Below, in pieces: positions 1 to 38,150 of a stretch of 38,150 nucleotides of DNA. Made by a program: the position numbers and the translations under genes. Location: the NCBI GenBank assembly GCA_025463365.1, contig JAOBWM010000038.1, forward strand, positions 1 to 38,150, written 5' to 3'. The DNA comes from Acidimicrobiales bacterium (GTDB lineage Bacteria; Actinomycetota; Acidimicrobiia; Acidimicrobiales; Iamiaceae). The notes beneath the pieces were generated by a model. The model was not told the origin of the DNA and did not search any database. It saw only the letters and a list, made by a program, of their open reading frames with translations. How positions within the stretch are numbered: position 1 is the stretch's first letter; each line of letters opens with the position of its first letter.

Positions 1-2
1 CC

Positions 3-506
3 CGCCGCGAGCTGCGGGCCCAGATCGAGCGAGCGATCCTGTGGGGCTTCGACGCCAGCCACCTCGATTCGCACCTCGGTGCGCTCGCCCTGCGGCCGGA
101 GTTCTTCGACATCTACCTCGACCTGGCCGTCGAGTTCGCGCTCCCGCTCCGCCTCCCGGACGCATCCACCGAACGCTCGGTCGGGTTCCCGTTCCGGGCA
201 CTGGCCGAGGCAGAGGGCGTCGTCTCGCCCGACCACTTCGTGCACGTCCCTGGCATCGGCAGCCGGCGCACCATCGAGAAGGCGATCCACGACCTCGAGC
301 CCGGCGTCACCGAACTGCACCTCCGCCCAGCGCTCGACACCCCCGAGCAGCGCGCCTTCGACGACGAGTGGTCCCGCCGCGTCGACGACCACCACCTCAT
401 CTGCTTCGACACCGAGTTCCCGGCTCTGCTCGAGCGGGCCGGCATCCACCGCATCGGCTACCTCCCGCTGCGCGACCTCCAACGCACGCGCGCCACGTCG
501 TCGTGA
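3..506 (+). CDS. YdjC/ChbG-family carbohydrate deacetylase, 3' part
   Basis: The 5' end lies outside the window; about 167 codons and the stop are present. The reading carries an HLDSHLG motif near its start, as in the metal-site segment of YdjC/ChbG proteins, and a later GVTELHLRPA stretch followed by a C-terminal region where the family closes its barrel. Family members remove acetyl groups from chitooligosaccharides or related sugars, using a divalent metal; the substrate here is unknown. The stop codon overlaps the GTG start of the next gene (GTGA), so the two are probably translated together. Family call is fairly sure; substrate is not. Confidence 0.8.
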   Translation, partial: RRELRAQIERAILWGFDASHLDSHLGALALRPEFFDIYLDLAVEFALPLRLPDASTERSVGFPFRALAEAEGVVSPDHFVHVPGIGSRRTIEKAIHDLEPGVTELHLRPALDTPEQRAFDDEWSRRVDDHHLICFDTEFPALLERAGIHRIGYLPLRDLQRTRATSS

Positions 507-1015
507 CACCCACGGGCGATGCGGCCGGCGAGCCGGAGCTGCATCCCGACATCCGACCGCTGTCGTGGTTGGTGGGCACCTGGTCGGGCGAGGGGCGCGG
601 TGACTACCCCACCATCGAGTCGTTCTCCTACCGCGAGACCGTGACCTTCGGCCACGTCGGCAAGCCGTTCCTCGCGTACGGCCAGCGCACGCACGCCCTC
701 GACGATGGCCGCCCCCTCCACGCCGAGTCCGGCTTCGTCCGCCTCCCGCGACCCGACCACGCCGAGCTGGTCCTCGCCCACCCCACCGGCGTCGCCGAGG
801 TGGCGGCGGGATCGTTCTCGCCGTCGACCGGCGGTGGCACGCTCCGGTTCCGCACGACCACGATCGGGCTCACGGCCACGGCCAAGGCGATCACCGCCGT
901 CGAACGGGATCTCACGATCGACGGGGACACGCTGCACTACGAGGTTCGCATGGCCGCCGTGGGCATCGCGCTCACCCACCACCTCACCGCCACGCTCGTC
1001 CGCCGGCGAGCCTGA
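503..1015 (+). CDS. Nitrobindin / THAP4-like heme-binding beta-barrel protein
   Basis: 170 codons from a GTG that overlaps the upstream stop (GTGA). An open frame reaches much further upstream, but that part is a shadow of the deacetylase. Near the N-terminus LSWLVGTWSGEGRGDYP matches the start of the FABP-like/nitrobindin barrel, and the C-terminal LTHHLTATL holds the His that in the family is the proximal heme ligand. Nitrobindins bind ferric heme and handle NO or peroxynitrite; that function is carried over from the family. Cytosolic, no signal peptide. It converges on the next gene with only 9 bp between stops. Confidence 0.82.
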   Translation: MTPTGDAAGEPELHPDIRPLSWLVGTWSGEGRGDYPTIESFSYRETVTFGHVGKPFLAYGQRTHALDDGRPLHAESGFVRLPRPDHAELVLAHPTGVAEVAAGSFSPSTGGGTLRFRTTTIGLTATAKAITAVERDLTIDGDTLHYEVRMAAVGIALTHHLTATLVRRRA

Positions 1016-1024
1016 CCCGGGCGA

Positions 1025-1414
1025 TCAGGCGGGATCGGTGCGGGCGGCGAGCTGGGCGCGGGCTGCCTCGTAGGCAGGCTCCTGCGAGGCGGCGAGCAGC
1101 CGGAGCAGGACGCCGGTGTGGCCGGCGACCTTGGTCCGGCCCCGCATGAAGCTGGCGTTGGGCGAGACCTCGCCGTGGACGATGGCCACGGCTTCGGGGT
1201 ACGTGATCGTCAAGGTGACATCGGGGTCGGCGATCTCGCCCGTCGGTTCGTCGATCGAGCCATCGGCCGAGACCACCGTGGCGTAGCGGACCTCCCCGTC
1301 GGGTCCGCCCGGGACCACGTACTGGACGCAGACCGCGTCGCCCGTGGCGGCGAGCACCGGTGCGGTCGGATCGTGGGCCTGCTCGAGCCATGCGGGCGAC
1401 CCGAGGATCGCCAT
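1025..1414 (-). CDS. SCP2-like sterol-binding domain protein
   Basis: 129 aa. The central run DVTLTITYPEAVAIVHGE followed by a SPNASFMRGRTKVAGHTGVLLRL-type segment is the usual pattern of bacterial SCP2 domains: a strand, the helix lining the lipid tunnel, and the G-x-x-K/R-V-x-G turn. Such proteins bind hydrophobic ligands; none can be named here. The ATG overlaps the stop of mca by ATGA, so the two form a translationally coupled pair transcribed from the mca promoter. No membrane segment or signal peptide. Confidence 0.75.
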   Translation of the reverse strand: MAILGSPAWLEQAHDPTAPVLAATGDAVCVQYVVPGGPDGEVRYATVVSADGSIDEPTGEIADPDVTLTITYPEAVAIVHGEVSPNASFMRGRTKVAGHTGVLLRLLAASQEPAYEAARAQLAARTDPA

Positions 1415-2268
1415 CAGCGCAACCCGGCGAACAGGTCGGACTCAGGCGTCGGGGCCGAGACCCGGCTCTTCGCCAGCTGGTAGTCCTCCCAGGGGTAGAG
1501 CTTCGTCATCACGTCGTCGGGGAGGCCGAACCAGAACGGCGACTCGGGATCGATCTGGGTGGCGTGAGCCTTCAGCGCGCCCGAGCGGGCGGCATAGAAC
1601 TCGCTGACGTCGACCTTGGTCGTGATCCGATCGTCCTGTGACGGCCGCTCGAACCACCGGTCGTCGAACGGCGACTCCAGGCCGGCGTCGAGGAAGCCCT
1701 GGTGCATGGCCAAGATCCGGGCCCGCGCCCAGGTCGAGTAGTAGAGCTTCTGCGGTGCCCACGGCTCGCCCGCCTCCGGGTACAGCTCCGGGTCTGCGGC
1801 CGCATCCCAGGCCACGATCGAGATGTCGTGCACCCGCAGGTGATCCGGGTGGGGGTAGCCCTCCTGGTCGTCGCCGTAGGTGAGGATCACCTGCGGTCGG
1901 GTCCGGCGGATGATGGCCACCAGGCGGCCCACGGCTTCGTCGAGCGGAGCCCGAGCGAAGCACCGGGGATCGGCGTTCTCGGGTGAGTCCGGCATGCCGG
2001 AGTCGCGATACCCGAGCATCACGACCTCGCCGAACCCGATGATCTCCGCCGAGCGGTCGAGCTCCTCGCGCCGCACCTCGTCGATGCGCTCGCGCACCTC
2101 GGGGCGGTCCATCGCCGGGTTCAAGATGTCACCCGCTTCCCCGCCTGTGCAGCAGACGAGCGTCGCTTCGACCCCCTCGGCCACGTACTTGGCGACGGTG
2201 CCGGCCCCCTTGGAGGCCTCGTCGTCAGGGTGGGCGTGGACGCTGAGGAGGCGGAGCGGTGCGGTCAC
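1414..2268 (-). CDS. mca: Mycothiol S-conjugate amidase Mca
   Basis: 284 aa from a GTG. Mca cleaves mycothiol S-conjugates of electrophiles and drugs into a mercapturic acid, which is exported, and GlcN-Ins, which is recycled. The zinc site of the PIG-L/GlcNAc-deacetylase fold is visible: AHPDDE at residues 12-17 and PHPDH at 139-143. The VCCTGGEAGDILNPAM stretch (about 38-53) and the long C-terminal part with a PFWFGLP motif favour Mca over its paralogue MshB. Start chosen because a TACGGT hexamer lies 8 nt upstream and the family begins right before LRLLSVHAHPDD; the open frame upstream lacks homology. Mycothiol is confined to actinobacteria, so this gene supports the taxonomic call. Confidence 0.9.
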   Translation of the reverse strand: MTAPLRLLSVHAHPDDEASKGAGTVAKYVAEGVEATLVCCTGGEAGDILNPAMDRPEVRERIDEVRREELDRSAEIIGFGEVVMLGYRDSGMPDSPENADPRCFARAPLDEAVGRLVAIIRRTRPQVILTYGDDQEGYPHPDHLRVHDISIVAWDAAADPELYPEAGEPWAPQKLYYSTWARARILAMHQGFLDAGLESPFDDRWFERPSQDDRITTKVDVSEFYAARSGALKAHATQIDPESPFWFGLPDDVMTKLYPWEDYQLAKSRVSAPTPESDLFAGLR

Positions 2269-2276
2269 GGCGCGCA

Positions 2277-2282
2277 ACCGTA
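2277..2282 (-). promoter_or_regulatory. Probable -10 of a leaderless mca transcript
   Basis: TACGGT fits TANNNT and ends 8 nt before the mca GTG. Transcription would begin at or next to the start codon. No good -35 is visible. Confidence 0.5.
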
Positions 2283-2727
2283 CTGGTCCCCGCCCGCGCT
2301 GCGGCCCGATCCGCAGCCAGACGCGAGCATCCCGCCGGTCCGCCACGGGTGGAGTGGCAGGCCGGCGGGATGTCTGAAGGTGTCGACCGGGGCGGGACCG
2401 CTCCCGCCGCATGTGTGGACGGGCCCGGTGGCGAGCAGGGAGGTTCGCCGAGGCTTCCTCCCGTGGCGCATCCGCGGTCCGTGATGGGAACGGGTGGCGA
2501 TGCCGTCCCGGTCGACCGAAGGGTGCCCAGCGGGCTCAGCGCGGAGGGGAACGCTCGAGGTGCTCTGGGGACTTCACGGTGTGCACTTCACCTCCCCGTT
2601 TCATGGCGGATGGTGGTCGTTCCGTGCCGCCGGACGTGACATCCGACGCGCCATCACCATCCCTCACGAAGGGGCCTCCGTCAAGGGTGTTTCGAGCAGT
2701 GCGAAGCAGCCGCGGCGGACCCGCAGG
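2283..2727. other. 445-bp stretch without a recognisable gene
   Basis: Open frames cross this region, but none shows the strong GC bias at third positions found in the neighbours, and none resembles a known protein. If mca is leaderless, this is not its leader. The stretch looks less GC-rich than its surroundings. The heptamer ACTTCAC occurs twice 14 bp apart (2571-2577 and 2585-2591). I found no convincing tRNA, RNase P, tmRNA, SRP RNA or riboswitch core. Confidence 0.5.
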
Positions 2728-3444
2728 TCAGCCCTCGTCGACGCTCTCGGTGGTGGCGTCGCCATCGTCGGTGGCGGCCCTCGATGCCCGGCCCCGGCCG
2801 CCGAACAGCGGCTGGGGCCCCTCGATCTTGTTGGCCCGGTAGAGGCCGTAGACCATGAGGCCGAGCGGGAACAGGAAGTAGATGTAGATGACGCCGCCGA
2901 GGAAGAAGACCAGGGCGAGGAGGAGGGTGACGACGAGCCAGACGCGCCGCCGCTTCGGGCTCAGGCCCAGGGCGAACGCGACGGCGATGATCGCGACCGG
3001 GATCAGCACGCGGAGCGCGGCGCCCGACACGCTGTAGGCGTCGATGAGCGACCGCGTCGGCTTGACCTTCTTGGAGAGCACCTTGCCCTCGGGCGCGAGG
3101 GACTTGCCGGTGGCGGCCAGGAAGGCCGACAGGGCGCTGATCGCCAGAGCCATCGTGACCTGGCTGCCCCCGGGCACCTGGACGAGCCGGCGGATGTAGG
3201 AGCCCTGGAGCGTCTCGACGTCGACGGGCGCGTCACCGAGGCGGGGGCGCCGCGGCGGCTTCGGCTGGCCGGGGGCACCGAAGCGACCGACCCGCTTGCC
3301 GGTCGCGGCACCCGGCTTGGCGGCGGGCGCGACCCGCGACGGGCGGGGGGTGGACGCCGCCTTGGTGCGAGCCTGCCGCGCCTCCCGCTGGGCCCGGTTC
3401 TCCCGGGCGCGCTTCTGGGCAGCGGTATCTCGCTTGTTGGCCAC
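2728..3444 (-). CDS. Integral membrane protein with long basic N-terminus, unknown function
   Basis: 238 aa from a GTG. Residues 1-75 are very rich in Lys, Arg and Ala (cytoplasmic, probably disordered). There follow a hydrophobic segment near 95-113, a second near 143-161, and a double hydrophobic stretch near 168-203 containing LLLALVFFLGGVIYIYFLFP. That gives three or four membrane spans. The tail is acidic. I do not recognise the family. The start is supported by a TAGCGT hexamer 6 nt upstream. The gene is divergent from the lipoprotein gene, with 57 bp between the two starts. Confidence 0.65.
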   Translation of the reverse strand: MANKRDTAAQKRARENRAQREARQARTKAASTPRPSRVAPAAKPGAATGKRVGRFGAPGQPKPPRRPRLGDAPVDVETLQGSYIRRLVQVPGGSQVTMALAISALSAFLAATGKSLAPEGKVLSKKVKPTRSLIDAYSVSGAALRVLIPVAIIAVAFALGLSPKRRRVWLVVTLLLALVFFLGGVIYIYFLFPLGLMVYGLYRANKIEGPQPLFGGRGRASRAATDDGDATTESVDEG

Positions 3445-3450
3445 GGGCGA

Positions 3451-3456
3451 ACGCTA
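3451..3456 (-). promoter_or_regulatory. Probable -10 of a leaderless transcript (membrane protein gene)
   Basis: TAGCGT, then 6 nt, then the GTG start. The same hexamer is found before the genes starting at 4504 and 21537. Confidence 0.55.
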
Positions 3457-3501
3457 GGGACCGGTGCGGTGGCGAGCCCAACCGGCGGCCAGGATGGGAG
3501 C

Positions 3502-4149
3502 ATGACCTCGGCGCCCGAGCGGGCTTCGCGTCGGCGCCGAGGAGCGCACTGGCGGCTCGGGGGCGCGTCCACCATCGCCGGCGCCCTCGCCATCGCCGTC
3601 GGGCTCGTGGCGCTCGCCGGCTGCGGACCCAAGGCGCCGTCGGTCGGCATCGCCCGGGTCGACAAGACCACGGTGATCGCGTTCAAGCCGTGCGGTGGGG
3701 ACCGCAAGCACGCCGGCATCGGGCGGATGGACGTGTACGGCAGCGACCAACCGGACAAGGCGGTGTGGTCCGCCGTCCACATCGATGGCCAGCCGGCGAC
3801 GCTCGACCTCCCGATCGTCCGCCGCTACCCGGGGTACGACATCGTCGACGAGCGCCCGGACAACCACCTCGACCGCAACCAGCGGTACTCGGTCGAAGCC
3901 GTCGCGGTGGACGGTACGGCGTGGGGCGGGCCGGGCTTCCGGCCAGGCGACGTGGCATCGGGCCGCGTGCGCGTCGCGGGGCGGGTGCTGCGGTTCTCCG
4001 AGTGGGTCGACGAACCGGCGTCGTGCCCGAACGTCACGTTGCTCGGCGCCCTGTTGACGGGGATCGTGGTCGCCGCGGTCGCGGGCGGGACCCTGATCGC
4101 GGCGCGCGGCGTGCGGCGGGCTACCCGGACCGCGCGTCGAGCACCTTGA
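3502..4149 (+). CDS. Putative lipoprotein with C-terminal membrane segment
   Basis: 215 aa from the ATG; a longer open frame upstream overlaps the divergent gene and is rejected. An Arg-rich n-region is followed by a hydrophobic segment ending in LAGCG, a fitting lipobox. The middle (about residues 45-170) looks like a fibronectin- or Ig-like extracellular beta domain: it holds VYGSDQPDKAVWSAV and a Tyr/Asp-rich section. A second hydrophobic helix (LLGALLTGIVVAAVAGGTLIAA) lies near the C-terminus and is followed by Arg residues. A lipid-anchored N-terminus plus a C-terminal span is unusual; the N-terminal helix may instead be a plain signal anchor. A GGGAG box lies just before the ATG. Its last 29 nt overlap the convergent gene. 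Confidence 0.65.
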   Translation: MTSAPERASRRRRGAHWRLGGASTIAGALAIAVGLVALAGCGPKAPSVGIARVDKTTVIAFKPCGGDRKHAGIGRMDVYGSDQPDKAVWSAVHIDGQPATLDLPIVRRYPGYDIVDERPDNHLDRNQRYSVEAVAVDGTAWGGPGFRPGDVASGRVRVAGRVLRFSEWVDEPASCPNVTLLGALLTGIVVAAVAGGTLIAARGVRRATRTARRAP

Positions 4150-4504
4150 TCCACTTCTTCAATGCCACCTGGCGGTAGCTCTCCTCGATCCAGTCCTCGA
4201 GGACACCGATGGGGGGAGCAGCCGCGGTGAGCTGGATCGACACCCAACCGGCCCGGCCGAGCCCGTAGCCGGTCGGTGTCGTGCCGGGGGCCTGGAGCGC
4301 CTGCTCGTGCGATTCGACCAGCTTCACGCTCATGGCATGGTCGGCGTCGGGATCGTCGCCGCCGAGGAACACGAAGATCTTCTTCTTGGCGTTGACCTTG
4401 ACGACCGTGTCGCCCCACGGATGGTCGAGCTCGGCGTCCGGGAGCCCCAGGGTGAACTCGAGCAGTTCGGCCTGGACGGCCTGGGAGTCGAACCGGCGCG
4501 CCAT
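4121..4504 (-). CDS. MmcQ/YjbR-family protein
   Basis: 127 aa, the whole length of a YjbR/MmcQ (CyaY-like fold) protein. Diagnostic stretches are LGLPDAELDHPWGDTVVKV near the N-terminus, KIFVFLG in the middle, and a C-terminal WIEESYRQVALKK helix. The family is often annotated as DNA-binding, but its biochemical role is poorly established. It lies 9 nt after the HAD-SPOUT fusion and reads the same way; it may also have its own start site, since a TAGCGT hexamer overlaps the upstream stop codon. Its end overlaps the lipoprotein gene tail to tail. Confidence 0.8.
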   Translation of the reverse strand: MARRFDSQAVQAELLEFTLGLPDAELDHPWGDTVVKVNAKKKIFVFLGGDDPDADHAMSVKLVESHEQALQAPGTTPTGYGLGRAGWVSIQLTAAAPPIGVLEDWIEESYRQVALKKWIKVLDARSG

Positions 4505-4510
4505 GGGCGG

Positions 4511-4516
4511 ACGCTA
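4511..4516 (-). promoter_or_regulatory. Probable internal -10 (YjbR/MmcQ gene)
   Basis: TAGCGT followed by 6 nt and ATG. The TAG of the hexamer is also the stop codon of the upstream gene, so an internal promoter appears built into the gene junction. Confidence 0.45.
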
Positions 4517-5620
4517 CCGCTCGGCCTCGACCTCGACCTCGATGTCGGGGCCGGACTGGAGCTCGGCGTGGCTGCGGATCCAGGCGTGCATCGCGATGCC
4601 CGACGCCACGCCGGCGTTGACCGATCGGGTGGAACCGAACTGGGCGATGGAGCAGACCCGGTCGCACGCCGCCACCGCCTCGGGCGACAGGCCCGGCCCC
4701 TCTTGGCCGAACAGGAGCACGCAGCCATCGGGCAGTTCGGTGAGCTCGAGGGGCACCGAGCCGTCGATGTTGTCGACCCCCACGATCGGGAGCCCCTCCC
4801 CCGCGGCCCACGCCACCAGGGCGGCAACGGTGTCGTGCTGGTGCAGGTGGAGGTACCGGTCGGTGGCCATCGCTCCCCGGCGGTTCCAGCGGCGGCGGCC
4901 GACGATGTGGACGGCGGCGGCGCCGAACGCGTTGGCGTTGCGCACCACCGCACCGATGTTGTGATCGGACCGCCAGTTCTCGACGGCGACGTGGAACCGA
5001 TGGCGGCGCTCATCGAGGTCGGCGACGATCGCCTCCTCGCTCCAGTAGCGGTACCGGTCGACCACGTTGCGTCGGTCGCCCGCGGCCAGCAGGTCGGGAT
5101 CGAGCCGGGTGTCGTCGGGCCAGGGCTCGGCGTGGGGTCCGGTGCCAACCGAGCCCGCGGCGGCATGCTCCTCGGCATCGAAGCGAGCCAGCACGGCAGG
5201 CAGCTCGGTGAGGTCGGCGATGGTGGCATCGGGTTCGATGCCGGGCGGGCACGCCGCCGCGGTGCGGTCGAGCCACACCCCGCGGCAGCCCGCGGCCTGG
5301 GCCGCGGCGACGTCCTCGTCGGGCTGGTCGCCCACCGACACCAGCTCGCTCGGGTGGCACCCGGCTGCCGCGGCGGCCATGGCGTACAGCCGAGGGTCGG
5401 GCCTGCGGATCCCGACATCGTCCGCAGCGAGCCGGAACGCGAAGGCCCGGGCCACACCCGAGCGCCCGGGATCGATGTCGCCGTTGGTGACCAGGCCGAG
5501 CACGTACCGGTGGGTCAGCTCCTCGATCACGTCCCCTGCTTCGGGGTCACGGAGGTCGGCGTCACCGAGATCGAAGGCCACCGCTCGCACAGGCACCGGG
5601 GCACGGTAGGCCGTCGCCAT
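4514..5620 (-). CDS. HAD-like domain fused to TrmH/SpoU-family RNA 2'-O-methyltransferase
   Basis: 368 aa, two domains. Residues 12-148 resemble a HAD hydrolase: AFDLGDAD (nucleophile candidate D17), LVTNGD (motif II, T45), RRPDPRLY (72-79) and VSVGDQPDED (motif IV). Only about 28 residues separate motifs I and II, so the usual cap is absent, and the second Asp of motif I is a Gly. Residues 208-350 are a SPOUT methyltransferase with all three motifs: NIGAVVRNANAFG (221-233), LFGQEGPG (303-310) and SVNAGVASGIA (333-343). The second half would methylate a ribose 2'-OH in tRNA or rRNA with SAM; the target is unknown. Whether the HAD half is active is doubtful. It follows recQ by 21 nt in the same direction. 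Confidence 0.85.
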   Translation of the reverse strand: MATAYRAPVPVRAVAFDLGDADLRDPEAGDVIEELTHRYVLGLVTNGDIDPGRSGVARAFAFRLAADDVGIRRPDPRLYAMAAAAAGCHPSELVSVGDQPDEDVAAAQAAGCRGVWLDRTAAACPPGIEPDATIADLTELPAVLARFDAEEHAAAGSVGTGPHAEPWPDDTRLDPDLLAAGDRRNVVDRYRYWSEEAIVADLDERRHRFHVAVENWRSDHNIGAVVRNANAFGAAAVHIVGRRRWNRRGAMATDRYLHLHQHDTVAALVAWAAGEGLPIVGVDNIDGSVPLELTELPDGCVLLFGQEGPGLSPEAVAACDRVCSIAQFGSTRSVNAGVASGIAMHAWIRSHAELQSGPDIEVEVEAER

Positions 5621-5641
5621 CGAGCCGCCGCCCTCGGTCCA

Positions 5642-7765
5642 TCAGGGGCGCTTCCACAGGGCGAACGGCAGCACGAGCCCCGATCCGGCGGCGCGCAGCC
5701 CTTCGGCCACGACCGCCATGGTCCATCCCGAGCGGACTGCGTCGTCGATCAGCAGGCCCGGGCCGAGCGGCAGGTCTCCGCCGCCGTCGGTTCGGCCGAA
5801 GGCGAAGGCATCGATGACGTTGGCCGCCTGGGTGGCGGAGTTGTCCATCCGGGCCTGCGGCACAGCGTCGGCGCGCACCCGGCGGACGGCGTCGACCAGC
5901 TCCATGCTGCCGATCTCCGCCAACCGCGCCGCCAAGCCCCCCACCAGCTCGGGTCGGCGGCGCGACGGGACCCACGTGACCCACGTGGGCCGGCGCCCCC
6001 ATGGCCAGGCCTTCAGAGCAGCAGCGACACCGCGCAGGAGGTCGTCGGACGGCGGGGCGTCAGCCCGGGCGAACAAGGGACCGAGGACCTCGCTCCAGCC
6101 GGGGTCGGTGCCGAACGCCAAGGCTCGGCCCTCCTCGGCTCGCACGTCGGTTTTGATGTTGCCGGAGCGGCCCTCGAACCCGCGGGGCCACTGCTTGCGA
6201 GGCTCGACCACCACGACCGCGCCGCGAAGGAACCGGGTGACGCGGGCGACCTCGTCGGCATCGACCCCAGCGGCGGCAGCCTCGCCCCGGCATCGGTCGC
6301 AGCGGCCGCAGTCGGCAGCACCGGGATCGTCGAGCTCCTCGCGCAGGAACCGCAGGCGGCATCCCGTGGTGCGCTGGTACCGCCGCATCGCCTCTTGCTC
6401 CGAGGCGCGGGAGGCGGCCAGCTGCTCGTAGCGCGCCGAGTCGTAAGCCCATGGCTGCTCGGTCCGGAACCACGCCGAACCCTCGCGATCGACGGCTCCG
6501 TCGACGTCGAGGATCTTGAGCAACGCTTCGAGGCGGCCACGCCGGAGGTTGACCATGGACTCGAGCGCGGGGATGGTGCACGGGCCCGACCGCTCGAGCA
6601 CGCCCAGCACCTCGGTCACGGTGGCCTCCGGCGGCATCGACGTGGAATCGAAGTACTTCCAGATGTCGGCCTCGGCCGCCGTGGGCAGCAGGACCACCTC
6701 GGCATCGACCCGGCCCCGCCCGGCCCGGCCCACCTGCTGGTAGTACGCGATCGGCGACGACGGCGAGCCGAGGTGCACGACGTAGGCCAGGTGCGGGTTG
6801 TCGTACCCCATGCCGAGGGCGCTGGTGGCCACGACGCACGAGACCGAACCGTCGTCGAGGCCGGCTTCGATGCGCTCCCGCTCCGGCGCCGGTGTGGAGC
6901 CGGTGTACGCCGCGGCCCGCACGCCCCGATCGATCAGGTACGACGCCACCCGCTCGGCCTCCGAGACCGTGAGGCAGTAGACGAGGCCCGGCCCCGCCCG
7001 GTCCCCGGCCCAGGCGCCCACCCAAGCCAACTGGTCAGCCGATGTGGGCAGTGACACCACCGACAGGTGCAGGCTCGGGCGATCCAGCGAGCCGCGGAAC
7101 GTACGCGTGCCCTCCCCGATCTGGCCGGCCACGTCGGCCTCCACGCGGGAGTTGGCCGTGGCGGTGGCGGCCAACACGGGGACGCCTGCGCCGAGACCGG
7201 CCAAGACGTCGGCGATGCGGCGGTAGTCGGGCCGGAAGTCGTGCCCCCAGTCCGAGATGCAGTGGGCCTCGTCGACCACCAGCAAGCCGACCGAGGCGGC
7301 GAGCGACGGCAGCAACTCGGCCAGGAAGCGGGTGTTGTTCAGGCGCTCGGGCGAGATCAGCAAGACGTCGACCTCGTCGGCGGCGATGCGCGCCTCGATG
7401 GCCCGCCAGTCGTCGACGTTGGCCGAGTTGATCGTGGCGGCGCGGATGCCGGCCTTCTCCGCCGCCGCCACCTGGTTGCGCATGAGCGCGAGCAACGGCG
7501 ACACCACGAGCGTGGGCCCGCCGCCCGCGGCCCGGAGGAGCCGGGTGGCGATCCAGTAGACCGCGGACTTGCCCCAACCCGTGGCCTGCACGAGCAGCAC
7601 CCGCTCGTGATGGGTGACCAGCGCGTCGATCGCCGAGAGCTGGTCTGGCCGCAGGACCGCCTCCGGACCAGCCAGCTCGGCCAGCACGGAGGCAGCCGCG
7701 GACGCCACCTCGGGGGCGGGCGGATCCAGGGCGGGGGCGGGGGCCACGTCGGTCATGGCACCCAT
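5642..7765 (-). CDS. recQ: RecQ-family ATP-dependent DNA helicase with C-terminal PRTase-like domain
   Basis: 707 aa. The helicase core has a RPDQ Q-motif (39-42), Walker A ATGWGKS (61-67), DEAH at 165-168 within a DEAHCISDWGHDFRP block, ATAT (200-203) and QQVGRAGR (343-350). A RecQ zinc module follows with C469, C486, C489 and C492. Instead of a plain HRDC domain the protein ends in GPGLLIDDAVRSGWT (668-682), which resembles the PRPP loop of a phosphoribosyltransferase, a layout known from actinobacterial RecQ proteins. It unwinds DNA 3'-5' in repair and recombination. Two starts are possible (7765 or 7756); neither has a clear ribosome site. It heads a run with the HAD-SPOUT and YjbR genes. 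Confidence 0.88.
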   Translation of the reverse strand: MGAMTDVAPAPALDPPAPEVASAAASVLAELAGPEAVLRPDQLSAIDALVTHHERVLLVQATGWGKSAVYWIATRLLRAAGGGPTLVVSPLLALMRNQVAAAEKAGIRAATINSANVDDWRAIEARIAADEVDVLLISPERLNNTRFLAELLPSLAASVGLLVVDEAHCISDWGHDFRPDYRRIADVLAGLGAGVPVLAATATANSRVEADVAGQIGEGTRTFRGSLDRPSLHLSVVSLPTSADQLAWVGAWAGDRAGPGLVYCLTVSEAERVASYLIDRGVRAAAYTGSTPAPERERIEAGLDDGSVSCVVATSALGMGYDNPHLAYVVHLGSPSSPIAYYQQVGRAGRGRVDAEVVLLPTAAEADIWKYFDSTSMPPEATVTEVLGVLERSGPCTIPALESMVNLRRGRLEALLKILDVDGAVDREGSAWFRTEQPWAYDSARYEQLAASRASEQEAMRRYQRTTGCRLRFLREELDDPGAADCGRCDRCRGEAAAAGVDADEVARVTRFLRGAVVVVEPRKQWPRGFEGRSGNIKTDVRAEEGRALAFGTDPGWSEVLGPLFARADAPPSDDLLRGVAAALKAWPWGRRPTWVTWVPSRRRPELVGGLAARLAEIGSMELVDAVRRVRADAVPQARMDNSATQAANVIDAFAFGRTDGGGDLPLGPGLLIDDAVRSGWTMAVVAEGLRAAGSGLVLPFALWKRP

Positions 7766-7818
7766 GCTCGCACCCGGGTCTGACAACGAAGCCGCCCGCC
7801 TCCGTCGTGGCGCCAGGA

Positions 7819-8394
7819 TCAGCTCGCCGCGGGAGCGGCCTCGGGCTCGAGGAGCTGGAGGTCGAGCTCGACCTTGATGGCGTCGCCGAGCATGGCGCCG
7901 CTCACGCCCGGGGGCATGGCGATGTCGATCCCGAAGTCCTTGCGGCGCACGGTGGTGGCGGCCTCGAAGCCGGCGTGGCGCGGCCCGCCTCCGGGGAAGG
8001 TCTCCACGCCGCCGAGCTCGACCGCCAGGCTGATCGGCTGGGTGACCGAGCCGATGGTCAGCTCGCCGTCCACCTGCCACTCCGAACCGGCGCCGAACAC
8101 GGCGGTCGACCGGAACTCCATCGTGGGCCGGGCGCCCACGTCGATGATGTCGGCGCTGAGGACGTGGGCATCGCGGTCGGGGTTTCCGGTGTCGATCGAG
8201 GACATGTCGATGGAGGCGGTGACGCTGGTGGTCTCGAGCGTCTCGCCGATCAGCACGTCGGCCTCGAAGCGGGTGAAGCGGCCGCGGACCTTGGAGACGC
8301 CGAGGTGGCGGACGGTGAAGCCCACCGACGAGTGGTTCGTGTCGAGCGCCCAGTGACCGGGCGCCAGCGGGAGGGAGGTGGTTGCAGTGGTCAT
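7819..8394 (-). CDS. YceI-family protein
   Basis: 191 aa. WALDTNHSSVGFTVRHLGVSKVRG at the N-terminus is the classic YceI opening, followed by TRFEADV, ASIDMSSIDTGNPDRDAHV and a late RKDFGID. YceI proteins form a lipocalin-like barrel that binds a long isoprenoid or amide ligand. Many are secreted, but no signal peptide is visible here, so this copy is probably cytosolic, as is common in actinobacteria. The start was set at the ATG directly before the conserved part; the open frame upstream runs through two inverted repeats. It is divergent from an XRE/MmyB regulator that may control it. Confidence 0.88.
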   Translation of the reverse strand: MTTATTSLPLAPGHWALDTNHSSVGFTVRHLGVSKVRGRFTRFEADVLIGETLETTSVTASIDMSSIDTGNPDRDAHVLSADIIDVGARPTMEFRSTAVFGAGSEWQVDGELTIGSVTQPISLAVELGGVETFPGGGPRHAGFEAATTVRRKDFGIDIAMPPGVSGAMLGDAIKVELDLQLLEPEAAPAAS

Positions 8395-8405
8395 GACGTC
8401 GACCC

Positions 8406-8438
8406 TGCGCCCTCGCGGGCGCACCCGGAAGGCCGGGT
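8406..8438. promoter_or_regulatory. Two adjacent perfect inverted repeats between yceI and its divergent regulator
   Basis: TGCGCCC-TCGC-GGGCGCA (8406-8423) is directly followed by ACCCGG-AAGG-CCGGGT (8423-8438), sharing one A. Both have 4-nt centres. They begin 12 bp upstream of the yceI start. They could be operators for the regulator or mRNA hairpins in the yceI leader. Confidence 0.45.
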
Positions 8439-8484
8439 CCATCCTGGTACTGGCGGGGCCAGGCTGATCGGGCTTCGGCGCCGC

Positions 8485-8490
8485 CATACT
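8485..8490 (+). promoter_or_regulatory. Possible -10 of the MmyB-type regulator gene
   Basis: CATACT ends 6 nt before the GTG start. It fits the leaderless pattern of this window except for C at the first position. Confidence 0.35.
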
Positions 8491-8496
8491 GCAGTC

Positions 8497-9360
8497 GTGG
8501 CATCGATCGCTCCCCTCGCTGAGTTCCTGCGCACCCGCCGCGAGCAGCTGTCACCGGCCGACGTGGGATTGCGCGACACCGGCCGGCGCCGTACGCCCGG
8601 CCTGCGCCGCGAAGAGGTGGCCACGCTGGCCGGGGTGAGCATCGACTACCTGGTGCGCATCGAGCAGGGCCGCGACATCCACCCGTCGGCCGCTGTCTTG
8701 TCGGCGCTGGCCGACGCGCTGCAGCTCGGCCTCGAGGACCGGACCCACCTGGCCAGGCTGGCGGCTCAGACCTCGAACGCGGAGTTCTGCCCGGCCGCGC
8801 CCGCGCTCGTCGACGACGTGGCGCCCACCGTGCACATCCTCCTCGACCAACTCGACCCGACGCCGGCGTTCGTGGTCGACCCGATCAACGACGTGGTGGC
8901 CTCCAACCAGGCCTGGCGCACGCTCGTGGACCCGCTCGGGCTGGTCGACCACGCCAACCTCGCCCACCACGTCTTCTTGCACCCCGACGCCCACACGATC
9001 TACCCCGACTGGGACGCCGCCGCCGATGCCCAGGTGAGCCGGCTGCGGGCCGCCTCCCTGCGCTGGGGCGAACATCCCCGCTTCACCGCGCTGCTCGCCC
9101 AACTCGAAGGCATGGCCGACTTCACCGAACGGTGGTCGGCCCACCCGGTCGCCGAGAAGCGGCGGGGCCCGAAGCGGCTCGTGCACCCCGACGCCGGGGA
9201 GCTGCGCCTCACCTATGAGGCCATGGACCTCAGCGACCACGAGCACCGCCTCATCGCCTGGCTCCCGGCCGACGAGGCCACCGCCAGTGCGATCCGCGCC
9301 ACCCTCGATGTGGCCGAACCGGTGAGCCCGGCCGTGCTCCGGGTGGTCGGCGAGAACTGA
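8497..9360 (+). CDS. XRE-family regulator with MmyB-like ligand-binding domain
   Basis: 287 aa from a GTG. Residues about 5-75 form an HTH: FLRTRREQLSP, then RRTPGLRREEVATLAGVS, then the recognition part YLVRIEQGRDIHPS. The rest (about 105-275) matches the MmyB-like PAS-type domain, with PAFVVDPINDVVASNQAW and later WSAHPVAEKRRGPKRLVHP. Such regulators sense small hydrophobic or fatty-acid-like ligands and often repress a divergent gene, here yceI. The divergent gap of 102 bp carries two perfect inverted repeats that could be its sites. The family is secure; target and ligand are inferred. Confidence 0.88.
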   Translation: MASIAPLAEFLRTRREQLSPADVGLRDTGRRRTPGLRREEVATLAGVSIDYLVRIEQGRDIHPSAAVLSALADALQLGLEDRTHLARLAAQTSNAEFCPAAPALVDDVAPTVHILLDQLDPTPAFVVDPINDVVASNQAWRTLVDPLGLVDHANLAHHVFLHPDAHTIYPDWDAAADAQVSRLRAASLRWGEHPRFTALLAQLEGMADFTERWSAHPVAEKRRGPKRLVHPDAGELRLTYEAMDLSDHEHRLIAWLPADEATASAIRATLDVAEPVSPAVLRVVGEN

Positions 9361-9534
9361 CCGGCGGCGCCTGTTCGGGTCAAGGACCGGCGGGGCCGGG
9401 ACCAGCCTCCAGGGGATCCGTTCGGCGGCGAGGACCGCGGGGAGCACGCCGGCGGCACCTCGGTCCGAGAGCCACACCATCGCGTCGAGGGAGACGGCCG
9501 CAGCAGCCACCTCGAGGTCCAACCCACAAGGCAC
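9361..9534 (-). pseudogene. Possible gene fragment behind dnaE2
   Basis: Starting from a GTG 6 nt after the dnaE2 stop, the minus strand reads about 58 codons with strong G/C bias at third positions and normal protein composition (for example DAMVWLSDRGAAGVLPAVLA). No stop occurs before the frame runs into the antisense strand of the regulator gene. I do not recognise the product. A gene once following dnaE2 may have been cut off when the regulator moved next to it; a chance open frame is the alternative. Confidence 0.3.
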
Positions 9535-9540
9535 GACCCG

Positions 9541-12500
9541 TCAGCGGAAGTCGCGGGAGGTCAGGGTGACCGACAACGGGAGGAGGGAGATCTTCTCGGC
9601 GATCACGTTGACGACGCCCTCCACGGTCTCGAGGCGGCCGCGGACCAGCAGGGCCGGGCCGGTCTGGACGAGGCGGCGATGGTGGACCCAGCACCCCTTG
9701 GAGACCACCACGTTGACCAGGCCGGTCTCGTCCTCCAGGTTGAGGAACGTGGTGCCGCCGGCGGTGGCGGGACGCTGGCGGTGGGTGACCACGCCGCCCA
9801 CCAGGACTCGACTGCCGTCACCGCGGCCGGCCAACCCCGCTGCCGGCACCACACCGAGGCGCTGGAGCTCGGTGCGCACGAACCGGGTGGGGTGGCCGTC
9901 GGGGGACACGCCGGTGGCCCACAGGTCGGCGATGGCGTGCTCGCGGTCGTCCATGCCCGGCAGCGTGGGCACGGAGGTGCCGGTGACGATCCCGGCCAGC
10001 TGGTCGGCCGATCCCTGGGCCACGGCTCCCGCCGCCCAGATCGCGGTGCGGCGGGTCATGGGCTGGTCCGACCGATCGTCGTCGAAGCAGGCGAAGACAC
10101 CGGCGGTGGCGAGGGCTTCGAGCTGCGAGAGGGTGAGGGCGTGGCGACGGGCGAGGTCCTCCATGTCGACGTAGGGCCGACCGGCGGCGATGGCCTCCGC
10201 CAGGTCGGCGCCGATCCCGCGGACCGACCCGATCCCCAGCCGCACCGCGAGCCCTCCGGCACTCCCCTCACACGGCTCGAGCGTGGCGACGTCGGCCGAG
10301 GCATCCAGGCACGGCGTCCGCACCTCCACGCCGTGGCGGCGGGCGTCCTGCACCAGCGTGTGCGGTGAGTAGAAGCCCATCGGCTGGGCGTTGAGCAGAC
10401 CGGCGCAGAACGCGGCCGGGTGGTGGAGCTTGAACCACGACGACGCGTACACGAGGTAGGCGAAGCTCACCGAGTGGCTCTCGGGGAAGCCGAAGTTCGC
10501 GAACGCGGCGAGCTTGGCGTAGATCTCGTCGGCCACCGGGCCGGTGATGCCGCGGGTGGCCATGCCGTCGTAGAGCCGGCCGCGCAGCTGCTCCATGCGC
10601 TCGGTGGAGCGCTTCGACCCCATGGCCTGGCGGAGCTGGTCGGCCTCGCCCGGTGAGAAGCCGGCGACGTCGATGGCCATCTGCATGAGCTGCTCCTGGA
10701 ACAACGGGATGCCGAGCGTCTTGCGCAGCGACGGTTCCAGCAACGGGTGCAGGTAGGTGACGGGCTCCTTGCCGTTGCGCCGGCGGATGTAGGGGTGGAC
10801 CGACCCACCCTGGATGGGACCGGGGCGGATGAGCGCCACCTCCACCACGAGGTCGTAGAACCGTCGGGGCTTCAGCCGGGGCAGGGTGGCCATCTGGGCG
10901 CGGGACTCGATCTGGAACACGCCGATGGTGTCGGCCTTGCACACCATGTCGTAGACGGCGTCGTCCTGGGGGATGGTGGCGAGGTCGATCGTGGGGTCGG
11001 TGTGGAGGCGGACGAGGTCGACCATGTGGTGCAGCGCGGTGAGCATCCCGAGCCCGAGCAGGTCGAACTTCACGAGGCCCGCCGCCGCGCAGTCGTCCTT
11101 GTCCCACTGCAGGACGCTGCGGTCCGCCATGCGGGCCCACTCCACCGGGCACACCTCGCTCACGGGCCGGTCGCACAGCACCATGCCGCCCGAGTGGATG
11201 CCGAGGTGCCGGGGGAAGTGCTCCACCTCGGCGGCCAGCTCCAGCACGGCCAGCGGGATCTCGTGGTCGAGCGATGACGGGTCGAGCGGAGCCGGGTCGG
11301 TCTCGGGAGGGCGCGTGGCCGGGTCCCGGATCCCGGGAGGGGACGGCATGGTGGGACCGGCCGTGGCCGCCGCCGATCCCAGCGGCTCGAGGTTGCCCCG
11401 CACGCCCTTCCACGGGTCGAGCTGCTTGGACCAGGCGTCCTGCTGGCCGGGGTCGGCGCCCAAGGCCTTGGCCATGTCGCGCACCGCCGAACGAGAGCGG
11501 TAGGTGACGACGTTGGCCACCTGGGCCGCGCAGAGCCGGCCGTAGCGCTGGTAGACGTGCTGGATGACCTCTTCGCGGCGGCCGCTCTCGATGTCGAGGT
11601 CGATGTCGGGCGGGCCGTCGCGCTCGGGCGACAAGAACCGCTCGAACAACAGCCCGAGCTCCACCGCGTCGGCCTTGGTGATCCCGAGCGCCCAGCACGC
11701 CGCGCTGTTGGCCGCCGACCCCCGGCCCTGGCAGTAGATGTCCTCGCGCCCGCAGAACTCCACGATCTCCCACACGATCAGGAAGTAGCCGGGGAACCCG
11801 AGGGCTTCGATCACCCCGAGCTCGTGGTCGATCTGGCGCCACGCTCGCTGGCCGCGCGTGCCCCCCGTGGCCGGGATCGTGGCCGGACGAGGGCCGTACC
11901 GATCCGCACGTGACGCGCCCTCCTCCACCAACCGGCGGAGGTAGGCCATCTCGTCGAGGCCGTCGGGGCAGGGATAGGGCGGCAGGTTCGGCGCGACGAG
12001 GCGCAGGTCGAAGGCGCAGGCCCGGCCGAGCTCGGCGGCGGCCTCCACCACGCCGGGGTAGCGGGCGAAGCGCTGGGCCTGCTCCTGCCCCGAGCGCAGG
12101 TGGGCACCGCCGCCGCCGGGCAACCACCCGTCGATCTCGGCCAGGCTGCGCCGTGACCGCACCGCCGCCAGCGCGGTGGCCAGCCGCCGGCGGGACGGCA
12201 CCGCGTAGTGGACGTTGTTGGTGGCCACCAGCCCGACGCCCCGACGCAGGGCGAGCGCGGCCAGCGCGTCGTTGCGGGCACCGTCGAGCGGGTCGCCGTG
12301 GTCCCACAGCTCGACGTGGACGTGGTCGCGGCCGAACGCCTCCACCAACCGGTCGAGCGCCCGGCCCGCGACCGCCGGGCCGTCGCGGTCGAGGGCGACC
12401 GAGAGCGGGCCCTTGCGACACCCCGACAACACCGCCCACCGCTCCCCCGCCAGGCCGGCCAGCTCCTCCAACCCGATGCGCGGCGCGCCCTTCTGCCCGG

Positions 12501-12996
12501 CCAACTGGGCGGTGGTGGCGGCCCGGGCCAGGCGGGCATACCCCTCGGGGTCGCGGGCCAGCAGGACGAGGTGCTCGCCCGGCGGGTCGGGCTCGCCGAC
12601 GGGCGGCAGCACCGGCCCGTCGAGCGTGAGCTCGGTGCCGAACACCGTGGGCAGCCCCACCGATCGGGCCGCCTCGGCGAAGCGCACCACGCCGTAGAAC
12701 CCGTCGTGGTCGGTGACGGCCAACGCCTCCAGCCCCAGCCGGGCCGCCTCCTCGGCCAGCTCCTCGGGATGGCTCGCCCCGTCCAGGAAGCTGAAGTTCG
12801 AGTGGCAGTGCAGCTCCGCATAGGGCGTGGTCCCCGGCTTGGCCGACCACGCCAGATCGGGAGGGGGCTCGTAGGCCGTGCGCTTGCGCGACCACGCCGG
12901 TGAGTCACCCCCGTCGGCCCACTCGGGCGCGGCCGAGTGCCCGGTCAGCCGGCGCTCCAGCTCCGACCACGGCATCGACGGGTTGTTGAATCCCAC
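9541..12996 (-). CDS. dnaE2: Error-prone DNA polymerase III alpha subunit DnaE2
   Basis: 1151 aa from a GTG; the GFNNPSMPWSELERRL opening is typical of actinobacterial DnaE2. Domains: PHP with ELHCHSNFSFLDGASHPEE (61-79) and TDHDGFYG; polymerase palm with GRGSAANS (424-431) and PDIDLDIE (463-470), whose first two Asp are catalytic; finger and tandem HhH region; C-terminal OB fold near residue 1060. A Pro-rich insert lies around 530-575. DnaE2 carries out translesion synthesis and induced mutagenesis after DNA damage, normally with ImuA'/ImuB, which are not in this window. A perfect SOS box lies 15 bp upstream of the start, so LexA control is expected. Confidence 0.95.
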   Translation of the reverse strand: MGFNNPSMPWSELERRLTGHSAAPEWADGGDSPAWSRKRTAYEPPPDLAWSAKPGTTPYAELHCHSNFSFLDGASHPEELAEEAARLGLEALAVTDHDGFYGVVRFAEAARSVGLPTVFGTELTLDGPVLPPVGEPDPPGEHLVLLARDPEGYARLARAATTAQLAGQKGAPRIGLEELAGLAGERWAVLSGCRKGPLSVALDRDGPAVAGRALDRLVEAFGRDHVHVELWDHGDPLDGARNDALAALALRRGVGLVATNNVHYAVPSRRRLATALAAVRSRRSLAEIDGWLPGGGGAHLRSGQEQAQRFARYPGVVEAAAELGRACAFDLRLVAPNLPPYPCPDGLDEMAYLRRLVEEGASRADRYGPRPATIPATGGTRGQRAWRQIDHELGVIEALGFPGYFLIVWEIVEFCGREDIYCQGRGSAANSAACWALGITKADAVELGLLFERFLSPERDGPPDIDLDIESGRREEVIQHVYQRYGRLCAAQVANVVTYRSRSAVRDMAKALGADPGQQDAWSKQLDPWKGVRGNLEPLGSAAATAGPTMPSPPGIRDPATRPPETDPAPLDPSSLDHEIPLAVLELAAEVEHFPRHLGIHSGGMVLCDRPVSEVCPVEWARMADRSVLQWDKDDCAAAGLVKFDLLGLGMLTALHHMVDLVRLHTDPTIDLATIPQDDAVYDMVCKADTIGVFQIESRAQMATLPRLKPRRFYDLVVEVALIRPGPIQGGSVHPYIRRRNGKEPVTYLHPLLEPSLRKTLGIPLFQEQLMQMAIDVAGFSPGEADQLRQAMGSKRSTERMEQLRGRLYDGMATRGITGPVADEIYAKLAAFANFGFPESHSVSFAYLVYASSWFKLHHPAAFCAGLLNAQPMGFYSPHTLVQDARRHGVEVRTPCLDASADVATLEPCEGSAGGLAVRLGIGSVRGIGADLAEAIAAGRPYVDMEDLARRHALTLSQLEALATAGVFACFDDDRSDQPMTRRTAIWAAGAVAQGSADQLAGIVTGTSVPTLPGMDDREHAIADLWATGVSPDGHPTRFVRTELQRLGVVPAAGLAGRGDGSRVLVGGVVTHRQRPATAGGTTFLNLEDETGLVNVVVSKGCWVHHRRLVQTGPALLVRGRLETVEGVVNVIAEKISLLPLSVTLTSRDFR

Positions 12997-13011
12997 CCGC
13001 CCACCCTGGCA

Positions 13012-13027
13012 TCGAACGTGTGTTCGA
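13012..13027. promoter_or_regulatory. LexA-binding SOS box
   Basis: TCGAAC-GTGT-GTTCGA is a perfect 6-4-6 palindrome matching the actinobacterial/Gram-positive SOS consensus. It is 15 bp upstream of dnaE2 and 110 bp upstream of the divergent exporter gene. Confidence 0.92.
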
Positions 13028-13076
13028 TCAACTGCGGATCACGGTCTCCGATTGCCGCATTCCAAGATCGTCAGGG

Positions 13077-13082
13077 TACCTT
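13077..13082 (+). promoter_or_regulatory. Possible -10 of the DHA2 exporter gene
   Basis: TACCTT fits TANNNT. A weak TTGCCG lies upstream at 13052-13057 with a long 19-nt spacer. It would give a 5' leader of about 50 nt that includes the ribosome site at 13126. Confidence 0.3.
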
Positions 13083-13125
13083 ACTTGTTGAACGGATCGA
13101 TGACCCCGTCGACCTGGTCGGGGGC

Positions 13126-13131
13126 GAGGAG
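13126..13131 (+). promoter_or_regulatory. Ribosome-binding site that decides the exporter start
   Basis: GAGGAG lies 6 nt before the GTG at 13138 but 18 nt before the ATG at 13150, so the GTG is the better start. Confidence 0.6.
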
Positions 13132-13137
13132 CACCTG

Positions 13138-14988
13138 GTGGCCGAGGCCATGACCGACGAGATCGCCGAGGCTCGAGCCCGCGACGCCCGGCGGTGGTTC
13201 GCGCTCGCCATCGCACTCACGGCCACGGTCATCGTCGTCCTCGACAACACCGTCCTGAGTGTGGCGATCCCCACGATCATGCAGGAGTTCCACACCACGC
13301 TCCCGGCGCTGCAGTGGGTGATCACCGGCTACGCGCTGACCTTCGCCACCTTCTTGATCATCGGCGGCCGCTTGGGTGACCTCTACGGCCACCGCCGGGT
13401 GTTCATCGTCGGCGCCGCGCTGTTCGGCGTCGGTTCGCTCCTCGCCTCCCTGTCGTGGAACGTGGCCAGCCTGGTGGTCGGCGAAGCCATCATCGAAGGG
13501 CTCGGCGCATCGCTCATGCTGCCCGCCACCCTCGCCATCTTGTCCACCACCTTCAGCGGCAAGGAGCGGGCGACGGCGTTCGCGGCGTGGGGCGCGGTGG
13601 CCGGTTCCGCAGCAGGCCTCGGTCCGGTGCTCGGCGGCTGGCTCACGAGCGACTACTCGTGGCGCTGGTCGTTCCGGATCAACGTGATCATCGCCCCGCT
13701 CGCCATCATCGGCACCCTGCTCGCCATCGCCCCGCAGGCCAAGCGCAAGACCCGAGAGCCCCTCGACCTCCCGGGCGCGGCCCTCGTCGCCGTCGGCATG
13801 TTCCTGCTCGTGTTCGCGCTCAGCGAAGGCGGGTCCTACGGATGGATCACGCCGATCCACGACGTCACGATCCTGGGCGCCCACCTGTGGCCGCAGACCC
13901 AGCCCATCTCGATCATCCCGATCGTCCTGGCTGCCGCGGCGGCGGTGCTGACCGCCTTCTACCGGGTGGAGCGCAAGCGAGAGCGAGAGGATCGGCGCCC
14001 GCTCTTCGAGTTCGGCCTCCTCCACCACCGCACGTTCCGCTACGGCCTCCTCACCACCGTCGTCTTGGCCATGGGCCAGCTGGGCCTCGGCTACGCGCTG
14101 GCCCTGTTCCTCCAGGAGGGCAAGCACCTCACCGCGCTGCACAACGGGCTGTGGGTCCTGCCGATGGGCCTCTCGATCCTGCTGACGGCACCGATCGGCG
14201 GGCGCCTCGCCCAGCGGTTCGGCACGCCGGCAGTCGTCCGCCTCGGCCTCGCCATCCAGGCCACCGGACTGCTGTGGATCGCGCTCCACGTCGGGCCCGA
14301 CCTCACGTTCCTCCGGCTGATGCCCGGTCTGATCGGCTACGGCACCGGCGTCGGTTGGGCCAGCGCGCAGCTCACCAACCTGGTCCTGTCCGACGTGCCG
14401 ACCGAGAAGTCCGGTGTCGCATCGGGCACCAACACGACGGTCCGCCAGGTGGGCAGCGCCCTCGGCATCGCCGTCATCGGCACCCTCGTGACCACCCAGA
14501 CGGTCTCCCACGCGGTTCGCGAGGTGGACCACTCCGCCACCCTGCCGCCAGGCGTGCGCTCCCAGGCCGCCGCCCAGATCCACGCCGCGAGCACCGGCTA
14601 CCGACCGGCGCCGGGCACGACCTCGCGGGCGGCCGCCGAGCTCGGGCAGATCATGACCCGGTCGATCGGCTCAGGGACGCGTGACGCCCTGATCTTCGCC
14701 GCGTGCGTCGTGCTCGTCGGGCTGTGCGTCTCGATGCTGCTCCCGAAGGACAGCGCTTCCGACGCACCCCGGCAACCCGGCGGACCCCACGACCGCACCG
14801 CAGACCTGGCCGAGGAGCTGGCCGAGGAACTGGCCGGCTTCGTGGCGATCGACCCCGAGGCCGCCATCAGCCATGCCCCGGCGGTCACATCCCGCCGGCG
14901 CGTCGCCGCCCGATCTCGCGGCGGGCCTGGCTCAGGGCATCAGCCTCTGCTTGGTCGTGCACGGCATCGGCGAGCTTCGCCAGGGTGA
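13138..14988 (+). CDS. DHA2-family (EmrB/QacA) MFS drug exporter
   Basis: 616 aa, 14 predicted membrane helices. Diagnostic points: IVVLDNTVLSVAIPTI in helix 1 (DHA2 motif D1), GGRLGDLYGHRRVF after helix 2 (motif A), and GPVLGGWLT in helix 5 (antiporter motif C, GxxxGPxxGG-like). It should expel drugs or other amphipathic compounds in exchange for protons. After the last helix there is a soluble tail of about 90 residues with a repeated LAEE; its last 35 residues are antisense to the neighbouring regulator and may be poorly constrained. The GTG start is chosen by its ribosome site. Convergent with, and perhaps controlled by, the XRE regulator; it also shares its upstream region with the SOS box. 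Confidence 0.9.
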   Translation: MAEAMTDEIAEARARDARRWFALAIALTATVIVVLDNTVLSVAIPTIMQEFHTTLPALQWVITGYALTFATFLIIGGRLGDLYGHRRVFIVGAALFGVGSLLASLSWNVASLVVGEAIIEGLGASLMLPATLAILSTTFSGKERATAFAAWGAVAGSAAGLGPVLGGWLTSDYSWRWSFRINVIIAPLAIIGTLLAIAPQAKRKTREPLDLPGAALVAVGMFLLVFALSEGGSYGWITPIHDVTILGAHLWPQTQPISIIPIVLAAAAAVLTAFYRVERKREREDRRPLFEFGLLHHRTFRYGLLTTVVLAMGQLGLGYALALFLQEGKHLTALHNGLWVLPMGLSILLTAPIGGRLAQRFGTPAVVRLGLAIQATGLLWIALHVGPDLTFLRLMPGLIGYGTGVGWASAQLTNLVLSDVPTEKSGVASGTNTTVRQVGSALGIAVIGTLVTTQTVSHAVREVDHSATLPPGVRSQAAAQIHAASTGYRPAPGTTSRAAAELGQIMTRSIGSGTRDALIFAACVVLVGLCVSMLLPKDSASDAPRQPGGPHDRTADLAEELAEELAGFVAIDPEAAISHAPAVTSRRRVAARSRGGPGSGHQPLLGRARHRRASPG

Positions 14989-15403
14989 CCTCCCACGACG
15001 CCAACACCCGCTCGACGGTGGCCGCGTCGGTCGCGACGCCGGCCAGGGCCGAGTCTCCGTCGAGCCACGACAGGTCACGTCCGAGCAGCGCGAGCTGGTG
15101 CTCGACCTCCGTCCAGCGGGCCACCACCAGCGGCAGCCGGTCGGCCTTGGCCACCGGGTAGCTCGTGCCGGCGACGAGGTCGTGGGGCTCGAGGCGGAAC
15201 AGGCCGGCGAGCAGGGCGATCGTGCGCTCGCTCGGGGTGTTCAGGTCGGTCTCGAGGTGCGAGACGGCCACGCGGGAGATGCCCAGGCGATCCGCGAGCT
15301 GCTGCTGGGTCCACCCGCGGTCGTTGCGGAGCGCGGCGAGGCGCTGGCCGAGCGAACCGGCGCCCGGGGGGCGGCCCGGCCAGGTGGGTTCCCAGGTGTC
15401 CAC
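14885..15403 (-). CDS. XRE-family transcriptional regulator
   Basis: 172 aa from a GTG. The HTH lies at about residues 15-75: LGQRLAALRNDRGWTQQQLADRLGIS, then VAVSHLETDLNTPSERTIALLAGLF. The C-terminal half, rich in Leu, Ala and Trp, is helical and not recognised. An upstream in-frame ATG would add 39 Arg-rich residues that reach across the divergent promoter region, so the GTG is preferred. It lies between the exporter (tail-to-tail overlap of 104 nt) and gmd (divergent, 85 bp); either could be its target. A perfect 10-bp palindrome is 20 bp upstream. Confidence 0.8.
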   Translation of the reverse strand: MDTWEPTWPGRPPGAGSLGQRLAALRNDRGWTQQQLADRLGISRVAVSHLETDLNTPSERTIALLAGLFRLEPHDLVAGTSYPVAKADRLPLVVARWTEVEHQLALLGRDLSWLDGDSALAGVATDAATVERVLASWEVTLAKLADAVHDQAEADALSQARREIGRRRAGGM

Positions 15404-15422
15404 GGTCCGGCCGGCGCTCCTT

Positions 15423-15432
15423 CGAGATCTCG
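15423..15432. promoter_or_regulatory. Palindrome in the XRE regulator/gmd intergenic region
   Basis: CGAGATCTCG is a perfect 10-bp palindrome in the 85-bp divergent gap. It could be an autoregulatory operator. Short palindromes occur by chance, so this is tentative. Confidence 0.3.
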
Positions 15433-15448
15433 GGTCGTGCCAACCCAG

Positions 15449-16472
<1,024 letters not shown>

Positions 16473-16549
16473 GGCGGCCCACCCGCTGACGCGGCCCCAG
16501 CCGCCCGGGTGGCCACCGACCTTCGCTGTCATCCCCGCTCGGCACCTTT

Positions 16550-16573
16550 CGACTCCCCAGCCGGAGGGAGTCG
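16550..16573 (+). promoter_or_regulatory. Hairpin covering the antitoxin ribosome site
   Basis: CGACTCCC (16550-16557) pairs perfectly with GGGAGTCG (16566-16573) across an 8-nt loop; the ATG follows 1 nt later. The Shine-Dalgarno GGAGGGA (16563-16569) lies in the loop and 3' arm. As DNA this could also be the antitoxin operator. Confidence 0.55.
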
Positions 16574-16574
16574 G

Positions 16575-16832
16575 ATGATCAAAAGTATGATCAAGGCCAA
16601 GGCGGAGATCACCATCTCCGGCGACCCGGATGTGTTGGCCGCGGTCCACGCCGCCGTGGAACACCACGCCGCCACCAGCGTCTCCGCGTTCTTCGAGCGC
16701 GCCGCGCAGGCCGATCTGGACGCCGGCCGCGAGCTGACCGAGATGCTGGACGAACTCTTCGAGGAGACCGGCGGTCCCCTGACCGCCGAGGAGATCGGCG
16801 CCGCCGACCGAGACCTCGGGTGCGCGACGTGA
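16575..16832 (+). CDS. Type II antitoxin (VapB-like)
   Basis: 85 aa. An N-terminal ITISGDPDVLAAVHAAV segment followed by SVSAFFERAAQADL fits the DNA-binding part of actinobacterial VapB-like antitoxins. The C-terminal DELFEETGGPLTAEEIGAAD motif is the region such antitoxins use to bind the toxin. A strong GGAGGGA box lies 5 nt upstream of the ATG. A second in-frame ATG at 16587 sits in a repeated ATGATCAA, so a 4-residue-shorter start is possible. The stop overlaps the GTG of the PIN gene by 4 nt. It would neutralise the PIN protein and repress the operon, but here the toxin is cut down. Confidence 0.75.
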   Translation: MIKSMIKAKAEITISGDPDVLAAVHAAVEHHAATSVSAFFERAAQADLDAGRELTEMLDELFEETGGPLTAEEIGAADRDLGCAT

Positions 16833-16999
16833 GTGGCATCGTGCTCGATGCCGGCGCACTGCTCGCCCGCACCGGCACATCGGATGCGATCGACGGGCAC
16901 GTCGCCGTCCTCGCCCTCGCGACGGGCCGCACCGTGCTCACCAGCGATCCCGACGACATCCGCCGGCTCGCGCCGACCGTGGTCGTCCGCCCGGTCTGA
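16829..16999 (+). pseudogene. Internally deleted PIN-domain toxin (VapC-like), 56 codons
   Basis: The reading begins SGIVLDAGALLA, the first strand of a PIN domain with its first catalytic Asp, and passes at once into RTGTSDAIDGHVAVLAL...TVLTSDPDD, the last third of a PIN domain with the Asp cluster. A normal VapC is about 125-135 aa, so some 70 central residues, including the second catalytic acid, are missing. The frame is intact on both sides. LLA could belong to either end, consistent with a deletion between short repeats. It cannot form a full nuclease fold. GTG start overlaps the antitoxin stop. Most likely a toxin relic kept with a live antitoxin. Confidence 0.75.
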
Positions 17000-17030
17000 G
17001 CCGACGGCCGGACGGAGCACGGGTCGCCGG

Positions 17031-17036
17031 TAGGGT
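17031..17036 (+). promoter_or_regulatory. Probable -10 of a leaderless cofD transcript
   Basis: TAGGGT fits TANNNT and ends 8 nt before the cofD GTG. Confidence 0.5.
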
Positions 17037-17044
17037 CCCACACC

Positions 17045-18007
17045 GTGACGGACCCGCAGATCACGGTGCTGGCCGGTGGCGTCGGTGCCGCCCGGATGCT
17101 GTCGGGGATCGTGCAGGTGGTCGACCCGGCCTCGATCACGGCGGTGGTCAACGTGGGCGACGACCTCGAGCTCCACGGGCTGCGCATCAGCCCCGACCTC
17201 GACACGATCACCTACACGCTGGCCGGAGAGATCAACCCCGAGACCGGCTGGGGCCTGAAGGGCGAGAGCTGGCAGGCCATGGAGTCGCTGAAGCGCTATG
17301 GGGGGATCTCGTGGTTCGGGCTCGGTGACCGCGACCTCGGCACCCACCTCTACCGGACGCAGCGGATCGCCGAGGGGGCCACCCTCAGCAAGGTCACCGC
17401 CGAGATCACCGCGGCGTGGGGCCTCGGCCTTCGGCTGCTACCGGCCACGGACGACCGCCTGCGCACGATGATCACCCTCGCCGGAGACGACGCCGACGCC
17501 GGGCTCGAGGTGTCGTTCCAGGAGTACTTCGTGCACCGGCAGCACGGCGTGCCGGTGGCGGCGGTGCGCTTCGACGGCGCCGAGCAGGCCCGGCCCGGTC
17601 CCGACGTCCTCGATGCCCTGGCCGACGCCACCCAGGTCGTGATCGCGCCGTCCAACCCGGTGGTGTCGATCGACCCGGTGCTGGCCGTGCCGGGGATCCG
17701 GGCGCTGTTGGAAGCGCGCCGCGAGGACACGATCGCGGTGTCGCCGATCGTCGCCGGCGCCGCCCTCAAGGGCCCCGCCGACCGGCTGCTCCGCGAGCTC
17801 GGCCACGAGGACACCGTGGTCGGCATCGCCCGGCTCTACGCCCCACTCGCCAGCACGCTCGTGATCGACGAGGCCGACACCGCCCTCGCCGGGCTCGTGG
17901 AGGCCGAGGGCATCCGGGCCATCGTCGCCCCCACGATCATGAGCACCCCCCAGCGATCGGCGGCCCTCGCCCGCATCGTCCTCGCCGACCTCCTCGACCC
18001 GTCGTGA
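17045..18007 (+). CDS. cofD: 2-phospho-L-lactate transferase (F420 biosynthesis)
   Basis: 320 aa from a GTG. Transfers the phospho-lactyl (or PEP-derived) group from the guanylylated donor to the deazaflavin Fo, giving F420-0 or dehydro-F420-0. Signatures: LAGGVGAARMLSGI at the N-terminus, AVVNVGDDLELHGLRISPDLDT, WFGLGDRDLGTHL and PSNPVVSIDPVLAVPGIR, all typical of CofD/FbiA. Cytosolic. It is followed 4 nt later by cofE, as fbiA is by fbiB in mycobacteria. F420 is consistent with an actinobacterium. Confidence 0.95.
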   Translation: MTDPQITVLAGGVGAARMLSGIVQVVDPASITAVVNVGDDLELHGLRISPDLDTITYTLAGEINPETGWGLKGESWQAMESLKRYGGISWFGLGDRDLGTHLYRTQRIAEGATLSKVTAEITAAWGLGLRLLPATDDRLRTMITLAGDDADAGLEVSFQEYFVHRQHGVPVAAVRFDGAEQARPGPDVLDALADATQVVIAPSNPVVSIDPVLAVPGIRALLEARREDTIAVSPIVAGAALKGPADRLLRELGHEDTVVGIARLYAPLASTLVIDEADTALAGLVEAEGIRAIVAPTIMSTPQRSAALARIVLADLLDPS

Positions 18008-18011
18008 GCTC

Positions 18012-18728
18012 GTGAGCGCGTCGCTCGAGATCTTCGGCATCACCGGGATCGGGGAGATCCACGCCCGTGACGATCTCGCCGGGATCATCGCGACCGCGGT
18101 CACCGAGCACCACGGCGGCCTCCGCGACGGCGACGTCGTGGTCGTGACCCAGAAGATCGTCTCCAAGGCCGAGGACATGCTCGTGGCCGTCGATCCCGAC
18201 GACCCACTCGCCCACAAGGAGCTGGTGGAGCGTGAGACCGTGCGCGTGCTGCGGCGCCGGGGCGACCTCGTCATCTCCGAGACCAAGCACGGGTTCGTGT
18301 GTGCCAATGCCGGCATCGACCTGTCCAACGTCGAGCGCGGCTGGGCGGCCCTGCTGCCCGAGGACAGCGACCGCTCAGCGCGGCGCATCCGCGACGGGCT
18401 CCGAGCCCGGGCCGGCGTCGAGGTCGCCGTGATCGTCAGCGACACGTTCGGGCGGACCTGGCGCAAGGGCCTCACCGACGTGGCCATCGGCTGCGCCGGG
18501 ATCGGCGCCATCGTCGACTACCGCGGCACCACCGACGCCCAGGGCCGCGAGCTCCAGGTCACCGAGGTCGCCATCGTCGACGAGCTCGCCGGTGCTGCCG
18601 ACCTCGTGCTGGGCAAGGCCACCGGCATGCCGGTCGCGGTCATCCGCGGCGTCGACGCGTCCTGGCTGCGCACCGGCAACGTCCACGACGAGATCGTCCG
18701 CCCACCGGCCGAGGACCTCTTCCGGTAG
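18012..18728 (+). CDS. cofE: Coenzyme F420:L-glutamate ligase
   Basis: 238 aa from a GTG. Adds L-glutamates to F420-0 with GTP. Motifs: FGITGIGEI at the start, GDVVVVTQKIVSKAEDM, RETVRVLRRRGDLVISETKHGFVCANAGIDLSN and SDTFGRTWRKGLTDVAIGCAG, covering the GTP- and metal-binding parts of CofE. The protein stops where the CofE domain ends; mycobacterial FbiB continues with a nitroreductase-like FMN domain of about 200 residues, absent here. That activity (reducing dehydro-F420-0) must come from another gene or another route. Convergent with the epimerase gene, only 6 nt between stops. Confidence 0.94.
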   Translation: MSASLEIFGITGIGEIHARDDLAGIIATAVTEHHGGLRDGDVVVVTQKIVSKAEDMLVAVDPDDPLAHKELVERETVRVLRRRGDLVISETKHGFVCANAGIDLSNVERGWAALLPEDSDRSARRIRDGLRARAGVEVAVIVSDTFGRTWRKGLTDVAIGCAGIGAIVDYRGTTDAQGRELQVTEVAIVDELAGAADLVLGKATGMPVAVIRGVDASWLRTGNVHDEIVRPPAEDLFR

Positions 18729-18734
18729 CCCGGG

Positions 18735-19685
18735 TCAGGGCTGCTTGGTGCGGAAGAACTCGAGGACGGCCGCGGTGCCCGTGGGCAGGTCGGTCCAGGG
18801 CTTCCACCCCAACTGGATCTCGGCGCGTGATGCATCGAGCGAGGAACGTGGCACCTCGCCGGCGCGGGCCTCGGCCATGGTGGCGGAGCGGTCGACGCCG
18901 GCCACGCGAGCCATCGTGTTGTAGAGCTCGTTGACGGAGGTCTCGACGCCGGTGCCGATGTTGAGCACCAGGCCGCCGCCCTTGTCCGAGGCCCGGACGA
19001 ACGCATCGACGACGTCGTCCACGTAGACGTAGTCGCGGGTTTGGGCGCCGTCACCGAAGATCGTGCACGGCTCGCCCGACAAGAGGCGGCCGGCGAAGAT
19101 CGCCACCACGCCCGCCTCGCCGTGCGGATCCTGACGCGGGCCGTAGACGTTCGAGAGGGCCAGCGCCGTGTACTCCAGCTCGTGGAGCGTTCGGTAGGCG
19201 TGCAGGTAGTCGCCGACCACCTTCTTGGCCACGCCGTAGGGCGAGATGGGGGCCTGCGGGTACGACTCCTTGACCGGGAGGTCGTCGCCGTCCGGCGCGC
19301 CGTAGATGGTCCCACCGCTGGATGCGAACACGACCTTGCGGGTGCCGGCCCGGCGGGCGCCCTCGAGCACGTTGAGGCTGCCGATCACGTTGATCATGGC
19401 GTCGAGGACCGGGTCGGCCACCGAGATCCGGACGTCGATCTGGGCGGCGAGGTGGAAGATGACCTCGGGCTTGCGGCGCTCGATGAGGTCCGCGACCGAC
19501 GCATCGCGGATGTCGACCCGGTGGAGCTGGAACACATGCTCGGGATTGCCGCGGGCGTCGGCGAGGTTGCGCATCGAGCCGCTCGTCAGATCGTCCACCA
19601 CGTCGACCTCGTGGCCCTCGGCCAACAAGCGGTCGACGAGGGTGGAACCGATGAATCCGGCGCCGCCGGTGACCAGTGCGCGCAT
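18735..19685 (-). CDS. NAD-dependent sugar epimerase/dehydratase (GalE-like extended SDR)
   Basis: 316 aa. Rossmann motif GGAGFIGS (7-14), SSGGTIYG (122-129) and Y150-K154 in SPYGVAK form the SDR active site; LSNVYGPRQDPHGEAGVV and FGDGAQTRDYVYVDDVVDAF are typical of bacterial UDP-glucose 4-epimerase-like enzymes. The exact substrate cannot be read from sequence; UDP-glucose/galactose or the C4 epimerisation of another UDP-sugar are likely. It is the last gene of a minus-strand run, 2 nt after the nucleotidyltransferase, with GAGAGG as ribosome site. Confidence 0.88.
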   Translation of the reverse strand: MRALVTGGAGFIGSTLVDRLLAEGHEVDVVDDLTSGSMRNLADARGNPEHVFQLHRVDIRDASVADLIERRKPEVIFHLAAQIDVRISVADPVLDAMINVIGSLNVLEGARRAGTRKVVFASSGGTIYGAPDGDDLPVKESYPQAPISPYGVAKKVVGDYLHAYRTLHELEYTALALSNVYGPRQDPHGEAGVVAIFAGRLLSGEPCTIFGDGAQTRDYVYVDDVVDAFVRASDKGGGLVLNIGTGVETSVNELYNTMARVAGVDRSATMAEARAGEVPRSSLDASRAEIQLGWKPWTDLPTGTAAVLEFFRTKQP

Positions 19686-19687
19686 GC

Positions 19688-20725
19688 TCAGCCTCTCGAT
19701 CCAGGTTCGCCGTCGAGCCGCTCGCCGACGCCCACCGTGCCGCCCGACACTCGCAGGTCGTGGCCGACGACCGAATCAGCACCGAGCACCGCGACGTCGT
19801 CCACGCGGGCGCGGGCTCCGACGACCGCTCGCGGCCCGACGATGGCCCGCTCGACCACGGCATCGGCCTCGATGCGGGCGCCGGCCATCACGACCGAGCC
19901 CTTGACCGTGGCCCCGGCCTCGATGACGGCTCCCGGGTCGACCACGGTGCGGAGCACTGTCGCTCCCTCCGCGATCTCGGCGTCGGGGTGCGCGCCCTCG
20001 ATCTTCTCGCCGGTGCGCAGGCCCCGCAGCAGGTCCATCTGGGCCTGGAGGTACTTCGTCGGTGTGCCGGTGTCGATCCAGTACGTGTCGCCGGGGGAGG
20101 CGTAGAGCACGCCGTCGCCCACCATGGCGGGGAAGACCTCTCGCTCGATCGACACCTTCCGGCCGGCGGCGATGCGATCGAGGACCGAGGCCTCCAGGAC
20201 GTAGGTGCCGGCGTTGATCAGGTCGGTCGGGGCTTCGTCGCGCGGGGGCTTCTCGACGAAGGCGACCACGCGACCGTCCTCCTCGGTGGGCACGACGCCG
20301 AAGGCCGAGGGATCGTCGACCTGGTGCAGGGCGATGGTGCCCTCGCCGCCGTGCTCGTCGTGGAACGCCAGCAACCGGCCCAGGTCGAGGTCGGTGAGCA
20401 CGTCACCGTTGACCACGACGAACCGTTCGGCGATCCCGGCGTCGAGCGCCGCGAAGCGGATGGCCCCGGCCGTGTCGAGCGGGTCGGGTTCGATCGCGTA
20501 GTGGAGCTTCACGCCGGCGCACACGCCGTCGGGGTAGGCGTCGGCGAAGGCGTCGGGCTTGTAGCCGAGCGACAGCACCGCCTCTTCGATCCCGTGGGAC
20601 CGCAGGTGTTCGAGCACGTGCTCGATCATCGGACGGTGCAGGATCGGGAGCATCTGCTTCGGGGTGGTGAGGGTGAGCGGACGGAGCCGGGTGCCGAAGC
20701 CGCCGACCAGCACCACCGCCTTCAT
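19688..20725 (-). CDS. Sugar-1-phosphate nucleotidyltransferase, probably mannose-1-phosphate guanylyltransferase
   Basis: 345 aa. The N-terminus has the nucleotide loop GGFGTRLRPLTLTTPKQM (8-25), and VVVNGDVLTDLD holds the metal-binding Asp. The last 90 residues are hexapeptide repeats of a left-handed beta-helix (EGATVLR, PGAVIEAGATVKGSV, VVGARARV). This is the layout of actinobacterial ManB-type enzymes that make GDP-mannose from mannose-1-phosphate and GTP, which fits gmd and fcl nearby; a thymidylyl- or uridylyltransferase is the alternative. The ATG overlaps the stop of the upstream His-pair membrane protein (ATGA). Confidence 0.82.
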   Translation of the reverse strand: MKAVVLVGGFGTRLRPLTLTTPKQMLPILHRPMIEHVLEHLRSHGIEEAVLSLGYKPDAFADAYPDGVCAGVKLHYAIEPDPLDTAGAIRFAALDAGIAERFVVVNGDVLTDLDLGRLLAFHDEHGGEGTIALHQVDDPSAFGVVPTEEDGRVVAFVEKPPRDEAPTDLINAGTYVLEASVLDRIAAGRKVSIEREVFPAMVGDGVLYASPGDTYWIDTGTPTKYLQAQMDLLRGLRTGEKIEGAHPDAEIAEGATVLRTVVDPGAVIEAGATVKGSVVMAGARIEADAVVERAIVGPRAVVGARARVDDVAVLGADSVVGHDLRVSGGTVGVGERLDGEPGSRG

Positions 20726-21537
20726 CCGCCGTTGCCTGACGTGTCCGAGGTCGCGGGCGTCGTCCCTGTGCTGTTGCCGCCGTCGGGGATGGTGGACCCC
20801 TCGGTCGTCGCGTTGCACGAGGCCGGCGGGTTCTCGCCGTCACAGGCACCGAGCGTGGCGACCTCGGCCGCGGTGGACGGAGCGGGGATGTTCTTGTCGC
20901 CCTTGGGGAGCAGGGCCAACGTGTACGCCGCGAGGTCGTTCGTGAAGTTCACCGACGGGAAGTTGCTCGTGTAGATCTTGTCGGGAGGGTTGGTCGGCGA
21001 TGCGGTGCCGTCCTTCCAGTAGGCCATCACCAGCTGCGTCGGCTTCCCGCCGCAGGTGGTCTTGCCCTCCTCGTACACCTTGCCGGTGGCCGGATCCTTG
21101 AAGCCCTTGTCGGTGACCTGGAGCTTCGTGAGGTCCCAGAACTTGGCCATCGTGGCCTTCTTGCCAGCCGCGTTGATGGTGAAGGGGTGGATGTGGATCA
21201 GGCCGTCCGCGTGGGTGTGGATGCCGAGGGGATCGGTGGCGGGCTGGGCCAACGGCGGAAGCTCCTTGCCGCAGACGTTCATCGCGAAGGCGGCGTGCCA
21301 GTGGTCGAACGGCTTGCCGGCCTCGATCGACGCCCGAGGCTTGGTGGTGTTCTTGGTGCGGTCGTTGTTGGTGTTGCGCGCGAACACCACCACGCCGGCG
21401 CCCAGCACGAGGATGGCGAAGATGGCGACGAAGAAGAGCCAGTTCCGCTGCTTGGAGGCCCCGGCACCGACCGGGCTCCCAGATCCGCTGCGGGCCGCGA
21501 CGCGGGCGACCTTCTTGGCCGAAGATGACGATGGCAT
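20722..21537 (-). CDS. Membrane-anchored extracellular protein with three His-x-His pairs, unknown function
   Basis: 271 aa. A basic, Ser-rich cytoplasmic start is followed by one membrane helix (about 33-53) with no cleavage site. The outside domain carries DHWHAAF (H79, H81), GIHTHADG (H107, H109) and LIHIHPF (H115, H117), plus four Cys (C89 and three further on). Three H-x-H pairs suggest a bound metal ion, but I cannot name the metal or a function. The end is Thr/Ser/Gly-rich. A TAGCGT hexamer lies 8 nt before the ATG, and its stop overlaps the nucleotidyltransferase start (ATGA), so it belongs to the sugar operon. It could be a sensor, a chaperone or an enzyme of the envelope. Confidence 0.75.
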   Translation of the reverse strand: MPSSSSAKKVARVAARSGSGSPVGAGASKQRNWLFFVAIFAILVLGAGVVVFARNTNNDRTKNTTKPRASIEAGKPFDHWHAAFAMNVCGKELPPLAQPATDPLGIHTHADGLIHIHPFTINAAGKKATMAKFWDLTKLQVTDKGFKDPATGKVYEEGKTTCGGKPTQLVMAYWKDGTASPTNPPDKIYTSNFPSVNFTNDLAAYTLALLPKGDKNIPAPSTAAEVATLGACDGENPPASCNATTEGSTIPDGGNSTGTTPATSDTSGNGG

Positions 21538-21545
21538 GGCTTGCC

Positions 21546-21551
21546 ACGCTA
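21546..21551 (-). promoter_or_regulatory. Probable -10 of the His-pair protein operon
   Basis: TAGCGT followed by 8 nt and ATG; the same hexamer is found at 3451 and 4511. It would start an operon of His-pair protein, nucleotidyltransferase and epimerase. Confidence 0.5.
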
Positions 21552-21610
21552 CTTGTCGGGGCCCGGTGGGCCCGAGTCACGGCGACGCGCGGGCGGCGCC
21601 ACCTGGCGGT

Positions 21611-22855
21611 TCAGCGCCCGACGAGCTCGCGGAACAACGCCTCGTAGGCCCCGGCCACCGCCGCCGGTGACGCCCATCCCTCGACGAAGCGGCGCCCCGC
21701 GGCGCCCATCGCCCTGGCTTCGTCAGGGTGCGCGAGCAGGTGCACGATCGCCTTGGTGAACCGCTCGGCATCGTCGGGCGGGACGGCGAGCCCGGCACCG
21801 GCCTCGATCACCGTCCGGGCGACCTCTGTGCCGCCGTCGACCGAGGCGACCAGCGGCCGACCCGCGGCGAGGATCGAGTACAGCTTCGACGGCACGCTCG
21901 ACCGGGCCAGCCCGGTCCGCAGCGGCACCACGTGGAGGTCCGCGGCGGCGACCACCTCCGGGAGCCGAGCCTTCGGTTGCAGGTCGACGAAGTGCACGTT
22001 CGCCAGGCCGGCGGCCTTGCGCTCGAGGTCGAGGCGGGCCACCCCACCACCGTTGATCACGAAGGCGACGTCGGGATCGTGGGCGAGGTGGGCGGCGGCC
22101 GCGAGCAGCAGGTCGAGCGACTGCGACCACCCGACGTTCCCGGCGTACATGACCACCTGCTTGCCTTCGAGCCCGAACTCGCGCCGATACGCGTTCTCAC
22201 GCTCGGAGGGCCGGATCCACTCGGTATCGATGAAGTTCGGGATCACCCGCACCTTCGCGGCATCGCCGGCGCGGCCCCGTCGCCCGGCGATCTTGGCGGC
22301 GACGTTGTCGCGCAGGTCGTCGGAGAGGACGGTCACGGCATCGGCCCGCAGGTAGGTCTCGCGCTCGAGCCACCGGGCGACACGGATGACCCGCTGGTCG
22401 GTGATCGCCCCCAGCTCCACGGCGACGTCGGGGAACACGTCTTGGATGTTGAACACGAACGGCACCCGGTGCGCCTTGGCGATGGCCCACCCGGCCAGTC
22501 CGAGCGTGAGGGGCGGCGACATGGCGAGCACCGCATCGGGCTTCGACCGCGTGACGAGCCCGGCGAGGCCGGACAGGGCGGTGAAGCCGGCGAACGCCGC
22601 GGCACGAGCCGGGATGTTGCGCTTGTCGGTGGGGAACGGGTGGACACGCGTGATCCGGCCCCACGGGGTGTCCTCGTGGCGCACGATCCGGCCCTCCCAA
22701 CCCGGCTCGAGGGCGTGGTGCTGGTACCAGGGCAGCGACGTCACGATGTGGAGGCGGTGGCCCCGGGCGACGAGCTGCTCGGCGATCTGGGTCATGACCT
22801 CGCCGGTCGGGGCGGTGTCAGGTGCGTAGTGCGGGCACAGGACGAGCAGGTTCAT
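21611..22855 (-). CDS. GT4 glycosyltransferase (WbuB/WcaI-like)
   Basis: 414 aa. Begins NLLVLCPHYAPDTAPTGEVM, the usual start of WbuB/WcaI-type enzymes, with an N-terminal acceptor domain and a C-terminal donor domain (VVMYAGNVGWSQSLDLLL, then a late SVPSKLYSILAAGRPLVAS). These are retaining GT-B enzymes on the inner face of the membrane that add a sugar (often fucosamine or fucose in known cases) to a lipid-linked intermediate. The donor is not certain; GDP-fucose or UDP-xylose are available from this locus. ATG overlaps the stop of the upstream glycosyltransferase (ATGA). Confidence 0.87.
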   Translation of the reverse strand: MNLLVLCPHYAPDTAPTGEVMTQIAEQLVARGHRLHIVTSLPWYQHHALEPGWEGRIVRHEDTPWGRITRVHPFPTDKRNIPARAAAFAGFTALSGLAGLVTRSKPDAVLAMSPPLTLGLAGWAIAKAHRVPFVFNIQDVFPDVAVELGAITDQRVIRVARWLERETYLRADAVTVLSDDLRDNVAAKIAGRRGRAGDAAKVRVIPNFIDTEWIRPSERENAYRREFGLEGKQVVMYAGNVGWSQSLDLLLAAAAHLAHDPDVAFVINGGGVARLDLERKAAGLANVHFVDLQPKARLPEVVAAADLHVVPLRTGLARSSVPSKLYSILAAGRPLVASVDGGTEVARTVIEAGAGLAVPPDDAERFTKAIVHLLAHPDEARAMGAAGRRFVEGWASPAAVAGAYEALFRELVGR

Positions 22856-24021
22856 CGGGATCCATCCTCCCCCATGGCGAGGGCGGCGCGGTAGCCCTCG
22901 GCGAGGGAGGCGGACGACCGATCCCACGTGAACGCCCGGGCGCGCATGGATCCGGCGGCGGCGAGGGTCGCCTGCACCTCCGGCTCGTCGATGACCCGCC
23001 CCAGGGCCTGGGACCACCGCTCGACGTTCCCGACCGGGACCCGCAGGCCGGCATCGCCCACCACCCACGGGAGGGCGGTGTCGTCGGCGACCACGACGGG
23101 GACGCCGGCAGCCATGGCCTCCAGTGCCGGGGCGCCGAAGCCCTCGAAGCGGCTGGGCACGGCGACGACCGTCGCGGCTGCGTAGAGCGCGTCGAGGTCG
23201 GACGCCGGGATCCGGCCCGTCCGACGCACCTGGTCCCCCACCCTCGAGTCGCGCACCGCTTGGGCGACCGCAGGCTCGGCCGGGCCCTCGCCGCCGGTGA
23301 GCACCAGGGTGAGGTCTGGGCGCGCACGCGCCAGCTTGGCGAACGCCCGCACCAAGGTGACGTGGTCCTTGTGGCCGTACGTGATCGCCGGGTAGAGGAT
23401 CACCCGCTCGCCGAGGTGGTAGCGGGCTCGCGCCGCTGCCAGCCGATCGGCCGGGACCGGGGCGGGTGGCTCGATCCCGTGGGGCACGGTGCGCACGTGA
23501 TCGGTCGGGATCGCGAGGTGCTCCACCACCGACGCCGAGGTCGGTTCGCTCGGCGTGAACACCATCGCGGCGCGTGCCGCCGAGCGCGGGATCATTCGTC
23601 CCAGCCAGCGACGCTTCAGCGGCGCGAAGTTCTGGGGCATCACCAGGGGTTGCAGGTCGTGGATGGTGAGCGCGGCCGGGAACCGGGCGATGCCCGGGCC
23701 GGGGGGCACGACGCCGCCCGCGTGGTGGAGCAGCTCGACGTTGCGTCCGGCGGCCTGGCGGGCCAGCCACGTGGCCTCGGCTCCCACCCGACGGGACCGG
23801 TTGTGCCCGTCGAGCCCGACCGTGACCGTCGGGTAGTGGGCCACCAGGTCGGGGTGGGCCTCGGCGAAGGACGCGAGCGCGAAGAGGGTCAGGTGCAGAT
23901 CGGTCGGTCCGGCCTCGGCCAGGCCCCGCAGCAGCCGGGTCGTGTACTCCTCGCTGCCCCCGACGACGCCGGGCACGAGCCAGAGCAGGTTGACCCCGAT
24001 GCGCCGCGACCGTTCCGTCAC
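22852..24021 (-). CDS. GT4 glycosyltransferase
   Basis: 389 aa from a GTG overlapping the stop of the preceding transferase (GTGA). N-terminal GVNLLWLVPGVVGGSEEYTTRLLRGL is a GT-B acceptor domain of the type that works on polysaccharide chains; the donor domain has YPAITYGHKDHVTLVRAF (about 230-250), then VAVPSRFEGFGAPALEAMAAGVPVV with the E-x7-E pair that binds the nucleotide sugar. Donor and acceptor sugars are unknown. Middle gene of three overlapping glycosyltransferase genes. Confidence 0.87.
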   Translation of the reverse strand: MTERSRRIGVNLLWLVPGVVGGSEEYTTRLLRGLAEAGPTDLHLTLFALASFAEAHPDLVAHYPTVTVGLDGHNRSRRVGAEATWLARQAAGRNVELLHHAGGVVPPGPGIARFPAALTIHDLQPLVMPQNFAPLKRRWLGRMIPRSAARAAMVFTPSEPTSASVVEHLAIPTDHVRTVPHGIEPPAPVPADRLAAARARYHLGERVILYPAITYGHKDHVTLVRAFAKLARARPDLTLVLTGGEGPAEPAVAQAVRDSRVGDQVRRTGRIPASDLDALYAAATVVAVPSRFEGFGAPALEAMAAGVPVVVADDTALPWVVGDAGLRVPVGNVERWSQALGRVIDEPEVQATLAAAGSMRARAFTWDRSSASLAEGYRAALAMGEDGSR

Positions 24022-25130
24022 GACGCCACCTCGTGGTAGGCCGCCGCGGTGAGGGCCGCGGTCCGGTCCCACGTGTAGGTCTCGGCACGGGCCCGGCCCC
24101 TCGCCCCGAGGTCCGACGCGAAGCCCGGGTCGTCGAGCAGCGTGGCCAGCGCGGCACCGATGGCGCCGTGGTCGCTCGGATCCACCAGCACGGCGGTGTC
24201 GCCGGCGACCTCGGCGGTGGCCGTCCCGCTCGACGTGACCACCGGCGTGCCCTGGGCCATCGCCTCGAGCACAGGCAGGCCGAAGCCCTCGCTCAGGCTC
24301 GGGAAGCAGAACGCGGCGGCGCCGGCGTAGATGGCGGCCAGCGCGCTCGGCGGCTGGAAGCCGAGACGGTGCACGCCGATGCCGGTGTCGTCGAGCCGGG
24401 CGATGCGAGCGCCCAGATCCTCGTTCCAGCCGTGCGGCCCGACGAGGACGAGGTCGATCTCGCGGCCGGCGAGGGACGCCACCGCGTCGATGACGCCCGC
24501 GAGGTTCTTGCGGGGTTCGACCGTACCGACGAACAAGACGTAGGGCCGGGTGAGCCCGTGCCGATCCCGCGCCGCCGCGATCTCGGCGTCCGACGCCCGG
24601 GTGGGGTCGACGCCCCACGGCACGATCCGCAGCCGATCCGGGTCGAAGCCCGCCTCCCGGCACTCCTGCGCGGTGGCCTCCGACGGGACCAGGACGAGGC
24701 GAGCGTGGCGCCGAGCGAGCTCCGTGCCCCGCCGGAAGAACCGATTGCCGTGGCGCGTGGCCTGGCGCGGATCGGCGAGGAACGCCAGGTCGTGGATGGT
24801 CATGACGAGCGGCGCCCGGGTCGGAGGGACGGCGACCGCGGTGGCGTGCACGACGTCGACGGGTCCGGTGACCCGCTCGACCGGCGGCCAGCGCAGGGCG
24901 TGCCACGACTCGTACAGCGCCCGCCGTGGCAACGGAAGGTGGCGGACGGCGACGGGGGGCCGGAACGCCTCGGGTGGCGGATCGGTGTGGCGCGCCGCCA
25001 CCCCGACCAGATCGAGGTCGTCGTGGGCTCGCAGCGCCGCGAGCGTCCCGATGGTCGACGTGGCCGTGCCTCCGGGCACCCGGTGCCAGCACTGCTCGAC
25101 CGTGACGGCCACCCGGCACTTGCGATCCAC
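24018..25130 (-). CDS. GT4 glycosyltransferase
   Basis: 370 aa. A GTG at 25130 is chosen; another at 25112 (six codons later) is possible. The N-terminal domain has EQCWHRVPGGTATS and MTIHDLAFLADPR; the donor domain has VLFVGTVEPRKNLAGVIDA (a common start of GT4 mannosyl- and related transferases) and CFPSLSEGFGLPVLEAMAQGTPVV with the E-x7-E motif. It should add the first of three sugars in the chain built by this operon, but order is only inferred from gene order. Divergent from fcl, 81 bp between starts; CAGACT at 25138-25143 may be its -10. Confidence 0.86.
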   Translation of the reverse strand: MDRKCRVAVTVEQCWHRVPGGTATSTIGTLAALRAHDDLDLVGVAARHTDPPPEAFRPPVAVRHLPLPRRALYESWHALRWPPVERVTGPVDVVHATAVAVPPTRAPLVMTIHDLAFLADPRQATRHGNRFFRRGTELARRHARLVLVPSEATAQECREAGFDPDRLRIVPWGVDPTRASDAEIAAARDRHGLTRPYVLFVGTVEPRKNLAGVIDAVASLAGREIDLVLVGPHGWNEDLGARIARLDDTGIGVHRLGFQPPSALAAIYAGAAAFCFPSLSEGFGLPVLEAMAQGTPVVTSSGTATAEVAGDTAVLVDPSDHGAIGAALATLLDDPGFASDLGARGRARAETYTWDRTAALTAAAYHEVAS

Positions 25131-25199
25131 GATCCCGAGTCTGGCCGGTCGACCACCTCGCGGGCGCGACGCCGGGCGAAGGATCGAGCCGGCGGTCGG

Positions 25200-25205
25200 T
25201 ACCAT
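25200..25205 (+). promoter_or_regulatory. Probable -10 of a leaderless fcl transcript
   Basis: TACCAT fits TANNNT and lies 6 nt before the fcl ATG. Confidence 0.5.
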
Positions 25206-25211
25206 CGCCGC

Positions 25212-26174
25212 ATGACCGAAGCCCTCGCCGATCGTCGCGTGCTGGTCACGGGGGGCAGCGGCTTCCTGGGCCGGGCCGTCGTGGCCCGCCTGCAAGCCGC
25301 CGGCGCCACGTCGATCGTCGTCCCCCGAAGCGCGGACGTCGACCTGCGCGACCGCCAGGCCACCTCGGAGCTGTTCGCCGAGGTCCGGCCCGATCTCGTG
25401 ATCCACCTGGCGGCGCGCGTCGGGGGCATCGGGTACAACCGCGTCCACCCCGCTGAGCTCTACATCGACAACCTGCTGATGGGCACCTACGTGGTCGAGG
25501 AGGCCCGGGCCCACGACGTCGCCAAGACGGTCCTCGTCGGGACGGTCTGTTCGTACCCGAAGGAACCACCGGTGCCGTTCCACGAGGAGTCGCTCTGGAA
25601 CGGCTACCCCGAGGAGACCAACGCCCCCTACGGGATCGCCAAGCTGGCCCAGCTCGTGCACGCCCAGACGGCCCGGGCCCAGTACGGCCAGGACGTCATC
25701 TACCTCATCCCGACGAACCTCTACGGCCCGGGCGACAAGTTCAACCCGGCCGTCAGCCACGTCATCCCCGCTCTGGTGAAGAAGTGCATCGATGCCCTCG
25801 AGGCGGGCGCCGACGCCATCGAGCTGTGGGGCACCGGCTCGGCCAGCCGTGAGTTCCTGTACGTCGACGACGCCGCGGCCGGCATCGTCGCCGCATCGGA
25901 GCACTACGACGGGGCCGATCCCGTAAACCTGGGGGCCGACCACGAGATGCCGATCCGCGAGCTCGTGGGTCACGTGGCCGCCGCCACCGGGTTCACCGGC
26001 GAGATCCGATGGGATCCGACCAAGCCCGACGGCCAGCCCCGCCGGCGGGTCGACGCGTCTCGAGCTCGCGAGTCGTTCGGGTTCGAGGCCACCACCTCCT
26101 TCGAGGTGGGCCTCAAGGCCACCGTCGACTGGTACCTCGCCAACCGCGGCGAGGCCGAGGAGCGCGACCACTGA
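25212..26174 (+). CDS. fcl: GDP-L-fucose synthase
   Basis: 320 aa. Epimerises C3 and C5 and reduces C4 of GDP-4-keto-6-deoxymannose with NADPH to give GDP-L-fucose. Rossmann motif GGSGFLGRAV (14-23), RVGGIGYNRVHPAE (69-82), the GTVCSYPK segment with catalytic C113, and Y140-K144 in NAPYGIAK are all diagnostic; LIPTNLYGPGDKF is another family mark. It pairs with gmd. It converges on the UXS gene with 43 bp between them and no evident terminator. Confidence 0.94.
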   Translation: MTEALADRRVLVTGGSGFLGRAVVARLQAAGATSIVVPRSADVDLRDRQATSELFAEVRPDLVIHLAARVGGIGYNRVHPAELYIDNLLMGTYVVEEARAHDVAKTVLVGTVCSYPKEPPVPFHEESLWNGYPEETNAPYGIAKLAQLVHAQTARAQYGQDVIYLIPTNLYGPGDKFNPAVSHVIPALVKKCIDALEAGADAIELWGTGSASREFLYVDDAAAGIVAASEHYDGADPVNLGADHEMPIRELVGHVAAATGFTGEIRWDPTKPDGQPRRRVDASRARESFGFEATTSFEVGLKATVDWYLANRGEAEERDH

Positions 26175-26217
26175 CCTCGGGTCGGGCCGCTACGCCTTCC
26201 ACACCTCTCGGTGCGGG

Positions 26218-27165
26218 TCAGTCGTCGTCGGCAGCGAGGAGGTCGCGGAAGTAGGCGGCCGTGCGCTCGATGCCGGTGCGCAACTCGACCTCGGGCTGCC
26301 AGCCGAGCTTGGCCACGGCCTGGGTGATGTCGGGCTTGCGCTGGGTCGGGTCGTCGACCGGCAGGGGCTCGAAGACGATCTCCGACGACGAGCCGAGGAC
26401 CTCGATCACCATCTCGGCCAGCTCGAGGATCGTGTACTCGGTGGGGTTGCCGATGTTCATCGGACCGACCACATCGGAGTCGAGCAGCTTCAAGAAGCCC
26501 CTCACCTCGTCGTCGACGTAGGTGAAGCTCCGGGTCTGGCTGCCGTCGCCGTAGACCGAGATCGGCTTCCCGGCGAGGGCCTGCACGATGAAGTTCGACA
26601 CCGCCCGCCCGTCGTCAGGCCGCATCTGGGGCCCGTACGTGTTGAAGATGCGAACGATGCGCACATCGAGGCCGTGGTGGCGGTGGTACGCCATCGTCAT
26701 GGCCTCGGCGAAGCGCTTGGCTTCGTCGTAGACGCCGCGGGGGCCGATGGGGTTGACGTTGCCCCAGTAGCTCTCCGGCTGCGGGTGGACCTGGGGATCC
26801 CCGTAGACCTCGCTGGTCGAGGCGAGGAAGAAGCGGGCGCCCTTGGCCTTGGCCAGGCCGAGCGCGTTGTGGGTGCCGAGGCTGCCGACCTTCAGGATCT
26901 GGATCGGGATGCGCTCGAAGTCGATCGGCGAAGCCGGGCTGGCGAAGTGCAGGACCTGGTCGACCTCGCCGGGTACCCACACGTACGTGGAGACGTCGTG
27001 CTCGACGAAGGTGAAACCCCTCCGACCGAACAGGTCCGAGATGTTCGACAGACCGCCGGTGACCATGTTGTCGAGGCAGACGACCTCGTCGCCGCGCTCG
27101 AGCAACCGATGGCAGAGGTGCGAGCCGAGGAAGCCTGCACCGCCGGTTACCACCACTCTGGCCAT
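26218..27165 (-). CDS. uxs: UDP-glucuronate decarboxylase (UDP-xylose synthase)
   Basis: 315 aa. Makes UDP-xylose from UDP-glucuronate with bound [14 protein letters not shown] (8-18), [10 protein letters not shown] (74-83), [16 protein letters not shown] (117-131), then [18 protein letters not shown] with Y146 and K150 are the UXS signatures; [18 protein letters not shown] follows. It is placed 3 nt after ugd, which makes its substrate, with an AGGAG ribosome site inside the gene junction. Cytosolic and short, without the membrane anchor seen in some eukaryotic UXS enzymes. Confidence 0.93.
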
Positions 27166-27168
27166 CGC

Positions 27169-28455
27169 CTAGCTCCTGCCGATGCCGTCGTAGCTGAACC
27201 CGAGGGCCTTGAGCGCCTCGCGATCGAGGAGGTTGCGGGCGTCGACCACCGCCTTGTTGCCGATCTTGCCGGCCACCTGCTCGAGGTCGAACGTCTTGAA
27301 CTCGTCCCACTCGGTGAGCACGGCCAGCACGTCGGCGCCGGCCACGGCGTCGTAGGGGTCGGTGACGACCTCGATGCCGGCGAGCCGGCTGTCAGACCCG
27401 TCCAGGACCGCCGGGTCGTACGCCTTGACCTGGGCGCCGAGCTCACGGAGGCGGTGGATGATGTTGATCGCCGGTGAATCCCGGAGATCGTCGGTGCGGG
27501 CCTTGAACGTGAGGCCCCACACGGCGATGCACTTGCCCTCGACCGAGCCGCCGACGGCTTGGGTGATCTTCTTGGCCACCCGACCGAACTGCTCCTCGTT
27601 CACGGCGATCACGCCGCGCAGCAGGCCGAACTGGTACCCGGCGTTCTCGGCGATGCGCACGAGGGCGTGGGAGTCCTTGGGGAAGCAGCTGCCGCCCCAG
27701 CCCGGCCCCGGGACGAGGAACGCGCTGCCGATGCGCTTGTCGAAGCCCATGCCGGCCACGACGTCGTTCACGTCGGCGCCGACGGCCTCGCACACTGCCG
27801 CCATGGCGTTGACGAAGCTGATCTTGGTGGCGAGGAACGCGTTCGAGGCGTACTTGATGGTCTCGGCGGAGGCGGGGTCGGTGATCAGCGTCGGCGCCTC
27901 GAGCCCGGCATAGAGGTCGGCGACCCGTTGGGCGGCGACGCGGTCGTCGGAGCCGATGACGACGCGGTCGGGGTGCAGGAAGTCGCTCACCGCGGTGCCC
28001 TCGCGGAGGAACTCGGGGTTGGACACGACGTGGACGTCGGCGCGCTCCAGCTTCTTGGCGACCTCGTTGGCCGAACCGACGGGCACCGTCGACTTGTTGA
28101 TGACGACGGCCCCGGCCTTGAGGTGCGGGCCGATGTCGGCCGCCGCGTCCTGGATGAAGGACAGGTCGGCGGCACCGTCGGCACCCTGCGGCGTGGGCAG
28201 GCAGAGGTAGATGAAGTCGACGTCGGCGACGGCGTTGGTGGCACCGAGCACGAACGAGAGGCGACCGGACTCGATGCCCTCGATCACCAGCTCGTCGAGG
28301 CCCGCCTCGAGGATCGGCACCTCGCCGCGGCTCAGCGCCTCGACCTTCTCCGGCACCACGTCGGCGCACACCACGTTGTGGCCGAGGTGCGCCAGGCAGG
28401 CTCCCGTGGTGAGGCCGACGTACCCGGTCCCGATGATCGCGATGTTGCTTCCCAC
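27169..28455 (-). CDS. ugd: UDP-glucose 6-dehydrogenase
   Basis: 428 aa from a GTG with an AGGA box upstream. Oxidises UDP-glucose twice with NAD to UDP-glucuronate. IGTGYVGLTTGACLA (8-22) binds NAD; INKSTVPVGSA and PEFLREGTA lead to the central helix; GWGGSCFPKD holds the catalytic C257; AVWGLTFKARTDDLRDSPA marks the C-terminal domain. Directly followed by uxs, so UDP-xylose is the likely end product. UDP-glucuronate could also be used itself. Confidence 0.95.
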   Translation of the reverse strand: MGSNIAIIGTGYVGLTTGACLAHLGHNVVCADVVPEKVEALSRGEVPILEAGLDELVIEGIESGRLSFVLGATNAVADVDFIYLCLPTPQGADGAADLSFIQDAAADIGPHLKAGAVVINKSTVPVGSANEVAKKLERADVHVVSNPEFLREGTAVSDFLHPDRVVIGSDDRVAAQRVADLYAGLEAPTLITDPASAETIKYASNAFLATKISFVNAMAAVCEAVGADVNDVVAGMGFDKRIGSAFLVPGPGWGGSCFPKDSHALVRIAENAGYQFGLLRGVIAVNEEQFGRVAKKITQAVGGSVEGKCIAVWGLTFKARTDDLRDSPAINIIHRLRELGAQVKAYDPAVLDGSDSRLAGIEVVTDPYDAVAGADVLAVLTEWDEFKTFDLEQVAGKIGNKAVVDARNLLDREALKALGFSYDGIGRS

Positions 28456-28531
28456 AAGCTCGTTCCTGGTTCGACGTCTGCAGCGTCACTGGTCCGCCGG
28501 TCGGACGATCGTAGTTCGGGGCCGCCTTGCA

Positions 28532-28553
28532 GGTCCCCACCGGGCCAGTGGGC
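28532..28553 (-). terminator. Possible weak hairpin between LCP gene and ugd
   Basis: CCCAC and GTGGG pair around a 7-nt loop, with GG/CC beyond a 2-nt bulge. No T-run follows, so termination is doubtful; it may only be leader structure in front of ugd. Confidence 0.2.
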
Positions 28554-28558
28554 CGTCG

Positions 28559-30094
28559 TCAGCCGCAGTCGACCCCGGGAGGCGCCGCGCCCGGCACGTA
28601 GCCCCGCACGGCCGTGGTGGTGGTCGAGGTCGCGCCGGGGACGGTCGACCCGCTGCTCGTCGAGGAACCGGCGACGGTGGTCGACGACGCGACGGTGGTG
28701 GTCGTCGTGCTGGTGGTGGTGCTGGTGGTGGTCGTCGTCGGAACCGGGAACTTCGATGCCGGGAGCGGGACCTTCAGGACGGTCCCGAAGTCCGGGCCGG
28801 TGACGACGGTGATGACCGCGGCGTCGACGTCGGAGACCAACACGGGGTTGGCGTACAGGTAGCGGGCGACGAGGGCGGCCTGGGCCTCCTGGCCTGGCTG
28901 GTAGCGCACCTCCGTGCGCTGGACGACCGGCGACTGGTCCGGCGCGTCGACCTGGAACCCGGCGGACCGCAGACCCTCCGAGGTGGTGGCGGCCTGGTTC
29001 TGCTTGCCGGTGCCGTTGCGCACGCGAACGGTGACCGTGCCTGGGATGACCTGACCGGGCGACACGGGGGCGCCGGTCCCCCGGAAGCGGGCCAGGATCG
29101 GCTCGGCCGCGGCCTCCTGGAGGTCGAGCACCGCGGCACCACCGTGGTACACGTCGGTCGCGGGGAGGCTGTAGGTCTTCAGCGTCTCGGGATCGAAGTT
29201 GCGGAACGCGCTGCCCAGGTCGACGAGATCCTTCGGCTTGGTCTGCTGGTCGAGCTTGATGTTCTTCAGCCCCACGTCGACGAAGTTGGCCAGCTTGATC
29301 GGGTTGCGGGCCCCCTGGTGCACGGCCCGGCGGATCACCCGCTTCATGAAGTCCTGCTGGCGGCTGATGCGCCCGAAGTCCGACGTCCCATCGGTGACCC
29401 AACGGCCCTGGGCGTTCTGGTACTGGAAGTGGCGGGCCCGCACGTAGGCGAGGGCGCCGTTCTGGTCGAGGACGGTGCAGCCGGGGTTCTGGACGTTGAG
29501 GCCGCCCTGGTCGCGCACCGGCGTGGCGAAGTACACGGGCACGCCGCCGAGGAGGTTCACGAGGCTCTTGAAGCCGGCGAAGTTGACCTGCACGTAGTGG
29601 TTGATGTCGATGTCGAAGTCCTGCTTGATCGTGGCGATCAACAGGTCCGGGCCACCGAACTCGATGGCCGCGTTGATGCGGTTCCTCGACTTCCCCGGGA
29701 TGTCGACCCACAGGTCACGGGGAAACGACACCACCTGGGCCTGCTTCGACTTCGGGTCGAGCCGCACCACCATGATCGTGTCGGAGCGAACGCCGCCGAC
29801 GGCAGCCGCACCCTTGTCGCGGCCGTTGCGAACCGCGTCGTTGGCCGGCAACCCCGAGTCGTCGTCGGCCCCGACGATCAGGAAGTTCCGGGGGTCCTGA
29901 GGGCCGACGTCCTGGGTGCCCTTGAACGCCGATCCGGTGAGGTCGACGCGGCTGAGCTGGTTGATCTTGTGCTTGGCCAGCGCGACCGTCCCCGCCGTCG
30001 TGAGGGCGGCCAGGATGCAGCAAACGTTGAAGCTGATGAGCATCCGCTGCGGCCAGGTGCGCCGCAGGCGATGGGTGTTCCTGCGGCCCGGCAT
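28559..30094 (-). CDS. LCP-family (LytR-CpsA-Psr) glycopolymer ligase with LytR_C domain
   Basis: 511 aa. One membrane helix near residues 18-40; outside, an LCP domain with NFLIVGADDDSG, RSDTIMVVRLDP, VVSFPRDLWVDIPG and RINAAIEFGGPDLL, ending near ALAYVRARHF. A LytR_C domain (about 350-450, VRVRNGTGKQNQAA) follows. The end is a Thr/Ser tail of short TTTTTS-like repeats. LCP enzymes move a finished glycan from its lipid carrier to peptidoglycan, or in mycobacteria arabinogalactan, which fits a locus making GDP-fucose and UDP-xylose. TAGGTT lies 8 nt before the ATG. An 8-bp inverted repeat covers codons 3-11. Confidence 0.9.
   Translation of the reverse strand: MPGRRNTHRLRRTWPQRMLISFNVCCILAALTTAGTVALAKHKINQLSRVDLTGSAFKGTQDVGPQDPRNFLIVGADDDSGLPANDAVRNGRDKGAAAVGGVRSDTIMVVRLDPKSKQAQVVSFPRDLWVDIPGKSRNRINAAIEFGGPDLLIATIKQDFDIDINHYVQVNFAGFKSLVNLLGGVPVYFATPVRDQGGLNVQNPGCTVLDQNGALAYVRARHFQYQNAQGRWVTDGTSDFGRISRQQDFMKRVIRRAVHQGARNPIKLANFVDVGLKNIKLDQQTKPKDLVDLGSAFRNFDPETLKTYSLPATDVYHGGAAVLDLQEAAAEPILARFRGTGAPVSPGQVIPGTVTVRVRNGTGKQNQAATTSEGLRSAGFQVDAPDQSPVVQRTEVRYQPGQEAQAALVARYLYANPVLVSDVDAAVITVVTGPDFGTVLKVPLPASKFPVPTTTTTSTTTSTTTTTVASSTTVAGSSTSSGSTVPGATSTTTTAVRGYVPGAAPPGVDCG
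28612..28745 (-). repeat. Low-complexity Thr/Ser-coding tract in the LCP gene
   Basis: Runs of ACC/ACG/AGC codons give clusters of Thr broken by single Ser or Val, in the C-terminal tail of the LCP protein. It is prone to length change and would be a target for O-glycosylation. Confidence 0.7.
30061..30087 (-). promoter_or_regulatory. Inverted repeat in the first codons of the LCP gene
   Basis: On the plus strand GCCGCAGG (30061-30068) and CCTGCGGC (30080-30087) are exact reverse complements around 11 nt. In mRNA the stem begins 4 nt after the start codon and could slow or gate initiation on a leaderless message. It also simply encodes repeated Arg. Confidence 0.3.
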
Positions 30095-30102
30095 GGCCCG
30101 CG

Positions 30103-30108
30103 AACCTA
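30103..30108 (-). promoter_or_regulatory. Probable -10 of a leaderless LCP gene transcript
   Basis: TAGGTT fits TANNNT and ends 8 nt before the LCP ATG. Confidence 0.45.
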
Positions 30109-30110
30109 CT

Positions 30111-30130
30111 CGGGGTCCTGATCGGCCCCG
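30111..30130 (-). terminator. Possible hairpin after the acyl-CoA dehydrogenase gene
   Basis: CGGGG and CCCCG pair, extended by a T-G and a C-G pair, around a 6-nt loop. It falls in the 51-bp gap before the LCP gene. No T-run follows. Confidence 0.25.
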
Positions 30131-30145
30131 CAGTCAGGGCCCTTG

Positions 30146-31309
30146 CTAGACCGGCAGGCCGAGGCCCCGCGCGATGACCATGCGCTGGACCTCGGAGGTG
30201 CCTTCGCCGATCTCGAGGATCTTGGCATCGCGGTACTGCCGGGCGACGAGCGTCTCGTCCATGAAGCCGTAGCCACCGAAGATCTGGGTGGCTTCGCGAG
30301 TGGCCGTCACGGCTGCCTCCGTGGCGTAGAGCTTCGCCATGGCTGCCTCCTGCTTGAACGGCCGGCCCATGTCCTTCAGCCAGGCGGCGTGGTAGGTGAG
30401 GTTGCGGGCCTGCTCGGCCATCACCGCCAGGTCGGCGCACTTGAAGGCCACCGCCTGGTACGAGCCGATGGGTTTGCCGAAGGCGTTGCGGTCCTTGGCG
30501 TACTGCACGCTCTCGTCGAGGCAGCACTGGATGACACCGACGGCGAGGGCGGCGATCGCGATGCGGCCGTCGTCGAGGATGGCCAAGAAGTTGGCGAAGC
30601 CTCGGCCCCGCTCGCCCAACAGGTGATCGGCCGGCACCCGACAGTCGGTGAACGTGAGGCCGTGCGTGTCCGAGGCGTGCCAGCCCATCTTGCGGTAGGG
30701 CGGCTGCACCTCGAAGCCGGGTGTGCCGGCCGGGACGACGATCGTGCTGATCTCGGGCTTGCCACCCGCGCCGGGCGGATCGGTCCGGGCGGTGACGGTG
30801 ACGAGTGATGTGATGTCGGTGCCCGAATTGGTGATGAAGGCCTTCTCGCCGTTCAGGACCCACTCACCCGCGGCGTCGTCGAACACGGCACGCGTGCGGG
30901 TGCCGCCGGCATCGCTGCCCGCCTCGGGTTCGGTGAGGCCGAAGCCACCGAGGGTCCGGCCCGCGCAGAGGTCGGGCAGCCAGCGCTGGCGCTGTTCCTC
31001 CGACCCGAACGTGAAGATCGGGTTGGCCCCGAGCCCAACGCCGGCCTCGAGGGTGACGGCCATCGACTGGTCGACCCGCGCGAGCTCCTCGATCGCGATG
31101 CACAAGGTGGTGAAGTCGGCCCCCGAGCCGCCGTACTCCTCGGGGAACGGCAGGCCGAACAGCCCCAGCTCCCCCATGGCGAGCACCGCGTCGGTCGGGA
31201 ACGAGTGGTCCCGGTCCCAGGCCTCCGCGTGCGGGGCGATGGCGCGGTCGGCGAAGTCCCGCACGACCTTGCGGAACTGCTCCTGCTCGTCGCTGAAGTC
31301 GAAGTTCAT
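30146..31309 (-). CDS. Acyl-CoA dehydrogenase
   Basis: 387 aa, the usual length of short/medium-chain enzymes. FAD-dependent alpha,beta-dehydrogenation of an acyl-CoA, passing electrons to ETF. MNFDFSDEQEQFRKVVRDFA begins the N-terminal helical domain; FGLTEPEAGSDAGG binds FAD; RKMGWHASDTHGLTF lies in the beta domain; the C-terminal QIFGGYGFMDETLVARQYRDAK and EIGEGTSEVQRM hold the region of the catalytic Glu in this subfamily. Chain length is not predictable from what I see. The ATG has a GGAGAGG box; upstream open frame is rejected. Divergent from pabB, with no obvious link to the glycan genes. Confidence 0.9.
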   Translation of the reverse strand: MNFDFSDEQEQFRKVVRDFADRAIAPHAEAWDRDHSFPTDAVLAMGELGLFGLPFPEEYGGSGADFTTLCIAIEELARVDQSMAVTLEAGVGLGANPIFTFGSEEQRQRWLPDLCAGRTLGGFGLTEPEAGSDAGGTRTRAVFDDAAGEWVLNGEKAFITNSGTDITSLVTVTARTDPPGAGGKPEISTIVVPAGTPGFEVQPPYRKMGWHASDTHGLTFTDCRVPADHLLGERGRGFANFLAILDDGRIAIAALAVGVIQCCLDESVQYAKDRNAFGKPIGSYQAVAFKCADLAVMAEQARNLTYHAAWLKDMGRPFKQEAAMAKLYATEAAVTATREATQIFGGYGFMDETLVARQYRDAKILEIGEGTSEVQRMVIARGLGLPV

Positions 31310-31365
31310 GCGCCTCTCCAGGGTGTCAACCTCACGTTGGAGTCGGCAGATCTCGTCGGGGCGAC

Positions 31366-31377
31366 CATGGCGCCATG
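31366..31377. promoter_or_regulatory. Perfect 12-bp palindrome between acyl-CoA dehydrogenase gene and pabB
   Basis: CATGGCGCCATG lies in the 158-bp divergent gap, 57 bp from the dehydrogenase start and 91 bp from pabB. Could be a regulator site; no regulator is encoded next to it. Confidence 0.3.
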
Positions 31378-31455
31378 CTGCCTCAAACCGGTGGTCGGAC
31401 AACATTCCAGATCGGCCGGCGCCGATCGCGTTCGCGACCTGGCGCACCGCGTACG

Positions 31456-31461
31456 TACGAT
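31456..31461 (+). promoter_or_regulatory. Probable -10 of a leaderless pabB transcript
   Basis: TACGAT fits TANNNT and lies 6 nt before the pabB GTG. Confidence 0.5.
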
Positions 31462-31467
31462 CCGGCG

Positions 31468-32496
31468 GTGCCGGATTCGTTGCCTGCCTTGGCAGTCGTG
31501 GGCGACCGGCTCCTGACCGGGCTCCAGGACGTCACGTCGGACCTGGCGGCGCTGGACGGGTCGGGGACGTGGGCGGTCGTCCTCCCCTTCGAAGGCGAGC
31601 CGATCTGTGCGCGGTTCCAGCGGTCGGTTCCGGCGCGGCCGTGGACGGGCACGCCATGGGTCGGGGTCGATCCCACCGCGTGGCGGTCCTCGCTCGACCG
31701 CACGGCGTTCTGCGCGGGCGTCGGGGCGATCCGCGCGGCCATCGGGCGCGGCGACGTGTACCAGGTGAACCTCACGCGGGTCTTGGCGGCACCGCTCCCG
31801 GCCGGGGCCGACGTGGCCGCGCTGGGCGCGGCGCTGGCCGAGGGCAACCCTGCGCCCTTCTCGGCGGTCGTGCGCATCCCGACCCACGACGTCCACGTGG
31901 CCTCGGCCTCGCCCGAGCGGTTCCTCGAGCGCGACGGCGATCGGATCTGGTCGTCGCCGATCAAGGGCACCGCAGCCACGCCCGACGGGTTCCTCCCGAA
32001 GGACCGCGCCGAGAACGTGATGATCGTGGATCTGGTGCGCAACGACCTCGGCCAGGTGTCCGAATGGGGGTCGGTCGTGGTGCCGTCGCTCTGCGCGGTG
32101 GAGGAGCACCCGGGCCTGGCCCACCTCGTGTCCACGGTCGAGGGACGCCTGCGCCCCGGGCTCGGGTGGGCCGAGGCCATCGCCGCCACGTTCCCGCCGG
32201 GTTCGGTGACGGGCGCGCCGAAGCTGGCGGCGCTCGAGCACATCAGCCACCTCGAGCCAGTCGGGCGGGAGATCTACTGCGGCGCGGTCGGTTGGGTCGA
32301 TGCCGATGCCGGTCGGGGCGCGCTCAACGTCGCCATCCGGACGTTCTGGTTCGCCGAGGGCGAGATCCGCTTCGGGACGGGCGGCGGCATCACCTGGGAC
32401 TCCGACCCTGCCGGCGAATGGGCCGAGACCGAGCTCAAGGCCCGGCGGCTGCTCCGCGTGGCCGCGGGACCGACCGGCCACACTGGAGCGCCATGA
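31468..32496 (+). CDS. pabB: Aminodeoxychorismate synthase component I
   Basis: 342 aa from a GTG. Converts chorismate and ammonia to 4-amino-4-deoxychorismate for folate. The chorismate-binding domain is complete: ASPERFL, SPIKGTAATP (K166 of PIKGT marks PabB as opposed to the PIAGT of anthranilate synthase), ENVMIVDLVRNDLG, PPGSVTGAPK and EIYCGAVGW. It is about 100 residues shorter than E. coli PabB because most of the N-terminal subdomain is missing. The glutaminase PabA is not in the window. pabC follows by a 4-nt overlap, which fits the pathway. Confidence 0.9.
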   Translation: MPDSLPALAVVGDRLLTGLQDVTSDLAALDGSGTWAVVLPFEGEPICARFQRSVPARPWTGTPWVGVDPTAWRSSLDRTAFCAGVGAIRAAIGRGDVYQVNLTRVLAAPLPAGADVAALGAALAEGNPAPFSAVVRIPTHDVHVASASPERFLERDGDRIWSSPIKGTAATPDGFLPKDRAENVMIVDLVRNDLGQVSEWGSVVVPSLCAVEEHPGLAHLVSTVEGRLRPGLGWAEAIAATFPPGSVTGAPKLAALEHISHLEPVGREIYCGAVGWVDADAGRGALNVAIRTFWFAEGEIRFGTGGGITWDSDPAGEWAETELKARRLLRVAAGPTGHTGAP

Positions 32497-33347
32497 GCAC
32501 CTGGGTCTGGGTCGATGGCGAGGTGGGGCCGGCCGCCGACGCGCGCGTCGGCGCGCTCGACCACGGGCTCACCGTGGGTGACGGCGTGTTCGAGACGTGC
32601 AAGGTCATCGGTGACACACCCTTCGCCCTGAGCCGCCACCTGGTCCGGCTGCGCCGGTCGGCCGCTGTGATCGGGCTCGACCTCCCGTGGGGCGACAGCC
32701 ACGTGCGGGCGGCCTGTGCCCGGGCCGTCGGCGCCGCGCTGGTCGATCCCGCCAACGCCGAGACGGGGGTCGCCCGGTTGCGCATCACCGTCACCGCGGG
32801 GCCCGGTCCCCTCGGGTCCGACCGCGGGGCCGCGGCACCCACGTTGGTCGTGGCCGCGGGCCCCGGCGCACCCTGGCCCGCGACGACCGACGTCGTCACC
32901 GTCGACTGGGTCCGCAACGAGCGCAGCGCCGTCGCTGGCGCCAAGACGACCTCGTACGCCGAGAACGTGGTCGCCCTCGCCGAAGCCCACCGCCACGGCG
33001 CGAGCGAAGCCATCCTGGCCAACACCGTCGGCGCCCTCGCCGAGGGAACCGGGTCGAACGTGTTCCTCGCGGTGGACGGCCGGCTGTGCACACCGTCACC
33101 TGCGACCGGCGCACTGGCCGGCATCACCCGCGCGCTGGTGTGCGAAGAGGTCGACGTGACCGAACGGGACGACCTCACCCTCGACGACCTCCGCCGGGCC
33201 CCGGAGGCGTTCCTCACCTCGTCCACGCGCGACATCCACCCCATCGCCCGCGTCGACGGCACGGTGCTGCGATGCGTACCCGGCCCGCTCACCACCGCGG
33301 CCGCCGCCGCGTTCGCGGCCCTCCAGGTCCGGAGCCTCGACCCGTGA
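32493..33347 (+). CDS. pabC: Aminodeoxychorismate lyase (class IV aminotransferase fold)
   Basis: 284 aa; ATG overlaps the pabB stop (ATGA). PLP enzyme releasing pyruvate from aminodeoxychorismate to give 4-aminobenzoate. GLTVGDGVFET (25-35), RLRRSA (52-57), K151 in GAKTTSYAENV (Schiff-base Lys), and EAILANTVGALAEGTGSNVF are class IV motifs. Class IV also includes branched-chain and D-amino-acid aminotransferases, which look alike; the pabB neighbour decides the call. Its stop overlaps the GTG of the DUF6351-like gene, an unexpected partner. Confidence 0.83.
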   Translation: MSTWVWVDGEVGPAADARVGALDHGLTVGDGVFETCKVIGDTPFALSRHLVRLRRSAAVIGLDLPWGDSHVRAACARAVGAALVDPANAETGVARLRITVTAGPGPLGSDRGAAAPTLVVAAGPGAPWPATTDVVTVDWVRNERSAVAGAKTTSYAENVVALAEAHRHGASEAILANTVGALAEGTGSNVFLAVDGRLCTPSPATGALAGITRALVCEEVDVTERDDLTLDDLRRAPEAFLTSSTRDIHPIARVDGTVLRCVPGPLTTAAAAAFAALQVRSLDP

Positions 33348-33391
33348 CCCGAGCCGTGACCCGACGCGTGACCCGACACGTGGTCCGACGC
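33344..33391 (+). repeat. Four 12-bp tandem repeats at the 5' end of the DUF6351-like gene
   Basis: Consensus GTGACCCGACRC, last copy with two changes. Each copy starts with an in-frame GTG and encodes V-T/V-R-x, making the basic n-region of the signal peptide. Copy number change would keep the frame. Confidence 0.8.
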
Positions 33392-35653
33392 ATCCCGATC
33401 GTGCTGCTGCTCGCGCTGGCGCTCCTGGCAGGCGCCTGCGCGCACGGCGGTTCCGGGTCCGCCGGCGCGCCGCCCTCGCGCGACGATCACACGCAGGGTG
33501 GACCCACCACGAGCACCACGACCGGATCAGGTTCGGGCACCGGCCCGGATTCCGGCTCCGGCTCCGATCCGGGACCGGGGTCCTCGCCGGTCGCGGAGGG
33601 GATCCGCATCGAGGTCGAGTCGAGCCAGCCGGACCGCGTCACCGGTGACGACGCCCGCGTCCGCGTCACGCCGCGCCGCGGCCAGCCGGTCGCCGACCTC
33701 CGGGTCTTGCGCGACGGCGTCGACGTGACCCGCTCCCTGCAGCCCAAGGACGGCGCCCTCGAGGGCGTGGTCCATGGGTTCGTCGAAGGCGACAACACCG
33801 TGACCGCCAAAGCCGGTCGAGACTCGTCCACCCAGCGCATCCGTGCCTGGCCGAAGGCCGGCCCGATGATCTCGGGTCCACACCTGCCCCTGCTCGCCTG
33901 CTCCACGGCCGAGCACGGCCTCGGCCCGCCCACCGATGCCGACTGCTCGGCACCGACCAAGGTCACGTGGCGGTACCTCGACGCTGCGCACCACCTCCAC
34001 CCGCTCACCTCGACGGCGGCGGCCCCAGCAGACATCGCCACCGCCCGGATCGGCGGGGTCGACGTCCCGCTCTACGTCCGCTACGAGCGCGGCGTCATCA
34101 ATCGCTCGGTGTACGAGATCGCCAGCATCGATGCCACGCCCGGCAACGACGACCCGGTGGGCCCGGGCTGGAACGGCAAGCTCCTGTACCGCTACGGCGG
34201 CGGGTGCGGGACCACCTACGGCCAGGGCACGGCGCTCACCACGGCCCTCGATCCCACCTACCTCGCCAAGGGCTACGCGCTGGCCACCGCCACGTTCAAC
34301 ACGTTCCAGGTGCAGTGCAACGACGTGTTGTCGGCAGAGACCACGATGATGGTCAAGGAGCGCGTCATCGAGGAGTTCGGCCGCCCGACCTTCACCATCG
34401 GCGAGGGTGCGTCGGGCGGCTCGATCCAGCTGCACCTGATGGTGCAGAACTACCCGGGCCTGGTCGACGGCGTGGTCGCGGAGCTGCCGTTCCCCGATGC
34501 CGTCTCGGTGTCGTCGGGCGTGTCCGACTGCGGGCTGCTGCTGAGCTACTTCGAGAGCGCGGGCGGGAAGCTGCTGACCGATGCGCAGCGCCGGGCCATC
34601 GACGGGCACGCGTCGAGCACCACCTGCCAGACCTGGAAGGACACGTTCCTCGGCGGGATCGATCCAACCGACGGGTGCGATCCGAAGATCCCGGCGTCGA
34701 AGATCTACGACGCCACCAACAACCCCGGTGGGATCCGCTGCACGTTGCAGGACGCCAACGTCAACCAGTTCGGCCGCGACGTCAAGACCGGCTTCGCCGA
34801 GCGGCCGCTCGACAACATCGGCGTCCAGTACGGGCTGGACGCGTTGAACGCCGGCGTCATCTCACCCGCCCAGTTCCTCGACCTGAACGACGCGATCGGC
34901 GGCTACACCATCGACGGCGGGATCCAGCGCCAGCGCGAGGAAGCGGATCCGGCGGTGGTCGAACACGCGTATGAGACCGGCCGGATCGCGCTCGGCGGCG
35001 GCGACATGCTCAGCGTCCCGATCATCGACATCAACGTGTTCACCGATCCCAGCGGCGACATCCACGATCGCTTCCGCGCCTTCTCGCTGCGCGATCGGCT
35101 GACCCGAGGCGGCGGTCCCGAGGCTGCGCCCGGCTTCCAGATCTGGACGCGCGATCCGGGCCAGATCAGCCTCAGCGAGGCCCTGGGCAACGAAGCCGAC
35201 GGCGGCGGTGACGGCCCGGCCGCGGTGGCCGTCGTCGATCGCTGGCTCACCGCGATGCGCCGCGACACGGCCGGCGGCAGCCCGGCAGCCCGACTCCTCC
35301 GCAACCGCCCGGCCGATGCGGTCGACAACTGCTCGGTCCGCGGCACCCCGGACCTCCTGCGCGGCGTCGGCATCTACGAACGGTCCGGGCCTTGTCGGGA
35401 TCGCTTCGCCATCTCGGGTGATCCGCGCACCGCGGCCGGCGCGCCCCGCCGCGACGACATCATCAAGTGCAGGCTCAAGCCGGTGGACCTCCGCGACTAC
35501 GACGTGACCTTCAGCGAGGGCGAGAAGCAAGTGCTGAACGGCGTGTTCGCCTCCGGCGTGTGCGACTACTCCCAGCTCGGCGTGGGCGAGACCGTCCCGG
35601 TCATGCCGGATCGCTCGTACGACGATGTCGAGGGGCCGGCGCAGCGGGCCTGA
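33344..35653 (+). CDS. Secreted DUF6351-like alpha/beta-hydrolase
   Basis: 769 aa from a GTG overlapping the pabC stop (GTGA). Signal peptide: Arg-rich VTR repeats, LLLALALLAGACA; C in LAGAC may be lipidated but lacks Leu at -3. Residues about 25-80 are a Gly/Ser/Thr linker. From about residue 90 a beta-rich domain leads to the catalytic part; GASGGS has S357 in G-x-S-x-G, the nucleophile elbow, and many Cys suggest disulfides. The whole matches what I know as DUF6351, proteins of unknown substrate. No role in folate is apparent, so the coupling may only be compact packing. The last 53 nt overlap birA. Confidence 0.8.
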   Translation: MTRAVTRRVTRHVVRRIPIVLLLALALLAGACAHGGSGSAGAPPSRDDHTQGGPTTSTTTGSGSGTGPDSGSGSDPGPGSSPVAEGIRIEVESSQPDRVTGDDARVRVTPRRGQPVADLRVLRDGVDVTRSLQPKDGALEGVVHGFVEGDNTVTAKAGRDSSTQRIRAWPKAGPMISGPHLPLLACSTAEHGLGPPTDADCSAPTKVTWRYLDAAHHLHPLTSTAAAPADIATARIGGVDVPLYVRYERGVINRSVYEIASIDATPGNDDPVGPGWNGKLLYRYGGGCGTTYGQGTALTTALDPTYLAKGYALATATFNTFQVQCNDVLSAETTMMVKERVIEEFGRPTFTIGEGASGGSIQLHLMVQNYPGLVDGVVAELPFPDAVSVSSGVSDCGLLLSYFESAGGKLLTDAQRRAIDGHASSTTCQTWKDTFLGGIDPTDGCDPKIPASKIYDATNNPGGIRCTLQDANVNQFGRDVKTGFAERPLDNIGVQYGLDALNAGVISPAQFLDLNDAIGGYTIDGGIQRQREEADPAVVEHAYETGRIALGGGDMLSVPIIDINVFTDPSGDIHDRFRAFSLRDRLTRGGGPEAAPGFQIWTRDPGQISLSEALGNEADGGGDGPAAVAVVDRWLTAMRRDTAGGSPAARLLRNRPADAVDNCSVRGTPDLLRGVGIYERSGPCRDRFAISGDPRTAAGAPRRDDIIKCRLKPVDLRDYDVTFSEGEKQVLNGVFASGVCDYSQLGVGETVPVMPDRSYDDVEGPAQRA

Positions 35654-36503
35654 GGTGCACCACGTCACCCACCGCGAGCACCCGCCGCTCCCCGTCGAGC
35701 GTCTCGACCACGAGGTGCCCTTCCTCGGTGACGCCGACCGCGGTCCCGACGACGTCGTCGGTGCCGAGGTCGACCCGCACCTGCTGACCGATCGTGGCCG
35801 AGCGGTCCTCCCAGGCGGCGCGCAGGGCGGTGGCCCCCTCGCCGTCGACCAGGTCGACGTAGGCCCGGTCGAGCCGGTGGAGGAACCCGACGAGCAACTC
35901 GGCCCGGGTCGGCGCCGGCTCGGGCGCGGTCAGCTCGTCGAGCGCGACCGCGGTGGCGGCCAGCTCGGGTGGCATCGAGCCGCCCCAGTCGACGTTGATG
36001 CCGATCCCGACGGCCACGACCACCCGCTGGCCTCGCCCCGGCGGTGACCAGCCACCCGCGATGGTGCTCCCCGACGGCCAATCCGCCTCGGCCAGGACGC
36101 CGGCCAGCTTGCGATCGGGGGCCCGCCCGTCACCGGGCCAGATCAGGTCGTTCGGCCACTTGAGCCGGGGCGCGATCCCTGCCAGCTCCTCCACGGCCTC
36201 GGCCGCAGACAGCGCGACCGCCATCGTGACGAGACCGGCCACCTCGACCGGCGGGCGCAGCAGCACGGTCAGCATGAGCGAGGCCCCGGGGGGTGCCTCC
36301 CAGGTACGTCCCCGACGCCCCCGCCCCGCGGTCTGGTGATCGGCGACCACCACGATGCCTTCGGGTTCGCCCTGTCGAGCGAGCTCCAGGACATCCGCGT
36401 TGGTCGACCCGGTCTGCGCGATCCACCGCACGTCGGAGAGGCGCGTCCCGACCAGTGCCGAGCGGATCTGGTCGACGTCCTGGGGATCGGGCACGGCGCG
36501 CAT
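35601..36503 (-). CDS. birA: Biotin-[acetyl-CoA-carboxylase] ligase
   Basis: 300 aa. Forms biotinyl-AMP and transfers biotin to the Lys of BCCP domains. TGSTNADVLELA (31-42), GRGRRGRTW (60-68, the adenylate-binding loop), KWPNDL (115-120) and a GIGINVDWG segment are diagnostic, with the usual C-terminal SH3-like domain. It lacks the N-terminal HTH of E. coli BirA, so it is a monofunctional ligase. The ATG at 36503 is used; an open frame further upstream crosses the divergent promoter. It is divergent, by 46 bp, from the carboxylase subunit it should modify. Confidence 0.93.
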   Translation of the reverse strand: MRAVPDPQDVDQIRSALVGTRLSDVRWIAQTGSTNADVLELARQGEPEGIVVVADHQTAGRGRRGRTWEAPPGASLMLTVLLRPPVEVAGLVTMAVALSAAEAVEELAGIAPRLKWPNDLIWPGDGRAPDRKLAGVLAEADWPSGSTIAGGWSPPGRGQRVVVAVGIGINVDWGGSMPPELAATAVALDELTAPEPAPTRAELLVGFLHRLDRAYVDLVDGEGATALRAAWEDRSATIGQQVRVDLGTDDVVGTAVGVTEEGHLVVETLDGERRVLAVGDVVHLRPAAPAPRHRRTSDPA

Positions 36504-36536
36504 TCCACCATCTGGCACCGGGGTCGGGCCAGGCCG

Positions 36537-36542
36537 TAGACA
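36537..36542 (+). promoter_or_regulatory. Possible -10 of the carboxylase gene
   Basis: TAGACA (or AGACAT one base on) ends 6-7 nt before the GTG. It fits the leaderless spacing less exactly than the others. Confidence 0.35.
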
Positions 36543-36549
36543 TTCGTTC

Positions 36550-38150
36550 GTGCTGTCGAAGATCCTGATCGCCAACCGGGGCGAGATCGCCGTCCGGGTC
36601 ATCCGCGCCTGCCAGGAGCTGGGCATCGCCACCGTCGCGGTGTACTCCGAGCTCGACCGCGACGCGCTCCACGTGCGCTTGGCCGACGAGTCGTACGCGC
36701 TCGGCGGCCAGACCGCGGCCGAGAGCTACCTGAACACCGAGAAGATCCTCGAGATCATCGAGCGGTCCGGTGCCGACGGCGTGCACCCCGGCTACGGCTT
36801 CTTCTCCGAGAACACCGACTTCGCCCGGGCCATCACCGAGCGGGGCGTGACGTTCATCGGCCCGCCCCCCGAGGCGATCGAGGTCATGGGCGACAAGGTG
36901 TCGAGCCGCATCGCGGCCCAGGCCGCCGGCGTGGCCGGTGTGCCCGGCACCACCGAGTTCCTCACCTCCTCGGACGAGGTGGTGGCCTTCGGCGAGGAGT
37001 TCGGCTGGCCGGTGGCCATCAAGGCGGCCTTCGGCGGCGGCGGGCGCGGCATGCGGGTCGTGGCCTCGGCCGACGAGGCCGCCTCGGCCCTCGAGTCGGC
37101 CCAGTCCGAGGCCCTGAAGGGCTTCGGCCGGGACGAGTGCTACGTCGAGCGCTACCTCACCTGGCCCCGCCACGTGGAGATGCAGATCGTCGGCGACCAG
37201 CACGGCGACGTCGTGTGGATCGGCGAGCGGGACTGCTCGGCCCAGCGCCGCCACCAGAAGCTCATCGAGGAGTCCCCGGCGCCGGCCTTCCCGGCCGACA
37301 CCCGCCAGGCCATGGGCGAGGCGGCCGTCAAGGTGGCCAAGGCCTGCGGGTACTACAACGCCGGCACCGTCGAGTTCCTCTACCAGGACGGCGAGTTCTG
37401 GTTCCTGGAGATGAACACCCGCCTCCAGGTCGAGCACCCCGTCACCGAGCTCGTGTCGGGCATCGACCTGGTGCGCGAGCAGATCCTCGTCGCCTCCGGC
37501 GAGCCCCTCTCCTTCACGCAGGACGACATCGACCTCCGCGGCCACGCGGTCGAGGTGCGGGTCAACGCCGAGGACCCGGCCGAGGGCCGCTTCCTCCCCT
37601 CCCCCGGGTCGATCACCACGCTGGTGCCGCCGCAGGGCTTCGGGGTGCGGTGGGACGGCGGCTACGAGGCCGGCGACGAGGTCAGCCAGTACTACGACAA
37701 CCTGGTCGGCAAGCTCATCGTGTGGGGCAAGGACCGCCCCACCGCCATCGCCCGGATGATCCGTGCCCTCGAGGAGATGCGGATCGAGGGGGTCGCCACC
37801 ACCATCCCGGCGGACCTGGCCATCCTCCGCCACCCCGACTTCGCCGCCGCCGAGCACTCCACCAAGTGGGTGGAGGACCGCCTCGACCTGTCCGGCGTCA
37901 CCTCGTCCCCCGGGGCGCCCCCGGCCGAGGACGACGGGCCGGCCAAGGTGCAGCGCGACGTCGACGTCGAGGTCAACGGCAAGCGCTTCGCCGTGCGCAT
38001 GTGGGTGCCCGACGTGCCCGTGGCCGCCACGGCCGGCGCCGCCCCTGCCGGCGGGATCCGGCCCCGCCGGGCCGCCGCGGCCGGGGCTGCGGCCGTGGGC
38101 AGCGGCAAGGTCACCGTGCCCATGCAGGGCACGATCGTGAAGGTGCTCGT
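36550..38150 (+). CDS. accA: Acyl-CoA carboxylase alpha subunit (biotin carboxylase + BCCP), 3' truncated by window end
   Basis: 533 codons from a GTG are present; no stop. Uses ATP and bicarbonate to carboxylate biotin, then the beta subunit makes malonyl- or methylmalonyl-CoA. SKILIANRGEIAVRVIRA at the start, HPGYGFFSEN, FGGGGRGMR (ATP-grasp loop), ERDCSAQRRHQKLIEE and EMNTRLQVEHPVTE are all there. After an Ala/Pro/Gly linker the BCCP domain begins with VTVPMQGTIVKVLV; the biotinylated Lys would come next, past the window. The A-type two-domain subunit is the usual actinobacterial form. birA lies divergent. Confidence 0.93.
   Translation, partial: MLSKILIANRGEIAVRVIRACQELGIATVAVYSELDRDALHVRLADESYALGGQTAAESYLNTEKILEIIERSGADGVHPGYGFFSENTDFARAITERGVTFIGPPPEAIEVMGDKVSSRIAAQAAGVAGVPGTTEFLTSSDEVVAFGEEFGWPVAIKAAFGGGGRGMRVVASADEAASALESAQSEALKGFGRDECYVERYLTWPRHVEMQIVGDQHGDVVWIGERDCSAQRRHQKLIEESPAPAFPADTRQAMGEAAVKVAKACGYYNAGTVEFLYQDGEFWFLEMNTRLQVEHPVTELVSGIDLVREQILVASGEPLSFTQDDIDLRGHAVEVRVNAEDPAEGRFLPSPGSITTLVPPQGFGVRWDGGYEAGDEVSQYYDNLVGKLIVWGKDRPTAIARMIRALEEMRIEGVATTIPADLAILRHPDFAAAEHSTKWVEDRLDLSGVTSSPGAPPAEDDGPAKVQRDVDVEVNGKRFAVRMWVPDVPVAATAGAAPAGGIRPRRAAAAGAAAVGSGKVTVPMQGTIVKVL

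Follow-up and report, generated by a model that had tools for sequence, protein, structure and literature searches.

The locus described in this study lies in a 38,150-nucleotide stretch of DNA (hereafter the window) from an Acidimicrobiales bacterium, which is contig C41 of a draft genome of 4.3 Mb in 219 contigs. It is probably what remains of a toxin-antitoxin pair that was gained by this lineage, whose toxin was killed by a 207-bp deletion through slippage or recombination, and whose antitoxin gene is now drifting. As its absence from congeners suggests, a small VapBC-like pair would have entered the lineage between gmd and cofD, and the toxin gene would then have lost 207 bp between two short repeats in the same frame, each coding for L-(I/L)-A. 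The 56-residue product would combine the sequence of the first strand with a C-terminal core. Judging by AF2 models and by the structure solved for a VapBC complex, it would lack both a working nuclease site and the surface gripped by the antitoxin, and the fragment is probably dead. The antitoxin gene would persist, but its promoter box and conserved residues would drift, as expected where no toxin is left to hold in check. The features of the locus are given in Table 1. The original prediction had the toxin coordinates, the frame, the 56 codons and the 4-nt GTGA overlap all correct, and its branch in which the toxin died recently and the antitoxin gene survived is well supported.

Table 1. 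Features of the toxin-antitoxin locus, with positions counted from the first base of the window.
Feature	Position	Strand	Description
GATGAT	16574..16579	+	Stands where relatives have a TANNNT box; differs from 31 of 31 comparable relatives
RHH-like antitoxin ORF	16575..16832	+	85 aa; 81 aa from ATG 16587
Two ATGATCAA copies	16575..16594	+	Copies at 16575-16582 and 16587-16594; candidate operator
PIN toxin remnant, VapC-like	16829..16999	+	GTG start at 16829, TGA end at 16999; 56 aa (13 N-terminal and 43 C-terminal residues)
GTGA overlap	16829..16832	+	4 nt common to toxin start and antitoxin stop
Junction D-A-G-A-L-L-A	16847..16867	+	LLA codons CTGCTCGCC at 16859-16867 could derive from either side
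TAGGGT box	17031..17036	+	Before cofD (start 17045); downstream edge of the putatively gained module

The Toxin Remnant and Its Internal Deletion

The remnant is a weak match to the PIN family (PF01850), scoring 17.4 bits (E 0.007) where the cut-off is 23.6 bits, and its PIN domain is incomplete, with 56 aa compared to the approximately 125 aa expected for a functional VapBC toxin. The best tblastn match to full-length relatives reached 65% over 48 residues (E 5e-14), with all comparisons being to distant homologs and the nearest toxin relatives belonging to other families of the same order. Residues 1–13 align with the start of the relatives and residues 14–56 with their end, and this clear homology on either side of the junction excludes a chance ORF.

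Matches were assigned to 75 distinct open frames among 114 loci, after exclusion of five loci corresponding to the window itself and of matches of fewer than 31 residues. The PIN start is in the same frame in 70 of these (L023 was counted by reading), and the five frames in which it is not (L071, L095, L045, L080, and L038) represent broken toxins. A homologous antitoxin is found just upstream in 32 of the 75, the broken L095 among them. For comparison of the junction the distant L007 was left out, giving 69 frames, 31 of which are full-length and antitoxin-linked. In every one of these 31 relatives exactly 69 codons separate two L-(I/L)-A sites, and in the remaining 38 the distance is 63 to 70 codons, compared with zero codons between the joined sites of the window, which indicates an internal loss of 207 bp. 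The fusion of the PIN start to the PIN end that was originally proposed is therefore correct, and alignment to full-length relatives, suggested at the time as a check, places the deletion.

MAFFT sets the gap after LD, with the LLA placement as an alternative, and the missing length is equal either way. Across the 69 relatives the two sites are alike at 5.04 of 9 bases on average, versus 2.93 in other registers. In no relative of the 69 are the two sites identical at all 9 bases, so that an exact repeat in the ancestor of the window is inferred; with this qualification, the earlier suggestion that LLA at the junction reflects microhomology is well supported by the similarity of the sites in relatives. 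Slippage between in-frame repeats would account for the deletion and also for the retained frame; since the codons of the two repeat sites lie in one frame, retention of that frame is no evidence of selection.

It is very improbable that the organism in fact has the full-length toxin, with the deletion arising in assembly or belonging to a minority allele within a mixed population. Whilst a draft of so many contigs may invite this reading, the missing segment has a length exactly divisible by three and lies between in-frame similar sites 207 bp apart, as would be expected of biological slippage. Moreover, the usual assemblers do not collapse repeats as short as nine bases or less, which also counts against an artefact.

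Occurrence of the Short Form

Of 397 genomes of the order, 138 gave matches (E up to 0.001), as did 45 of 395 genomes of the class and 15 of 396 of the phylum (E up to 1e-5; the sets overlap), and genome_contigs yielded at least 14 matching loci. The original prediction had raised the possibility that the short form recurs widely in relatives; however, among the matches listed for the order, class, phylum and genome_contigs, the window's own copy is the only one fused across the junction. The short form was also absent from the plasmids, phages and viral contigs searched. The order list covers the stronger matches, and a short form that aligned with both halves should rank close to its top.

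Several candidates for further short forms were rejected. Loci L085, L086, L087, and L107, with matches that start at residues 2–4, sit in frames of 136–175 aa. The frames of L116, L117, and L118 run to a contig end, and in the toxins L115 and L127 the front half is missing or disrupted; none of these five has a fused start.

Predicted Structure of the 56-Residue Product

The AF2 alignments comprised 12 of the at least 14 genome_contigs loci, with L071 and L080 omitted as broken. The full-length relative L070 was modeled with a pLDDT of 93 and the order b1-a1-a2-b2-a3-a4-b3-a5-a6-b4-a7-b5, and the model was matched by Foldseek to VapC structures of Rickettsia, Shigella and Mycobacterium (3zvk, 3tnd, 4chg); a search of the PDB with the L070 sequence gave no match. 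The stretch missing from the remnant corresponds to residues 14–82 of L070, from the end of a1 through most of a5, and on comparison of the AF2 models the remnant is without equivalents of helices 2–4, strands 2–3 and most of helix 5. The remnant was itself modeled with a mean pLDDT of 82, rising to about 90 from residue 21 on and lying at 56 for residues 1–10, and strand 1 is not formed. It is thus a small C-terminal core that the remnant is predicted to keep. The order of strands in the PIN sheet is 3-2-1-4-5, which would leave strands 1, 4, and 5 adjacent and is the one structural argument for a fold of the remnant. The remnant carries the acidic residues D7, D19, D22, and D40, and the central active-site position is deleted. 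Across 12 full-length relatives no Glu is invariant; near the position of the central Glu of VapC, these relatives have a nearly invariant Gln in an AQxWR stretch.

According to the accessible part of the report on the Shigella VapBC complex, the VapB tail packs among VapC helices 1–4 and reaches Asp7, Glu42, and Asp98 (PMC3384007). With the VapB-contacted helices lost and strand 1 not formed in the model, both antitoxin binding and nuclease catalysis by the 56-aa product are unlikely. It is accordingly the less favored branch of the original prediction that the mini-protein still binds the antitoxin, given the loss of these helices and the lack of a short-form relative among the matches listed. 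More generally, it is very unlikely that the 56-aa product works as a mini-protein, be it through antitoxin binding or as a nuclease-inactive co-repressor or decoy. The open frame, the kept translational overlap, the confidently modeled C-terminal core and the retention of conserved columns would all suit such a protein, but only the start of a1 is left of the helices a1–a4 that VapB grips in the part of the Shigella report consulted, strand 1 is unplaced in the AF2 model, the short form occurs in no relative among the matches listed, and the promoter box is off consensus.

The remnant agrees with the relatives at 16 of 17 columns conserved in at least 90% of the 31, where the relatives themselves miss 0 to 3, suggesting that the loss is recent on the time scale of the family, or that the remaining part is still constrained. 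The frame is also free of stop codons. A selected short protein would also show both of these features, which is a caveat to the explanation of a dead fragment.

The Antitoxin Gene and Its Upstream Region

The 85-aa antitoxin ORF aligns over its full length with 31 relatives, its frame being retained, and ATG 16587 is the start that aligns with the antitoxin start of the relatives. Alignments to the antitoxins of full-length relatives cover 81–87 residues at 40–45% identity, with E-values down to 1e-12; a search of Pfam gave no match, and within its own genome the antitoxin matches nothing but itself. The original description of the antitoxin as intact holds for the ORF, which is complete, but not for its conservation or its -10 box, which has drifted. 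Of 22 columns conserved in at least 80%, the protein deviates at 6, more than in 30 of the 31 relatives (L023 is higher, at 9 of 24). One of these changes is K to E, and falls in the strand expected to contact DNA in the RHH fold, a fold and a strand that we take this antitoxin to share.

In 31 of the 32 antitoxin-linked relatives (L095 counted), TANNNT is found exactly 7 nt before the antitoxin ATG. The exception, L023, has no in-frame ATG, hence the box is present in all 31 comparable relatives. From its sequence and position, this box looks like a leaderless promoter, and by consensus the -10 box of the window is weaker. A GGAGGG stretch precedes ATG 16575 and could serve this alternative start. 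At 16550–16573, just upstream of the antitoxin ATG, CGACTCCC and GGGAGTCG make up a perfect inverted repeat of 8 bp around an 8-nt loop; the repeat would cover the GGAGGG stretch. The antitoxin genes of relatives, such as L070 and L019, have a common GTATGRT...GGTATG stretch, which is perhaps an operator as well as a promoter, and the window has its two ATGATCAA copies instead. A simple promoter/terminator scan gave no result, and PADLOC reported no system.

It is unlikely, though less so than a working mini-protein, that the antitoxin has been kept for its own use, through anti-addiction, cross-neutralisation or regulation, with the toxin fragment a mere relic. This reading concerns the fate of the antitoxin and is compatible with the preferred explanation of the fragment. 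Changes are seen in both the probable DNA-contact strand and the upstream repeat, a pattern that a new specificity might produce, and the drift of the antitoxin could represent such a specificity instead of decay. Orphan antitoxins of Klebsiella that still inhibit toxins are described in the accessible part of one survey (PMC7192599), and anti-addiction roles are discussed in the corresponding part of a review (PMC7354431). However, there is no match to the antitoxin elsewhere in its own genome, drift in a single genome is indistinguishable from decay, and the weaker -10 box also speaks against continued use. As improbable as an assembly artefact is a combined scenario, in which a nuclease-dead half-PIN, composed of strand 1 and the strand 4–5 core and co-produced with the antitoxin, would tune DNA binding by the latter, with the antitoxin and ATGATCAA co-shifted to a new specificity.

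Probable Gain of the Module Between gmd and cofD

The gene cofD was detected in 10 of the 12 genomes of the genus, the window's own included. No match to the antitoxin or to PIN (E up to 0.01) was found in the stretches examined of the nine congeners with cofD, in eight of which gmd is the upstream neighbor of cofD; L066 shows no gmd. The gaps at this place span 64 bases in L061, 508 in L062, 1057 in L063, 1038 in L067, 22 in L064, and 25 in L065. The absence of the module from congeners, together with gmd standing beside cofD in eight of them, suggests that the pair was gained in the lineage of the window and then died. Gain of a toxin-antitoxin pair at this place is the simplest reading of the sequences, loss of the module from all congeners being less simple. 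A TAGGGT-like box approximately 8 nt before the cofD start is kept in the congeners L061, L062, L063, and L067, and is probably cofD's own near-leaderless promoter.

Comparison With Known Toxin-Antitoxin Systems

The locus resembles VapBC (PF01850) in its order of antitoxin, short overlap and toxin, and in an antitoxin homologous to those of full-length relatives, which themselves pass the PF01850 cut-off and give an AF2 model similar to VapC structures. It differs in that the toxin of the window lacks 69 central codons and falls under the PIN cut-off, and the family of the relatives, without an invariant Glu and with Gln in AQxWR, is not textbook VapC.

The locus belongs to a known kind, representing a common decay route of toxin-antitoxin pairs. 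A survey of Klebsiella counted 2253 orphan antitoxins, and its accessible part explains many of these as degraded pairs (PMC7192599); orphan antitoxins are likewise treated as remnants, regulators or anti-addiction factors in what was available of the review (PMC7354431). As in such degraded loci, an antitoxin gene persists here beside a ruined toxin that has full-length homologs, but the toxin lost 207 bp from its interior, in frame and between similar sites. Unlike the usual degraded loci, gain and loss can both be placed, as the module is absent from congeners. A parallel from the same class is L095, which also has a broken toxin of this family beside a homologous antitoxin, but its toxin has a frame break and no internal deletion, and its -10 box is still TACGAT. 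No internal in-frame VapC deletion is described in the titles or abstract openings of the literature searched.

The locus therefore offers an unusually clear mechanism for a dying chromosomal pair, with gain at a defined site, loss of the toxin between similar in-frame sites that belong to the fold, and then drift of antitoxin and promoter, and as a by-product it reveals the conserved, apparently leaderless promoter of the family; apart from these, the case is ordinary. The two deletion sites lie in conserved motifs, so the same deletion could recur in the family. The genome of the window also holds a second PIN fragment (L009, contig C73, 1501–1602), which matches only profile positions 84–117, lies in a 64-aa frame and is probably another broken VapC.
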